Of a DNA stretch of 64,000 bases, positions 1 through 64,000 are shown piece after piece. Each line of letters begins with the position of its first letter. The first letter of the stretch is position 1. The position numbers and the translations under genes were made by a program. The notes below the pieces were generated by a model. It ran no database searches. It saw only the letters and a program-made list of their open reading frames with translations, and was not told the DNA's origin. Source of the stretch: Crocinitomicaceae bacterium (GTDB lineage: Bacteria; Bacteroidota; Bacteroidia; Flavobacteriales_D; Crocinitomicaceae); the NCBI GenBank assembly GCA_024643365.1, contig JAHENC010000020.1, positions 124,001 through 188,000 of the forward strand. Reading direction: 5' to 3'.

Positions 1-105
1 GCATCCTGTTTCACATTTGACATTTAAAAAGTAAATGTATCCTCCAATAGCCCCTAATGCATATCCAAGGATGGTCCAAAATGTGCGCGTTTTGAGAAAA
101 GGCAT
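1..105 (-). CDS. Partial small membrane protein (DUF6132-like), truncated by left window edge
   Basis: Reverse complement reads MPFLKTRTFWTILGYALGAIGGYIYFLNVKCETGC..., matching the GAIGGYxYY...C.(S/T)G.C pattern of DUF6132-type small proteins; not in ORF track because it runs off the edge. Confidence 0.65.
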   Translation of the reverse strand, partial: MPFLKTRTFWTILGYALGAIGGYIYFLNVKCETGC

Positions 106-219
106 CTGTTGTTTTTTTTTGACAAAGGTAAAGACTCATTAAGAATTCATATGTAGCACAAGTTACATAATTTAGTTTCGCCATTATTTCTTCTTACTTT
201 TGTCAAAAAAAAGACATTC

Positions 220-699
220 ATGAAACAAGTAAGTCTAGCATCCATTGAGAAAGCCATCGAAATCGTTGACCATTTAACGGACGATCAATTAGAAAATGTA
301 TCCGAAAAATATGCCTTGGCACAACAAGAATTGTTGGATTATGTCATGACAGCTCCTTCTGAGTACGAAAACGAAGATTTAGAAGGATTATTAATTTATT
401 ATTTCTGTGTTATTTCAGAATGTTTTACCCAGGAAGGAATTAAACTTCGTCAAGTTACCGAAGCGGACATCGATGAAATCGAAGAACCATATTTTGATAT
501 GTTAGAACAATACTTCGATGAAGAAGATGAAGAAATCATCGAATCGTTCTGTGATCAACCCTTTCTAGCGCAATTCATGGCCATGGAAGTATCTACCGAA
601 GATGAAGATGGTTCAAGTTTGGATGAAGAAACTGCTACTCAATTGTTTATTGTAACGTTAGCGATGGTTTCTTTAATGAATCGTGCAATCGAAGCATAG
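220..699 (+). CDS. Hypothetical protein, strongly acidic
   Basis: 159-aa ORF with many Asp/Glu; no family recognised. Confidence 0.75.
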   Translation: MKQVSLASIEKAIEIVDHLTDDQLENVSEKYALAQQELLDYVMTAPSEYENEDLEGLLIYYFCVISECFTQEGIKLRQVTEADIDEIEEPYFDMLEQYFDEEDEEIIESFCDQPFLAQFMAMEVSTEDEDGSSLDEETATQLFIVTLAMVSLMNRAIEA

Positions 700-738
700 T
701 AATTCATTGATTTTTTCGTTCGAATAAAAAGAAATCCC

Positions 739-746
739 TACATTTG
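739..746 (+). promoter_or_regulatory. Bacteroidetes -7 box (TACATTTG) of SRP RNA
   Basis: TAnnTTTG motif ending 4 nt before the first G of the SRP RNA terminal stem. Confidence 0.65.
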
Positions 747-749
747 CAC

Positions 750-847
750 GGGGTAAGTCTTTTACGACCAGCTCCCTCTTAATCCTCCAGGACAGGAATG
801 TAGCAAAGGTATGAGGTTGAGCGGTGCGATAAGAGTAGCTTACCCCT
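750..847 (+). ncRNA. ffs: Signal recognition particle RNA (small bacterial 4.5S type)
   Basis: GACCAGCTCCC...CAGGACAGGAATGTAGCAAAGGT...GGTGCGATAAGAGTAGC core; terminal stem GGGGTAAG (750-757) pairs with CTTACCCC (839-846); followed by a T-run. Confidence 0.88.
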
Positions 848-924
848 CTTTTTTTTTAGGTAAGCTCCCTACTAAATTCCCCCTGCTACTTTTCCATTCA
901 CCTTTTCCATCAGGATAAATTCAG

Positions 925-932
925 TATCTTTG
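925..932 (+). promoter_or_regulatory. Putative -7 box TATCTTTG, 4 nt between box and ATG 937
   Basis: Motif match; same spacing as SRP RNA start. Confidence 0.5.
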
Positions 933-936
933 TTAC

Positions 937-1941
937 ATGAAGATTTCCGCATCTATTTACAGCGATAAAAGTCGCTCTTTAAAAGAAGTGATTCTTGATT
1001 TAGTTGCGCATCAAGTGGACCTATTGCATGTCGACTGCAACGATGATTTGAGTGTTTTTGATGATATCGCCAACATTCGAACCTGGTGCAACTTACCCGT
1101 TGACTTACACATCATCACCGAAAATCCATCAAAGTATTACGATTTGTTGGAAAGAAATCCAGTTGAATACGTGACTTTTCAGGTGGAAAATTTACAGGAG
1201 CCCTTGGAAATCCCTGCAAGTGTTACAGGTAAAAAGGGTTTGGCCCTCATTACCCCTACTCCTATCTCGGCTTTTGATCCCTATTCGGACTTTGATTTTA
1301 TTTTAATCATGGCTACAATACCTGGACAAAGCGGAGGGAAATTTGACCGTCAGAATTTTGCTAAAATCAGACAATTTCGCGCGAAATATCCGAGTAAATC
1401 CATTCACGTAGATGGTGGAGTAAATGGAGAGGTATCCTTCATCCTTCGAAACATGGGTGTAAGTTCTGCCGTTTCCGGATCCTATTTGTTTAATGGACCG
1501 AGTATCGGAAATGCGTTAATGAATTTAACGAAACGTGAAATTGAATCCACTTTTGAAATTGGTGACTTCATGATTCCTTTGGAAGAAGCACCAACGTTTG
1601 ACGCCTCCACCTGTACGACGCGCAGCATCCTCGAAGCTGTTGAATTCGGACAAATGGGATTCGCGTTAGCCATCGGTGAGGAAAATGCCTTAACGGGGAT
1701 CGTTTCCAGTGCGGACATCCGCAAAACGTTTTTGAAAAACCTAGAACAACCTACTCAAATTGAAGCAAGTGAATTCATCAATCGTCAGCCTTTGTGCATT
1801 GAAGAGAAAGCGACGGTGGTTGACTTGTTACAACTCTTAAAGAAATCGAACTTCCCTGTGATGTATCTTCCAGTCGTGAATGAAAAAAAACAAGCAGTGG
1901 GAATTATTAATTTTGTCAACCTCATCAAGGGAGAACTATGA
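937..1941 (+). CDS. Ribulose-phosphate 3-epimerase-like TIM barrel with C-terminal CBS domains
   Basis: LLHVD, VDLHIITENP, IMATIPGQSGGKF, HVDGGVN, SGSYLFNG correspond to Rpe motifs; C-terminal ~110 aa look like a CBS pair (FALAIGEENALTGIVSSADIRK... FPVMYLPVVNEKKQAVGIINFVNLIK). Confidence 0.75.
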   Translation: MKISASIYSDKSRSLKEVILDLVAHQVDLLHVDCNDDLSVFDDIANIRTWCNLPVDLHIITENPSKYYDLLERNPVEYVTFQVENLQEPLEIPASVTGKKGLALITPTPISAFDPYSDFDFILIMATIPGQSGGKFDRQNFAKIRQFRAKYPSKSIHVDGGVNGEVSFILRNMGVSSAVSGSYLFNGPSIGNALMNLTKREIESTFEIGDFMIPLEEAPTFDASTCTTRSILEAVEFGQMGFALAIGEENALTGIVSSADIRKTFLKNLEQPTQIEASEFINRQPLCIEEKATVVDLLQLLKKSNFPVMYLPVVNEKKQAVGIINFVNLIKGEL

Positions 1942-2936
1942 TCATTCAATTAAAATCAACCGTTGGCGCAACTGAATGTGCCACATTAGCTGAAAAACAC
2001 AAAGCTTTTCACATTACCTACGAAGGAAAAAACTTACTCATTACCGGATCTGGATTGAAGGAAGTTCCTGCAGACCTAGAAAACCTTTGCGATGAACATT
2101 GGGTATTCGCCAATGACATTCAATTGGCTTCGAAACGATTTCGCTCCGATAAAAGAGAAGTGAAAATCGGAAACGTAAGCATCGGTGGAAATACAAAAAA
2201 CACCATATTAATCGGTGGACCTTGCTCCGTTGAATCCGAGGATCAAATTCGTTCGTCTGCGGAATTGCTTGTTGGAATGGGATTAAGCACGCTTCGTGGC
2301 GGATGCTACAAACCAAGAACAAGTCCCTACTCTTTCCAAGGATTAGGTTTGAAAGGATTGCAACTATTGGCAAAAATGAGAACCGAATATGGTTTAAATG
2401 TCATTACGGAAGCCAGAGATGCGACACACATTGATGAAATCATCGAACACACTGATATCATCCAAGTTGGAGCGAAAGCAATGTACGATCAAGGAATTTT
2501 ACGCGCTTGTGCAAAAATCAAAAAACCGGTTTTAATCAAACGTGGATTTGGAACAACCTTGCAAGAATTCGTTCAAGCCGCTGAATTTGTATTAGCTGGT
2601 GGAAACGAAAACGTGATTCTTTGCGAACGCGGTATTCGCACCTTCGAAACAGGTACGCGATTCACCTTGGATCTTTGCGGTGTTGCTTGGCTACAAGAAC
2701 ACACAAATCTTCCTGTTATTTTAGATCCTTCACATGCGATGGGATACGCGTACGGCGTTAATCCACTAGCACGTGCCTGTGTAGCGATGGGAATTGATGG
2801 GCTTTTAATCGAAGCACATCCAAATCCGAAAGTGGCGAAATCAGATGCTTCACAGCAATTGAATTACGAAGAATTCAAGCAATTACAAAAAGACCTACAA
2901 GCTGTTGCAGCAAGTGTTGGTTACAAAATGATTTAA
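1938..2936 (+). CDS. aroF: 3-deoxy-7-phosphoheptulonate (DAHP) synthase, type I-beta with N-terminal ferredoxin-like/ACT-like domain
   Basis: GGPCSVES, LRGGCYKPRTSPYSFQGLG, LIKRGF, ILCERGIRTFE, ILDPSHAMG. Confidence 0.9.
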   Translation: MIIQLKSTVGATECATLAEKHKAFHITYEGKNLLITGSGLKEVPADLENLCDEHWVFANDIQLASKRFRSDKREVKIGNVSIGGNTKNTILIGGPCSVESEDQIRSSAELLVGMGLSTLRGGCYKPRTSPYSFQGLGLKGLQLLAKMRTEYGLNVITEARDATHIDEIIEHTDIIQVGAKAMYDQGILRACAKIKKPVLIKRGFGTTLQEFVQAAEFVLAGGNENVILCERGIRTFETGTRFTLDLCGVAWLQEHTNLPVILDPSHAMGYAYGVNPLARACVAMGIDGLLIEAHPNPKVAKSDASQQLNYEEFKQLQKDLQAVAASVGYKMI

Positions 2937-2937
2937 G

Positions 2938-3615
2938 ATGTTATTAGAACAAAATATAAAAGGACTTTGTCAAAAAAACGGAATTGAGTTTGATGACTTC
3001 TTGTCCGATTTGGATGTGGAACACGTAAATGAACTTTCCGTGTATGATTTAGAAGCTGTTTGTGAAGAATACGAAGTCGATTTGACTGCACTGCTATTCA
3101 AACCTTTATTTCGCAACAACCATTTCAAAAAACAACTTGATAAACTGAAATTACTCATTTTGGATGTTGATGGCGTTTTAACCGATGGTGGAATGTTCAT
3201 GAGTGAAAAAGGAGATCAATTAAAACGTTACCACACACAAGATGGCTTGGCCATCATGCATGTCGTGAAAAATGGTCCGGTTCAACTGGGAATCATTTCC
3301 TCCGGATTCACGGAACATATGGTACAAGATCGTGCAGCAGTTCTCGGAATCGAACGTGTATATGTCGGACGCGAACCAAAATTAGACATTCTCAACACTT
3401 GGTGTAGTGAATTAGGAATCAGCTTAAATGAAGTTGGAATCATCGGCGATGACGTCAATGATTTAGCAGTCATGAAAGCAGTCGGACTATCTATTTGTCC
3501 TTCTTCTGCGGTAAACGCCGTTAAAACGGAATGCCACATCATTCTATCTCGTAAAGGTGGAGATGCGTGTGTTCGTGAATTTATCGACCAATACTTACTA
3601 CCACAAGGAATTTAA
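2938..3615 (+). CDS. KdsC-like HAD phosphatase with ~60-aa HTH-like N-terminal extension
   Basis: LDVDGVLTDGG, GREPKLDIL and IGDDVNDLAVM motifs; N-terminus IKGLCQKNGIEFDDFLSDLDVEHVNELSVYDLEAVCEEYEVDLTALLF resembles an XRE-type HTH. Confidence 0.8.
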   Translation: MLLEQNIKGLCQKNGIEFDDFLSDLDVEHVNELSVYDLEAVCEEYEVDLTALLFKPLFRNNHFKKQLDKLKLLILDVDGVLTDGGMFMSEKGDQLKRYHTQDGLAIMHVVKNGPVQLGIISSGFTEHMVQDRAAVLGIERVYVGREPKLDILNTWCSELGISLNEVGIIGDDVNDLAVMKAVGLSICPSSAVNAVKTECHIILSRKGGDACVREFIDQYLLPQGI

Positions 3616-3618
3616 TTT

Positions 3619-4839
3619 ATGAAATCAATCAAATTAGGTGTCATCCGTGAAGGAAAAGTACCACCAGATTTTCGTGTTCCATTGACACCGAAACAATGCA
3701 AAGCAATTGAAGTACTTTATCCCGAAGTGAAGGTTGTCGTTCAACGTAGTCCCATTCGAACATATCCGGATGCATCGTACGCAGAACAAGGAATAGAACT
3801 TGTCGATCAGTTAAACGATTGCGACTATATCTTTGGTGTGAAAGAGGTTCAAATCGCGGATTTAATACCAAACAAAACCTTTTTCTTCTTTTCGCATACC
3901 TTCAAAAAACAACCGTACAATCGTGATTTGTTGAATGCGGTGTTGGATAAAAAAATCCGTTTGGTTGATTACGAAGTATTAAAAGACAAATACAACAAAC
4001 GAATCATTGGATTTGGACGTTATGCGGGAATTGTCGGTTGCTACAACGCGTTTTTAACCTATGGATTGAAATCGGGACGTTACGCGATGAAACCTGCACA
4101 TGAGTGCGAAGACCGTAAGGAAGTGGAACAAGAATTAAAAAAAGTAGACCTACCTGCTGATTTCCGCGTAGTATTAACGGGATTTGGACGTGTTGGACAC
4201 GGTGCGAGAGAAATCATTGATCTTTTGCCAATCACTGAAGTGAGTCCAGAAGAATACTTAAAAAATGCATTTGAAGGTCCTGTTTACACGCATTTAGAGG
4301 CCGAAGACTATTTTGCGCCGAAGGATGGAACGACTTTCATGAAAAAGGATTTCTATTCGACGCCGGAAAACTACCTTTCTACCTTTGGTCGCTACTCCAA
4401 AAAATCGGACATGTACATCCCTTGTCATTTCTGGAGTGCAAAATCCCCGTTCATTTTAACCAACGATGATTTACTGCATGCGGAAAACCGCATCAAAGTA
4501 GTCGGTGACATTTCTTGTGATATCGCTGGTCCTATCGCATGCACTATCCGTCCAAGTAAAATCGGCAATGGAATTTATGGCTACGATCCACTTACACAAA
4601 CCGAAGTTGATTTTATGAAGGAGGGTGCAATTGCGGTCATGGCAATTGACAACTTACCTTGCGAATTACCAAAAGATGCATCGGAAGATTTCGGGAATGA
4701 ACTTTTGAAACAAGTGCTTCCATGTCTGTTTGGTAAGGATCCCGATGAAGTCATTGCACGAGGTTCACAAACCACAACATCGGGAGAATTAACAGAAGGA
4801 TTTAGCTATTTGAGCAAATACATCGCTGGATTAGAATAA
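3619..4839 (+). CDS. LYS1-like saccharopine dehydrogenase / AlaDH-PNT family oxidoreductase
   Basis: IKLGVIREGKVPPDFRVPLTPKQC N-terminus; FGRYAGIVGCYNAFLTYG; VVLTGFGRVGHGAREI. Confidence 0.75.
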   Translation: MKSIKLGVIREGKVPPDFRVPLTPKQCKAIEVLYPEVKVVVQRSPIRTYPDASYAEQGIELVDQLNDCDYIFGVKEVQIADLIPNKTFFFFSHTFKKQPYNRDLLNAVLDKKIRLVDYEVLKDKYNKRIIGFGRYAGIVGCYNAFLTYGLKSGRYAMKPAHECEDRKEVEQELKKVDLPADFRVVLTGFGRVGHGAREIIDLLPITEVSPEEYLKNAFEGPVYTHLEAEDYFAPKDGTTFMKKDFYSTPENYLSTFGRYSKKSDMYIPCHFWSAKSPFILTNDDLLHAENRIKVVGDISCDIAGPIACTIRPSKIGNGIYGYDPLTQTEVDFMKEGAIAVMAIDNLPCELPKDASEDFGNELLKQVLPCLFGKDPDEVIARGSQTTTSGELTEGFSYLSKYIAGLE

Positions 4840-4855
4840 TTTTCTACATTCGTAT

Positions 4856-6187
4856 ATGATTGAAAAAGGAGATAAAAAAATCATCCGTGGATGGGTGATG
4901 TATGACTGGGCAAATTCCGTTTATCCACTTATAATCAGTTCGGCTATTTTTCCAATTTTGTACGAAACACAAACAAGTGTAAAGGATCCAATTACTAAAG
5001 CCACGATTTTTGACACCATTTCTGTCTTTGGAATGGAATTTAAAAACACCGAGTTTTACGCCTACCTGATTTGCTTATCATATATCGTAGTTGCATTGCT
5101 ATCTCCTGTTTTATCGGGAATTGCAGACGCTGGAGGAAAACGAAAACTCTTCATGCAGTTTTTTTGTTACCTAGGGGCAATCTCTAGTGGACTCTTATAT
5201 TTTTTCCATGCAGACCGAGGCTCGGCTGAAGGAGCACCCTTTTACATCGATTGGAGTATTCTCGCTTTGTTTTTTGGATCAGTTGGATTCTGGGCAAGCT
5301 TAGTGTACTACAACTCCTATTTACCAGAAATTTCAGAACCAAAAGACCATGATAAAATTAGTGCACGTGGATTCTCCATGGGATATCTTGGTAGTTCAAT
5401 TTTGTTGATTATCGTTTTGATTCTGACTGTTTTCACCAAAGTTATCCCTATCCGTTTTGCGTTTCCACTCGTAAGTCTTTGGTGGATTAGTTTTGCCACT
5501 TATTCGTTCATTCGTCTTCCTAAATCGACTGCCACAAGTAAAGTAGAAGGAAACATCATCATGAAAGGTTACCGTGAAGTGTACAAGGTGTGGAAGGAAA
5601 TCAAATTAAACATCCCATTGAAGCGCTATTTGTTTTCCTTCTTCATGTTTAATATGGCTGTCCAAACAATTATGGTAATGGCTGTTGCTTTTGCCAACAA
5701 AGAAGTTCGAGGCATTAAACAGCAGGATCTAATCATCTCGATTCTAATCATTCAATTTATTGGTATTCTTGGTGCTTATTTATTGTCCAAGGTTTCCAGT
5801 AAAATTGGAAATTTAAAGTCTATAGGAATATCTATCATTATTTGGATTGGACTCTGTCTTGGCGTTTACTCTTTAGTGTATGAACCATGGCAGTTTTTCA
5901 TTGCTGCAGCCATCGTTGGACTCGTGATGGGAGGAATTCAATCATTGGCTAGATCGACATATTCCAAATTACTTCCTGAAACCAAAGACTTGACCTCTTA
6001 TTTTAGTTTCTACGATTTAGCAGAGAAAATCGGACTAGCTGTTGGTACCTTAACTTTTGGACTGATAGAAGGATATTTAAATATCCGTACATCGATTTTA
6101 GCATTAGTCATATTCTTCGCAATCGGATTTATCATCCTACTTTTTATTCCAAAAACAACAAACTTACAACATGAGACAAGAAATTGA
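4856..6187 (+). CDS. MFS transporter, UMF1 (Atg22-like) family
   Basis: RGWVMYDWANSVYPLIISSAIFP N-terminus and many TM segments. Confidence 0.85.
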   Translation: MIEKGDKKIIRGWVMYDWANSVYPLIISSAIFPILYETQTSVKDPITKATIFDTISVFGMEFKNTEFYAYLICLSYIVVALLSPVLSGIADAGGKRKLFMQFFCYLGAISSGLLYFFHADRGSAEGAPFYIDWSILALFFGSVGFWASLVYYNSYLPEISEPKDHDKISARGFSMGYLGSSILLIIVLILTVFTKVIPIRFAFPLVSLWWISFATYSFIRLPKSTATSKVEGNIIMKGYREVYKVWKEIKLNIPLKRYLFSFFMFNMAVQTIMVMAVAFANKEVRGIKQQDLIISILIIQFIGILGAYLLSKVSSKIGNLKSIGISIIIWIGLCLGVYSLVYEPWQFFIAAAIVGLVMGGIQSLARSTYSKLLPETKDLTSYFSFYDLAEKIGLAVGTLTFGLIEGYLNIRTSILALVIFFAIGFIILLFIPKTTNLQHETRN

Positions 6188-6980
6188 AGCAGCATGGGAT
6201 AACCGTGAATTATTGAAGGAAAAAGAAACCATTCAAGCAATTGAAACGGTGATTGAAGACTTAGACAAAGGTTTATTACGTGTTGCTGAACCAGGAGAAA
6301 ATGGTGAATGGATTGTGAACGAATGGATTAAAAAAGCCGTTGTCATGTACTTCCCGATCCGTCAAATGGAAACCATTGAGGTTGGTCCATTCGAGTTTCA
6401 CGATAAAATGGCTTTAAAGCGTAATTACAAAGAATTAGGCGTACGCGTTGTACCTCATGCAATTGCTCGTTATGGAGCATTTGTTGCACCGGGCGTAATC
6501 ATGATGCCCTCTTACATCAACATTGGTGCATACGTAGACTCAGGGACTATGGTGGACACATGGGCAACAGTTGGTAGTTGTGCGCAAGTTGGTAAAAATG
6601 TACACTTAAGCGGTGGAGTTGGAATCGGTGGCGTATTGGAACCATTACAAGCTGCTCCTGTAATCATTGAGGATGATGCGTTTATCGGATCTCGATGCAT
6701 CGTTGTAGAAGGTGTTCGCGTTGGAAAACAAGCGGTACTTGGTGCGAATGTCGTACTAACGAAATCCACTAAAATCATTGACGTCACTGGTCCAGAACCA
6801 ATCGAACACCGTGGATATGTTCCAGAACGAAGCGTTGTCATTCCAGGAACTTACACAAAGGAATTCCCAGCAGGATCATACCAAGTGCCCTGTGCTTTAA
6901 TCATTGGTCAACGCAAAGCATCCACGGATTTAAAAACTTCCTTAAACGATGCCTTACGAGAACACAATGTGGCGGTATAA
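6171..6980 (+). CDS. dapD: 2,3,4,5-tetrahydropyridine-2,6-dicarboxylate N-succinyltransferase
   Basis: Left-handed beta-helix hexapeptides; GTMVDTWATVGSCAQVGKNVHLSGGVGIGGVLEPLQAAPVIIED. Confidence 0.95.
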   Translation: MRQEIEAAWDNRELLKEKETIQAIETVIEDLDKGLLRVAEPGENGEWIVNEWIKKAVVMYFPIRQMETIEVGPFEFHDKMALKRNYKELGVRVVPHAIARYGAFVAPGVIMMPSYINIGAYVDSGTMVDTWATVGSCAQVGKNVHLSGGVGIGGVLEPLQAAPVIIEDDAFIGSRCIVVEGVRVGKQAVLGANVVLTKSTKIIDVTGPEPIEHRGYVPERSVVIPGTYTKEFPAGSYQVPCALIIGQRKASTDLKTSLNDALREHNVAV

Positions 6981-6983
6981 AGC

Positions 6984-7364
6984 ATGAGTATTCTTCTTCG
7001 TTTCAGTGTGTTATTTGGATTGATGGTCGTACTGACCTCTTCCATCAAACAACCCATACCAAGCATATCTGGACTTTGGTCAGAGCATTGGATTGATAGC
7101 GATGTGGATTACGTCGACACCTTGCGTTTGAGTCAAAAAAACGATTCCCTTTTTATTTCACTGCACAATTCACAAGTGAATTGGGAGCCGAACTTCCATA
7201 AAGTAAAATTTGATGGCTCACTCTTGACCTTTCAAATGGATGCGAATAACATCACCAATTTCATGACGCTTCAATTGTCCGAGGATCAAAAAAGATTCGA
7301 TGGGAAAGTTCATACTTGGAGAGGTGAAATTCGGAAAATTTATCTGGTGAAAGTAGGTCCCTAA
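6984..7364 (+). CDS. Hypothetical secreted protein
   Basis: 126 aa with N-terminal signal-like segment. Confidence 0.6.
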   Translation: MSILLRFSVLFGLMVVLTSSIKQPIPSISGLWSEHWIDSDVDYVDTLRLSQKNDSLFISLHNSQVNWEPNFHKVKFDGSLLTFQMDANNITNFMTLQLSEDQKRFDGKVHTWRGEIRKIYLVKVGP

Positions 7365-7511
7365 CCTTTCGAAACAGTTGGTTTGACCCAGAAATTTGCA
7401 ATCATTAATTTCTTGTTTGCGTTATTCACGGGTAATCAAAAACATGCCGTTGTATATCTGTTTCACATGCGTACTTTTCGTTTTTAGATCTCATCTAACA
7501 AACCAAAAGTT

Positions 7512-8363
7512 ATGGAATTCACTCCACTCACCGATTACATTCACATACGCGAAATTACGAAAACGGACTTCGATGAAAAATGGATTAAACAAAATAAACC
7601 TGTCCTCATTAAAGGAATACTCGATGAAACACCAGCCAAAAACTGGAGCCTGAATCGCTTAGAAAAAGAACTGGGACATTTTCCCGTCAAAGTGTTTGAC
7701 CGACAACGCAAGAACAACACATCATTTTTACTTGGAGATCATCAGGTTCCTATGAATCACATGCTCCATTTGATTCGCGAGAACAAAGCTTCTGACCTAA
7801 GGATGTTCGTCAATCCAATCCTGACAAAAAACAAACAATTAGCCAAGGAAATCCCTTGTCCCGATTTTTTCAAATGTGCCTTTCAACTACCGAATCTCAT
7901 GTTTATTGGAGGAAAAGGGACGATTGTCCCGTTGCATTACGACTTCATGTACGACGATGGATTACTCACCCAACTATTCGGCCGAAAGGAAATCATTTTG
8001 ATTGAACCGAGTCAGACCAAATACTTGTACCGCATTCCGTTTAATTCCACGTCCATGTTGAACTTATTTGATCCGAAGGAAAAAGAATATCCTGCCCTTA
8101 AAAAAATACGTGCCTACCGTGTGATGTTGGAACATGGTGACACGATTTTTATTCCATCCGGTTATTGGCACCAAATGACCTACGTCGATGCGAGTTTATC
8201 CATTGGATTTCGAAAATGGAATCCTTCGCCATTAGTATCTGTGAAAACGGGCATTCTTCGAATGGCTCAGATACCTTTTGACAAAATTCTCGGATTGATT
8301 TTGGGGAAAGTTTGGTTCAACTGGAAAGTGAATCAAAGCAAAAGACAAGAGAAATTGATTTAA
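7512..8363 (+). CDS. Cupin-8/JmjC-like Fe(II)/2OG oxygenase
   Basis: PLHYDFMYDD (HxD) and FIPSGYWHQM (distal His) with DSBH layout. Confidence 0.75.
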   Translation: MEFTPLTDYIHIREITKTDFDEKWIKQNKPVLIKGILDETPAKNWSLNRLEKELGHFPVKVFDRQRKNNTSFLLGDHQVPMNHMLHLIRENKASDLRMFVNPILTKNKQLAKEIPCPDFFKCAFQLPNLMFIGGKGTIVPLHYDFMYDDGLLTQLFGRKEIILIEPSQTKYLYRIPFNSTSMLNLFDPKEKEYPALKKIRAYRVMLEHGDTIFIPSGYWHQMTYVDASLSIGFRKWNPSPLVSVKTGILRMAQIPFDKILGLILGKVWFNWKVNQSKRQEKLI

Positions 8364-8447
8364 TTTTCAGTTTCCTGACTTTTGTCATTTTTTTCGACCA
8401 CCTCTATTCAGTACCTTTGTGCTATTAATTATTTAATTCAACATAGT

Positions 8448-9536
8448 ATGCAACTGTGGAATACGTTAAATAAGGAGGAATTAGAAGCGCATTTGCGTGA
8501 AGTGGGACATCAATTTATCACCATTTCATTCTACCAATACGCACAGATAGAAAATCCTCACTTATTCAGAGATCACCTATTCTTGATGTGGTCGAAATTA
8601 GAAGTTGTGGGACGAACATACGTCGCACATGAAGGAATCAACGCACAAATTGCGGTCCCAACACACAACCTGAGTCAGTTTCGCGAAGAATTATATGGCA
8701 TTGATTTTTTAAATGGCGTCAGACTCAACTTCGCTGTTGACGATTCCGAAGCGGAATTCCCCTTTTTAAAGTTAAAAATCAAAGTGCGCGATAAAATTCT
8801 TGCTGACGGACTAGAAGACAAGACCTTCGATGTGACCAACAAAGGAAAGCACTTGAATGCGCAAGAATTCAACGAATTAACAGAGAAAGAAGATACGATA
8901 CTCATTGACTTCCGCAATCACTACGAATCCGAAGTTGGACATTTCAAAGGAGCAATCCTTCCCGATGTCGATACGTTTAGAGAGTCGCTTCCGTACATCG
9001 AGGAGACGTATTTAAAAGGAAACGAGGATAAAAACATCGTCATGTATTGTACGGGGGGCGTACGTTGTGAAAAAGCTTCCGCATGGTTCAAACACCGTGG
9101 ATTCCAAAATGTACATCAATTAGAAGGTGGAATCATAAAATACGCCAACGACGCGAAGGAACAAGGAATTGAAAATAAATTCATTGGAAAAAACTTCGTT
9201 TTCGATGAACGTCGTGGTGAGCGCATTTCAGATGATATCATAGCAGTTTGCCACCAATGTGGAGAACCAGCGGATACTCATACCAATTGTGTGAATGATG
9301 CCTGTCATTTGCTCTTCATTCAATGTGACACTTGTAAAGCGAAAATGGAGAACTGTTGTTCATCTGAATGCCTAGAAACCATTCACTTACCTGAAGAAGT
9401 ACAAAAAGAACTACGCAAGGGAATTGAGAACAGTAATCGAATTTTCAAAAAAGGTCGATCAAATAAACTTCCCTTTAAACACAATACTGAAAAACCCTTA
9501 TCTTTGATTGAACTTTCAATCAGAGAAAACAAGTGA
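8448..9536 (+). CDS. trhO: Rhodanese-domain tRNA uridine hydroxylase (TrhO/YceA)
   Basis: VAHEGINAQIAVP; DFRNHYESEVGHFKGA; MYCTGGVRCEKASAWF; start set to ATG 8448 downstream of the TACCTTTG box. Confidence 0.88.
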   Translation: MQLWNTLNKEELEAHLREVGHQFITISFYQYAQIENPHLFRDHLFLMWSKLEVVGRTYVAHEGINAQIAVPTHNLSQFREELYGIDFLNGVRLNFAVDDSEAEFPFLKLKIKVRDKILADGLEDKTFDVTNKGKHLNAQEFNELTEKEDTILIDFRNHYESEVGHFKGAILPDVDTFRESLPYIEETYLKGNEDKNIVMYCTGGVRCEKASAWFKHRGFQNVHQLEGGIIKYANDAKEQGIENKFIGKNFVFDERRGERISDDIIAVCHQCGEPADTHTNCVNDACHLLFIQCDTCKAKMENCCSSECLETIHLPEEVQKELRKGIENSNRIFKKGRSNKLPFKHNTEKPLSLIELSIRENK

Positions 9537-10381
9537 TTTTAGCTATAAACTGGACCGTTGATTCGGAAATTATTGATGGTTGGCGAACGCCTAACCTTTA
9601 CGGATTGTTATTTGTAACTGGACTTATTCTCGGTTATTTCGTGGTGAAACGCATGTTCAAACAAGAACAGATCAGTGACGAACTACTGGATAAACTTGTT
9701 TGGTTCATGATTCCAGCAACCGTTATTGGCGCACGACTCGGACACGTTTTTTTCTATGGTCCCCTATTCGACGATGTTCAAAATGGTGTTGTTGTCGATC
9801 GTGGTTACTTATCTCATCCTGCCGATATTTTTAAAATTTGGGAAGGTGGATTAGCCAGTCACGGTGCTGCCATTGTGATTCTTCTTTCTTTGTGGTATTA
9901 TTCACAAAAAGTATTGAATCGTCCTTATCTATGGATGCTTGACCGTATTTCTGCACCAGTAGCCATTGGCGCAACGTTTATTCGTTTGGGAAATCTAGTC
10001 AACCACGAAATGGTTGGAGACCCAACAAATGTTCCATGGGCATTCAAATTTCAAAACTACTGGAATGACCAATTGCACATGTATGATCCAACTCCTAGAC
10101 ATCCAGCTCAACTTTACGAAGCCATTTGTTACTTAATTGCTTTTTTCATCCTCTTATTTCTTTATTGGAAAAAAGAGAAGTTCAAGCAACAAGGATTTAT
10201 CTTCGGCGCCTTCCTAATCATGATTTTTGGAGCGCGATTCTTTATTGAATTTGTTAAAATTGGACAAACAGCAAGAGACTTTGAATGGTCATTGAACACC
10301 GGTCAATTGTTAAGTATTCCGTTTGTGCTGATTGGTATTTATTTGGTTTATCGCTCGTCAAAAAACATTCAGGCGCAATGA
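9533..10381 (+). CDS. lgt: Prolipoprotein diacylglyceryl transferase (GTG start overlapping previous stop)
   Basis: IGARLGHVFFY, GGLASHGAA, LGNLVNHEMVGDPTNVPWAF, RHPAQLYEA. Confidence 0.93.
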   Translation: MILAINWTVDSEIIDGWRTPNLYGLLFVTGLILGYFVVKRMFKQEQISDELLDKLVWFMIPATVIGARLGHVFFYGPLFDDVQNGVVVDRGYLSHPADIFKIWEGGLASHGAAIVILLSLWYYSQKVLNRPYLWMLDRISAPVAIGATFIRLGNLVNHEMVGDPTNVPWAFKFQNYWNDQLHMYDPTPRHPAQLYEAICYLIAFFILLFLYWKKEKFKQQGFIFGAFLIMIFGARFFIEFVKIGQTARDFEWSLNTGQLLSIPFVLIGIYLVYRSSKNIQAQ

Positions 10382-11217
10382 AAAATTTGACCTTAGTCCT
10401 ACTGGGAGCATGCCTTTCACTTTTCTCTTGTCAAACGCCCGTACAGAATCAAAAAGAAGTAAAACCTGTCCCAACTAGTACAAATAAAGCCTTAAAAAAA
10501 GAACTTCCAGATGAAAATGTAGCGAAACTGATGAAGGGAAGTTACTCCATTGTTGCTGGTAAAGGCGAGGATACATCCACTAGTTATATTTCCTATGTCT
10601 TCTATGAAGATAACGGCCAACTCAACGTATGGCAATCAGCTATAAATGATTTTATCAAAAAATCCTTATTTCGAAAAGAAGGGGTACCAGTTTCGAAAGA
10701 CCCATTGACCGTTAAAATGATCGAGAAATCGATGAATGATTTTAAACGTTATGCGAATCGAAACAATTTTGAAGATGAAATGACCTATTCCATGTCAGAA
10801 GAATATGTTATCGATGATGCACATAAAGAATTTGTCACCTTAACTGCTATATCTAGCTCCTATGAAGGAGGTGCGCATGGAAATTACGGTACGGGTTATT
10901 ACCATTTTGATAAACGTTCAGGAAAGGAATTAACATTGACTGATTTTATCTCGGACATCAAGCAATTCAACCGCATTGCCGAAAAGTACTTCAAGAAGAG
11001 CCAAGGGATTCCCGCAAACGTCAGCGTAAGTTCCAAAGATTACTCTTTCGACTTTTGGTTTGAAAATGATCAATTTGCCTGCAACGATAATTTTTCTTTT
11101 GATGGAAAAAGCATGCATTTCATGTATATGCCATACGAAATATCCAATTATGCGGTGGGAATCATTGAATTCAGTATACCCCTGAATAAAATAGATCATT
11201 TACTTAAACTTTACTAA
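10378..11217 (+). CDS. Lipoprotein, DUF3298/DUF4163-like
   Basis: Lipobox MKNLTLVLLGACLSLFSCQ; SSYEGGAHGNYGTGYYHFDKRSGKELTLTDFI. Confidence 0.75.
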   Translation: MKNLTLVLLGACLSLFSCQTPVQNQKEVKPVPTSTNKALKKELPDENVAKLMKGSYSIVAGKGEDTSTSYISYVFYEDNGQLNVWQSAINDFIKKSLFRKEGVPVSKDPLTVKMIEKSMNDFKRYANRNNFEDEMTYSMSEEYVIDDAHKEFVTLTAISSSYEGGAHGNYGTGYYHFDKRSGKELTLTDFISDIKQFNRIAEKYFKKSQGIPANVSVSSKDYSFDFWFENDQFACNDNFSFDGKSMHFMYMPYEISNYAVGIIEFSIPLNKIDHLLKLY

Positions 11218-11306
11218 ACAAAAAATGTTACTTAGTGTAAAGATGACAATTTGTAATTATATTCAAATTCATTCTTATATTTGTGACCGAAAATAACGGA
11301 CGTATT

Positions 11307-12359
11307 ATGCCAGCAAAAGCTACAACAAGCACAAAAAAAGCAAGCACTGCTACAAAATCTGCAGGAAAACCTAAGTTTTCCAAAGAAACGTACATCAAAT
11401 GGTACAAAGACATGTTACTGATTCGACGTTTCGAAGAGAAAACAGGTCAATTGTATATTCAACAAAAATTTGGTGGATTCTGTCACCTTTACATTGGTCA
11501 AGAGGCCATTGTTGCAGGAACAGCAAGCGCTTGTCAGCCAGGAGATAAACACATGACTGCTTACCGTGATCACGCACATCCAATTGCACTTGGGACTGAC
11601 CCACGTGTATTGATGGCGGAACTTTACGGACGTTCAACAGGATGTTCAAAAGGGAAAGGTGGATCCATGCACTTCTTTGATAAAGAGAAAAACTTCATGG
11701 GTGGACACGGAATCGTGGGAGCACAAATTGCCATGGGAGCTGGAGTTGGTTTTGCTGAAAAATACAACGGAACAGATAACGTAGCATTTGTATCCATGGG
11801 TGATGGAGCAGTTCGTCAAGGAGCACTACACGAAACCTTCAACATGGCGATGAACTGGAAACTACCAGTTATTTTCATCATTGAAAACAATAACTACGCG
11901 ATGGGAACATCTGTAGAACGAACGACAAACGTAACCGACCTTTCAAAAATTGGACTTTCTTACGAAATGCCATCGAAAGTAGTGAATGGAATGCGTCCAG
12001 AAAGCGTTCATGAAGCGATCGAAGAAGCATGTAACCGTGCGCGTCGTGGTGATGGCCCTACTTTATTGGATATCCGTACATACCGATACAAAGGTCACTC
12101 GATGTCCGACCCTCAAAAATACCGTACAAAAGACGAAGTTGCTGAGTGGATGGAACAAGATCCAATTGAACATTGTTTAAAAACAATTCAGGATAATCGT
12201 TGGTTAAACGAGAAAGAAATTGATGAAATTTCTGCTTGGGTAAAGAAAGAAGTGGAAGAATCAGTTGAATTTGCTGAAAACTCTCCTTATCCAGAAGCAC
12301 ATGAGTTATACGAAGACGTATATACACAAACTGACTATCCGTACATCAAAGAATATTAA
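11307..12359 (+). CDS. pdhA: Pyruvate dehydrogenase E1 component, alpha subunit
   Basis: MLLIRRFEEKTGQLY, GRSTGCSKGKGGSMHF, SMGDGAVRQGALHETFNMA, YRYKGHSMSDP. Confidence 0.95.
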   Translation: MPAKATTSTKKASTATKSAGKPKFSKETYIKWYKDMLLIRRFEEKTGQLYIQQKFGGFCHLYIGQEAIVAGTASACQPGDKHMTAYRDHAHPIALGTDPRVLMAELYGRSTGCSKGKGGSMHFFDKEKNFMGGHGIVGAQIAMGAGVGFAEKYNGTDNVAFVSMGDGAVRQGALHETFNMAMNWKLPVIFIIENNNYAMGTSVERTTNVTDLSKIGLSYEMPSKVVNGMRPESVHEAIEEACNRARRGDGPTLLDIRTYRYKGHSMSDPQKYRTKDEVAEWMEQDPIEHCLKTIQDNRWLNEKEIDEISAWVKKEVEESVEFAENSPYPEAHELYEDVYTQTDYPYIKEY

Positions 12360-12380
12360 AAACTTAAAATAAAAGAATCC

Positions 12381-13646
12381 ATGGCTGAAATCGTTTACAT
12401 GCCGAAATTGAGTGATACAATGACCGAAGGGGTTGTTGCAACTTGGAATAAAAATGTGGGTGACGCCGTAAAAGCTGGTGAAGTACTAGCGGAAATTGAG
12501 ACGGATAAAGCAACCATGGAATTCGAATCATTTTACGATGGTGTGTTATTGCACATCGGAGTAGAAACTGGTAAAGCTGCACCTGTAAATAGCGTGTTGG
12601 CAATTATCGGTCAAGCAGGCGAAGATATTTCTGCTGCATTGGCAAGTGCCGGAGCAAATGCTCCAGGAGCAGTTGCAGAAGCACCAAAAACTGAAGCTCC
12701 TGCGGCAAGTCCAGCACCTGTGGCAGCGGCTCCAAGTACAGCTCCTGTTGCGGCGGCTCCAGCACCAGCACCTGTTGTATCTAACAACACAGGTGGACGC
12801 GTTTTCGCTTCACCATTAGCGAAAAAATTAGCAAGTGAAAAAGGAATTGACATTCATTCCGTTGCTGGAACAGGTGAAAGCGGACGTATCGTGAAACGCG
12901 ATGTGGACCATTACACTCCATACACTCCAGCAGAAAGAACCTTTTCAGCTGCTCCAAGTGGTGTTGAATCGTTCACAGATGAACCAGTTAGTCAGATGCG
13001 TAAAACCATTGCTCGTCGTTTAGCGGAAAGTAAATTTACAGCTCCGCATTTCTACTTGACGATGGATATCAATATGGATCAAGCGATTGCGTCTAGAAAA
13101 GCATTAAATAGCCTTGATGGTGTGAAAGTTTCGTTCAACGATTTAGTTGTAAAAGCAGTAGCAATGGCCTTGAAACAAAATCCAGGTGTGAATAGCGCGT
13201 GGATGGGTGACTTCATTCGTCGCAACCAACATGTACACATCGGTGTAGCTGTTGCTGTAGAAGATGGATTGTTGGTTCCTGTGATTCGTCACGCTGACAC
13301 AAAAGGACTTGTTCAAATTTCTGCTGAAGTACGTGAATTCGCTCAAAAAGCAAAAGATAAAAAACTACAACCAAGCGATTGGGAAGGAAACACCTTCACG
13401 ATTTCTAACCTTGGGATGTTCGGAATTGAATCCTTCACGGCAATTGTGAATCCACCAGACAGCTGTATTTTAGCGATTGGCGGAATCAAAGAAGTTCCTG
13501 TGGTTAAAAACGGACAAGTTGTTCCTGGAAATGTAATGAAAGTTACCTTGTCTTGTGACCACCGCGTAGTAGATGGCGCAACAGGTTCTGGCTTCCTTCA
13601 AACGTTTAAAACGTACATGGAGAATCCAGCAGCAATGTTGTTGTAA
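12381..13646 (+). CDS. pdhC: Pyruvate dehydrogenase E2, dihydrolipoamide acetyltransferase
   Basis: Lipoyl motif EIETDKATMEFES; Ala/Pro linker; E3-binding domain; catalytic SCDHRVVDGATG. Confidence 0.95.
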   Translation: MAEIVYMPKLSDTMTEGVVATWNKNVGDAVKAGEVLAEIETDKATMEFESFYDGVLLHIGVETGKAAPVNSVLAIIGQAGEDISAALASAGANAPGAVAEAPKTEAPAASPAPVAAAPSTAPVAAAPAPAPVVSNNTGGRVFASPLAKKLASEKGIDIHSVAGTGESGRIVKRDVDHYTPYTPAERTFSAAPSGVESFTDEPVSQMRKTIARRLAESKFTAPHFYLTMDINMDQAIASRKALNSLDGVKVSFNDLVVKAVAMALKQNPGVNSAWMGDFIRRNQHVHIGVAVAVEDGLLVPVIRHADTKGLVQISAEVREFAQKAKDKKLQPSDWEGNTFTISNLGMFGIESFTAIVNPPDSCILAIGGIKEVPVVKNGQVVPGNVMKVTLSCDHRVVDGATGSGFLQTFKTYMENPAAMLL

Positions 13647-13652
13647 GTTTCC

Positions 13653-14144
13653 TTAAACGTCTTTTCCGATCGAGTGCATGTCATTGTGGTTTTCCTCAAT
13701 TTCATCTTTCACTCGTTGAATGCATTTGGTTAAAATACGTATCTCTTGAGATGCGTATTTACTCAACCAATACCAACTATTGTCCTCATGGTCGATTGCC
13801 AAGGACATATGATACAGCGTTTCAAAGTTATTTTTCAATAACCATTCTTGTGCTTTCAAATTTCCTTCTGCGCCGTTAATCATGGCCATCAGATGTGCGT
13901 ATCCATTTTCGATCAACCAATTACGGGCTTCGTCTTTTAAGAGAATCGCAAAAGTCGCCATATATAATTCTGGATAACCATTATCCTTCAACCACAACTG
14001 AAGATCTTCGTTTCCTTCCACCGCTTTTGCCCAAGCGATGAAGACGAGCGATGGATAATTCACATCGTGCAAAGGAGCTGCCGCAATTGGCTTTTTCGCT
14101 TCTTCCGTGTTTTTAGGTGCAGAACCAAAGAGTCGTCTTAACAT
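13653..14144 (-). CDS. Uncharacterised protein with internal WL..NGY..L repeats
   Basis: 163 aa; recurring units LQLWLKDNGYPELYMA / ARNWLIENGYAHLMAM / AQEWLLKNNFETLYHM / NSWYWLSKY. Confidence 0.75.
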   Translation of the reverse strand: MLRRLFGSAPKNTEEAKKPIAAAPLHDVNYPSLVFIAWAKAVEGNEDLQLWLKDNGYPELYMATFAILLKDEARNWLIENGYAHLMAMINGAEGNLKAQEWLLKNNFETLYHMSLAIDHEDNSWYWLSKYASQEIRILTKCIQRVKDEIEENHNDMHSIGKDV

Positions 14145-14166
14145 TTCTAGGAAAGTTTGTCAGTTA

Positions 14167-15648
14167 TTAGAAAAACCAAAGAGCTACAAAAATAGCCGTA
14201 ATCACACAAATTAAATCGACCAACAACATTGTACCTAAAGCATAACGTGTGTTGCGTACATTAATCGAACCGAAGTAAACGGCAATCACATAAAAGGTAG
14301 TTTCAGCACTGCATTGAAAAATGCTACTTAATCTACCAGCTAAGGAATCTGGGCCGAAATTATTCATTGCATCCAACATGAATCCACGTGATCCACTAGA
14401 GCTAAATGGTCGTAACAATGCAACAGGTAAAGAATCTGTGATTTCTTTGGAAACTCCAATGAAATGAAATCCTGTGGCAATCCAATTACTGATAATTTCA
14501 AATAAACCGCTGTTTCGGAATAAGGAAATAGCCGCTAACATTCCAAGAACGTAGGGAAAAATTGCCACGCCTGTGTTGATGCCGCTTTTTGCTCCCACGA
14601 CGAATGAATCAAAAACGGTCGTTTCTTTTTCTTTGAATTTCTTTTCATGAATAAAGGCAAAGATCAAGGTTGCGACAATGATTCCAAGTAACAATACACT
14701 CGAGAAATTGCTGGAAAAGAAGTTCTTGCCAATTAAATCCAAGCTATTGACATACATTAAAAGTCCAATGATTGCTGCAATGATTGAAGTCAAAGCTATT
14801 AATAGAGTGGCACTTCGAAATTGAATGCGTTGTCTAAATCCTACAATAAAAAAGGCTGCCAAGGTACCAATTAAGGACGTCACGATACACGGCAGCATGA
14901 CATCCGCCGGATTCGCTGCATTTGCTGCTGCACGGTACCCAATAATCGATGTGGGAATTAGTGTGAGTCCTGCCGCATGCAAACACAAGAACATGATCTG
15001 TGCATCCGATGCACGGTCTTTATCCGGATTGATTTCCTGTAAACTTTGCATGGCTTTCAATCCAAATGGCGTCGCAGCGGAATCGAGTCCTAAAAAGTTT
15101 GCGGAAAAATTCAAGGTCATATAAGAAATCGACTCATGATTTTTAGGTACTGAAGGAAAAACTTTAACGAAAAATGGACTCAAGCGTCTTGCCAATCGTT
15201 CCGTCGCTCCAGAGTCAATCAACAATTGCATAATTCCGCAGAAGAATGCCAAATAGGCCATCAGTGGCAGAATCAAATCAAACAAACTTGCTTTACACGT
15301 TTCAAGAAGACCATCAGCCTTTTGCGTTCCTTTAAAAACTTGTACGGTTTGATTCTTCAAAACGTACGTTGTATCAATGTCATCTGGATTGACATTATAT
15401 ACCAAGGTTCCTTCCGGTGCAGAAGTTAATTTTTCTTGGAATCCTTTCGAACAATCTTTCAGGTAGCGTTCACCTGTTAAAATCGGACTATCCTTTTTTC
15501 CATTTAAGACATATTCGATCGAATAAGAATTGGACAAAAAGAGTCCAGCAAAGACAAATAATACGGAGCTAATGAATATGATTAGCCAAAATCTACTTAA
15601 TACCATGAAACGAATATCCACATTTTTCCGGCTTCTCGCTACAATCAA
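14167..15648 (-). CDS. Nucleoside-recognition (Gate) domain membrane protein, SpmA-SpmB fusion-like
   Basis: SATPFGLKAMQSLQEINPDKDRASDAQIMFLCLHAAGLTLIPTS (SpmA-like) and PFSSSGSRGFMLDAMNNFGPDSLAGRLSSIFQCSAETTFYVIAVYFGSI (SpmB-like). Confidence 0.85.
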   Translation of the reverse strand: MIVARSRKNVDIRFMVLSRFWLIIFISSVLFVFAGLFLSNSYSIEYVLNGKKDSPILTGERYLKDCSKGFQEKLTSAPEGTLVYNVNPDDIDTTYVLKNQTVQVFKGTQKADGLLETCKASLFDLILPLMAYLAFFCGIMQLLIDSGATERLARRLSPFFVKVFPSVPKNHESISYMTLNFSANFLGLDSAATPFGLKAMQSLQEINPDKDRASDAQIMFLCLHAAGLTLIPTSIIGYRAAANAANPADVMLPCIVTSLIGTLAAFFIVGFRQRIQFRSATLLIALTSIIAAIIGLLMYVNSLDLIGKNFFSSNFSSVLLLGIIVATLIFAFIHEKKFKEKETTVFDSFVVGAKSGINTGVAIFPYVLGMLAAISLFRNSGLFEIISNWIATGFHFIGVSKEITDSLPVALLRPFSSSGSRGFMLDAMNNFGPDSLAGRLSSIFQCSAETTFYVIAVYFGSINVRNTRYALGTMLLVDLICVITAIFVALWFF

Positions 15649-15750
15649 GTTAAAAAAGAATTAACACAGGTTATTGAATTACGTGAAAAGAAACAAAATC
15701 AAGCGCTGCAAATGGATAGTGCGTACCTTTGCCTAAACAATCACATACGT

Positions 15751-16464
15751 ATGAAAAAAGCCCTACATACCTCACAAACTCGTGGTCACGCCAATCATGG
15801 ATGGCTGAACGCAAAACATTCCTTTAGTTTCGCGCAATGGTACAATCCAGAACGCATCAACTTTGGCGCATTGCGCGTATTAAACGACGACATTGTTGCC
15901 GCAGCAATGGGATTTGGAAAACATCCCCACGACAACATGGAAATCATCACAATTCCTCTTCGTGGCTCACTTCGTCATCAAGACAGTATGGGATTCAGTG
16001 AAGTGGTAAAAGCGGGCGAAGTTCAGGTGATGTCAGCAGGCACCGGTATTTTTCACAGTGAAATGAATGCCAGCAACCAAGAAGACCTTAATTTATTTCA
16101 AATTTGGATTTTCCCTAATAAGCAGGGAGTCACACCACGTTACGAGCAAAAGTCCTATGACTTGAAGGATTCAGAACAACGATTCTTACAATTGGTTTCA
16201 CCTCATGCAGATCAAGAAGGCGTTTGGATTCACCAAAACGCATGGATTCACCTCGTAAGTATGGAAGAAAACACTTCTATTACTTACACGATGAAAGGCG
16301 AAGGAAATGGCGCATACTTCATGAACATAGATGGAGCATTTGAAATCGAACAAGAACTTTTGAATGAACGTGACGCATTGGGAATCTGGGACACAAAAGA
16401 AATTATCCTGAATAATAAACAAAAAGGGCAAATGCTAGTTATAGAAGTACCAATGATATTTTAA
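15751..16464 (+). CDS. Pirin family protein
   Basis: TRGHANHGWLNAKHSFSFAQWYNPERINFGALRVLNDD; FGKHPHDNMEIITIPL. Confidence 0.93.
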   Translation: MKKALHTSQTRGHANHGWLNAKHSFSFAQWYNPERINFGALRVLNDDIVAAAMGFGKHPHDNMEIITIPLRGSLRHQDSMGFSEVVKAGEVQVMSAGTGIFHSEMNASNQEDLNLFQIWIFPNKQGVTPRYEQKSYDLKDSEQRFLQLVSPHADQEGVWIHQNAWIHLVSMEENTSITYTMKGEGNGAYFMNIDGAFEIEQELLNERDALGIWDTKEIILNNKQKGQMLVIEVPMIF

Positions 16465-16465
16465 T

Positions 16466-17098
16466 ATGAAACAGATAATAGACGATTTAAACTGGAGATA
16501 CGCAACAAAGCAATTCGACCCAACGCTTAAATTGACAAACGAGCAATTGGATGTCATCAAAGATTCCTTGCGTTTAACACCATCCGCTTATGGAATTCAA
16601 CCCTTAAAGTTCATCTTTGTTTCTAGTCCAGCATTGAGAGAACAAATCAAAGAAATTGCCTTTAATCAAGGACAAGTTGTGGATGCCTCTCACCTATTGA
16701 TCATCTGTTCCTACACTTCCATCGATGAATCATACATTGATGCACATGTAGAGTTAGTTACGGAAACACGAAATACGCCAACTGAAAGGGCTGCTGGATT
16801 CAGTGAGTTCTTAAAGAAAAACATCTTGAAAATGGCAAATAGCGATGTTGAACCATGGAATGCTCGTCAAGCTTACATTGCATTAGGACAACTACTTCAC
16901 ACGTGCGCAAGCATTCGTGTGGACGCTACACCTATGGAAGGATTCAATGCAAAGAAATTGGATGAATTATTAGGACTAGCTGAACAAAACCTAAAAAGTG
17001 TGTTATTGTGTCCAATTGGCTTCCGCTCAAGCGAAGACAACTACCAACACCTTGCGAAGGTTCGCAAAAGCAAAGAAACCTTGTTTCAGACCTTATAG
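16466..17098 (+). CDS. NAD(P)H-dependent nitroreductase family oxidoreductase
   Basis: RYATKQFDP, LTPSAYGIQPLKF, QAYIALGQLLHTCA, PMEGF. Confidence 0.88.
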   Translation: MKQIIDDLNWRYATKQFDPTLKLTNEQLDVIKDSLRLTPSAYGIQPLKFIFVSSPALREQIKEIAFNQGQVVDASHLLIICSYTSIDESYIDAHVELVTETRNTPTERAAGFSEFLKKNILKMANSDVEPWNARQAYIALGQLLHTCASIRVDATPMEGFNAKKLDELLGLAEQNLKSVLLCPIGFRSSEDNYQHLAKVRKSKETLFQTL

Positions 17099-17174
17099 CT
17101 TATCCACAATTTTACGTGTATAAAAAAGCTTGATTTTATTGGACTTTGAGGACTCCCGGGTCCTCATTTTTCAT

Positions 17175-17182
17175 TATATTTG
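17175..17182 (+). promoter_or_regulatory. Putative -7 box TATATTTG
   Basis: TAnnTTTG, 3 nt between box and ATG 17186. Confidence 0.5.
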
Positions 17183-17185
17183 AGC

Positions 17186-19366
17186 ATGTCGACTATTTAC
17201 AAGCAACTCTTATTGGTCTTTTGCGGATTGGTGCTAAGTACCTTTTCTTTGCATGGACAGGTAAAAATGAGCGCAAGTAACCGAGTGGACTTGGCCACCA
17301 TTCACCATCAACTGATGGTCGAAAAAGGTGTCATTCACCCAGACCTTTTATCACGTTACCCTATATACCAAATCAACGGAAGTTACTACCTGTCATTTCT
17401 TGGAAAGATTTCGGAAGGATTCAATCGTTCTGAGTTAATCAAAAGAGGTTTCATTGTCGGAAGTCCAATCTCAAATTTGGTCAGCATTAAAGTTCCCTTG
17501 AATAAGACGAGTCAACTTACGACAATCAAAGGACTCGCTTACTTGGAAATTGCTTCTAAGATTCACAATTCTCTGGACAAAGCCATTGTCGACATGCATG
17601 CGGACAGTGTACATCAAGGAATTGGTTTACCACAAGGGTATTCCGGAAAAGACGTATACATTGGTGTGACAGACTGGGGATTTGATTATACCGCTCCTGT
17701 ATTTTACGATACGGCGATGCAGCAATCACGCATTGTGGCAGCTTGGGATCAGTACAAAACGAGTGGGCCACATCCGCAGGGATTTGCTTACGGAACTGAA
17801 TACACGACCCTAGGTGAATTATTTGCAGCAGGAAGTGACACCGCTAACATTTACTCATACGCGACACACGGAACACACGTTTCCTCCATTGCCGGTGGTG
17901 GTGGCGCAGGCACACCCTACAAAGGAGTCGCTTTCGACGCAAACTTTTTATTCGTCACCTTTTTGGTGGATGAAGCAGCAGTGCTTGATGCGTGGGAATG
18001 GATGTATCAAAAAGCGCAAGCAGATGGAAAACGCTTGGTTATTAACATGTCTTGGGGACTTTACCACTTCGGAACATTAGACGGGACTTCTATTTTGAGT
18101 CAAGCAATTACGGCGTATACAGATTTAGGAGTTGTATTTGCAAACTCAGGAGGAAACAACGGAAATGTCAATTTCCACATCAAAAAAACCTTTAATCAAG
18201 ATCAGTTTAAATCGAGAATTGAATTCTATTCATACTCTGCGAATGCAAACATGTGGGGACAAAGTGTCCATGCGTGGGGTGAAGCGGGAAATTCTTTTGA
18301 AAACGGGTTAATCATCACGAATAACGCTGGAAGCACACTGGTAGAAAGTCCATTTTACAGCACCGCAACAGTTACAAATTACATTGATTCGTTTTTAGTT
18401 ACTGGACTGGATACCATTTGGTTTAACATTACTGCGGATGCAGCACATCCTTTAAATGGAAGACCACAAATGCGTTTACGTGTAAAGAATACCAACACGG
18501 CTCTTCGTGTATTACTAAAATCAAAAGCTGAAACAGGTACGGTTCATTATTGGAATGTGACTGAACTTTCGAATGACGTTGGAAATTGGGGAATGCCTTT
18601 TTCTTTTTCCTACGGTGGATCCATTTCCGGAGATAACCAAAATGGAATCAGCGAACCTTCTTGTTCAGAGGATGTCATCAGTGTCGCTGCCTACGCCTCA
18701 CAGTATTTGAGCGGAAGTGGAAATCCTGTTGGTGGTGGAATTGCCTCTTTCTCTTCTGTAGGCCCACGCTACGACGGACAAATGAAACCGGATATCGCAG
18801 CGCCTGGAGTCGCGATTATTTCCGCCATGTCATCGTTTACTGATGCAACCTTCTCTTCTATCGACAATATCAACTTCAATAACAAAACCTACCATTTCGC
18901 GAAAATGTCTGGAACTTCCATGGCTTCACCGATGGTAGCTGGAGTTTCTGCGTTAATCCTTGAAGCGAATCCGTATTTGTCCGCAAGACAAGTGAAAGAA
19001 ATCATCATGTTGACGGCTCGAGAAGATAATTTAACTGGAAACATTCCAGCGGAAGGAAGTCCAATCTGGGGAGCAGGAAAAATCAACGCTTACGCTGCGG
19101 TGAAACTCGCTTTGCAGACTTTAGGATTTGAAAAAGTTCCACACGAAATCGATTGGAATGTCTATCCAAATCCCGTGATGAACGAATTGCATTTCACGAT
19201 CGTTGAACTTCCGAAAACGGTAGACATCATCGATATGGAAGGAAGCATCTACGAAAAGAACATCTACGATGGAAAAGTCTATGTTTCTGACCTTCCAGCA
19301 GGAACGTATTTCATTCGTTTGATCGTCGACGGAAAAGTACAGCAAGAACGTTTTATCAAGCAATAA
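17186..19366 (+). CDS. Secreted subtilisin-like S8 peptidase with T9SS type A sorting domain
   Basis: GVTDWGFDY (Asp), THGTHVSSIAGG (His), GTSMASPMVAG (Ser); C-terminus NVYPNPV...LPAGTYFIRLIVDGKVQQERFIKQ. Confidence 0.92.
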   Translation: MSTIYKQLLLVFCGLVLSTFSLHGQVKMSASNRVDLATIHHQLMVEKGVIHPDLLSRYPIYQINGSYYLSFLGKISEGFNRSELIKRGFIVGSPISNLVSIKVPLNKTSQLTTIKGLAYLEIASKIHNSLDKAIVDMHADSVHQGIGLPQGYSGKDVYIGVTDWGFDYTAPVFYDTAMQQSRIVAAWDQYKTSGPHPQGFAYGTEYTTLGELFAAGSDTANIYSYATHGTHVSSIAGGGGAGTPYKGVAFDANFLFVTFLVDEAAVLDAWEWMYQKAQADGKRLVINMSWGLYHFGTLDGTSILSQAITAYTDLGVVFANSGGNNGNVNFHIKKTFNQDQFKSRIEFYSYSANANMWGQSVHAWGEAGNSFENGLIITNNAGSTLVESPFYSTATVTNYIDSFLVTGLDTIWFNITADAAHPLNGRPQMRLRVKNTNTALRVLLKSKAETGTVHYWNVTELSNDVGNWGMPFSFSYGGSISGDNQNGISEPSCSEDVISVAAYASQYLSGSGNPVGGGIASFSSVGPRYDGQMKPDIAAPGVAIISAMSSFTDATFSSIDNINFNNKTYHFAKMSGTSMASPMVAGVSALILEANPYLSARQVKEIIMLTAREDNLTGNIPAEGSPIWGAGKINAYAAVKLALQTLGFEKVPHEIDWNVYPNPVMNELHFTIVELPKTVDIIDMEGSIYEKNIYDGKVYVSDLPAGTYFIRLIVDGKVQQERFIKQ

Positions 19367-19861
19367 ATGGACATTCGTCTCGCAACTGCACTCGAATTAC
19401 CGATTCTTGAATCCTTGGCACGTAAGATTTGGCCTCATACTTACGCTGATATTATCACCAAAGAACAAATGGACTTTATGTTGAACTGGATGTATTCCAC
19501 GGAAACACTCGTAGCGCAACAGCAATCCGGACACGAATTTTACCTCATTTCCAAAGACAACACAGACGTCGGCTTTATCGCACTAGAACAAGCTGGACAA
19601 GAATTGAAAGTGAATAAAGTATATGTCCTGCCGGAAGTTCAAGGCTGTGGAGCCGGAAAACAACTGATGGACAAAGCCATTGAACGTGCAAAAGCTAAAA
19701 ATTGCACGCACCTATTCCTGCAAGTCAACCGAGCAAACAAGGCAAAATTCTTTTACGACAAACTGGGATTCACTATCCGAAGAGAAGAGAAATTCGACAT
19801 CGGACATGGCTTTTTCATGGATGATTACATCATGGAATTGAAAGTTGAAGAGGTCCTTTAG
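19367..19861 (+). CDS. GNAT family N-acetyltransferase
   Basis: VNKVYVLPEVQGCGAGKQLMDKAIERAKAK; LQVNRANKAKFFYDKLGF. Confidence 0.9.
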   Translation: MDIRLATALELPILESLARKIWPHTYADIITKEQMDFMLNWMYSTETLVAQQQSGHEFYLISKDNTDVGFIALEQAGQELKVNKVYVLPEVQGCGAGKQLMDKAIERAKAKNCTHLFLQVNRANKAKFFYDKLGFTIRREEKFDIGHGFFMDDYIMELKVEEVL

Positions 19862-19904
19862 TCCTAATCACATTTTCCTTATCTTCGCTACCAAAATCTG
19901 ACCT

Positions 19905-20912
19905 ATGCTGAAAATCGACATGCACTCCCATATTATTCCGAAGAATTTACCGAATTGGACGGAGAAATTTGGCTACGGGAAATTCATTTACTTGAATCAC
20001 AATGAAGACCGAAGTGCAGATATGATGCAAGGTGGACAGTTTTTTAGACGCATCAAAGAAAACTGCTGGGATGAAGACTTGCGTTTAGGCGAATACGAGC
20101 AATTTCAAACCCAAACTCAAGTGGTTTGTACGATTCCGGTTTTGTTCTCCTATTGGGCGGAACCGAAGCACGGTTTGGAGTTATCGGAATACTTGAACGA
20201 CCACATCGCGGAATTGGTAGCGAAATACCCGAAAAACTACATTGGATTGGCAACGATTCCGATGCAGGATACGGAATTGGCGATCAAAGAATTGGAACGC
20301 GCCAAAGCCAATGGTCACGTCGGCATTCAAATTGGATCAAACATCAATGACGAGAACTTAAGTGAAGAACGCTTCTTCCCTATTTTCGAAGCATGTGAAC
20401 GCCTTGGAATGGCGGTAATGATTCACCCATGGCAAATGATGGGGTTTGACAGCATGAAAAAGTATTGGCTTCCTTGGTTAGTGGGAATGCCTGCAGAAAC
20501 CTCTCGTGCCGCTTGTTCGATGATTTTTGGTGGTGTTTTGGAACGCTTACCAAACCTACGTGTGTGTTTCTCTCACGCTGGTGGGTCATTTCTTCCCACA
20601 CTGGGTAGAATCGAACATGGATTCAATTGTCGTCCAGATTTAGTAGCGATTGACAATGAGGTGAATCCGCGTGATTACGTCGGGAAATTCTGGGTAGACT
20701 GCATCACGCACGACATCGACGCCTTGAAATACATCTTGAAGATGCAAGGATCCATGCGCGTGTGTCTTGGATCAGATTATCCGTTCCCCTTAGGAGATTT
20801 AGAAATCGGTAAATTCATTGAACAAAGTGACTTATCCCTTCAGGACAAAGAAAACATTTTCTCCAATTCCACTTTGGAATGGTTGAACTTAGATAAGTCC
20901 TTGTTTCTTTAG
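19905..20912 (+). CDS. Amidohydrolase, 2-amino-3-carboxymuconate-6-semialdehyde decarboxylase-like
   Basis: KIDMHSHIIPKNLP; IHPWQMMG; CFSHAGGSFLPTLGRIEHGF; LGSDYPFPLGD. Confidence 0.88.
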   Translation: MLKIDMHSHIIPKNLPNWTEKFGYGKFIYLNHNEDRSADMMQGGQFFRRIKENCWDEDLRLGEYEQFQTQTQVVCTIPVLFSYWAEPKHGLELSEYLNDHIAELVAKYPKNYIGLATIPMQDTELAIKELERAKANGHVGIQIGSNINDENLSEERFFPIFEACERLGMAVMIHPWQMMGFDSMKKYWLPWLVGMPAETSRAACSMIFGGVLERLPNLRVCFSHAGGSFLPTLGRIEHGFNCRPDLVAIDNEVNPRDYVGKFWVDCITHDIDALKYILKMQGSMRVCLGSDYPFPLGDLEIGKFIEQSDLSLQDKENIFSNSTLEWLNLDKSLFL

Positions 20913-21694
20913 TCGATTTTATATTCCAAACGCATCGTGATATTTGCCGTTTTGCGGCGAGAGGAAGTGTTAAAACTTCCACCCCACGAATAATCTTCGG
21001 AAGAATTCTCTGCGGTGATTTGGAACACACCCATATCTGCAGTTTTCAGTCCACCAAGTGTGCCACCTGCGTTTTCAGCGATTTTTTGAGCTCGGTTGTA
21101 AGCATCTTTCGTTGCCTCTTCAATCATTTTTATTTTCAACTCTGCTAATTTCGTGTAGTAATATTCTGGTGCATTCGAATTCAATTCAATACCCGCATCT
21201 ATTAACTGCGATACTTCACGGGAAGTTTTCTCCACCGTATCTACTTTTTTCGAGCGCACTTTCAAACTTTGCGTCAAATTATATCCAGTAAAATACGATC
21301 CGATTTCATTTCCATCTCCGTCGTATTCAGTATGAAACATCTTTTGAATATCCGCTGCTTCAAATACGATTTCATCTTCCGAGATTCCTTTGGACATCAA
21401 ATAAGACTTCACGCGCTTCACATCATTATTCAAATCCGCATACGCTTGTTTTAATTCCATGTTGTTGCGGGAAAAGTTCGCACGCCAAACGATTAAATCC
21501 GAATCAAAGGACTGCTCCCCTAATCCGGTAACGCTAATCACAGGGTCTGGTTTACCCTTGGATAAATACGAATGTCCGAGGATGTATCCTGTGACAATGA
21601 CAGCAATCGAAATGATAAGAGTTGCAGCGTGTGTTTTGAAAAAGTTCATGGCGTTAATTTTTATAAATGTAGCTAAATTAATGTTCCATGTCAA
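20909..21694 (-). CDS. SIMPL domain-containing protein (DUF541)
   Basis: VISVTGLGEQSFDSDLIVWRANFSRNN; C-terminal ANITMRLEYKID. Confidence 0.82.
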   Translation of the reverse strand: MTWNINLATFIKINAMNFFKTHAATLIISIAVIVTGYILGHSYLSKGKPDPVISVTGLGEQSFDSDLIVWRANFSRNNMELKQAYADLNNDVKRVKSYLMSKGISEDEIVFEAADIQKMFHTEYDGDGNEIGSYFTGYNLTQSLKVRSKKVDTVEKTSREVSQLIDAGIELNSNAPEYYYTKLAELKIKMIEEATKDAYNRAQKIAENAGGTLGGLKTADMGVFQITAENSSEDYSWGGSFNTSSRRKTANITMRLEYKID

Positions 21695-21730
21695 AATGTT
21701 TTAATCAAGGAAATTAATTTTTATTCTTTT

Positions 21731-22194
21731 ACTTTTTGGCATGGCCCCAAAAAGTAACAAAAAGCTCTAGCGCTTGAAAGATGAAACGACCCTCATCTTC
21801 CTTGTTGCTAAAATTTCTGAAACTCGCTCTCGTGCCTCGGCTCAGACAACCAGAAATTTTAACGCAACTTCGTCGTGAGAGTTTGCGTTGCATCTTTTCA
21901 TGCACGATAAAAAATTCTTGTAATTGACTATTGTTTACACTTCGAAGAGAAAAATTCTAAATTGAATTAGGACCGACATAGAATTCGAAGTTTTTCAAGG
22001 AGCATTGTTACACGCGAATGCTCAGCATAGCTGTAAGCTCATGCGCCAAGCATCGTGTGACAAAATCCGAAGAAAACCCTTTGCTTGATGTGAGGGATGT
22101 TCCTTCGAAGTAAGATTTGCAAAGGGAATCGAATTCGAATCCCGACATTTCGGGATTGATCTTTTTGCGAACTTTTTGGATCAAGCCAAAAAGT
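21731..22194. repeat. Hairpin-rich noncoding intergenic element bounded by two identical 9-bp palindromes
   Basis: ACTTTTTGG..CCAAAAAGT at 21731-21755 and at 22171-22194; internal perfect stems (see findings); no credible ORF. Confidence 0.6.
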
Positions 22195-22303
22195 GGGAAA
22201 TATGAATAGATACAAAACGAAGTAAAGCACCTAGATTTTAGTCATGATCCAAATTAATTCTTGGCAAAAAAGAACCATTTCTCATGCAACTTGTTACACT
22301 TTC

Positions 22304-23008
22304 ATGGAAACAAAAAACTATTTCATCGTTGGAGCATCATCTGGTATTGGACTTGAACTTGCGAACGCATTACACGCCGAAGGACACCACGTTTACGGAA
22401 CGTATTTTACAAAAGATTTAGCGGAACTTCCTGCTGGAATCCATTACCAACAGTTGGATGTCCGTTCAGAATCATTGGACTTTTCCTTCCTACCCGATCG
22501 CTTAGACGGAATCGTTTATTGTCCGGGAGCCATTTCACTGAAGCCATTCGCACGCATTTCCAGCGCACAATTCCAAGAGGACTTTGACTTACAAGTATTG
22601 GGCGCCATCAAATGCATCCAAGGAAATTTAGCACGACTAAAAGCCGGTGTGACGCCATCAATTTTATTGTTTAGTTCGATTGCTGCAAGTCAAGGATTAA
22701 ATTTCCACACACAAGTTTCTGTTTCAAAAGCAGCCTTAGAAGGACTCACCAAATCGTTAGCCGCAGAATTAGCGCCGACGATTCGCGTGAATTGCATTGC
22801 ACCATCCCTGACGGATACACCTTTGGCGCAAAACCTATTGAACTCCGATCAAAAGAAAGAAGCAAATGGACTTCGTCATCCGATGAAACGTGTAGGAACA
22901 GTCGAAGACATGGCAAACTATGCCGCATTTTTACTTTCCGAGAAAGCATCATGGGTAACTGGACAAATCATCGGAATCGATGGTGGCTTGTCGACTTTAC
23001 GAATTTAA
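22304..23008 (+). CDS. SDR family oxidoreductase
   Basis: FIVGASSGIGLELANAL; SVSKAALEGLTKSLAAEL; GQIIGIDGGLSTL. Confidence 0.92.
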   Translation: METKNYFIVGASSGIGLELANALHAEGHHVYGTYFTKDLAELPAGIHYQQLDVRSESLDFSFLPDRLDGIVYCPGAISLKPFARISSAQFQEDFDLQVLGAIKCIQGNLARLKAGVTPSILLFSSIAASQGLNFHTQVSVSKAALEGLTKSLAAELAPTIRVNCIAPSLTDTPLAQNLLNSDQKKEANGLRHPMKRVGTVEDMANYAAFLLSEKASWVTGQIIGIDGGLSTLRI

Positions 23009-23353
23009 GCGAACCACTAAGGCAAAAACAGCGATTCCAGCCAACAAAGAAACCAACACATTCAAGGCGAAAATGCTGTAATGTCCATTGGAAAGCAATT
23101 GAAAATTCTCGTAGGAAAAGGTACTAAATGTACTGAATCCACCGCAGAAACCTGCGAGTAGTAAAGGTTGAATCCACTCAGTTTTGGGCAACTTGGCAGT
23201 GAAATACAGCACCAACGCAAACACCAAACAAGCGAGTAGGTTACTCCAGAAGGTTGCCCATGGAAAGCCGTTTTGATATGGCATTGCTTTGCTCATTCCG
23301 AAACGCGCAATACTTCCGATTCCTCCGCCGATAAAGACTAAAATCCAATTCAT
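22997..23353 (-). CDS. crcB: Fluoride ion channel CrcB/Fluc
   Basis: GGGIGSIARFGMSK, WATFWSNLLACLV, GFCGGFSTFSTFSYEN. Confidence 0.93.
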   Translation of the reverse strand: MNWILVFIGGGIGSIARFGMSKAMPYQNGFPWATFWSNLLACLVFALVLYFTAKLPKTEWIQPLLLAGFCGGFSTFSTFSYENFQLLSNGHYSIFALNVLVSLLAGIAVFALVVRLNS

Positions 23354-23937
23354 TCTGTGGTGATTTTAACAAAACGACTCAACACAAAGCGACGCATCAC
23401 ATACGCAATGAACATGCCGAGTAATGCTCCAACGAAAACATCCGTGAAATAGTGAACGCCTAAATACATGCGGCTGTAGATGACCAATAAAACGATGGAA
23501 ACGATGAGTGTCTTCATCCAAGTTTTGTAAAAGAAAGGCCAGAAAAACACAGCGAATCCGGCAAAATTTGCAGCGTGGGAGGAAACGAAGCCATATTTTC
23601 CACCCAAATACGGAGATCCATCACTGAATAAATGGTAGTGCAGTTGATCCGCAATAGCCAAATTATGAGATGGACGAAAACGGTGAAAAACTTCCTTAAA
23701 TAATTGGGTAGAAATAACATCGCAGGCAATGATCATTAAAGTTCCAAAAATGAGGAGCATGCTGATTTCTTTCCCGTTTCGTTTTTGCTTAAGCAATATG
23801 ACAATGAGTCCAATCAGAATGGGTAAAATCAGCCACTTCGACGAAAGTCCCCACATCAGTTGATCAAGGAATCCATTGTGCTGCACATTTACCCACAACA
23901 CGAGTTGTTCATCCCACGAATTAAGCTGGGAGATCAT
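23350..23937 (-). CDS. PAP2 family phosphatase
   Basis: [38 protein letters not shown]. Confidence 0.92.
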
Positions 23938-24922
23938 TCGTTAAGTGCTTCCAAATCAAATCCTTCAACTCAACAATTCCTTTTTGAGCTACGGATGAAA
24001 TGAATACATACGGAATCTCAGGGATGTCCTTTTTCATTTGCGCAATCATCACGTCGTCCAACATATCACTTTTCGTGATCGCCAACAAACGTTCTTTGTG
24101 CAGTAATTCAGGATTGTATTGTTTCAACTCATTTAAGAGTATTCCGTATTCTTTTCGAATGTCGTCACTATCCGCTGGAATCATGAACAACAACAAGGAA
24201 TTTCGTTCAATATGACGCAAAAAGCGAAGTCCAAGTCCTTTTCCTTCGTGCGCTCCTTCGATGATTCCTGGGATATCCGCCATGACAAATGAACGGTGAT
24301 CGCGGTAAGAAACGATTCCTAAATTTGGACGCAGTGTCGTAAACGCGTAATCGCCAATTTCCGGTTTTGCTTCAGAAACAACAGATAACAAGGTGCTTTT
24401 TCCAGCATTTGGGAATCCAACTAGTCCGACATCAGCAAGGAGTTTCATCTCCAAAATCTTCCATCCCTCTTGTCCGGATTCACCTGGCTGCGCATAACGC
24501 GGAGTTTGATTGGTTGGGGATTTGAAATTATTGTTTCCCATACCACCTTTTCCACCTGGCTGAATAATGACTTGTTCTCCGTCCTGTGTAATTTCGAAAA
24601 GTACTTCACCCGTTTCACCATCCTTCGCAAGCGTACCTAGTGGAACATCGATGTATTTATCTTCCCCTTGAGAACCTGTTTTCAAGTTTCCAGCACCATG
24701 AGCACCGTGTCCGGCTTTCACGTGTTTATGGAATTTCAAGTGAAGTAAAGTCCACAGTTGTTTATTTCCACGCAAGTAGATGTGTCCACCACGACCGCCA
24801 TCTCCCCCATCAGGACCACCTTTTGGGATGTATTTTTCACGGCGAAAGTGTGTAGAACCTCCACCTCCGTTACCAGAGGTACAGTGGATTTTTACGTAAT
24901 CAACGAAATTGTCAGATGCCAT
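23921..24922 (-). CDS. obgE: GTPase ObgE
   Basis: [69 protein letters not shown]. Confidence 0.97.
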
Positions 24923-24931
24923 TGTTAGGCT

Positions 24932-25504
24932 TTAAATTGAATCAATTTCTTGAAACAAACGGTTAGTAATTTCATCAATACTTCCAATTCCATTGATGGA
25001 TATAAACTTATTTTGAGCGTGATAAAACGATTTTACAGGAGCCGTTTCTTGGTTGTAAACATTGATTCTTTTCTCTATCACCTCCGGATTCGCATCGTCT
25101 GCTCTTCCACTTACTTCTGCACGTTTCAATAAACGCGTTTTCAACTCATTCTCTTCAACTTCCAAGGCCAACATGACACTGATTCCTGTTCCTAATTCAT
25201 TCAGGAAGGTATCTAATGCTTCCGCTTGCGCATTTGTACGAGGAAATCCATCAAATATGAAGCCTCTAGGCGACTCATGTTTTACCACTTCTGAACGCAA
25301 CATATCAATCGTTACCGTATCTGGCACCAATTGTCCTTGGTCCATGTAACTTTTCGCCAATGTTCCTAGTGCTGTTTCACCTTTAATATTCGCACGGAAA
25401 ATATCTCCTGTCGAAAGGTGAACCAAACCATATTTTTCAATCAAACGTTCCGATTGCGTTCCTTTTCCTGCTCCTGGAGGTCCAAATAGTACAATGTTTA
25501 ACAT
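24932..25504 (-). CDS. adk: Adenylate kinase
   Basis: VLFGPPGAGKGTQSERL; HLSTGDIFR; IFDGFPRTNAQAEAL; RADD. Confidence 0.97.
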   Translation of the reverse strand: MLNIVLFGPPGAGKGTQSERLIEKYGLVHLSTGDIFRANIKGETALGTLAKSYMDQGQLVPDTVTIDMLRSEVVKHESPRGFIFDGFPRTNAQAEALDTFLNELGTGISVMLALEVEENELKTRLLKRAEVSGRADDANPEVIEKRINVYNQETAPVKSFYHAQNKFISINGIGSIDEITNRLFQEIDSI

Positions 25505-25507
25505 AAG

Positions 25508-26047
25508 TCAGTCTATTAATTGATAAATCTCTTTTAAATTTCTACCTAATTCGTTGTAATCTAGACCATAGCCTACAACAAATTTATTTGGAATCTCCAG
25601 CCCGATGTATTTCGGTTTGTTTTTCCCTAAATACGCCTCCGGTTTGAACAACAGGGTGCATATTTCAATGGATTCAACATCCTGTGTTTTCAATAAAGTC
25701 AATACTTTATCGATGGTAATTCCTGTATCGACGATGTCTTCTAATATGATCACCGATTTGTGTTTCAAATCTGCATTCAATCCGATTAATTCGTCTACGC
25801 GTCCCGTTGTGCTTGTCCCTTGATATGAACTCACTTTCACGAAAGAAATCTCCACATTGGACTCGATGCACTTCATTAAATCCGCTGTAAACATAAAGGA
25901 ACCATTCAAAATGGATAAGAAAATCACATTTTTTCCGTGGTAGTCCTTTTCCAAGTCCTGTGCTAATCTTTCGACTGCGGATTGAATTTCCGCTGCACTG
26001 ATGTAGGATTGAAATTGTTTGTCATGAATGGTGCGCACATCTTTCAT
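25508..26047 (-). CDS. hpt: Hypoxanthine phosphoribosyltransferase
   Basis: FLSILNGSFMFTADLM; VIILEDIVDTGITI; VVGYGLDYNELGRNL. Confidence 0.95.
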   Translation of the reverse strand: MKDVRTIHDKQFQSYISAAEIQSAVERLAQDLEKDYHGKNVIFLSILNGSFMFTADLMKCIESNVEISFVKVSSYQGTSTTGRVDELIGLNADLKHKSVIILEDIVDTGITIDKVLTLLKTQDVESIEICTLLFKPEAYLGKNKPKYIGLEIPNKFVVGYGLDYNELGRNLKEIYQLID

Positions 26048-26134
26048 ATGAATGCAAAGGTACGATTTTGCGGACGTAATTGAAAATTTTCTTTGAATTC
26101 CATTGGTTTAATTTCCTTGCTGTATCTTTGTTGC

Positions 26135-27277
26135 ATGGAAGCAATTTGGTACGGTAATAAAATGAAAGTAGGAGTTCTTGGTGGTGGACAACTTGGACGC
26201 ATGCTCATTCAAGAGGCAACGAACTTGAATATTCACCTACACATGATGGACGGCGACGCCTCTGCTCCTTGCGCGCAACTCGCTCATTCCTTTACCTGTG
26301 GTTCCATTACTGATTACGATGCCGTTTATGCTTTTGGCAAAGACAAGGACTTGATTACAGTGGAAATTGAAAACGTTTCTATAGAAGCATTAGAAGCTCT
26401 AGAAAACGAAGGTGTGAAAGTGTATCCACAGCCACGTGTCTTGCGCATTATTCGCGACAAAGGATTGCAAAAACAATTTTATACCGATCAACACATTCCA
26501 ACGGCTCCATTTGCTCTCATTGAAGACCGTTCGGACTTACTTTCAAAAGCAAGTTTTCCCATTGTACATAAACTACGTACAGGAGGCTACGATGGAAAAG
26601 GAGTAAATATTTTGAAATCTGAAGCAGATGCCTTGTCATCTTTCGATGAACCAAGCATCATTGAGAACAAAATTCCTTTTCAAAAGGAGTTATCGGTCAT
26701 CGTGGCTCGAAATGCAAATGGAGAAATGACAACCTTTCCCTGCGTGGAATGTGAATTCAATCCAGAAGCGAATTTGGTGGAATTCTTGTTCTCTCCGGCG
26801 GAAATTAACTCAGAGGTTGAACAACAAGCAGATGAAATCGCGAAAGACATCATTCAGAAACTAGACATGGTTGGACTTCTTGCGGTTGAATTCTTTTTAA
26901 CGAACGACGGAAGTTTATTGGTAAACGAAATCGCTCCACGTCCACACAACAGCGGACACCATACGATTGAAATTTGTCACACATCACAATTTGCGCAGCA
27001 TTTACGTGCCATCCTCAATTTACCGCTCGGGAATACGTCATTAATCCAATGTGGATCGATGATCAACTTGGTGGGAGAAAAAGGATTTGAAGGTCCCGCC
27101 ATTTACGATGGACTAAAGGAAATCCTTGCGATTCCTGGCGTTTATCCACACATTTACGGGAAAGAAATCACGAAGTCCTTCCGTAAAATGGGACACGTTA
27201 CCATTACCGGAAAAGACATGGTTGAAGTTCGCGAAAAGACGAAGAAAGTCCAAGAAAGCATTCGCGTCATCGCATAA
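26135..27277 (+). CDS. purK: 5-(carboxyamino)imidazole ribonucleotide synthase (alternative in-frame start ATG 26162)
   Basis: KVGVLGGGQLGRMLIQEA; LRTGGYDGKGV; NEIAPRPHNSGHHTIE; ATG 26135 lies 4 nt after a TATCTTTG box. Confidence 0.95.
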   Translation: MEAIWYGNKMKVGVLGGGQLGRMLIQEATNLNIHLHMMDGDASAPCAQLAHSFTCGSITDYDAVYAFGKDKDLITVEIENVSIEALEALENEGVKVYPQPRVLRIIRDKGLQKQFYTDQHIPTAPFALIEDRSDLLSKASFPIVHKLRTGGYDGKGVNILKSEADALSSFDEPSIIENKIPFQKELSVIVARNANGEMTTFPCVECEFNPEANLVEFLFSPAEINSEVEQQADEIAKDIIQKLDMVGLLAVEFFLTNDGSLLVNEIAPRPHNSGHHTIEICHTSQFAQHLRAILNLPLGNTSLIQCGSMINLVGEKGFEGPAIYDGLKEILAIPGVYPHIYGKEITKSFRKMGHVTITGKDMVEVREKTKKVQESIRVIA

Positions 27278-27310
27278 AAAAAGGACCACTTTTCAGCAGT
27301 CCTTTTGATT
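27276..27310. terminator. Putative bidirectional rho-independent terminator
   Basis: AAAAGGAC...GTCCTTTT stem-loop between convergent genes. Confidence 0.6.
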
Positions 27311-27328
27311 ATTTACAATAACTTGATC

Positions 27329-29332
27329 TTATTCGACGATCAATTTTTTCGAAGTTTTTTGTCCGTCCGCTATTAATTCAACGAAGTAAACACCTGCTTT
27401 AAAGTTACTTGTATTTACATTGACTTGGAAATTACCTTGAACAGAACCGTATTCTTTCTCGCTCACCACTTTACCAGCGAAATCTACCAATTTCATGGTA
27501 ACGTTAGACGCTTCACCGATAAACAAACTTACTGTAGCAGCGCTAGAAGCTGGATTCGGGTAAACACTCATTCCACCCCAATAACAAACCGTTGGCTCAT
27601 CTGTAATCCCACCAACGTAGCCATTTGCTACAGCTTCAGTGATGGTTGCACGTCCAGCATTGTCAATTTTTCCTGTTGGATCGATAATCATTCCGATGAT
27701 GTGCATTTTCGTTTCATCCCATTCAGCTGGTAAAGTAAAACTCATATTCGTAGTATACGTATCACCAGCAGTTACTGTAGCTGGAAAACTATTAGGCATT
27801 CCACTAAAGCTTGGTGCAATTGCACGAGCAACGTGATCGTATACCATAGTTGATGCTGGAACTGGGTTAGAAAGTGTTTCAAATCCACCCATCACACCAT
27901 TGTTTCCACCAGCGTATGCGTTTGATTGACTCCATCCGTTCCCTGTACCAGTTACCTCATCTTCTGTTAGCACACAAGCTACTTTATAATTGCTGTTTGC
28001 TGCCAGCGCAAAGTTTGACGTTACCGAAACGTTTAACACGCGTGTTGCTGCATCCCATGTTGCACCGTTCACGATAGTCGCCACTGGAGGTGTTTGTAAA
28101 CGCGAAAAGAAATCTGGACTCATTCCTGATGGGTCAACATCTGGCAAACGGTCAACGACAGCACTTGGATACCCATTGATTAATCCACCAATTCCAGCGT
28201 CGTAATCAGTTACGGTCATTGGATCACCGTTGTGTACTGCGATTCCAGCCCAATATTGATCGTATTTCGTTTCGAACAAGTCCATAAATACTGCACCGCG
28301 TGGACACCACTGACACCAAGTACCGGTTCCTTCCTCACCAACAACCATTTTACCAACTGCAGGAACAACTGGATCGATTTGACCTGACAATGTATTGTCA
28401 CCAGCGATGTCATCATTTCCACCATTGATATTTGAAATCGTTGCAGTGTATGTTTGATTTCCTGGAACCAATACGTTCGCTGGCATATTAACTGTATATG
28501 TTCCGATGCTTGCAATGTTCACTCCCGTTACAGAGAATGGATAGTTTTGGCTATTGTAAGAAAGGTTTACGTCAAATGAAGTAATTGCCGTTGAACCAGC
28601 GTTGATTACCTGCACTTTTGGCACAACATTTTGTCCTGCAATTTCTCCTCCCATGTTTACATTCGCAATCATGGCATTCAAATTCGGCAGCGTGTATGTT
28701 TGGTGATCGAAGCTCACATTATCCATGAAATACTGACTGTTTTGAACTGGGAAGAAATCCGCAGAAGCCACTGTATTCACTCCGTTGATCCATGTCCCTA
28801 TCAAGGCACCATTGATGTATGCTTTCCAAACATGCAAGGTTAAGTTCGCTTCAATTTTCAAGGTAAACCATGTTGCATCCGTGTAAGAACCTACAGCAAG
28901 ATTTGGTGTATTTCCATCATCGATGGAAACTTGTCCTGCATCCATATTGACATTCAAGGCCCATAATTGACCAATCGTTGCAGAACCTTGTACGTTAAAA
29001 TAGGCGTTCTTGCCTGAATTGATGTAAAAGTCAGATTCCAAAGTGAAAATCCCACTGTTATAAACTTGACCGAATTTCAAAACCACATCTTGAGGTCCCC
29101 CACCGGCAACGGCAGATGAAAGATAGATGGAATTTGGTGCTGAATTCGCATTGTTATTCGTTATCGTCGCATCTTCTGCATTCCCTTCTGTCCCACTCCA
29201 CGTTGACCAAGTTGTAGATTGTGGACCTAAATAAGATCCTACGGCATACGAATCAAAATTGTCTGAAAATAATTGCGCAAATGATGTGCTGCACAACAAT
29301 ACAGATGCAATAAATAGGGTTGTTTTTTTCAT
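27329..29332 (-). CDS. Secreted Omp28-related protein with T9SS C-terminal sorting domain
   Basis: Signal peptide MKKTTLFIASVLLCSTSFA; EEGTGTWCQWCPRGAVFMD; VYPNPASSAATVSL...GVYFVELIADGQKTSKKLIVE. Confidence 0.85.
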   Translation of the reverse strand: MKKTTLFIASVLLCSTSFAQLFSDNFDSYAVGSYLGPQSTTWSTWSGTEGNAEDATITNNNANSAPNSIYLSSAVAGGGPQDVVLKFGQVYNSGIFTLESDFYINSGKNAYFNVQGSATIGQLWALNVNMDAGQVSIDDGNTPNLAVGSYTDATWFTLKIEANLTLHVWKAYINGALIGTWINGVNTVASADFFPVQNSQYFMDNVSFDHQTYTLPNLNAMIANVNMGGEIAGQNVVPKVQVINAGSTAITSFDVNLSYNSQNYPFSVTGVNIASIGTYTVNMPANVLVPGNQTYTATISNINGGNDDIAGDNTLSGQIDPVVPAVGKMVVGEEGTGTWCQWCPRGAVFMDLFETKYDQYWAGIAVHNGDPMTVTDYDAGIGGLINGYPSAVVDRLPDVDPSGMSPDFFSRLQTPPVATIVNGATWDAATRVLNVSVTSNFALAANSNYKVACVLTEDEVTGTGNGWSQSNAYAGGNNGVMGGFETLSNPVPASTMVYDHVARAIAPSFSGMPNSFPATVTAGDTYTTNMSFTLPAEWDETKMHIIGMIIDPTGKIDNAGRATITEAVANGYVGGITDEPTVCYWGGMSVYPNPASSAATVSLFIGEASNVTMKLVDFAGKVVSEKEYGSVQGNFQVNVNTSNFKAGVYFVELIADGQKTSKKLIVE

Positions 29333-29388
29333 GTTGTTGAATGAATTAATTGTTTTAGCGAAGGAAAAGTACGCAAATTGTATGAGAA

Positions 29389-30126
29389 TCAGGCGTTTTC
29401 CTCTGTATTATTTGCAAGGAATTGAATCACTTCTGCTGCTCCAACAAGTCCGAATAAAGCCGGCATATAGGAAATCGTACCATAGAAAGACTTTTTAAAA
29501 TTTGTCCCATTGGTCATTTTCAATGAATCCTTTTGTTGGATTTCGGTCGAATAAACCGCTTTGATACCACGGTAGGAAATGTTTTTGCGTTTCAAACGTT
29601 TTTTCATGTGCGCACCCAGTTTACATCCCGAAACATGTTGAATGTTTGTCACTTTAATTTTACTCGGGTCGGTTTTTCCACCCGCACCCATATGACTGAT
29701 GATTTTGACCTTTTTGCGCTTGCAGGCAATCAGCCATTCCAATTTTGGCGTCACAGAATCGATGCAATCCATGACATAGTCGGGTTGATGTTCGTCCAAT
29801 AATTCCCACACGCGTTCTGGTAGCACAAACTCTTCGACGATATTTAATTGTATTTCTGGATTGATGTCCTTGATTCGTTCAGCGAGAACAACGGCTTTAT
29901 TGATCCCTATAGTACTGTCAAGCGCTGTCAGTTGGCGGTTTTTATTTGTCGGATCAAATACATCCCCATCAATAATGGTCATCTTACCTATTCCAGCTCG
30001 TGCAATAAATTCACCTGCAAAGGAACCGATTCCACCGAGTCCAACAATCAATACATGCGCCTGTTTCAGTCGATTCATTTGTTCCTCAGAAAACAATAAT
30101 TCCGTTCGCTCCAACCAATTTACCAT
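29389..30126 (-). CDS. tcdA: tRNA threonylcarbamoyladenosine dehydratase (ThiF/TcdA family)
   Basis: VLIVGLGGIGSFAGEFIARAGIGKMTIIDGDVFDPTNKNRQLTAL; ACKRKKVKIISHMGAGGKTDPSKI. Confidence 0.92.
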   Translation of the reverse strand: MVNWLERTELLFSEEQMNRLKQAHVLIVGLGGIGSFAGEFIARAGIGKMTIIDGDVFDPTNKNRQLTALDSTIGINKAVVLAERIKDINPEIQLNIVEEFVLPERVWELLDEHQPDYVMDCIDSVTPKLEWLIACKRKKVKIISHMGAGGKTDPSKIKVTNIQHVSGCKLGAHMKKRLKRKNISYRGIKAVYSTEIQQKDSLKMTNGTNFKKSFYGTISYMPALFGLVGAAEVIQFLANNTEENA

Positions 30127-30254
30127 GACATTTTTTTTCGCAAAGATATTTCATTCTTGCTCAATTGAACAGGAAAAATCAAGTTGACCTTGATCAAAAA
30201 TGAACGTGAACCATGAATTTTTACTATATTCGGCAGGTAAACTAAACTATTTTT

Positions 30255-31970
30255 ATGGAAAATAATGCACAAAAAGGACATCCAACAGGACTTTGGTACT
30301 TGTTCGGAACAGAAATGTGGGAGCGCTTTGGCTACTACTTGATGCTTGGGATTTTCTCCCTTTATATGATTGATGGTTGGAACAATGGCGGAATGGGATT
30401 CGATGCCGGGAAAAAATCTGACATCTACGGAACGTATTTAGGATTAGTGTATTTAACACCGTTTATTGGTGGACTTTTAGCCGATCGTATTTTAGGATAC
30501 CGTCGTTCCATCATTATGGGTGGACTCATGATGTCTGCCGGATATTTCTGTTTATCGATTCACAACGAAACGTCATTTTACGTGGCATTGATGTTGATTA
30601 TCCTTGGAAATGGATTCTTTAAACCAAACATCTCAACCCTTGTTGGAAATCTGTACAGTGCGGATGACATGAAGGATAAAAAAGATGCTGGATACAATAT
30701 TTTCTACATGGGAATTAACATCGGAGCATTCATCTGTAACTTCGTTGCAGCATACATGCGCATCAACTACGGTTGGGGACATGCATTCGCAGCTGCCGGA
30801 GTTGGAATGTTAATCGGTGTCGCTATTTTCATCTTAGGAACAAAACACATCAAACATGTCGATGTTGTGAAACCAGTTCAAGAAGGTGATATGTCGACAG
30901 TACGTATTTTCTCCATGACGGTTCTTCCAATGTTCGTTTTTGGTATTCTTGGATACATGATTCCAGGTAACTTTTTAGGTTCAGATACAAATGATGCCTT
31001 CATTATCGGATGTCTACCAGTCATTGCCTTCTTTATTTATTTAGCATTCAAATCTGAAGCAAAAGAAAGCCGTGCAATTAAAGCATTACTTGCGGTATTT
31101 GCATGTGTGATTTTGTTCTTTGCTATTTTCCACCAAAATGGAGATGCTTTAACTGTTTGGGCAGAAGATCATACAAATCGTGAAATGTCTGAAGGCGTAG
31201 CAAACGTAGCTGGAAGTGTTGGAATGGCGCAAGTTGTGGTAAACAATGACATCGTTTCATCTTCTGATAGTGAATTTAAAGCAACGATTGATTCCATGAG
31301 AAAAGTGGAAGAAGGAATGCCGAAAGTGACAAAAGCAGAATTGAAAGCAAAAGCGGATTTCTCTGGTAAAATCTCTCAATTGGAAAGCTCTCGCAAGTAC
31401 TTCGCAACATTACCGAAGGACGAAGTTCCAGCGAAAGGTGAAGACATGAAATTGTATTCAACAGAGTTGTATCAGTCTATCAATCCATTCTGGGTAGTGA
31501 CATTAACACCAGTAATTGTTGGATTCTTTGGTTGGATGCGTCGCCGCAAAAGAGAACCAAGCACACCAACTAAAATCGCGATTGGATTAGTGATTACAGC
31601 ATTATCAGCACTAGTGATGGTTGGAGCTGTTTTCGCAACAAATGGAATGTCTGCAAAAGCAGGGTCTATTTGGTTAATTGCTTCTTACGGAGTCATTACA
31701 ATCGGTGAGCTATGTTTATCTCCGATGGGACTTTCACTCGTTTCTAAGTTATCTCCTCCACGTATTACCGCGTTAATGATGGGTGGATTCTTCCTAGCGA
31801 TTTCCGTTGGAAATAAATTATCTGGAATGTTGTCCAGCTTATGGGAAACCATTCCTGAAAAACAAAACTTCTTCTATTTGAATTTTGGATTGGTAATGGC
31901 AGCTGCTGTTATTCTCTTCTTAATGCTTCGCTGGTTAAACGGCGTAATGCGTGAAAACAACGTTCAATAA
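30255..31970 (+). CDS. POT/PTR2 family peptide MFS transporter with large central insertion
   Basis: FGTEMWERFGYY (ExxERFxY); GNGFFKPNISTLVGNLY; YNIFYMGINIGAF. Confidence 0.93.
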   Translation: MENNAQKGHPTGLWYLFGTEMWERFGYYLMLGIFSLYMIDGWNNGGMGFDAGKKSDIYGTYLGLVYLTPFIGGLLADRILGYRRSIIMGGLMMSAGYFCLSIHNETSFYVALMLIILGNGFFKPNISTLVGNLYSADDMKDKKDAGYNIFYMGINIGAFICNFVAAYMRINYGWGHAFAAAGVGMLIGVAIFILGTKHIKHVDVVKPVQEGDMSTVRIFSMTVLPMFVFGILGYMIPGNFLGSDTNDAFIIGCLPVIAFFIYLAFKSEAKESRAIKALLAVFACVILFFAIFHQNGDALTVWAEDHTNREMSEGVANVAGSVGMAQVVVNNDIVSSSDSEFKATIDSMRKVEEGMPKVTKAELKAKADFSGKISQLESSRKYFATLPKDEVPAKGEDMKLYSTELYQSINPFWVVTLTPVIVGFFGWMRRRKREPSTPTKIAIGLVITALSALVMVGAVFATNGMSAKAGSIWLIASYGVITIGELCLSPMGLSLVSKLSPPRITALMMGGFFLAISVGNKLSGMLSSLWETIPEKQNFFYLNFGLVMAAAVILFLMLRWLNGVMRENNVQ

Positions 31971-31980
31971 AAATATTTTA

Positions 31981-32010
31981 AAGCCTCTGATTTCAGAGGC
32001 TTTTTATTTT
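31981..32010 (+). terminator. Rho-independent terminator
   Basis: AAGCCTCTGA-tt-TCAGAGGCTT followed by T-rich tract. Confidence 0.85.
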
Positions 32011-32026
32011 AATACCTAATCTAAAG

Positions 32027-33499
32027 ATGCAAACACTCGAACAAATACAAAGCTTTGAAGGAAAATACCCAAAACAGATTTGGAGTCTTTTCTTCACGGA
32101 AATGTGGGAACGTTTCTGTTTTTATGGAAACCGTGGTATGTTGGTCGTATTTATGACAAACATCTTATTCTTTTCGGATCAAGAAGCCAATTTAAAATAT
32201 GGCGCCATTCAAGCATTCGTCTATGCATTCACCTTTATTGGTGGACTATTCGCAGACAAAATTCTTGGTTTTCAAAAATCGCTTCTTTGGGGCGGTATTC
32301 TAATGATCCTCGGTAGTTTAATTCTCGGTTTAGATGCGAAAGCAAATTTCTTTTACGGAATTTGTTTAATCATCATTGGAACAGGATTCTTCAAACCAAA
32401 CATTTCCACGATGGTAGGAGAATTGTACCGTGCAGGTGATACGCGTCGCGATGCTGGATTTAGCTTATTTTACGCAGGAATCAACCTTGGCGCTTTATTC
32501 GGCGGTGGACTTTGTGTCTACGTTGGTAAAACCTATTCTTGGAACATGGCGTTTGCCTTGTCCGGTGTTTTTATGACTGTTGGATTAATCAATTTCTTAT
32601 TGACACGCAAAAGCCTTGGACCAATTGGAAAAGCACCAGTAACAACGGATGAGAAAACAGCGAAACGAAACCAATACTTAGTGTATGGTGGATCAGTATT
32701 ATCTATTCCCTTCATTTATGCGATGATTACGAATACCGCTTATACAGATATCTTCATGTTCATTATTGGACCTGCAACCCTACTCTACTTGATCTTCGAA
32801 ATGAGTAAACTTGATTGGGAGCAAAACAGAAAATTAGTCGGAGCGATGATCTTCATTTTCTTATCCATTATCTTCTGGTCCTTCTTTGAGCAAAGTGGTG
32901 GATCCTTGAGTTTGTATGCAGAGAAACTGATCTCTAAAGATATGCTTGGACTAAAATTTGACCCTAATGTAGTGAACAACTCCGCAAATTCACTTTTCGT
33001 GATTATCTTGAGTGTTTTTATCGGTTTAATGTGGATATGGTTGGCGAAAAGAAAATTAGAACCGAATTACTTCATGAAATTTGGATTGGCGTTTATTTTT
33101 CTAAGTGTTTCCTTCTACTTGTTTTACTATACACGTTTTATGTTGGATAACGCTGGACTAGCTTCCCTTGGCTTGTTTACATTTGCGTACTTGGTACTTT
33201 CGATTGGAGAGTTGTTTTTATCGCCAATTGGTTTATCATTGATGACAAAATTATCACCAAAACATTTATGGGGAGTCATGATGGGAATGTGGTTCCTAGC
33301 TTCTGCATATGGACAATATGCTGCTGGAATATTAGGCGCAGGAATGGCGAGTCCAAAAAAAGACGCAAGTCCAATAGAGCGCATGATTGCCTACACGGAT
33401 GGATACCATCAATTGGCACTTTATGCTTTAGTCACCGGAGCAATAGTCATGATCGCCTCTTTCTCATTAAACAGATTGATTTCAGATCGCGCTGAATAA
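32027..33499 (+). CDS. POT/PTR2 family peptide MFS transporter
   Basis: FFTEMWERFCFYGNRGML; GTGFFKPNISTMVGELY; FSLFYAGINLGAL. Confidence 0.93.
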   Translation: MQTLEQIQSFEGKYPKQIWSLFFTEMWERFCFYGNRGMLVVFMTNILFFSDQEANLKYGAIQAFVYAFTFIGGLFADKILGFQKSLLWGGILMILGSLILGLDAKANFFYGICLIIIGTGFFKPNISTMVGELYRAGDTRRDAGFSLFYAGINLGALFGGGLCVYVGKTYSWNMAFALSGVFMTVGLINFLLTRKSLGPIGKAPVTTDEKTAKRNQYLVYGGSVLSIPFIYAMITNTAYTDIFMFIIGPATLLYLIFEMSKLDWEQNRKLVGAMIFIFLSIIFWSFFEQSGGSLSLYAEKLISKDMLGLKFDPNVVNNSANSLFVIILSVFIGLMWIWLAKRKLEPNYFMKFGLAFIFLSVSFYLFYYTRFMLDNAGLASLGLFTFAYLVLSIGELFLSPIGLSLMTKLSPKHLWGVMMGMWFLASAYGQYAAGILGAGMASPKKDASPIERMIAYTDGYHQLALYALVTGAIVMIASFSLNRLISDRAE

Positions 33500-33521
33500 G
33501 TTCGACACACGTATTGAATAA

Positions 33522-34094
33522 TTACCCGAGGCGCTTGGTCACAAGCGCCTCTACTTTTTCGTAGAAGTGCTGCGGTTTATACGTACGCCATTCGATGTCC
33601 TCTAACTCTCCGCCCATCACAAAGTAATGATCAATGTTGATGCGTTCAAATTCACGCACCACATGGTCGTGAAAATTCACCATGGCAATCCAACCTTCTT
33701 CGACATCGTCGAACCATTCTTCATAGTAACAATCATCCGAATAATGGAAATTTAGCACGTTTTCACCAATGAGAATGAATTGATTGATTCCTTGATCGAT
33801 TAAGACGTCGATGATGTCGCGCTTTAAGATCATGATGTCATTTTCAATGGCATCGTTCCATTCGCCGATTAATTCAATTATCGCATACGCCGCGTCGTAG
33901 TCCACCATCAGGATTTTGATAAATAAAGTCGGTGAACCAATTGAATCCCATTGCGGATGAATGTAGAAGTCATAAATACTATTCGTGAACTCGAATTCAC
34001 TGTACTCACGTTCGAAAAACGGGGACAATGGATCCTCGGAAGCGACGTAGTATCCACGCCAGTTGAAATAAGGTTCGACAAAATGCATGGACAA
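33522..34094 (-). CDS. Hypothetical protein
   Basis: 190-aa ORF, no family recognised. Confidence 0.65.
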   Translation of the reverse strand: MSMHFVEPYFNWRGYYVASEDPLSPFFEREYSEFEFTNSIYDFYIHPQWDSIGSPTLFIKILMVDYDAAYAIIELIGEWNDAIENDIMILKRDIIDVLIDQGINQFILIGENVLNFHYSDDCYYEEWFDDVEEGWIAMVNFHDHVVREFERINIDHYFVMGGELEDIEWRTYKPQHFYEKVEALVTKRLG

Positions 34095-34195
34095 ATTTAT
34101 ACAGCGAAAGTGAGACTACACTGCTTTAGTCTAAAATAAGTTATAATTTCGCGTTTTTCTTTTGAAGAATTCAAACCTATCCAAAACAACACCAC

Positions 34196-34864
34196 GTGGG
34201 AAAAGATAAACTTTTACGATTTGAAGCCATTAAGTCATTCTCCAATGTCTATGAACCTGTTTTTAGAGAACCATTCCCTATTCAAGGCAATTGGCGTACA
34301 GAAGTCTTTAAAAACGACAATCCCATCATTTTAGAACTTGGTTGCGGTAAAGGAGAATACTCCGTTGGACTTGGAAGGAAATACCCAGAAAAGAATTTTA
34401 TCGGCGTTGATTTAAAAGGAAACCGAATTTACATCGGTGCAAAAGATGCTTTAGAAACGAATTTAACAAATGTGGCCTTTTTGCGCACACGCATTGACTT
34501 TATCCTCGATTACTTTGGGGAGCACGAAGTGGATGAAATTTGGTTGACTTTTTCTGACCCACAACCGAATAAAGCACGAAAACGCTTGTCTTCTCCCCTG
34601 TTTATTGATCGATACAAGAAAATTTTAAAACCAGGCGGCATCGTTCATATGAAAACGGACAGTGATATTTTGTTTGAATATACCTTAGAGCAAATCGAAG
34701 AGAACAAATACGAATGTTTGGAATCTACTTGGGACTTATACGCGAATCTACCTGAGGATTTAGATCCAGATACGCGAGAGATTTTCCACATTCAAACGTA
34801 TTACGAGAAATTATTTTCCTCTCGTGGACATAAAATCAAGTACTGTAAATTCAAGATTTCTTAA
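34196..34864 (+). CDS. trmB: tRNA (guanine-N7)-methyltransferase (GTG start)
   Basis: ILELGCGKGEYSVGLGRKYPEKNFIGVDLKGNRI; WLTFSDPQPNKARKRLSSPLFIDRY. Confidence 0.95.
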   Translation: MGKDKLLRFEAIKSFSNVYEPVFREPFPIQGNWRTEVFKNDNPIILELGCGKGEYSVGLGRKYPEKNFIGVDLKGNRIYIGAKDALETNLTNVAFLRTRIDFILDYFGEHEVDEIWLTFSDPQPNKARKRLSSPLFIDRYKKILKPGGIVHMKTDSDILFEYTLEQIEENKYECLESTWDLYANLPEDLDPDTREIFHIQTYYEKLFSSRGHKIKYCKFKIS

Positions 34865-35737
34865 TCAGCGAATCTGATTGTAATTGCGGTAATTCGTATC
34901 GATTCCAATAAATTTCAACAAATCCTTCAATTTATTTTTGAGGGATTTTTTGTTTGTACTTGGGTCAACTTTAAAGGTCCAATTCAAGCGATCGATGCGT
35001 GCTTGCATAATGTTCGGATGTGTTCCTTTGAATCGCGCCAAGCCATTGATGTGATCTTCATAAGGGAAAAATTCAACATCCTCAATATTCTTCTCTAACC
35101 ATTCGTCATCGTGCCATAGTTTGTGAAAAGACGTTTGCTTTGCTTGCATCGCTCTTGGATCCTTCACCCAACCATAATGATAAACATCCGCAGCAATTTT
35201 CGCGACATTTAACTTTTGATTATCATCCTTACGGAATCCTTGAGCATCGCGGTACGAGTAAATATTGGAGGAATTGCGAATGATGCGAATTTCATTTTTG
35301 TACCAATTATTGGATGCACCAATGAAATCATAGGAACCATAAAAGTGTTGATAGGAAAATAATAATCCATCTACTTCTTGATCTTTCGCGTAGATTTCCA
35401 TTTTTGCACGGATTTCTGCGTGATCTTTCTCATGAATGACCTCATCCCCTTGAATATAAAAAGCCCAATCGCTGTCCTTTGAAATAGCACGAAAGGCTTT
35501 ATTGGTCTCATCGGCAAGAACTGCTCCATTTTCACGCAGCGTATCATCCCAGATGGTTTCAATGATTTTTATTTTGGATGGATCGATGGATTGTATTAAT
35601 CCCAACGTATCGTCCTCTGAATTTCCTACGGCAACAATAACTTCGTCACAAAGTGGTAAAATAGATTGAATAGCCTCCACAATTGGATAATCCAACTTGA
35701 TAGCGTTTCGAATGAACGTAAATCCAGAGACCTTCAC
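34865..35737 (-). CDS. Glycosyltransferase family 2-like protein
   Basis: FTFIRNAIKLDYPIVEAIQSILPLCDEVIVAVGNSEDDT; WAFYIQGDEVIHE. Confidence 0.85.
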   Translation of the reverse strand: MKVSGFTFIRNAIKLDYPIVEAIQSILPLCDEVIVAVGNSEDDTLGLIQSIDPSKIKIIETIWDDTLRENGAVLADETNKAFRAISKDSDWAFYIQGDEVIHEKDHAEIRAKMEIYAKDQEVDGLLFSYQHFYGSYDFIGASNNWYKNEIRIIRNSSNIYSYRDAQGFRKDDNQKLNVAKIAADVYHYGWVKDPRAMQAKQTSFHKLWHDDEWLEKNIEDVEFFPYEDHINGLARFKGTHPNIMQARIDRLNWTFKVDPSTNKKSLKNKLKDLLKFIGIDTNYRNYNQIR

Positions 35738-35739
35738 GT

Positions 35740-36030
35740 TTATTTATCCAATACTTTTGGAATACGGAAATAATCAGAATCCTTTTTCGGAGCATTCTTC
35801 AACGCTTCCTCATGGGATACAGTGATTTTAGGCTCATCTTCACGAAGTCTGTTGATTTCTTCGGACATGAAAATCAATGGCTCCACATTTTCTGTGTCAA
35901 TTTCGGACAATTTATCTACGAATTCAATCATGCGCTCCATGTCCTTTTGAATAGAAACTTTATCCTCTCCTTTAAACTCCAATCGAGCAAGGTGTGCAAT
36001 GTGATCAATTAATTCTTCCGTGATTCTCAT
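35740..36030 (-). CDS. gatC: Asp-tRNA(Asn)/Glu-tRNA(Gln) amidotransferase subunit C
   Basis: ITEELIDHIAHLARLEF; DTENVEPL; APKKDSDYFRIPKVLDK. Confidence 0.94.
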   Translation of the reverse strand: MRITEELIDHIAHLARLEFKGEDKVSIQKDMERMIEFVDKLSEIDTENVEPLIFMSEEINRLREDEPKITVSHEEALKNAPKKDSDYFRIPKVLDK

Positions 36031-36039
36031 GTGTCAAAA

Positions 36040-36810
36040 TTATTTATTTTCCTCGAATAAGTGTGGATATTCGCTTAAAATTGGTGCATTAATTCGATCA
36101 AAGCAAGCCTGACGAATTTCACTGATTTCCATGCGATCCAATTCCTCCACAGTAAAATAGGGATGAATATACACACGAGAAATTCCTGGTTGGGCTGGAC
36201 CCAAAATATCTGTTGGGTCAGAAAATAGCTTGTAGTTATTCGTGAAAGTCAATGGTAGTAGAGGAATCCCCATAGTCTTGGCCATTTTAAATGCACCATC
36301 TTTGAAAGGAAGCATTTTTGGACATTGATCATCTGGAATCGTTCCTTCCGGAAAAATCACAATGGACCAACCTTCCGCCACTGCTTTATTCGCCATAGAA
36401 TATGCTTGTCCAGCTTTGCTTTTATTCTTGCGGTAAACGGGAATATTCAAGTTTTTGAAATACGTTCCAAGAATAGGATACTTGAGGATTTCACTTTTAC
36501 CAAGAAAGACGAATGGCGATTGAGGTAGTATAGAATGTAAGAGGAAAATATCCAAATACGATGTGTGGTTAGCAACAATAATGTATGGTCCTTTAGGTAA
36601 GATTGCCTTTTCCATGACACGGACACCATAAAAACAAAAAATGCGCATCAACCAACTCCAAATAATGAAGAGTTTAAAACTGATTTTTTTCCACTTGGGA
36701 TTCATGATCAGAACCAAAAAAAACGGATAGAATAGTAGGGCAAAGATGCTAAACACTATCGCAATGTAGAGCTTCCAAATCAATCCAAACACGCCGAAAA
36801 AATTACGCAT
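36040..36810 (-). CDS. plsC: 1-acyl-sn-glycerol-3-phosphate acyltransferase
   Basis: VANHTSYLDIF (HX4D); FPEGTIPDDQCPKMLPFKDGAFKMA; start set to MRNFFGVFG. Confidence 0.92.
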   Translation of the reverse strand: MRNFFGVFGLIWKLYIAIVFSIFALLFYPFFLVLIMNPKWKKISFKLFIIWSWLMRIFCFYGVRVMEKAILPKGPYIIVANHTSYLDIFLLHSILPQSPFVFLGKSEILKYPILGTYFKNLNIPVYRKNKSKAGQAYSMANKAVAEGWSIVIFPEGTIPDDQCPKMLPFKDGAFKMAKTMGIPLLPLTFTNNYKLFSDPTDILGPAQPGISRVYIHPYFTVEELDRMEISEIRQACFDRINAPILSEYPHLFEENK

Positions 36811-36890
36811 AGTCAAAGATACGCTTTTCAACACACTTTTGAATCCTTCGATTCCGCAGAAATGAGTAATTTTGAAAAAAGAAACATCCC

Positions 36891-37859
36891 ATGGCACGCA
36901 TTTTAACAGGAATTCAAAGTACAGGAACACCACACCTAGGTAACATTTTAGGCGCAATTCTTCCCGCTATTGAATTGGCTTCAAATCCTGCAAACGAAAG
37001 TTACCTGTTTATTGCCGACATGCATTCATTGACGCAAATCAAGGATGGGGAAACACTTCGTCAAAATACTTACGCAACTGCAGCAACTTGGCTAGCCTTC
37101 GGACTAGATAGTTCAAAAACAGTCTTCTATCGTCAGAGCGATGTTCCACAAGTCACAGAATTAATGTGGTATTTGTTGTGTATGTATCCGTACAACCGTT
37201 TAACCTTGGCACATAGTTTCAAGGATAAAGCAGACCGTTTAGACGACGTTAATGGCGGACTCTTCTCCTATCCGATTTTGATGGCAGCCGATATTTTGTT
37301 GTTCGATGCAGAGATTGTTCCAGTGGGAAAGGATCAAAAACAACACATCGAAATGACACGGGACGTAGCCAATCGTTTCAATTTGGCTTATGGAGACTCA
37401 TTAGTTCTTCCGGAAGAACAAATTCGTGAAGACACCATGTTAATTCCAGGAACAGACGGAGAAAAGATGAGTAAATCTAGAGGGAATTACATCGATATTT
37501 TTCTTCCTGAAAAACAACTGAGAAAGCAAATCATGTCTATCGTTTCGGATAGTACACCTCTTGAAGAACCAAAGAATCCAGACACATGTCACACGTTTGC
37601 CTTGTATCAATTACTCGCTAGTGAGGCTGAGACACAAGCTATGCGTGAAAATTACCTCGGTGGCAACTACGGATTTGGACATGCGAAACAGGCATTATTC
37701 GAATTGATCTTAAGCAAATTTGAAAAACAACGTTTGCGTTTCGACGAATTAATGGCGAATCCATCGGAAATCGATGCAGCGCTTCGAATCGGTGCACAAA
37801 AAGCACAATCCGTTGCAAATGACGTGTTGAAACGGGTTCGAACGAAAGTTGGTTATTGA
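36891..37859 (+). CDS. trpS: Tryptophanyl-tRNA synthetase
   Basis: TGIQSTGTPHLGNILGA (HIGH-like), PVGKDQKQHIEMTRDVA, GEKMSKSRGN (KMSKS). Confidence 0.96.
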   Translation: MARILTGIQSTGTPHLGNILGAILPAIELASNPANESYLFIADMHSLTQIKDGETLRQNTYATAATWLAFGLDSSKTVFYRQSDVPQVTELMWYLLCMYPYNRLTLAHSFKDKADRLDDVNGGLFSYPILMAADILLFDAEIVPVGKDQKQHIEMTRDVANRFNLAYGDSLVLPEEQIREDTMLIPGTDGEKMSKSRGNYIDIFLPEKQLRKQIMSIVSDSTPLEEPKNPDTCHTFALYQLLASEAETQAMRENYLGGNYGFGHAKQALFELILSKFEKQRLRFDELMANPSEIDAALRIGAQKAQSVANDVLKRVRTKVGY

Positions 37860-39700
37860 TTTACTTTCGTAAACGCATAATTTAATCCCACTTTGAACCA
37901 TCTTCCAGGCATTTGGACAAATCCTGCCTCGACATAATTGGTATTCGTAAGATTATTTGCTTCAACAAATAGGTTAAATCCTTTTAAATTACCAGAAATT
38001 AACTTGAGATCAACCAATTGGTATGCAGGATTGGAAACACGTTGAATGAATCGGTAATTGACTTGCATACTTCCATATTTCGAAAACTGAAAACTGAATT
38101 TAGCGATCAATTGATGTCTTAAGTTCGAATACGCATAGCGGGACTCTACATTTTCGTCAAACACATGTGTCGCTTTCATATACGTGTAAGAAAAATCAAC
38201 GAAGTTCGGTTTAAATTCTGCTGGGTAAACAAAGGTTTTGCGCACGGTTGCTTCCAAACCATAAAATCGGACTTCAGCGATATTCACCGGTTGCCACTTA
38301 TTCGGATTAGGTACAATCGCGGACGAATCTCGAACCCAGTCGATCATATTGTATGTTTGACGGTAAAACGCATTTGCTTCCAAGTACAATTTTCCAACTT
38401 TAAACCATCCTAACTCTGCAGAATTAGCGTATTCCGGTTTTAACGCTGCGTTTCCCATATTTGAAGGATCGGAGTAATACAATTCTGTATATGTTGGAAT
38501 TCGGTTGCTTTTTGCCAGGTTTGCGTACAGGCGGTTTGCTTCGTTCAACTGATATGCACATTGAACACTTGGCAATAGCTTCAACGGAACATCTGTGTAT
38601 TGGAACACGAGTAAACTTGAAGTAGCTGTTATCTTGCCCATTTTGAATATCACATCACCAAAACCACTTGAATACTGTCTGTTGCGCAATCCTAAATTGG
38701 AACTATTCAAGGCCTCAAATCGATGTTCAAAACCTAAATGGTACTGCCAACTGCTGCCAAATTTTCCATTTAATATGCTTTCCAAACTATACGTTTCTGA
38801 AAAATGACGATTGGTATAAAATCCAGGATCATTTCGTTTCAAGCGAAATTCATCGCGATTGGTACGTGTACTCAAACGATTGACCCATGTTGCTTTTCTA
38901 AAAGAAACATTGTAACGTAAACCAGCAAAGGCATTTTGAGTGCTTTCCCATTGATCTGGGAATTTGTTGGAATAAAAACCATTTGCACCAAATTTACGAT
39001 CTGAATAGGCCAACATCACCAATAAATACTGTTTTTTAAAGGACTTCCCACCTTCATATGAAATCTGTTTATTGTCAAAATCTGAATTGGACCAATGTCC
39101 ATTTGAACGATCAAATCCCATAGAAAGCTTTTGATTCCAACCTTTGATAGGTGCGCTCATCGTCACATTAATTCCAGCCGTTCCAAAGGACCCAGCATAG
39201 GATTGTGCCTTAACAAACGTTTTACTCGAAAGATGTGAAACAAAATTGACTGCTCCAGCAAGCGCACTTTGTCCAAACATCTGTGTGGCTGGACCTTTTG
39301 TAATTTCAATTTGATCGATGGCATTCACGGTGAATGGAATGTTCATCGCATGATGTCCAGTTTGTGGATCCACCATCTTGAATCCATTTACTAAAATCAA
39401 TGTTTGTTCGAAACTACCTCCACGAATTCCTATATCCGCTTGCATTCCGTTTAAGCCTCGCTGACGGACGTCCACACCTGAAGTATAGCTGAGTGCTTCG
39501 CTCAAACTTCTCGACGGCAACAAAGCCAATTTATCGGCTTTTAACAAGGTCATCGATTGATTTCGCTGAAAATAATCGATTGGATTCCCCCTCCCAGTTA
39601 TTATTATTTCATTCAGAGTCAATGTTTTTATGACGTCTCGTTGCGTAAAAGCGTGAAATACCAGTACGCAGTTGAAAAGAAGAATGGAGATTTTTTTCAT
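37853..39700 (-). CDS. TonB-dependent receptor (BtuB-like)
   Basis: Signal peptide; plug LLPSRSLSEALSYTSGVDVRQRGLNGMQADIGIRGGSFEQTLILVNGFKM; C-terminal beta-barrel ending KVGLNYAFT.. Confidence 0.9.
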   Translation of the reverse strand: MKKISILLFNCVLVFHAFTQRDVIKTLTLNEIIITGRGNPIDYFQRNQSMTLLKADKLALLPSRSLSEALSYTSGVDVRQRGLNGMQADIGIRGGSFEQTLILVNGFKMVDPQTGHHAMNIPFTVNAIDQIEITKGPATQMFGQSALAGAVNFVSHLSSKTFVKAQSYAGSFGTAGINVTMSAPIKGWNQKLSMGFDRSNGHWSNSDFDNKQISYEGGKSFKKQYLLVMLAYSDRKFGANGFYSNKFPDQWESTQNAFAGLRYNVSFRKATWVNRLSTRTNRDEFRLKRNDPGFYTNRHFSETYSLESILNGKFGSSWQYHLGFEHRFEALNSSNLGLRNRQYSSGFGDVIFKMGKITATSSLLVFQYTDVPLKLLPSVQCAYQLNEANRLYANLAKSNRIPTYTELYYSDPSNMGNAALKPEYANSAELGWFKVGKLYLEANAFYRQTYNMIDWVRDSSAIVPNPNKWQPVNIAEVRFYGLEATVRKTFVYPAEFKPNFVDFSYTYMKATHVFDENVESRYAYSNLRHQLIAKFSFQFSKYGSMQVNYRFIQRVSNPAYQLVDLKLISGNLKGFNLFVEANNLTNTNYVEAGFVQMPGRWFKVGLNYAFTKVNQ

Positions 39701-39768
39701 TTCATTTTTTTTTTGCAAAAGTACGTAAGGTAAATCAGGCAACAATCCTTTGAATTGAAAATACCTAT

Positions 39769-42237
39769 TTAATGGTAGAGAAAAGAAAAATCTGCAACCG
39801 ACGGAACACCCCCTTCATACAAGATGCGAATGAGGTGCTCACCTGGTAGTAAGTGAACAAAATTACGATCGAAGGAAATTCCTGTTTTTGACGAAAAAAG
39901 CCAAAAATCTGCACAAAACGCACTGTTTTTCACCAAAATCTCAGCCGTTTTGTTCAATTCATCGACATTTTTGATGGCGAGGTCAATTTGAACAGACCGT
40001 TTTTTAGGTGAAGGACCTATTAAAAAATCACGGGTAATTCCATTGGATAATTCAACGCGAACTAATTGTTCATGCTTCGGTATGACACTCCAAATCAATT
40101 TATTTTCTTGATAACTAAGCGTTTTTTCACCTGTTACCGACAATGGTATCAATCCACGTTCACCCCAACTCAAATTGTAAATCAGAATCTTACATCCCAA
40201 AACTTGGTTGTCCATGACATCAGACTTCACATAAAGTTGCACTTCACCTTTATCCGTAGTTTTTTGCAAAATCGCCACAGGTTGATAGTCATCGCGCATC
40301 GCATAATGCAAGGCTTTCCAATTTCCATGGTAATCAATACTTGACCAGGTCGGTGCAGGCCAACAGTCGTTTAATTGCCAGTACAAGGTTCCCATGCAAC
40401 GCGGCGCATCCAAACGATGTCCAGAAACAGCACTAGAAACAGCGTATCGTTGCGTCAATTGGGAGAAATAGACAAACTGTTCAAAATCCTTGCTTTTCCC
40501 GAACAATAAATTCGCATGCTTTTGAATCATTCCATTTCCCACGTAGCTTTTTTGGTGGTGCTTCATCACCTGACTGGACAAATTCCAATCGGAACGTTCG
40601 GAAAAAGATTTCAAGGTGGCAAATTCAGGGAAACTTTGGAATCCATATTCAGCATTGAAACGTCCAATTTTTTCAGCAAAGTGAGACATCGGGTCTTTTC
40701 CGTGCCAAACACCCCAATAATGTTGAGATCCATGGTTATAGAAATCGTCATTACCCCAATTACTGAGTGGAGATGTGTGGATGTAACTTGTGTTTGTCCA
40801 ATTGGAAACGATTTTCGGCGCCAAGCCTTTAAATAAGGCATTGTAGGCATTCAAGATGGTTTGTTGTTCGTCAACTGACAAATGGTATTGACTTTGAAAT
40901 CCCCAATTTTTCCAAGCGACATCGACTTCGTTGTTTCCGTTAAACAATACCACGGATGGATGTGCGGAAATACGAGGAATCTGGAAATTGAACTCCGCTT
41001 CCACCGTTTTTAAAAACGCTTCGTCTCCTGGATACATTGCGCAGGCAAACATAAAATCCTGCCATACCATGATTCCTTTTTCGTCACATGCACGGAAAAA
41101 AGCCTCTTCTGGATAAAATCCACCGCCCCAAACGCGAACCATGTTGAAGTTTGCCTTGGACATTTGTTCGACCTGATTGATCCAATCTTCGTCGCTAATT
41201 GATGCAGGAAAAACAGAAGGCGGAATAAAGTCAGCTCCTTTACAGAAGACCGGAAGTCCGTTTACCTGAAATTCATACGATGTCCCCCATTCGTCTTTCT
41301 TTTGAACCAATTCAGCTGTTCGTATTCCAAATTGAAGTGGTTTCTCATCCACCATTTTTCCATTAACATATAATCGAAGTGTATCACGGTAAAGATTTGG
41401 CTCACTGATTCCAGCTGGCCACCACAATTGTGGATTGTATTGAATCACATCAGCTTCTAAATGACCCGTTGTGACATTCTTTTTCACCGCTAGTTCACCG
41501 TACAAGGTCGAAACAAGTTGAAAGGTTGATTGATCATTTGCAACATCCAAGACGTATTTGAGGCGCGCGAAAAGTTCTTCCTTCGGTATGGACACTGTTT
41601 GAACAGTAAGTCCTTGAATTTCATTCTCCTTCGCAATTCGTACTTCCACTGGTTTTGCAAATCCAATGGTATTCATGCGGAGTGCCCAGTCCCAACCGAA
41701 TTGGTATTGTGGTTTGCGTGAGAGCGGCGCTACTTTCCAGTTGGAAGGATCATTCGGCGCTGGATAATGGAAATCTTCCGTTTCATAGCGTACTTTGTGA
41801 TATAAGGTCGGCGGAGTAAAAACGACACGAATGTCATTGTAACCACACTGTAAATTGGATTTAATTCTAAAGGTAAAAGGATGAAAGAAATTATCTGTTT
41901 TTCCCGCTAATTTCCCATTGACATATACCGCTGCGTAGGTATCCACATTTGGAAAGTACAGTTCGATTTCCTTCGCTAGAAATTGAGCTTCTGTAAGGTA
42001 AAACCTAGATTGAAACTCCCATTCATATTCCTCTATCCATTGGTAAAGCTCTTCGTTTTTACCAAAAAATGGATCAGGCAATTCTCCTGAGTGAAGGAGT
42101 GCTTCTTGAATACTTCCCTTTTCGCCGAATGATTTCCACTCGTTTGTTTTTGGGTTTTTGTATGTCCAATTGAGAACGGTTTGACCATTAACAAGACCGA
42201 GCATGCTACAAAAAATGAACGTGATCCATTTTCTCAT
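39769..42237 (-). CDS. Secreted glycoside hydrolase family 2 beta-mannosidase
   Basis: VVLFNGNNEVDVAW (acid/base), FNAEYGFQSFPE (nucleophile), KPQYQFGWDWALRMNTIGF; signal peptide. Confidence 0.92.
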   Translation of the reverse strand: MRKWITFIFCSMLGLVNGQTVLNWTYKNPKTNEWKSFGEKGSIQEALLHSGELPDPFFGKNEELYQWIEEYEWEFQSRFYLTEAQFLAKEIELYFPNVDTYAAVYVNGKLAGKTDNFFHPFTFRIKSNLQCGYNDIRVVFTPPTLYHKVRYETEDFHYPAPNDPSNWKVAPLSRKPQYQFGWDWALRMNTIGFAKPVEVRIAKENEIQGLTVQTVSIPKEELFARLKYVLDVANDQSTFQLVSTLYGELAVKKNVTTGHLEADVIQYNPQLWWPAGISEPNLYRDTLRLYVNGKMVDEKPLQFGIRTAELVQKKDEWGTSYEFQVNGLPVFCKGADFIPPSVFPASISDEDWINQVEQMSKANFNMVRVWGGGFYPEEAFFRACDEKGIMVWQDFMFACAMYPGDEAFLKTVEAEFNFQIPRISAHPSVVLFNGNNEVDVAWKNWGFQSQYHLSVDEQQTILNAYNALFKGLAPKIVSNWTNTSYIHTSPLSNWGNDDFYNHGSQHYWGVWHGKDPMSHFAEKIGRFNAEYGFQSFPEFATLKSFSERSDWNLSSQVMKHHQKSYVGNGMIQKHANLLFGKSKDFEQFVYFSQLTQRYAVSSAVSGHRLDAPRCMGTLYWQLNDCWPAPTWSSIDYHGNWKALHYAMRDDYQPVAILQKTTDKGEVQLYVKSDVMDNQVLGCKILIYNLSWGERGLIPLSVTGEKTLSYQENKLIWSVIPKHEQLVRVELSNGITRDFLIGPSPKKRSVQIDLAIKNVDELNKTAEILVKNSAFCADFWLFSSKTGISFDRNFVHLLPGEHLIRILYEGGVPSVADFSFLYH

Positions 42238-43226
42238 TACCAGTTTCGATCAAAGGTTGCATCGACCATTTTCTCTTCTTCCATGGTTCTCAAGGCAAAG
42301 TTGAATCCAGCATAAATGGAATAAGCACCGTAATTTCCGTCCTTATCCAAGGCAATAAATCCACATTGTAAACCTGTCAAGTCATCATGTTTTTTGATGA
42401 TGCGCATACACGCTTCCTTGCACGCATCGTATGGAGAATAGCCGTGACGCATCAACTCTACCACCGTGTGACTTCCAGCAACGCGAATAATCGCTTCACC
42501 AAGTCCCGTTGAAGTTGCTGCACCTATTTCTTGATCGATAAACAAACCAGCGCCAATTATCGGAGAATCACCAACGCGTCCATGCATTTTGTACGCCCAG
42601 CCACTTGTTGTGCATGCGCCGCTCAAGTTTCCTTTCGCATCCATGGCAATCATTCCAATCGTATCATGGTTTTCGTGGTTAATTACTGGTTTTTTGAAAA
42701 CATCCTTGTTTTCTTTTTTCCACTTTTCGTAGTCTTTTTTTACTTCCGGAATTGGCGTTTTGATGGTATCAAAACCATAATCTAGTGCAAATTGACGAGC
42801 ACCATCTCCAACCAGCATCACGTGTTGCGTTTTTTCCATTACAGCACGTGCCACCGAAATCGGATGTGCAATTCCTTCTAAACAAGCAACTGAACCGCAG
42901 CGCGATTTCTCATCCATAATGCACGCATCAAGGGTTACGTGTCCGTCGCGATCTGGACGTCCACCAATACCTACACTTCGATTTGTAATATCTGATTCCG
43001 TCACACGAACACCTTTCTCAACAGCATCCAATGCAGAACCACCGTTTTTCAGGACTTCCCATGCTGCTTTGTTGGCATCGAGTCCATGAATCCAGGTAGA
43101 GAGTACGATTGGTCCTTTTACTTTACCACTTGCTGAAGTCGCAACGACATTTGCTGCTTTCGCGGGCTCAATTAAACTGAGAATTCCAGTTGCAGCACCA
43201 AGTTTTAGGAAGTTTCTTCTTTTCAT
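42237..43226 (-). CDS. N4-(beta-N-acetylglucosaminyl)-L-asparaginase (Ntn-hydrolase)
   Basis: HDTIGMIAMDAKGNLSGACTTSGWAYKMHGRVGDSPIIGAGLF; Tat-like N-terminus MKRRNFLKLGAA. Confidence 0.93.
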   Translation of the reverse strand: MKRRNFLKLGAATGILSLIEPAKAANVVATSASGKVKGPIVLSTWIHGLDANKAAWEVLKNGGSALDAVEKGVRVTESDITNRSVGIGGRPDRDGHVTLDACIMDEKSRCGSVACLEGIAHPISVARAVMEKTQHVMLVGDGARQFALDYGFDTIKTPIPEVKKDYEKWKKENKDVFKKPVINHENHDTIGMIAMDAKGNLSGACTTSGWAYKMHGRVGDSPIIGAGLFIDQEIGAATSTGLGEAIIRVAGSHTVVELMRHGYSPYDACKEACMRIIKKHDDLTGLQCGFIALDKDGNYGAYSIYAGFNFALRTMEEEKMVDATFDRNW

Positions 43227-43229
43227 TTC

Positions 43230-44300
43230 TTAATTCTTTTTTCTTAGTTCCGCAGCCAACCAGGATTGAAACGCATCCGCATTGCGCATGTGCTCTGCTC
43301 CGGAAACAGCAAAATTATGTCTTCCCGAATAATCTGGTTTTGCACACATGTAGATGTAATCTACGTCAGCACGATTCAATACAGCATCCACTACTTTTGG
43401 AGAAGGTAAGCAAATCGGTCCCGGAGGAAGTCCATTAATTTTATAGGTATTGTATGGACAATCGATGTTACGGTGAACTTCCAACAAGCGTTGAACACCT
43501 TTGAGTTGGTCACCCCAACAGAATTTGAACGTTGGATCGGATTGTAAGCGAATTCCTTGGTTGACACGATTCAAATATAATCCAGCGATGATTGGCCATT
43601 CATCTGAATTCACCGATTGTTCTGAATACACCACACTAGCCAAAGTAACCGCCTGACTAGGAGAATCTAAACCAATTTTATTTAAACTATTTTTTCGCTC
43701 AGATGTCCAGAAGTTTTTAAATTCCTGAGCCATGCGATCAACGAACATTTCCTCGTTCGAATCCCAGTACATTTGGTAACTATCGGGAATAAATAAGGCA
43801 GGCAATTGCTCTACCGTAAAACCAAGTTTGGAAAGCGTTGAACCAGATTGTAAGAACGAAATGAGCTTTGCACTATCGACATCGATGCATTTGGATACTT
43901 TTCCAGCCATTTGATAAATGTCACGGCAATTGTTAAACGTTACTTCCACTTCCACCTCTGCGTTGCCGTTTCCATTCGAATTCTTGGTAAATCCGTTCAA
44001 TAATGTTCGGTAGTTTGTTCCAGGTGCTACCAGGTACTTTCCAGAAGCTATTGTTTTATCAGTCAATTCTTTGTATTCACCTACTGAAATAAAAGATTTA
44101 ACATCATCGATAATTTTTTCTTGTACCAATTCCTCCGCTAATTCATTCAAATCCATGGAGCCACTGATGTAAAAAGCCTGTTCTTCTGTATTGATACTTT
44201 TGTGACTTCCCGCTAAATAAAGCAGTGCTTTCGGACCGACAACAATCAATCCAACGATGGCTAAAACGCCTCCAACAATGATTAATTTTCCTTTAGACAT
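43230..44300 (-). CDS. mltG: Endolytic transglycosylase MltG
   Basis: LASVVYSEQSVNSDEWPIIAGLYLNRVNQGIRLQSDPT; YNTYKINGLPPGPICLPS. Confidence 0.94.
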   Translation of the reverse strand: MSKGKLIIVGGVLAIVGLIVVGPKALLYLAGSHKSINTEEQAFYISGSMDLNELAEELVQEKIIDDVKSFISVGEYKELTDKTIASGKYLVAPGTNYRTLLNGFTKNSNGNGNAEVEVEVTFNNCRDIYQMAGKVSKCIDVDSAKLISFLQSGSTLSKLGFTVEQLPALFIPDSYQMYWDSNEEMFVDRMAQEFKNFWTSERKNSLNKIGLDSPSQAVTLASVVYSEQSVNSDEWPIIAGLYLNRVNQGIRLQSDPTFKFCWGDQLKGVQRLLEVHRNIDCPYNTYKINGLPPGPICLPSPKVVDAVLNRADVDYIYMCAKPDYSGRHNFAVSGAEHMRNADAFQSWLAAELRKKN

Positions 44301-44806
44301 AACTGATAACTTATTTCATCTATTTCACTTCCTTTAAAGCGTAACCATCCTTTGCGGACGCCCACTTTTCTAAAATTCATACGCTCAAACAAGGCTACAC
44401 TCGCTGGATTATCACCATGAATGGAGCATTGTAAATTTCTTAATTCCAAGTAATCTCGCGTGTATTTAATGAGCTCTTGTAACGCATCCATCGCAAATCC
44501 CTTACCTCGATCAGCATCCATGGCTATTAATATCCCCACAGAAGCATAACCATGCTTGAAATTCACTTCATACAAATCAATTACACCTACCGAACGTTCT
44601 GATTCCTTTTCGATTATGACAAAACGAAGTTGTCCGGATTTTCGAAGATCTGCTTGATGCTCAATTAAAGCCATGATGTCAAACATGGAAAAAGGCACCT
44701 CGGTATTGGATACCTTCCAGTTTTCAGGATTATTTTCCCACATATAAATTGTGGTCGCGTCAGATTTTTCCACCGCTCTCAAGTACACCTTTTCACCTAC
44801 TAACAT
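44282..44806 (-). CDS. GNAT family N-acetyltransferase (RimJ/RimL-like)
   Basis: VYLRAVEKSDATTIYMWENNPENW; DRGKGFAMDALQELIKY; ALFERMNFRKVGV. Confidence 0.9.
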   Translation of the reverse strand: MLVGEKVYLRAVEKSDATTIYMWENNPENWKVSNTEVPFSMFDIMALIEHQADLRKSGQLRFVIIEKESERSVGVIDLYEVNFKHGYASVGILIAMDADRGKGFAMDALQELIKYTRDYLELRNLQCSIHGDNPASVALFERMNFRKVGVRKGWLRFKGSEIDEISYQLCLKEN

Positions 44807-45576
44807 CGTTCTATTTTTCCTTGATAAACAAAAGTCGCTGGACCAATCAAAAAGATGTGTTGAAATCCATTAACATTTCTTTCCCAGGCCACTTCCAAGT
44901 TTCCGCCTTTCGTTCGGACCTTCACACGTTGACTAAGGGTTTCGGATTTCACAGCGTATACAAGTGCACATGCTGTGACACCCGTCCCGCAGGACAATGT
45001 TTCGTCCTCGACTCCACGTTCGTAAGTAGCTACTCTAATCCCATCATCTTCCACTGAAAGTAAGTTCACGTTAATGCCAACTTGGCTATATTTCTCTGAG
45101 TATCGAATGGATTTACCCAAAGCAACAACGGTTTCAGCAGAATGATCAGAATTCATTGTGACATAATGTGGGGATCCGGTATTTAACACGAAGTCTTGAC
45201 CATCGTTCTTGATTTCATGAACATCCTGCATATGAATTTTCACCTCATCGCCACATTGTGCAGCGTGATGAAACCCATCAATTGCTTTAAACTGAACAGA
45301 GCGTGTATCAATCCCAAGACTTCCCGCGAAATGTACTGCACAACGCGCACCATTCCCACAGAATGACTGAGAACCATCCGCATTGAAATACACCATTTCA
45401 AAAGCTGAATCTGCAGATAACTGAATGAGGATTAGTCCATCAGCACCAATACCAAATCGCCTGTCACAATAATATTGAATGTCAGACTGAGACAAATTGT
45501 CACATTGTCCCTGACGATTATCAATTAAAATAAAATCGTTCCCTGTTCCCTGATATTTCGAAAATTCAATCTGCAT
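44800..45576 (-). CDS. dapF: Diaminopimelate epimerase
   Basis: YQGTGNDFILIDNR; FCGNGARC; TYERGVEDETLSCGTGVTA. Confidence 0.95.
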   Translation of the reverse strand: MQIEFSKYQGTGNDFILIDNRQGQCDNLSQSDIQYYCDRRFGIGADGLILIQLSADSAFEMVYFNADGSQSFCGNGARCAVHFAGSLGIDTRSVQFKAIDGFHHAAQCGDEVKIHMQDVHEIKNDGQDFVLNTGSPHYVTMNSDHSAETVVALGKSIRYSEKYSQVGINVNLLSVEDDGIRVATYERGVEDETLSCGTGVTACALVYAVKSETLSQRVKVRTKGGNLEVAWERNVNGFQHIFLIGPATFVYQGKIERC

Positions 45577-45698
45577 AAAGCTTGAACAAAAGTATCGAAT
45601 AAATCAATATCAATTCTTAACAAAATTTAACATTTTTGAGGCAATTTTTGGAATACTATTTGCGTTTAGACAACGAACTATTTAAAAACTGTTTTATT

Positions 45699-47165
45699 AT
45701 GAATTTCTTAAGTTACTTTAAAATGTTAGGATTAGGCATACTTGGTGGAACCTTACCTCTAGCCACTTATGTCATTATAGAACATTCCTCCACAACACTT
45801 TCAGAACAAGTATTGGATGGAAATCGTTTCGCTCGTCAAGTTTCGATGAGTGGCGTTCCTCCAGGGGCAGACTTCACCGAAGCATCTGCCAACACGATTA
45901 ACTCTGTCGTTCACATTACAACAAAAGTAGTTTCAACTACTTTCCAACGCGATCCATTTCAAGAGTTATTTTATGGTCCGGGAGCAGGTGGACGAGAATT
46001 CAAGCAATATGGTGCAAGTTCAGGTTCTGGAGTTATTGTATCCTCTGAAGGATATATTGTGACCAATAATCACGTGATCGAAAACGCCAGTGAAATTGAG
46101 GTTATTTTAAACGATAATTCAAAATACACAGCAAAAGTCATTGGAACAGATCCAGCGACGGATATTGCGGTTCTTAAAATAGAAGGATCCGGCTTCACAC
46201 CCATTCCACTTGGAAATAGTGACGACTTAAAAATTGGCGAATGGGTACTTGCGGTTGGAAATCCATTTAATTTAACTTCAACCGTTACAGCGGGAATTGT
46301 ATCCGCAAAAGCAAGAAACATCAATTTATTGAGTGAGCGAAATGGGCAGGATATTGTTCCTATTGAATCTTTCATCCAAACCGACGCGGCAGTAAATCCA
46401 GGAAACAGTGGTGGTGCATTGGTCAACACGCAAGGACAATTGGTCGGAATCAATACAGCGATCGCTTCTCAAACAGGTAGCTATAGTGGCTATTCCTTTG
46501 CCGTTCCCGTAAACCTTGTGCACAAAGTCATGAGCGACTTAATTGATTATGGAATTGTACAACGCGGTTATTTAGGTGTTCAAATATCTGATGTTTCACA
46601 AGAAATCAAGGAGAAAAACAAGTTACCTAACTTAAAAGGAGTTTTCTTGGCAAAAGTGATTGAAGATGGAAGTGCCGATAAAGCAGGGTTAAAAGATGGT
46701 GATGTCATCTTGAAAATCGGAAGCAAAGAGGTGAATTCTGTTTCCTCTTTACAAGAAGAAATTGGAAAACGTCGACCAGGTGACAAAGTTTCACTCACTG
46801 TGCGTAAAAAAGATGGAGAAGAAGTGATCCGCGAGCTGGTTTTACGTAACAAAGAGGGGGAGACCGCGTTGATGTCCAAGGAAGAAATCAACAAAAGTCA
46901 AGCACTTGGAGCCATTTTTACCGAAATGACCGACAAGGAGAAAAAAGAGTTAAATATTGCTTACGGAGTAAAAGTGAAATCCATCGGCGCTGGTAAATTA
47001 AAAGCCATCGGATTGATGGAAGGAGATGTTATCTTAAAAGTGAACAATGAACCAATCGAAACCATCGAAGAATTGAGCGGGAAATTAAGTGGCGTGAATC
47101 GAGGTGTCCTTCTTGAAATCATGACGGAGAGCGGGAAACGAGAATATAAAGGCTTGGGATTATAG
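45699..47165 (+). CDS. degP: Do/DegQ family trypsin-like serine protease with two PDZ domains
   Basis: VTNNHVIENA (His), DPATDIAVLK (Asp), VNPGNSGGALVN (Ser); two PDZ-like segments. Confidence 0.93.
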   Translation: MNFLSYFKMLGLGILGGTLPLATYVIIEHSSTTLSEQVLDGNRFARQVSMSGVPPGADFTEASANTINSVVHITTKVVSTTFQRDPFQELFYGPGAGGREFKQYGASSGSGVIVSSEGYIVTNNHVIENASEIEVILNDNSKYTAKVIGTDPATDIAVLKIEGSGFTPIPLGNSDDLKIGEWVLAVGNPFNLTSTVTAGIVSAKARNINLLSERNGQDIVPIESFIQTDAAVNPGNSGGALVNTQGQLVGINTAIASQTGSYSGYSFAVPVNLVHKVMSDLIDYGIVQRGYLGVQISDVSQEIKEKNKLPNLKGVFLAKVIEDGSADKAGLKDGDVILKIGSKEVNSVSSLQEEIGKRRPGDKVSLTVRKKDGEEVIRELVLRNKEGETALMSKEEINKSQALGAIFTEMTDKEKKELNIAYGVKVKSIGAGKLKAIGLMEGDVILKVNNEPIETIEELSGKLSGVNRGVLLEIMTESGKREYKGLGL

Positions 47166-47323
47166 GCAAAAAAGGGCTTCGAAATCAGGGTTAAGAACTC
47201 GTTGATAAAAGTTAATAAAATGTGGAAACTAAATTTTTTCAATCCCAATTTTTGGCGTTACTTTGCTTCCAACTACGATAGAATAGATAGAGAATTAACA
47301 AATAATTAGAGATATTCAGAAGC

Positions 47324-48190
47324 ATGAGACAGCTCAAAATCACCAAATCGATAACAAACAGAGAGAGTCAGTCTTTAGATAAATATCTACAGGATATTGG
47401 TCGTGAAGAACTGATCACAGCAGAGGAAGAAGTAGAATTAGCCAGAAAGATAAAAGCCGGTGATCAAAAAGCTTTAGAGAAACTGACAAGAGCGAATTTA
47501 CGTTTTGTCGTTTCTGTAGCAAAGCAATATCAAAATCAAGGTTTAACGCTTCCTGACTTAATCAACGAAGGAAACCTAGGATTAATCAAAGCAGCACAGA
47601 AATTTGATGAAACTCGTGGATTCAAATTTATCTCATACGCCGTTTGGTGGATTCGTCAATCAATCTTGCAAGCATTAGCTGAACAAGCACGTATTGTACG
47701 CTTACCATTGAACCAAGTTGGATCTTTGAATAAAATCAACAAGGCATTTTCTAGACTTGAGCAAGAATTCGAACGTCCACCTTCAGCAGAAGAATTAGCT
47801 GAAGCATTGGAAGTTCCTGAAGACAAAATCAAGGAAAGTTTAAATGTATCTGGACGTCACGTATCTATGGATGCACCATTATCTTCAAACGAAGATGGAG
47901 GAACATTGATGGATGTCATGGCAAACACAGACGCCCCTCGAACTGACCAAGCTTTAATGGCAGAATCACTTCAAAAAGAAATTGAGCGTTCACTGAGTAC
48001 ACTAACAGATAAAGAACGTGAGATTATTCGTTTATTCTTCGGAATCGGTATGAATCACGGTTTAACGTTAGAAGAAATCGGAGCGAAATTCAATTTGACA
48101 CGTGAGCGTGTTCGTCAAATTAAAGAAAAAGCGATTCGACGACTGCGACACACATCTCGAAACAAATTACTGAAGTCCTACTTAGGATAA
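47324..48190 (+). CDS. rpoD: RNA polymerase sigma-70 factor RpoD/SigA (short Bacteroidetes type)
   Basis: [74 protein letters not shown]. Confidence 0.96.
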
Positions 48191-48197
48191 ACATTGT

Positions 48198-48230
48198 AAG
48201 GCTGTCTGCGAAAGTGGACAGCCTTTTTTT
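48198..48230 (+). terminator. Rho-independent terminator after rpoD
   Basis: AAGGCTGTC...GGACAGCCTT then T-run. Confidence 0.85.
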
Positions 48231-48282
48231 CTTCCCTATTTTTTTAGAATCAACAATCAATCAACACATAAACAAAAAAAGA

Positions 48283-49728
48283 ATGGAATCGAAAGATGGC
48301 TATGAAAAAGAGCTTCACTCGCACATTGAGCAGGAGCGCGCAGCGGTAACGTTGCAAAGTAAGGTCGGCGAATTATTGTACGACAAAGGAATTGAATTGG
48401 TGTTATTCCGTAATCACTTGACGGATGTAACTATTTCTGAAATTCTTAATCTACATGAGTACGCTAAGAAAGTAGTGAATAAACCCATTGATGTGTTTAC
48501 CACTTCTGAGTTAGCAGTTGCGTTAATGACGATGGAAGTAACCGCATCCAAATTGGATATCGGGAAACTTGCAAGTGAATGGTTAGCTGAAAAAGCAAAC
48601 TATTCATCCAAAGCAGAATTCTTGTCTGACAAACTTGGTAAACTTCCAGTACAACAAACAATCGAGCCGCGTGATGTTGTTTTATACGGATTTGGACGTA
48701 TTGGACGTTTAGCAGCAAGAGAGTTAATCAAACAAGCTGGAAAAGGACAACAATTGCGCTTAAGAGCAATCGTGACACGTGGATCAAGTGATGCAGACAT
48801 CATCAAACGTGCTTCGTTGTTACGAAATGACTCCGTTCATGGCGCGTTCAAAGGAACCGTTCTTGAAGATTTAGCAAACAAAAGCCTAGTAATCAACGGA
48901 CAAATCGTTCATATGATTGATGCATCGAATCCAGAGGATATCGACTATACACAGTTTGGAATCAACAACGCCTTGATCATCGACAACACAGGTGTTTTCA
49001 CCAACCGTGAACAATTGTCTCGTCACCTACAAGCGAAAGGTGTTTCAAAAGTATTATTGACAGCACCAGGAAAAGAAGTACCAAACATCGTTTACGGAAT
49101 CAACCAAGGAACTTTGGATATTGAAAATGAAAACATTTTCTCTGCAGCTTCTTGTACAACGAATGCCATCTCCCCTATTTTAAAGGTGGTGAACGATAAA
49201 TTTGGCGTAGTAAAAGGACACATCGAAACGGTTCATGCTTATACAAATGACCAAAACTTATTGGACAACATGCACAAAAAAGTGCGTCGTGGACGTTCAG
49301 CAGCGATTAACATGGTTATCACATCTACAGGTGCTGGAAGTGCTGTAACGAAAGTAATTCCAGACTTAAAAGACAAATTAACTGCCAATGCAGTGCGTGT
49401 ACCAACTCCAAATGGATCTTTGGCAATCTTGAGTCTAGAATTAGGAAAAGGAACAACTGTTGAGGATGTGAATGCAGCGATTAAAGATGCAGCATTGAAT
49501 GGCGAATTAGTCAATCAAATCCATTATTCATTCGATCCTGAATTGGTATCTAGTGACATCATCGGAAATACTTGTTGTTCCGTGTTTGACTCCAATGCAA
49601 CCATTGCATCTATTGACGGAAAAAACGTGGTATTGTATGCATGGTACGACAACGAATTCGGTTATACAAAGCAAGTGATTCGACTAGCGAAATACATTTC
49701 GAAAGTTCGAAGAGCGATGTATTATTAA
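48283..49728 (+). CDS. gap: Glyceraldehyde-3-phosphate dehydrogenase with ~125-aa N-terminal extension
   Basis: VVLYGFGRIGRLAARELI; catalytic SAASCTTNAISPILKVV; WYDNEFGYTKQVIRL; start set to MESKDGYEKE. Confidence 0.93.
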   Translation: MESKDGYEKELHSHIEQERAAVTLQSKVGELLYDKGIELVLFRNHLTDVTISEILNLHEYAKKVVNKPIDVFTTSELAVALMTMEVTASKLDIGKLASEWLAEKANYSSKAEFLSDKLGKLPVQQTIEPRDVVLYGFGRIGRLAARELIKQAGKGQQLRLRAIVTRGSSDADIIKRASLLRNDSVHGAFKGTVLEDLANKSLVINGQIVHMIDASNPEDIDYTQFGINNALIIDNTGVFTNREQLSRHLQAKGVSKVLLTAPGKEVPNIVYGINQGTLDIENENIFSAASCTTNAISPILKVVNDKFGVVKGHIETVHAYTNDQNLLDNMHKKVRRGRSAAINMVITSTGAGSAVTKVIPDLKDKLTANAVRVPTPNGSLAILSLELGKGTTVEDVNAAIKDAALNGELVNQIHYSFDPELVSSDIIGNTCCSVFDSNATIASIDGKNVVLYAWYDNEFGYTKQVIRLAKYISKVRRAMYY

Positions 49729-49731
49729 TTG

Positions 49732-49759
49732 AAAGCCTCCTCCGGGAGGCTTTTTTTTT
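49732..49759 (+). terminator. Rho-independent terminator after gap
   Basis: AAAGCCTCC-tccg-GGAGGCTTT then T-run. Confidence 0.9.
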
Positions 49760-49823
49760 GACTTTTTTTCAAACTTTAGTTAGAAGAAGGATGGAATCAA
49801 GTCAAAACAATTATTTTTGAGAC

Positions 49824-50513
49824 ATGAATCAAAAAAGAATCACCATCGCCATTGACGGATTTTCAGCATGTGGAAAGAGCACTCTTGCGAAGGACCTAGC
49901 AAAACAACTTGGCTATGTGTTTATTGATTCTGGCGCCATGTACCGTGCAGCTGCACTCTACTGTTTGAAACATCAGTTGATTCAAGATGGTAAATTAGAT
50001 AAAGTAGGAATTGACACGCAATTGTCGCAGATGGACATTCACTTTGTAGCAGTTGATGCTGAATCCCACATTTTTTTAAACGGACAAGATGTCTCGAATG
50101 AAATCCGAGAACCGAAAGTAGCCGAGATTGTTTCGATTGTAGCGGCCTACAAACCGATCCGCGAAAAATTAGTGGAAGCACAACAAAAAATGGGCGTGCT
50201 AGGTGGAATTGTTATGGATGGTCGTGATATTGGTTCTGTCGTGTTCCCTACTGCTGAATTGAAGTTATTTGTCACTGCGGATCCAGAAATACGTGTTCAG
50301 CGTAGACTAGCAGAAATGCAGTCCAAAGGAATTAAGATGTCTGTAGAAGAAGTACGTCAGAATTTGGCCGAACGCGATCACTTAGATTCAACACGAGAGG
50401 AAAGTCCATTGATCCAAGTTGCAGATGCACTTGTATTAGACAATTCTCAACTCTCAAAAGAAGAACAGTTAGATTGGGTTTTGGCTAAAGCGAATTTACT
50501 CGTAACCAATTAA
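49824..50513 (+). CDS. cmk: Cytidylate kinase
   Basis: ITIAIDGFSACGKSTLAKDLAKQLGYVFIDSGAMYRA; VMDGRDIGSVVFP. Confidence 0.96.
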   Translation: MNQKRITIAIDGFSACGKSTLAKDLAKQLGYVFIDSGAMYRAAALYCLKHQLIQDGKLDKVGIDTQLSQMDIHFVAVDAESHIFLNGQDVSNEIREPKVAEIVSIVAAYKPIREKLVEAQQKMGVLGGIVMDGRDIGSVVFPTAELKLFVTADPEIRVQRRLAEMQSKGIKMSVEEVRQNLAERDHLDSTREESPLIQVADALVLDNSQLSKEEQLDWVLAKANLLVTN

Positions 50514-51641
50514 CGCAAACACTGAAAAGGACGACAACCAGTGGTCAATGTCGTAATTTCCTTTCCCTATACTTTCTTGTGCGTAGTCCCACATATCATT
50601 CATAGCTTTCACCCACTCTTTTTTAGTGGCTTCATCTAAAGTTCCTTCCGGCATTGTTTTTAACATTCCGTTCAGACACCAAATGCGGTTCAAATGATAC
50701 CCATCCCAATGAGATTCGTAGCCATCATGTTTTGCTGAACGTTTGATTTGCAACGGGATTTTTACGCGTTCTGCCACAAATAAATCTGGACAATAACTCT
50801 TACTCCATTTAACAAAATTCTTCGGTGACATGATTTTGCGCATTAAATCGGCGACTAATAAACTTGCAGACATAAAATCATACTCGTACGGTTCTTTTTC
50901 AATCGCTACATTTTCGATTTTCCCGTAATATTTCATAGCTGCAGACGCAACAACTTTCTTCAATTTTTTATCACCAAAAGCTATCGCGTAATCATACGCA
51001 AAGGACAAGCCCATTGCTGGACTATCATGACTTCCTGATAATTCAACATCGTCCACTTGTTTCCATACAACAGAATGAACATATGCAATATAATTTGATA
51101 ACGGCATTAAGTTTTTCAACCATACTTTCGCTTCTTGATCATCCCAAGAATTTAATTCATCGGCTACTTTTAGCACCCAAGATTGTCCATAAGGAAATTC
51201 AAAAAGTCCCTTTTCATGCGTGCGCACATACGCCAATTCTTTCTGGATGTTTTCCGAAGTAAAACTTTCTTTTAAACGTTGACGTAACTCAGCTGCCTCA
51301 GGGATATTTGGGTGAAGCTTCAAGATTTTGATCATGCACCAATGGTTATGAACGGCACTGTGCCAGTCGAAGCAACCATAAAACGAAGGCCACACATCGC
51401 GTGGACCATCCGTGTCGCCTTTCTTACGAAGTGCTTTGAAATAGTAATGCGGACTTGATTTCGATGCACAATCCAAAGACAATTTTGCAAAATACGAAGC
51501 ACCTTCATCGGAAAGCGTGTAGCGTCCATCTGGCAAGTTCGTCACTAGCTTATTGTTCCCCGTATTTAAAATCAAACCTGAGGACTCTTGACCGAAGGAA
51601 CTAAATCCAATGAGTAAAAATGCGATAAAAAGGTACTTCAT
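50496..51641 (-). CDS. Secreted DUF2891-like protein
   Basis: Signal peptide MKYLFIAFLLIGFSSFGQ; WPSFYGCFDWHSAVHNHWCM; AYDYAIAFGDKKL. Confidence 0.75.
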   Translation of the reverse strand: MKYLFIAFLLIGFSSFGQESSGLILNTGNNKLVTNLPDGRYTLSDEGASYFAKLSLDCASKSSPHYYFKALRKKGDTDGPRDVWPSFYGCFDWHSAVHNHWCMIKILKLHPNIPEAAELRQRLKESFTSENIQKELAYVRTHEKGLFEFPYGQSWVLKVADELNSWDDQEAKVWLKNLMPLSNYIAYVHSVVWKQVDDVELSGSHDSPAMGLSFAYDYAIAFGDKKLKKVVASAAMKYYGKIENVAIEKEPYEYDFMSASLLVADLMRKIMSPKNFVKWSKSYCPDLFVAERVKIPLQIKRSAKHDGYESHWDGYHLNRIWCLNGMLKTMPEGTLDEATKKEWVKAMNDMWDYAQESIGKGNYDIDHWLSSFSVFALIGYE

Positions 51642-51659
51642 AAAGATCATTTAAGTCAA

Positions 51660-52994
51660 TTAGTTTGTTGGTGCCTTGAATCCATTTTTCATAATGGCCA
51701 CGGATTCTTTTCCAATTCCAACAATGGAAATAATGTTCAATGGGAATTCTAAAAGTACGTGAGAGAAACTCAAGAAGAACAACAAACTCAATCCCAAAGA
51801 ATAATCGTATGCATAGAACACACTGGCAACGACCCAAAGTAAAATTACTGCGGCAAAGCGCAATTTTGGTACTTGGTGCCAACGAATGATTTCTGTTTTA
51901 CTGAACCAGTTCAAATAGTGATATAAATATGCAAAGGCGATGAAGCGCATCAACATGATTCCAATCGTTGAATTGTAGACAATGGAAGCATATTTCTCCA
52001 AAGAGAATCCCGTAAACAACTTCGCAGGAATCGGCTTCATTTGATATTCATCTAACATACCCTCTTTCGCGAACAATTGTAAAATATTGTCCACTTGGAA
52101 ATTCGGATTTAAGGGCTGTTTATTAATCAAATAAGCCTTGTTTGGAATTTTAGAAAGGCTGTCCACCAATCCATTTAAGTTTTCTTTTGTAATGAAGTTG
52201 TATTGTGCATTCGCTTCTTTAAAATCCTTTTTCTTCACGAAGGAAACAAAGTCCGAATTCGTGTAAACTGGATCGTTAATCAGATTAAAATGATCCATGA
52301 TACTGATGTTCGTTGCGTAGAATCCATCTCCTTTCGCATAGTGCGCGTTTCTTCCAAACTCGGAAACAGGCGCTTTTGGATCGACTGGAAGTGCAAAAAC
52401 CAAAAGTAAAGGCACGGTCACGAATCCAACCATCTGCCACATTCCGGAAACACTTCTTGTTTTCAGGGAACCGAACAACATGAAGAGTCCTGTAAATAAA
52501 TACACGTGAATTAAGGTTGGAACCAAGGATGTTAAAGCGAACACCGTCGTACTTTCTGAATTGGCTATTGAATTATCTGGACTCAACCATCCGGATACAA
52601 AGACAAATAAGAATAAAATGGCAATGATTTTCACGAACAGATTTTTAACCAAGGCGAAAAGAATTGCACTAAACAAGGCGAAAACCAAGAGTTTATCGAA
52701 GAGATTCATTTTCACGAAGTAGTCATACACTTCGACACTTACACCAAAATCTTTCGCGAAAGCAGCATAAGACAATAGGATTCCAACCAACAATAAAACC
52801 ACGAAATCGTATTTACCTTTCGCATAATAATTACGATCGTGCAACCAACTGATTTCCGTCAAGTAATGTAGGGGTCCTAGGTAGGCATATGCCAATAAGA
52901 ATGTTTCAAACGGATAAAAGTATGCAAGTACTGCTGTAATAAGCATTAATCCAATGTTGGCGTAGTTGATTTTGTCTTCTCTTAATGCATTCAT
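51660..52994 (-). CDS. Uncharacterised polytopic membrane protein
   Basis: 444 aa with many hydrophobic segments and a central soluble stretch (~aa 210-310); no family recognised. Confidence 0.75.
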   Translation of the reverse strand: MNALREDKINYANIGLMLITAVLAYFYPFETFLLAYAYLGPLHYLTEISWLHDRNYYAKGKYDFVVLLLVGILLSYAAFAKDFGVSVEVYDYFVKMNLFDKLLVFALFSAILFALVKNLFVKIIAILFLFVFVSGWLSPDNSIANSESTTVFALTSLVPTLIHVYLFTGLFMLFGSLKTRSVSGMWQMVGFVTVPLLLVFALPVDPKAPVSEFGRNAHYAKGDGFYATNISIMDHFNLINDPVYTNSDFVSFVKKKDFKEANAQYNFITKENLNGLVDSLSKIPNKAYLINKQPLNPNFQVDNILQLFAKEGMLDEYQMKPIPAKLFTGFSLEKYASIVYNSTIGIMLMRFIAFAYLYHYLNWFSKTEIIRWHQVPKLRFAAVILLWVVASVFYAYDYSLGLSLLFFLSFSHVLLEFPLNIISIVGIGKESVAIMKNGFKAPTN

Positions 52995-53035
52995 GATTGT
53001 GGATTTTATCTAACAAATTTAACGAAAATAATGGC

Positions 53036-53068
53036 TAAAAAAAAGCCACCGAAACTTTCGATGGCTAT
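53036..53068 (-). terminator. Rho-independent terminator after parC
   Basis: Minus strand TAGCCATCGAAAGTTTCGGTGGCTTTTTTTT. Confidence 0.8.
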
Positions 53069-53079
53069 ATGGAATGAAT

Positions 53080-55773
53080 CTAAAATAATTTAATCTGATC
53101 CTCGTTATCTTCCTCTTCTTTTTTGGTCAAATCCCATTCCATGCTTGGAATTGGACCCGCTTCGTCTTCTTCCATGATTTCTACCTCGTCGTCACTGGTT
53201 GACTCTGCCGGTTTTTGATCTGGCCAAGGTTCTGGACTTTCATCGATGGGATGCGTCAAGATGATTTCTTTGACTTTCAATTTCGTCATTTGATTCCCTT
53301 GCGCTTTCATTCCTTTGATATCAATCAAATCTGCGAGGTTCACAACGTTGTCCGGAAGGTTCTTCGTTTCCTTCAGTAATTTGTTGTAGACAATCTTCGC
53401 CTCTGGACGATAAGCTGTCGAAACAATATCCATATAGGAACCTGTGGACTCACTGATGAACGAAACACGTTTATCTGAAAGGACTTCGCAAATGAAGCGT
53501 TTCACGTAATGCAATTCTTTCTCTGCGTCAAAATATACAGTTGAGATTGGTCGATCCTGAATCCATTTCTCGATATGAACCATGTCCTCGTCGAAATGCG
53601 TCGCTAAATCAAACGAACTCAAACGGTACTCTCCATTTCGATACAAAGTCAAAATACGGTCGTCTCCTTTGAAGGAACCCAGGAACTTCCCTCTCCCCTC
53701 GTCATTGAGTCGTCCAACAATGCCATCGTACCAAATCTTACGTGCTGCCAAGGTGGACCCACCTACTTCTTTTTGCACGATTTTCTGGATAATTTCCTTC
53801 GTTACTCGATTTCCAGCTGAATTTCTTCCTTTGATCAGTAATTCACCTAAATCGACATCGAAACGCAAACGTTTTAAATGCGGTCTTGGACGCAATAAAA
53901 CTGTAATTACCTCGCGTTCCCCATTTGGATGTACGGAGAAATAGAGCATCTTCGATCCTTTTGCCCCTTTGGTTAAATCGTATTCTGAATCACGTGTAAT
54001 GGAATTCACGTAGAAACGTTTCATCATGGTAGCACCACCAATTCCATCTTGATAAAACAAGTGATAAATGGTCCGCGTGTCTCCTTTTTTCCAAACACTG
54101 GCAAAAATCAAGTCCTTACCAACAAATTTCTTATCGGAAACTTTGGTTACCATCATTTTACCGGATGCGAAGAAACAAATGATGTCGTCGATTTCTGAAC
54201 AATCACCAATTGGTTCGTTTTTCTTTAATCCGTAACCGATGAATCCTTCCTCGTAATCGACGTACAATTTACGGTTAGCAATGATTACTTTCGTCGCGCT
54301 AATGTTATCAAATACTTTGATTTCCGTTTTACGCTCTTTTCCAGTACCAAAACGTTTCTTTAAATCCTTGTAATAATCGATAGCATATTCCACCAAGTTA
54401 TTCAAATGCGCTTTCACCACTTGAATTTCCTCTTCGATTTTCAATAAAGCATCATCCGCTTTCGTTGAGTCGAATCGCGTGATTCGAATCATCGGGATTT
54501 GCGTCAATTTGTGTAAATCCTCATCCTCTATCGCACGAATCAACTGTTTTTTGAAAGGCTCGAAACGTTTGTACAAATACTCGTACAAGGCCTCACGATC
54601 GCTGTAGTGCTTAAAGTCAATGTACATCTCGTTGTTAATAAACAACTTCTCCAATGTAGAGAAATGCCATTGACGCTCCAACTCGTCCAAACGTATTTGC
54701 AACTCGAGTTTCAACAAGCGAACGGTATTGTCCGTATTGATTTTCAGGATTTCCGTTACGCCTAAAAAACGTGGCTTATCTCCATCGATAATCGAGGAGT
54801 TTGGTGCCATCGACACCTCGCAATCCGTGAATGCGTAAAGTGCGTCAATCGTTTTATCTGGAGAAACTCCAGGAAATAAATGCACGATGATTTCCGCCTC
54901 CGAGGACGTATTATCTTCGATTTTCTTAATCTTGATTTTTCCTTTGTCGTTAGCTTTGATTACGGACTCAATCAATGACCCAGTCGTTGTTCCAAATGGG
55001 ATTTCGTGGATCGTCAAAGTTTTGTTATCGACCTTTTTAATCTTCGCACGAACGCGCACACGTCCACCGCGCAACCCATCGTTGTAGCCAGTAAAATCAG
55101 CCATTCCACCATTAGGGAAATCGGGAAGTAACTCCACTTTCTTTCCACGTAGATGGTTGATCGACTGTTCAATTAATTCAATAAAGTTGTGTGGTAAGAA
55201 CTTACAAGCCATTCCCACGGCGATTCCTTCCGCTCCCTGCGCTAACAAAAGCGGGAATTTCATTGGAAGTTGCTCCGGCTCTTTGTTTCGCCCATCGTAA
55301 CTCAACAACCAATTCGTCGTTTTTGGATTAAAAGCTACATGCAAGGCAAACTTGGATAAACGTGCCTCAATGTAACGTGGAGCGGCTGCTCCATCGCCTG
55401 TTAAGGTATTTCCCCAGTTTCCTTGACAATCAATCAATAAGTCTTTTTGTCCAAGTTGCACCAACGCATCACCAATCGAAGCATCCCCATGTGGGTGATA
55501 TTTCATCGTGTTTCCGATAATGTTCGCAACTTTATTGTAGCGCCCATCTTCTAACTCTCTCATGGAGTGGAGGATGCGTCGTTGAACAGGTTTTAGACCA
55601 TCGTTCAATGCCGGAACGGCTCTTTCCAGAATTACGTAACTGGCATAATCCAAGAACCAATTTTGATAAAGTCCACCAACGGGAATGATTTTCTCATCCA
55701 CCTGTTTGTTTTCAAATGGATTGTGTTCATCTCCCAAGGATGGATTCAAGTCTTCTATTTCGTCTTCCGCCAT
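53080..55773 (-). CDS. parC: DNA topoisomerase IV subunit A
   Basis: FLDYASYVILERAVPALNDGLKPVQRRILHSM; NIIGNTMKYHPHGDASIGDALV; GNTLTGDGAAAPRYIEARLS. Confidence 0.94.
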   Translation of the reverse strand: MAEDEIEDLNPSLGDEHNPFENKQVDEKIIPVGGLYQNWFLDYASYVILERAVPALNDGLKPVQRRILHSMRELEDGRYNKVANIIGNTMKYHPHGDASIGDALVQLGQKDLLIDCQGNWGNTLTGDGAAAPRYIEARLSKFALHVAFNPKTTNWLLSYDGRNKEPEQLPMKFPLLLAQGAEGIAVGMACKFLPHNFIELIEQSINHLRGKKVELLPDFPNGGMADFTGYNDGLRGGRVRVRAKIKKVDNKTLTIHEIPFGTTTGSLIESVIKANDKGKIKIKKIEDNTSSEAEIIVHLFPGVSPDKTIDALYAFTDCEVSMAPNSSIIDGDKPRFLGVTEILKINTDNTVRLLKLELQIRLDELERQWHFSTLEKLFINNEMYIDFKHYSDREALYEYLYKRFEPFKKQLIRAIEDEDLHKLTQIPMIRITRFDSTKADDALLKIEEEIQVVKAHLNNLVEYAIDYYKDLKKRFGTGKERKTEIKVFDNISATKVIIANRKLYVDYEEGFIGYGLKKNEPIGDCSEIDDIICFFASGKMMVTKVSDKKFVGKDLIFASVWKKGDTRTIYHLFYQDGIGGATMMKRFYVNSITRDSEYDLTKGAKGSKMLYFSVHPNGEREVITVLLRPRPHLKRLRFDVDLGELLIKGRNSAGNRVTKEIIQKIVQKEVGGSTLAARKIWYDGIVGRLNDEGRGKFLGSFKGDDRILTLYRNGEYRLSSFDLATHFDEDMVHIEKWIQDRPISTVYFDAEKELHYVKRFICEVLSDKRVSFISESTGSYMDIVSTAYRPEAKIVYNKLLKETKNLPDNVVNLADLIDIKGMKAQGNQMTKLKVKEIILTHPIDESPEPWPDQKPAESTSDDEVEIMEEDEAGPIPSMEWDLTKKEEEDNEDQIKLF

Positions 55774-55776
55774 GAT

Positions 55777-57663
55777 TTAGGATGCAATTTCAATTTCATT
55801 TGTACTAAGTTCCGATTTCCCTTGATCTACCACATCCTTCTCAACGCGCAGATTATCTATGATAAACTCTTGACGTTCTTGGGTGTTTTTACCCATGAAA
55901 TAGGACAGAATCGAATCAATGGAATTGTCTTTTGTCAAAAGGACAGGTTCCAAACGAATGTCCTCACCAATAAAGTGGATAAACTCATCTGGTGAAATCT
56001 CTCCGAGTCCTTTAAATCGGGTGATCTCTGCACCTTTGCCAATCTCTTCGATGGCATTTCGGCGTTCTTCGTCAGAATAACAGTAAATCGTTTTCTTTTT
56101 ATTGCGGACACGGAACAATGGTGTCTGCAAGACATACACGTGGTTGCGCTTCACCAAATCTGGAAAGAACTGAAGGAAAAACGTCAACAACAACATGCGA
56201 ATGTGCATTCCGTCGACATCGGCATCGGTCGCAATAACGATTTTATTGTAGCGCAAATTATCCATGTCGTCTTCAATGTCCAAAGCCGCTTGAATCAGGT
56301 TAAATTCCTCATTCTCATACACAACTTTTTTGGTCAAACCATAACAGTTCAATGGTTTACCACGCAACGAAAACACAGCTTGTGTACTCACATCTCTTGA
56401 CTTAGTTATCGACCCACTCGCTGAATCTCCCTCTGTAATAAAGAGTGTGGTTTCTTCGCGTTTTTCGTCCTTCAAGTCTGTCAAATGCGTTCGACAATCG
56501 CGTAATTTCTTGTTATGTAAATTCGCTTTTTTTGAACGGTCGCGTGCAATTTTACGAATTCCAGCTAATTCCTTGCGTTCACGCTCGGACTGCTTGATTT
56601 TCTTTTCGATTGTTTCCGCCACATCCGGATTTCGGTGCAGGTAATTATCGAGTTTATCTTTTAAAAAGTCATTGATGAACGCACGCATCGATTTCCCACC
56701 TGGTTCGATTTCTTGCGATCCAAGTTTCGTTTTCGTTTGTGATTCAAAGACCGGTTCTATTACTTTCACCGCGATCGCTGCCACAATGGACTGACGAATA
56801 TCCGATGCTTCGTAGTTTTTATTGTAAAAATCACGAATGACCTTAGCTACGGATTCACGGAAAGCACTTTGATGTGTTCCACCTTGTGTGGTATGTTGTC
56901 CGTTAACGAAAGAGTAATAATCCTCACCATAAGTTCTACCGTGAGTGAATGCTACCTCGATGTCTTCATCTTCCAAGTGGATGATTGGGTAAAGTGGATC
57001 TCCATCCATGTTGTTTTCCAACAAGTCTTTTAGTCCATCTTTGGATTGGAATTTCTCCCCATTGTAATACATGGCTAATCCACGATTCAAATAGCAATAA
57101 TTCCACATCATTTTATCTAAATACGCTGTTTTAAAAGCATATTTCTTGAAAATCGTTTCATCCGGAATGAATTCAACGTATGTTCCATTTACTTCATCAG
57201 TTTTCTCAATTGGATGTTGTTTTACGAGTTCACCTTTGGAAAATTCAGCGGCCACCTTCTCTCCTTCACGAACAGAATAGACCATGAAATGAGATGAGAG
57301 CGCGTTTACAGCCTTTGTTCCGACCCCGTTTAATCCAACCGATTTCTTAAACGCTTTGGAGTCGTACTTTCCTCCGGTATTCATTTTGGAAACCACTTCC
57401 ACCACTTTACCGAGTGGAATCCCTCGTCCATAATCGCGGACAGAAACTTTTCCATCCTTAATTTTAATATCGACGCGTTTTCCATTCCCCATAACGAACT
57501 CATCGATACAGTTATCCACGACTTCTTTGACAAGAATATAGATTCCGTCATCAGCTGCTGCACCATCACCTAATTTCCCGATGTACATTCCGGGACGAAG
57601 ACGAATGTGTTCCTTCCAATCGAGGGAACGTATGTTGTCTTCCGTATATTGATTTTCTGCCAT
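55777..57663 (-). CDS. parE: DNA topoisomerase IV subunit B
   Basis: [67 protein letters not shown]. Confidence 0.94.
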
Positions 57664-57896
57664 TTCGATTTTTGTGGTTTTCCGAATAACAAAAATAACT
57701 TTTAGAAGGACTGAAAACACAACGAAAGATGCTTTTTTATGAACGAATTTCAGTTGATAAAGGCCTTTATTTCAAGAACTAAGTCAAAAACATTCAAAAG
57801 TTCACGGAGCACCATTGAATTTCGAAGGAAATTCAACCGAAACAATTGTGATTTCCACTCAAAATCCTATCTTTGCCTCCAAATTTGAATTGAACC

Positions 57897-58463
57897 ATGG
57901 CTAATACTTCCGACATCCGAAATGGATTGTGCATCCGTCACAATGATAAACTTTATCAAATTATCGAATTTCAACACGTTAAACCCGGAAAAGGACCTGC
58001 ATTTGTGCGCACGAAAATGCGTCAAATCGAGTCTGGTAAGGTGCTTGACAATACGTTTTCTGCTGGACACAAAATTGACCCGGTACGAATTGAAAACCGC
58101 GAATACCAATACTTGTACCAAGAGGCTGAATCCTATGTATTCATGAACAATGAAACGTTTGAGCAAGTTAATATTCCGTTAAAAATGGTTGAAAAGCCAG
58201 GATTCCTACAAGAAGGGATGACGGTAAATATCCTTTTTCACGCAGAAGAAGAAATGCCACTCGTGGTTGAACTTCCAATGTACATCATTTCTGAAGTTAC
58301 CTATACTGAACCAGGAGTGAAAGGAGATACCGCAACAAACTCGATGAAACCGGCAACAATTGCTACTGGAGCAGAAGTAAAAGTTCCTTTGTTCATTGAC
58401 AATGGTGAGGTGATTAAAATTGACACGCGCACTGGTATCTATGTGGAGCGCATCAAAAAATAA
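57897..58463 (+). CDS. efp: Translation elongation factor P
   Basis: SDIRNGLCIRHNDKLYQIIEFQHVKPGKGPAFVRTKMRQIESG. Confidence 0.97.
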   Translation: MANTSDIRNGLCIRHNDKLYQIIEFQHVKPGKGPAFVRTKMRQIESGKVLDNTFSAGHKIDPVRIENREYQYLYQEAESYVFMNNETFEQVNIPLKMVEKPGFLQEGMTVNILFHAEEEMPLVVELPMYIISEVTYTEPGVKGDTATNSMKPATIATGAEVKVPLFIDNGEVIKIDTRTGIYVERIKK

Positions 58464-58500
58464 TTGAAATTTATCTACTGAAAAACGTTAATACCAAACC

Positions 58501-59583
58501 ATGAGAAATACAGCACTTACTCAAAAACACATCGATCTCGGAGCGAAAATGGTTCCATTTGCAGGATACAACATGCCTGTTCAATACGAAGGTGTAAATG
58601 CGGAACATGAAACTGTCCGCAATGCAGTGGGTGTTTTTGATGTTTCTCACATGGGAGAGTTTGTTTTACGTGGACCAAATGCATTAGCATTAATTCAAAA
58701 GTTTGCTTCCAACGATGCTTCTGTATTGTTTGATGGAAAAGCACAATATTCTTGCATGCCAAATGGCAAAGGTGGAATTGTGGATGACTTAATCATTTAC
58801 CGCGTGAATGCGGAAGAATATTTCATCGTAGTGAATGCCTCCAATATTGAAAAAGACTGGAATTGGATTTCTTCCTTGAACGACTTAGGTGTTGAAATGG
58901 AAAATCTTTCCGATCAATACAGTTTATTAGCGATCCAAGGTCCAAAAGCCGCGGAAGCAATGCAATCTTTAACAGACATCGATTTGTCAAACATGACCTA
59001 TTACACGTTCCAACATGGGACATTTGCTGGAATTGAGAACATGATGATTTCTGCAACAGGTTATACTGGTTCAGGTGGATTTGAAGTCTATGTAAAAAAC
59101 GAAGATGCCAACAAATTATGGGATGCTGTTTTTGCTGCTGGAGCTGATTTTGGTATCAAACCAATTGGTCTTGCTGCACGTGATACATTACGTTTAGAAA
59201 TGGGCTTCTGTTTGTACGGAAACGACATCGATGATACGACTTCCCCGTTAGAAGCAGGTTTAGGATGGATTACGAAATTCACGAAGGATTTCACGGATTC
59301 TGAATTCCTTGCGAAGCAAAAAGAGGCAGGTGTTACACGTAAATTAGTCGCTTTCGAAATGATTGACCGTGGAATCCCTCGTCACGACTACCCAATTTTG
59401 GATGCAGCTGGAAAAGTTATCGGAAAAGTTACTTCTGGAACAATGTCTCCAAGTATGAAGTTAGGAATTGGGCTTGGCTATGTAACGGTTGAGAATAGTA
59501 AATTGGAGAGTGAAATCTTCATTGAAATCCGTGAAAAAGGCATCAAAGCACAAGTGGTAAAATTACCTTTCTACAAAGCGTAA
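58501..59583 (+). CDS. gcvT: Glycine cleavage system aminomethyltransferase (T protein)
   Basis: [51 protein letters not shown]. Confidence 0.96.
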
Positions 59584-60371
59584 CCTCTCTCTGATAAAGC
59601 ATTTCTGAGGTCATCTGCGAAGATTCCAGTTGGATTCTTGGCATACGCTTGTCGAATTCCTTTCAACGATCGAATGTCGTACAAATATACCATTTGACCT
59701 TGTTGCTTGATCCACTGAACATCCTGTACATGAATTGCCGCATTCCTCATAACTAATCCATTTATTATTGGATGTTTCTGAATCATTTTCTTTCCTTCCT
59801 CGACATCATCTGTTGAATATAATACTTCATATTTAGCGGCCAATTCGTTCAGCCAATATTCATAGGCGCAGATGATTTTTACTTGATGCTCATGCCCCTT
59901 TAGTTGTTCCCCAAAAGCTACCTGCAATTGTCCAAAGTCTACCCGTTCATTGCGACAAGAATTGACATGTTTCAAATCAATGAACAACTGCTGATCCTGG
60001 TGCAGCAAACTCAACACATCGACTAACTTCACTAATTTTTCTTTCTTCAGTGTTTGATAGTGGATATTGAATAAATCCTGATCACTCAAGTCTGAAACGC
60101 ACCCTTTCCCATTTGTTTCCGCTTCCAACCATTCATCGTGATAGAGCCAAAGGGTTCCATCCGCACCTAAACGCACATCCACCTCCACCCCGTTGGACGT
60201 TGGTAAATTCAACGCAAGTGAAACCGATTCTTTTGAATTGTCGTGATAAATGGAATTATTCATACTCAATCCCATTCCAGCATGACCAAAAACAAGAATA
60301 TTCTTGACATCTTTGCTTTTCGTGCAAGCAAAAAGGAAACCCAATAAGAAAGCTATCTTAATGTAGCGCAT
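59571..60371 (-). CDS. Glycerophosphodiester phosphodiesterase-like lipoprotein
   Basis: [17 protein letters not shown] lipobox; [29 protein letters not shown]. Confidence 0.85.
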
Positions 60372-60924
60372 ACTGAAGCCCTAGTTTAAAATGATAATTC
60401 CAAGTGAATTGCTGATTTTTTTGATCTAAATAGGTAAAGGATTCTGCAGTTGGTCCGAAGGTCGATTCCTGAAAAAATTGACATCGCTCACCTATCACAA
60501 AACGATAGCCAGCAGAAGCATGGACATATGCAAATCGCGTTCCAAAAACATGATTATCAACAGAAAAGCCCAGGACCGGACCAAGAGAAATTCGTTCAAT
60601 TTCCCAAAGATGTGCGTAATCAATTGCTAAAGATGGTGCGAAGATTTGTTGGGAAACTTTTGGGATGGAAAGTCCAAGGTTCACCGCAAACAGGTTTTTA
60701 TTGCGTTCACATTGAATGCGTGCATGTGTAAAGGAATTGAATTTCTGAATTTCCTGGGTGAGTCCGATACGCCAAACAAAAGACGCAACTTGATTTTGCG
60801 CTGAACAAAGCCAGTGTTGACAAAGAATAAAATAGCAAATTATCGCTCGATGGATCACGTACAAAGGTGCTGAAAATTCAGAAAATAAGCACAAAAAAAA
60901 TCCCGCCAAAGACGGGATTTTCAT
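60358..60924 (-). CDS. Hypothetical protein, possibly outer-membrane barrel-like; start uncertain
   Basis: Alternating hydrophobic/aromatic pattern toward C-terminus; no family recognised. Confidence 0.5.
   Translation of the reverse strand: MKIPSLAGFFLCLFSEFSAPLYVIHRAIICYFILCQHWLCSAQNQVASFVWRIGLTQEIQKFNSFTHARIQCERNKNLFAVNLGLSIPKVSQQIFAPSLAIDYAHLWEIERISLGPVLGFSVDNHVFGTRFAYVHASAGYRFVIGERCQFFQESTFGPTAESFTYLDQKNQQFTWNYHFKLGLQYALH
60897..60921 (-). terminator. Rho-independent terminator after gdhA
   Basis: AAAATCCCG..CGGGATTTT stem with T-run on minus strand. Confidence 0.8.
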
Positions 60925-60940
60925 TTTTATGAATGGGATA

Positions 60941-62395
<1,455 letters not shown>

Positions 62396-62562
62396 TTACC
62401 ATGAATGTTCAATCCTTCTAAAAATTTCCTTTAGAAAAGTTTGAAATCTCCCGACTCTTCCTTGTTAAACGAATCTTTTTTTCATATTTTTGGTCCACCT
62501 AAGCAACCACCTACTAAGGTTAGTCGTTTAAGGCACAGAACTAACTACTAGATACCTAAAAT

Positions 62563-64000
62563 ATGTTACATAGATCAACAAAAAACATGAGTTTTATTAA
62601 GTTATCCCTTGCATTTTTATTGATGTTAGCTTCACAGCTAAATTCCTATAGTCAAAACAATGTTGTATTGTGTCTTGGTCAAGATGCAACGATTTGTGCA
62701 GGTCAAACGGTAACCATCAATAACTGTAATACAGGAACAACCCCTGGTACAGCAGCTGGACTTTATTTAAATGCACCGACGAGCGTGTTTTTAAGTGACG
62801 ACGTTTGGTCTGGACAAGTTCCGATTGGATTCCCCTTTAGTTTTTATGGAACAAATTACTCAACTTGTGCAATCGGTTCTAACGGACTCATCTCTTTTGC
62901 ACCTGTAAGCGGGTATTGTCCATGGTCACTTGCTGGCATTCCACAGCTTCCAACAGCCGCTCTGCCATCAGCACGCAATTCTATTATGATTGCATACCAA
63001 GATCTAAATCCTGCAACAGCGGGACAAGTTCAATATCAAACAATCGGTACTGCTCCGAATCGTAAGTTTGTCGTATTGTATAAAAATGTAGCGATGTTTG
63101 GATGTACTACGCAGTGTAATTATTTGGCGATTATTTTGTACGAGACATCAAATATTTTCGAACTTCACATCGGTAACAAACCAATTTGTGGAACTTGGAA
63201 TGGTAGTTTAGCTATTCAGGGATCAGAAAACAACCCGATGACCGTTGCGCACATTACGCCAGGACGAAATGTTTCTGTTTGGAGTGCGAATCAGGATGGT
63301 AGAAGATTTTTACCTACAGCTCCTGCAAACACAAATTCATATACCATGTCGCAAATCCCATATGTCATGGTAAATAGTCCAGGAAGTAATTTCCTTTGGT
63401 CAAACACATTGGGACAAACATTCCCTTACAACAACGGAACATTAAACGTGAATCCAGTTCCATCAGGAACAACAGGTTATTTCTTAACGGGAGCAGCTTG
63501 CGGAACGAGTGTTGGATCTATTACCAACGATACAACTTGGTTAACCGTTTCTAATCCAACATTATCTACAACAACTGTTCCGGATATCTGTTCGCAAGGA
63601 GTTGGGACAGCTACAGCAGTTCCAGGTGCAGGATCTCCACCACCATACACTTACTTATGGAGTAATGGTCAAACTGGAGCAACGGCAACAGGATTATTAG
63701 CTGGAACCTATACTGTATCAGTAGTTAACGGAAATGGATGTACAGCAACTGGGACAGCAATTATTACGGACAATCCCGCAACATTTAATTCAACTACTAC
63801 CCCAGTTTCATGTCCAGGGGGTAGTGATGGAACAGCAACGGCAATCGTTACTCCTGTTACAGGACCTGTAAATTTCGAATGGAGTAACGGACAAAGCACG
63901 CAAACGGTAACAGGATTAAGTGCTGGAAACTATTGGTGTTATGCCACTACAGCAAGTGGATGTCAGGATACTATTTACGTTACCATTACCGAGATTCCTG
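62563..64000 (+). CDS. Large secreted SprB-repeat surface protein, truncated at right window edge
   Basis: Frame from ATG 62563 reads MLHRSTKNMSFIKLSLAFLLMLASQLNSYSQNNVVLCLGQDATICAGQTVTI... and stays open to the edge; SprB-type repeats YLWSNGQTGATATGLLAGTYTVSVVNGNGC and FEWSNGQSTQTVTGLSAGNYWCYATTASGC. Confidence 0.88.
   Translation, partial: MLHRSTKNMSFIKLSLAFLLMLASQLNSYSQNNVVLCLGQDATICAGQTVTINNCNTGTTPGTAAGLYLNAPTSVFLSDDVWSGQVPIGFPFSFYGTNYSTCAIGSNGLISFAPVSGYCPWSLAGIPQLPTAALPSARNSIMIAYQDLNPATAGQVQYQTIGTAPNRKFVVLYKNVAMFGCTTQCNYLAIILYETSNIFELHIGNKPICGTWNGSLAIQGSENNPMTVAHITPGRNVSVWSANQDGRRFLPTAPANTNSYTMSQIPYVMVNSPGSNFLWSNTLGQTFPYNNGTLNVNPVPSGTTGYFLTGAACGTSVGSITNDTTWLTVSNPTLSTTTVPDICSQGVGTATAVPGAGSPPPYTYLWSNGQTGATATGLLAGTYTVSVVNGNGCTATGTAIITDNPATFNSTTTPVSCPGGSDGTATAIVTPVTGPVNFEWSNGQSTQTVTGLSAGNYWCYATTASGCQDTIYVTITEIP

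What the first reader, a model, noticed from the sequence alone, without database searches (positions are those of the whole stretch)
937..4839. Four-gene cluster paralleling the Kdo pathway: Rpe-like+CBS, DAHP synthase, KdsC-like phosphatase, LYS1-like dehydrogenase
Seen: four co-directional genes with overlaps or spacings of 1-3 nt. Established: the Kdo pathway uses KdsD (sugar-phosphate isomerase fused to CBS domains), KdsA (PEP-condensing synthase) and KdsC (HAD phosphatase). Here a different sugar-phosphate enzyme fold carries CBS domains next to a KdsA-superfamily synthase (DAHPS) and a KdsC-like phosphatase. Inference: this could be a regulated pathway that diverts pentose-phosphate/E4P carbon into a dephosphorylated 3-deoxy-ulosonate, or a CBS-gated supply device for the shikimate pathway.
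Basis: partly seen in the sequence, partly recalled or inferred. Interest (0 to 1): 0.72.

Follow-up and report, generated by a model that had tools for sequence, protein, structure and literature searches.

The report
Replacement operon for Kdo synthesis
Three genes that look like parts of sugar and aromatic-acid metabolism appear to have replaced the standard enzymes that make Kdo, the sugar that joins lipid A to the rest of endotoxin, in one family of aquatic bacteria, and the sugar they make may not be ordinary Kdo.

Summary
The four genes are real and tightly packed. Three of them, Rpe-CBS, a DAHP-synthase-like enzyme ("DAHPSx") and a KdsC-type phosphatase, form a conserved triad across Crocinitomicaceae and three other Flavobacteriales genera. 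The LYS1-like gene is a frequent neighbour, not a core member.

The evidence says more: the triad most likely is the Kdo-type pathway of these bacteria. All 47 sampled carriers lack KdsA and KdsD, although KdsB (CMP-Kdo synthetase) and WaaA (Kdo transferase) are kept. Of 101 related genomes without the triad, 94 have KdsA. The CBS pair of Rpe-CBS resembles that of KdsD, so the regulatory half was apparently kept and the catalytic half swapped. A second swap, fructose-6-phosphate aldolase fused to CBS, occurs in 10 other KdsD-less genomes. DAHPSx sits in kds operons of some KdsA-positive relatives. The shikimate pathway has its own DAHPS-chorismate mutase.

KdsB carries one Val-to-Ile change in every triad genome examined, in three separate KdsB lineages, and DAHPSx keeps the E4P-type KPRT motif. 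The product may therefore be a Kdo analogue. Enzyme activities and product are inferred, not shown.

The parts
937..1941 (+). Rpe-CBS fusion, 334 aa: Rpe-like barrel (aa 1-197) plus KdsD-type CBS pair (aa ~207-331)
   Evidence: Pfam/NCBIfam; AlphaFold2 model pLDDT 84, barrel matches solved Rpe, CBS pair's best match is the CBS pair of a D-arabinose 5-phosphate isomerase, 4o9k; S6 H31 D33 H58 D159 invariant in 36 of 36
1588..1911 (+). CBS pair within Rpe-CBS (aa 218-325, extent of the KpsF match)
   Evidence: TIGR00393 (KpsF/GutQ) matched at profile 166-268 in the window protein; 12 of 12 homologues match, 11 of 12 match KdsD NF008141
1938..2936 (+). DAHPSx: DAHP-synthase-like (type I-beta) enzyme, proposed 3-deoxy-ulosonate-phosphate synthase
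   Evidence: NF006421/TIGR01361 over cut-off; KPRTS kept, GARNxQNF motif changed to GAKAMYDQG; second DAHPS of the genome
2938..3615 (+). KdsC-type HAD phosphatase with ~60-aa N-terminal extension resembling a degenerate XRE-type HTH
   Evidence: TIGR01670 over cut-off; HAD motif I in 41 of 41 homologues; HTH_3 match in homologue L176:8079-8750 at 23.1 bits, cut-off 23
3619..4839 (+). LKR/LYS1-like dehydrogenase; frequent neighbour, not a core member
   Evidence: Best solved relative human AASS, E 4e-34; follows the triad in 78 of 102 loci, not next to it in several Crocinitomicaceae genera nor in any carrier outside the family

Best explanation
The triad Rpe-CBS / DAHPSx / HAD replaces KdsD, KdsA and KdsC in this lineage. 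Rpe-CBS makes an aldose phosphate, most simply from ribulose-5-phosphate, and is feedback-gated through its KdsD-type CBS pair. DAHPSx condenses that aldose phosphate with PEP to a 3-deoxy-ulosonate phosphate. The HAD removes the phosphate. The retained KdsB then makes the CMP-sugar, and WaaA puts it on lipid A. Shown: gene order, domains, absence of KdsA/KdsD with presence of KdsB/WaaA, kinship of the CBS pair, and the KdsB substitution. Inferred: every enzymatic activity, CBS gating, and the product. I lean slightly (about 55:45) to a Kdo analogue (a shorter or stereoisomeric 3-deoxy-ulosonic acid) over Kdo itself.
For: KdsA (TIGR01362) is absent in 47 of 47 carriers and present in 94 of 101 non-carriers; carriers' best hits (1e-22 to 1e-40) are DAHPS-type proteins. 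The KdsD SIS domain is absent in 47 of 47 carriers, bar one weak SIS hit away from the triad in G106. KdsB and WaaA are retained, including in single-contig genomes G136, G139, G159. The pattern recurs in carriers outside the family: f3/g13, f8/g41, f10/g17. The CBS pair is closest to KpsF/KdsD. DAHPSx directly follows KdsD-KdsA-KdsB in G054, G068, G123 and KdsD-KdsA in G094. Triad DAHPSx form one clade, 95/93. KdsB position 142 is I in 24 of 24 triad genomes and V in 31 of 31 others, over three separate KdsB lineages; 1 of 20,000 random three-clade sets has such a column. The genome has another DAHPS, fused to chorismate mutase.
Against: No biochemistry. DAHPSx also occurs in KdsA-positive genomes, so it is not simply a KdsA substitute. 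DAHPSx keeps the E4P-type KPRT motif, not KANRS, which argues against A5P as substrate. Rpe chemistry (C3 epimerisation of a ketose) does not directly give an aldose. A second KdsC-type HAD exists, so the triad HAD may not be essential. There are only about four independent lineages, so Fisher p-values overstate the case. G065 is 71% complete. WaaA shows no matching column.
Confidence: 0.76

Rival explanations
1. CBS-gated shikimate supply: Rpe-CBS raises pentose-phosphate/E4P flux, DAHPSx is a second DAHP synthase, and the HAD trims excess DAHP.
For: DAHPSx scores over the DAHPS cut-offs and keeps KPRTS. In G030 the DAHPS-chorismate mutase and aroA lie a few kb from the triad (L045).
Against: A dedicated DAHPS-chorismate mutase next to aroA exists. 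This does not explain why KdsA and KdsD are missing exactly where Rpe-CBS occurs, the KdsD-type CBS pair, or the kds-operon position of DAHPSx.
Confidence: 0.08
2. The triad makes a free or polysaccharide-bound 3-deoxy-heptulosonic acid unrelated to lipid A, and these bacteria obtain Kdo by some other undetected route.
For: DAHPSx occurs together with KdsA in several genomes, so it can have a job besides Kdo.
Against: KdsB and WaaA are kept with no other visible source of their sugar. KdsB changed in step with the triad.
Confidence: 0.08
3. Phylogenetic coincidence: KdsA/KdsD loss and triad gain are linked only through shared ancestry, or KdsA/KdsD diverged beyond detection.
For: 41 of the 47 carriers are one family.
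Against: The pattern recurs in three genera of other families, and where KdsB could be placed (f3, f8) it groups with its own family, while relatives keep KdsA/KdsD. The profile detects KdsA at over 300 bits elsewhere in the order.
Confidence: 0.06

Closest known systems
Kdo pathway KdsD-KdsA-KdsC (with KdsB, WaaA)
   Same: Sugar-phosphate enzyme with a KdsD-type CBS pair, PEP-condensing synthase of the same superfamily, KdsC-type HAD; KdsB and WaaA retained
   Different: SIS domain replaced by an Rpe barrel; KdsA replaced by a DAHPS type I-beta protein; KdsB has V142I; product unknown
DAHP synthase type I-beta (T. maritima / P. furiosus DAH7PS)
   Same: Barrel family, N-terminal ~60-aa region as in the T. 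maritima type, KPRTS motif, top solved relatives
   Different: GARNxQNF motif changed to GAK(A/S)MYD(Q/H)G; operon with Rpe-CBS or kds genes; second copy beside DAHPS-chorismate mutase
Ribulose-phosphate 3-epimerase (Rpe) and D-allulose-6-P 3-epimerase
   Same: Barrel, metal ligands and acid/base residues, phosphate-binding loops
   Different: Rpe equivalog cut-off missed (74.8 bits against 212.6); two Met replaced (by N or K, and by I); 6 residues of the loop after strand 2 deleted; CBS pair fused
FSA-CBS fusion next to KdsA in other Flavobacteriales (found here)
   Same: Another catalytic domain joined to a KdsD-type CBS pair in KdsD-less genomes; E. coli FsaA is reported to convert D-Ara-5P reversibly to glycolaldehyde and GAP (PMC6900487)
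   Different: Keeps KdsA; FSA barrel rather than Rpe

Membership tests
KdsD (arabinose-5-phosphate isomerase) | SIS catalytic domain | tested here: not met
   N-terminal domain is Rpe-like; KpsF match covers the CBS part only
KdsD (arabinose-5-phosphate isomerase) | KdsD-type CBS pair | tested here: met
   TIGR00393 in 12 of 12, KdsD NF008141 in 11 of 12; best CBS structural match 4o9k
KdsD (arabinose-5-phosphate isomerase) | Ru5P to A5P activity | not testable with these tools
   needs an enzyme assay
KdsA (Kdo-8-P synthase) | Over TIGR01362 cut-off (314 bits) | tested here: not met
   123 bits
KdsA (Kdo-8-P synthase) | KANRS and PAFLxRQ motifs | tested here: not met
   KPRTS and GAKAMYDQG instead
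DAHP synthase type I-beta | Over family cut-offs | tested here: met
   NF006421 358.7/335, TIGR01361 319.2/267.75
DAHP synthase type I-beta | GARNxQNF motif | tested here: not met
   R180K, Q183Y, N184D are specific to DAHPSx
DAHP synthase type I-beta | E4P + PEP to DAHP activity | not testable with these tools
   needs an enzyme assay
Rpe | Metal ligands and acid/base residues | tested here: met
   H31 D33 H58 D159 invariant, 36 of 36
Rpe | Over Rpe equivalog cut-off; active-site Met residues and loop | tested here: not met
   74.8 against 212.6 bits; N or K at 35, I at 60, loop deleted
KdsC-type HAD phosphatase | Over TIGR01670 cut-off with HAD motifs | tested here: met
   130.5 against 106.95 bits; motif I 41 of 41, motif IV 39 of 41
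KdsC-type HAD phosphatase | Kdo-8-P as substrate | not testable with these tools
   needs an assay; a second KdsC-type protein exists at G000:C23

The most novel reading that the evidence does not exclude
Crocinitomicaceae and a few other Flavobacteriales have given up Kdo and join lipid A to the rest of LPS through a different 3-deoxy-ulosonic acid, made by an Rpe-fold enzyme under CMP-sugar feedback and a DAHPS-family synthase, with KdsB re-tuned by Val142Ile.
Probability: 0.42. Interest if true: 0.92.

Novelty: new variant of a known kind. Interest (0 to 1): 0.82.

Why it matters
Kdo synthesis is among the most conserved parts of Gram-negative biology. Replacement of both its first enzymes, while the downstream CMP-transfer and lipid A steps are kept, would be a clear case of whole-pathway displacement. 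It would give roles to two uncharacterised fusions (Rpe-CBS and FSA-CBS) and to a DAHPS subfamily that family models name as a shikimate enzyme. It suggests that the KdsD-type CBS pair is a reusable regulatory module. It also raises the testable possibility of endotoxin without Kdo.

Tried and rejected
I first took the C10 hit for KdsA; reading the locus showed DAHPS fused to chorismate mutase beside aroA. WaaA columns gave no signal. The LKR-like gene was rejected as core: it is missing next to the triad in several genera. Genes after the HAD vary (e.g. a MiaA-like gene), so no further core member was found. f4 genomes carry an HTH-HAD homologue beside other genes, not beside DAHPSx, so the HAD is not exclusive to this unit. 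Literature searches for Rpe-CBS with DAHPS and for Kdo in Crocinitomicaceae found nothing. Three searches on A5P used a spelling that misses the hyphenated form; one search repaired this. A phylum draw found Rpe-CBS only in this family (2 of 397).

Full report
WHAT IS THERE. The four ORFs lie at 937-1941, 1938-2936, 2938-3615 and 3619-4839 on the + strand, with a 4-nt overlap and gaps of 1 and 3 nt. They encode an Rpe-like barrel with a CBS pair, a DAHPS type I-beta protein, a KdsC-type HAD and a dehydrogenase. The dehydrogenase is closest among solved proteins to human AASS. The window is part of a 99.9% complete, 2.53-Mb genome. Its closest named relatives are metagenome-assembled Crocinitomicaceae.

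CONSERVATION. Rpe-CBS occurs in 115 of 295 order genomes at E<=1e-25: nearly all of the window's family (f1) plus single genera of three other families. In a phylum draw it occurs only in the family (2 of 397). Of 102 loci, 92 keep Rpe-CBS, DAHPSx, HAD in order, 78 of them followed by the LKR-like gene; most of the others end at a contig edge. G168 is a real exception, with Rpe-CBS about 11 kb from DAHPSx-HAD; there DAHPSx-HAD lies within 5 kb of WaaA.

THE KDO GENES. In one fixed draw of 148 order genomes, true KdsA is missing in all 47 Rpe-CBS carriers (41 of the family, plus G047, G053, G065, G073, G126, G132) and present, whole or split at contig ends, in 94 of 101 others. The seven others without it include several incomplete drafts. 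G007 is counted as a carrier because its contig begins in the last 22 residues of Rpe-CBS. The KdsD SIS domain is missing in the same 47, apart from a weak 92-bit SIS protein in G106, and found in 87 of the other 101. KdsB and WaaA are present across both groups. G000 itself has KdsB on C12 and WaaA on C10. Fisher tests give p about 1e-31 and 1e-26 but overstate the case, because there are only about four independent lineages.

THE OTHER DAHPS. G000 has only two PF00793 genes. The second is a DAHPS fused to a chorismate mutase domain (E. coli CM match), directly followed by an EPSP-synthase-like aroA (identified by sequence reading). The window's DAHPSx is therefore not the sole shikimate entry enzyme.

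A KdsD-TYPE CBS PAIR ON A NEW CATALYTIC DOMAIN. All 12 Rpe-CBS proteins tested match KpsF/GutQ TIGR00393, 11 match KdsD and 6 GutQ; in the window protein the match covers the CBS part. The AlphaFold2 model (pLDDT 84.3) matches Rpe structures over the barrel, and the best CBS match is 4o9k, the CBS pair of a putative D-arabinose 5-phosphate isomerase. Its title is truncated in the output; that the ligand is CMP-Kdo is from memory. Ten of the 14 remaining KdsD-negative genomes have instead a fructose-6-phosphate-aldolase-like domain fused to a KdsD-type CBS pair, adjacent to KdsA in G038 (L190) and beside it in G105 (L191). E. coli FsaA cleaves D-arabinose-5-P to glycolaldehyde and GAP, a reversible reaction (PMC6900487). 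So 144 of 148 genomes have one of three candidates; the four with none (G111, G149, G167, G170) are drafts of 57-90% completeness.

DAHPSx. The subfamily keeps KPRTS but replaces the GARNxQNF motif with GAK(A/S)MYD(Q/H)G or close variants. It lies directly after KdsB in KdsD-KdsA-KdsB operons of G054, G068, G123, and after KdsD-KdsA in G094; it pairs with an HTH-HAD in G043 and G061; and it sits beside an unrelated gene in G086, G117, G129. The tree makes triad DAHPSx one clade (95/93), sister to the G043/G061 pair. A path from kds-linked DAHPSx, to DAHPSx-HAD, to the full triad with loss of KdsD and KdsA fits this, but the tree does not prove the order of events or the direction of any transfer.

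KdsB MOVES WITH THE TRIAD. Across 55 KdsB sequences, position 142 (H. influenzae numbering) is Val in 31 of 31 KdsA-pathway genomes and Ile in 24 of 24 triad genomes. The triad KdsBs fall in three separate places of the KdsB tree. It is the only such column; 1 of 20,000 random three-clade sets gives one. The residue lies in the domain described as responsible for Kdo binding and dimerisation in A. aeolicus KdsB (PMC3149649). Whether it touches the sugar was not examined. WaaA shows no such column.

MECHANISM. Best reading: Rpe-CBS supplies an aldose phosphate under feedback, DAHPSx condenses it with PEP, the HAD dephosphorylates, then KdsB and WaaA act. Rpe-CBS keeps all metal and acid/base residues but lacks two active-site Met and a loop of housekeeping Rpe, which fits an active enzyme with changed specificity. 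Ru5P, the shared substrate of Rpe and KdsD, is the obvious candidate; Ru5P-to-A5P isomerisation by this fold is inference. The product is open. For Kdo: KdsD-type CBS pair, well-conserved KdsB and WaaA, and (from memory) reported use of five-carbon sugars by P. furiosus DAH7PS, a top relative. For an analogue: KPRT kept without the KANRS insertion, KdsA replaced as well as KdsD, and KdsB V142I. I put an analogue slightly ahead.

LIMITS. No assay or LPS structure. Many genomes are drafts; absence in f1 is strong because several are single-contig at 99-100% (G130, G136, G139, G159), weaker for G065 (71%). The paper library holds open-licence papers only, so prior reports in subscription journals could have been missed.

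Noticed in passing
L190:6715-7728 (-), L189:6763-7773 (-), L193:6570-7577 (+): Fructose-6-phosphate-aldolase/transaldolase domain fused to a KdsD-type CBS pair in KdsD-less Flavobacteriales; adjacent to KdsA in L190. A candidate new source of arabinose-5-phosphate.
   Followed up: partly
L202:6612-7442 (+): KdsA of an FSA-CBS genome (G036) has KDNRS and PAYLVMQT where the other KdsA aligned here have KANRS and PAFLCRQT.
   Followed up: no
L193:9392-10597 (+): An LKR-like gene 53% identical to the window's lies about 2 kb from the FSA-CBS fusion in G091, so this gene neighbours two different KdsD substitutes.
   Followed up: no
window 2938-3150: N-terminal ~60 aa of the HAD resembles a degenerate XRE-type HTH; missing in the f3/g13 carriers (158-aa HAD).
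   Followed up: partly
L289:6854-7504, L291:6812-7459 and other f4 loci: HTH-HAD homologues in family f4 keep their own conserved neighbourhood (by eye FKBP-type and YaaA-like genes), not beside DAHPSx.
   Followed up: partly
L045:2917-3633: In G030 the DAHPS-chorismate mutase and aroA lie a few kb from the triad, unlike in the window genome.
   Followed up: no
L053:9522-10040 (-): Second KdsC-type HAD of the window genome, directly beside a 255-aa Rossmann-type protein (DUF2520-like, from memory).
   Followed up: no
window 220-699: 159-aa acidic protein upstream of the triad without a Pfam or NCBIfam match, conserved at this place in many genomes of the genus.
   Followed up: no
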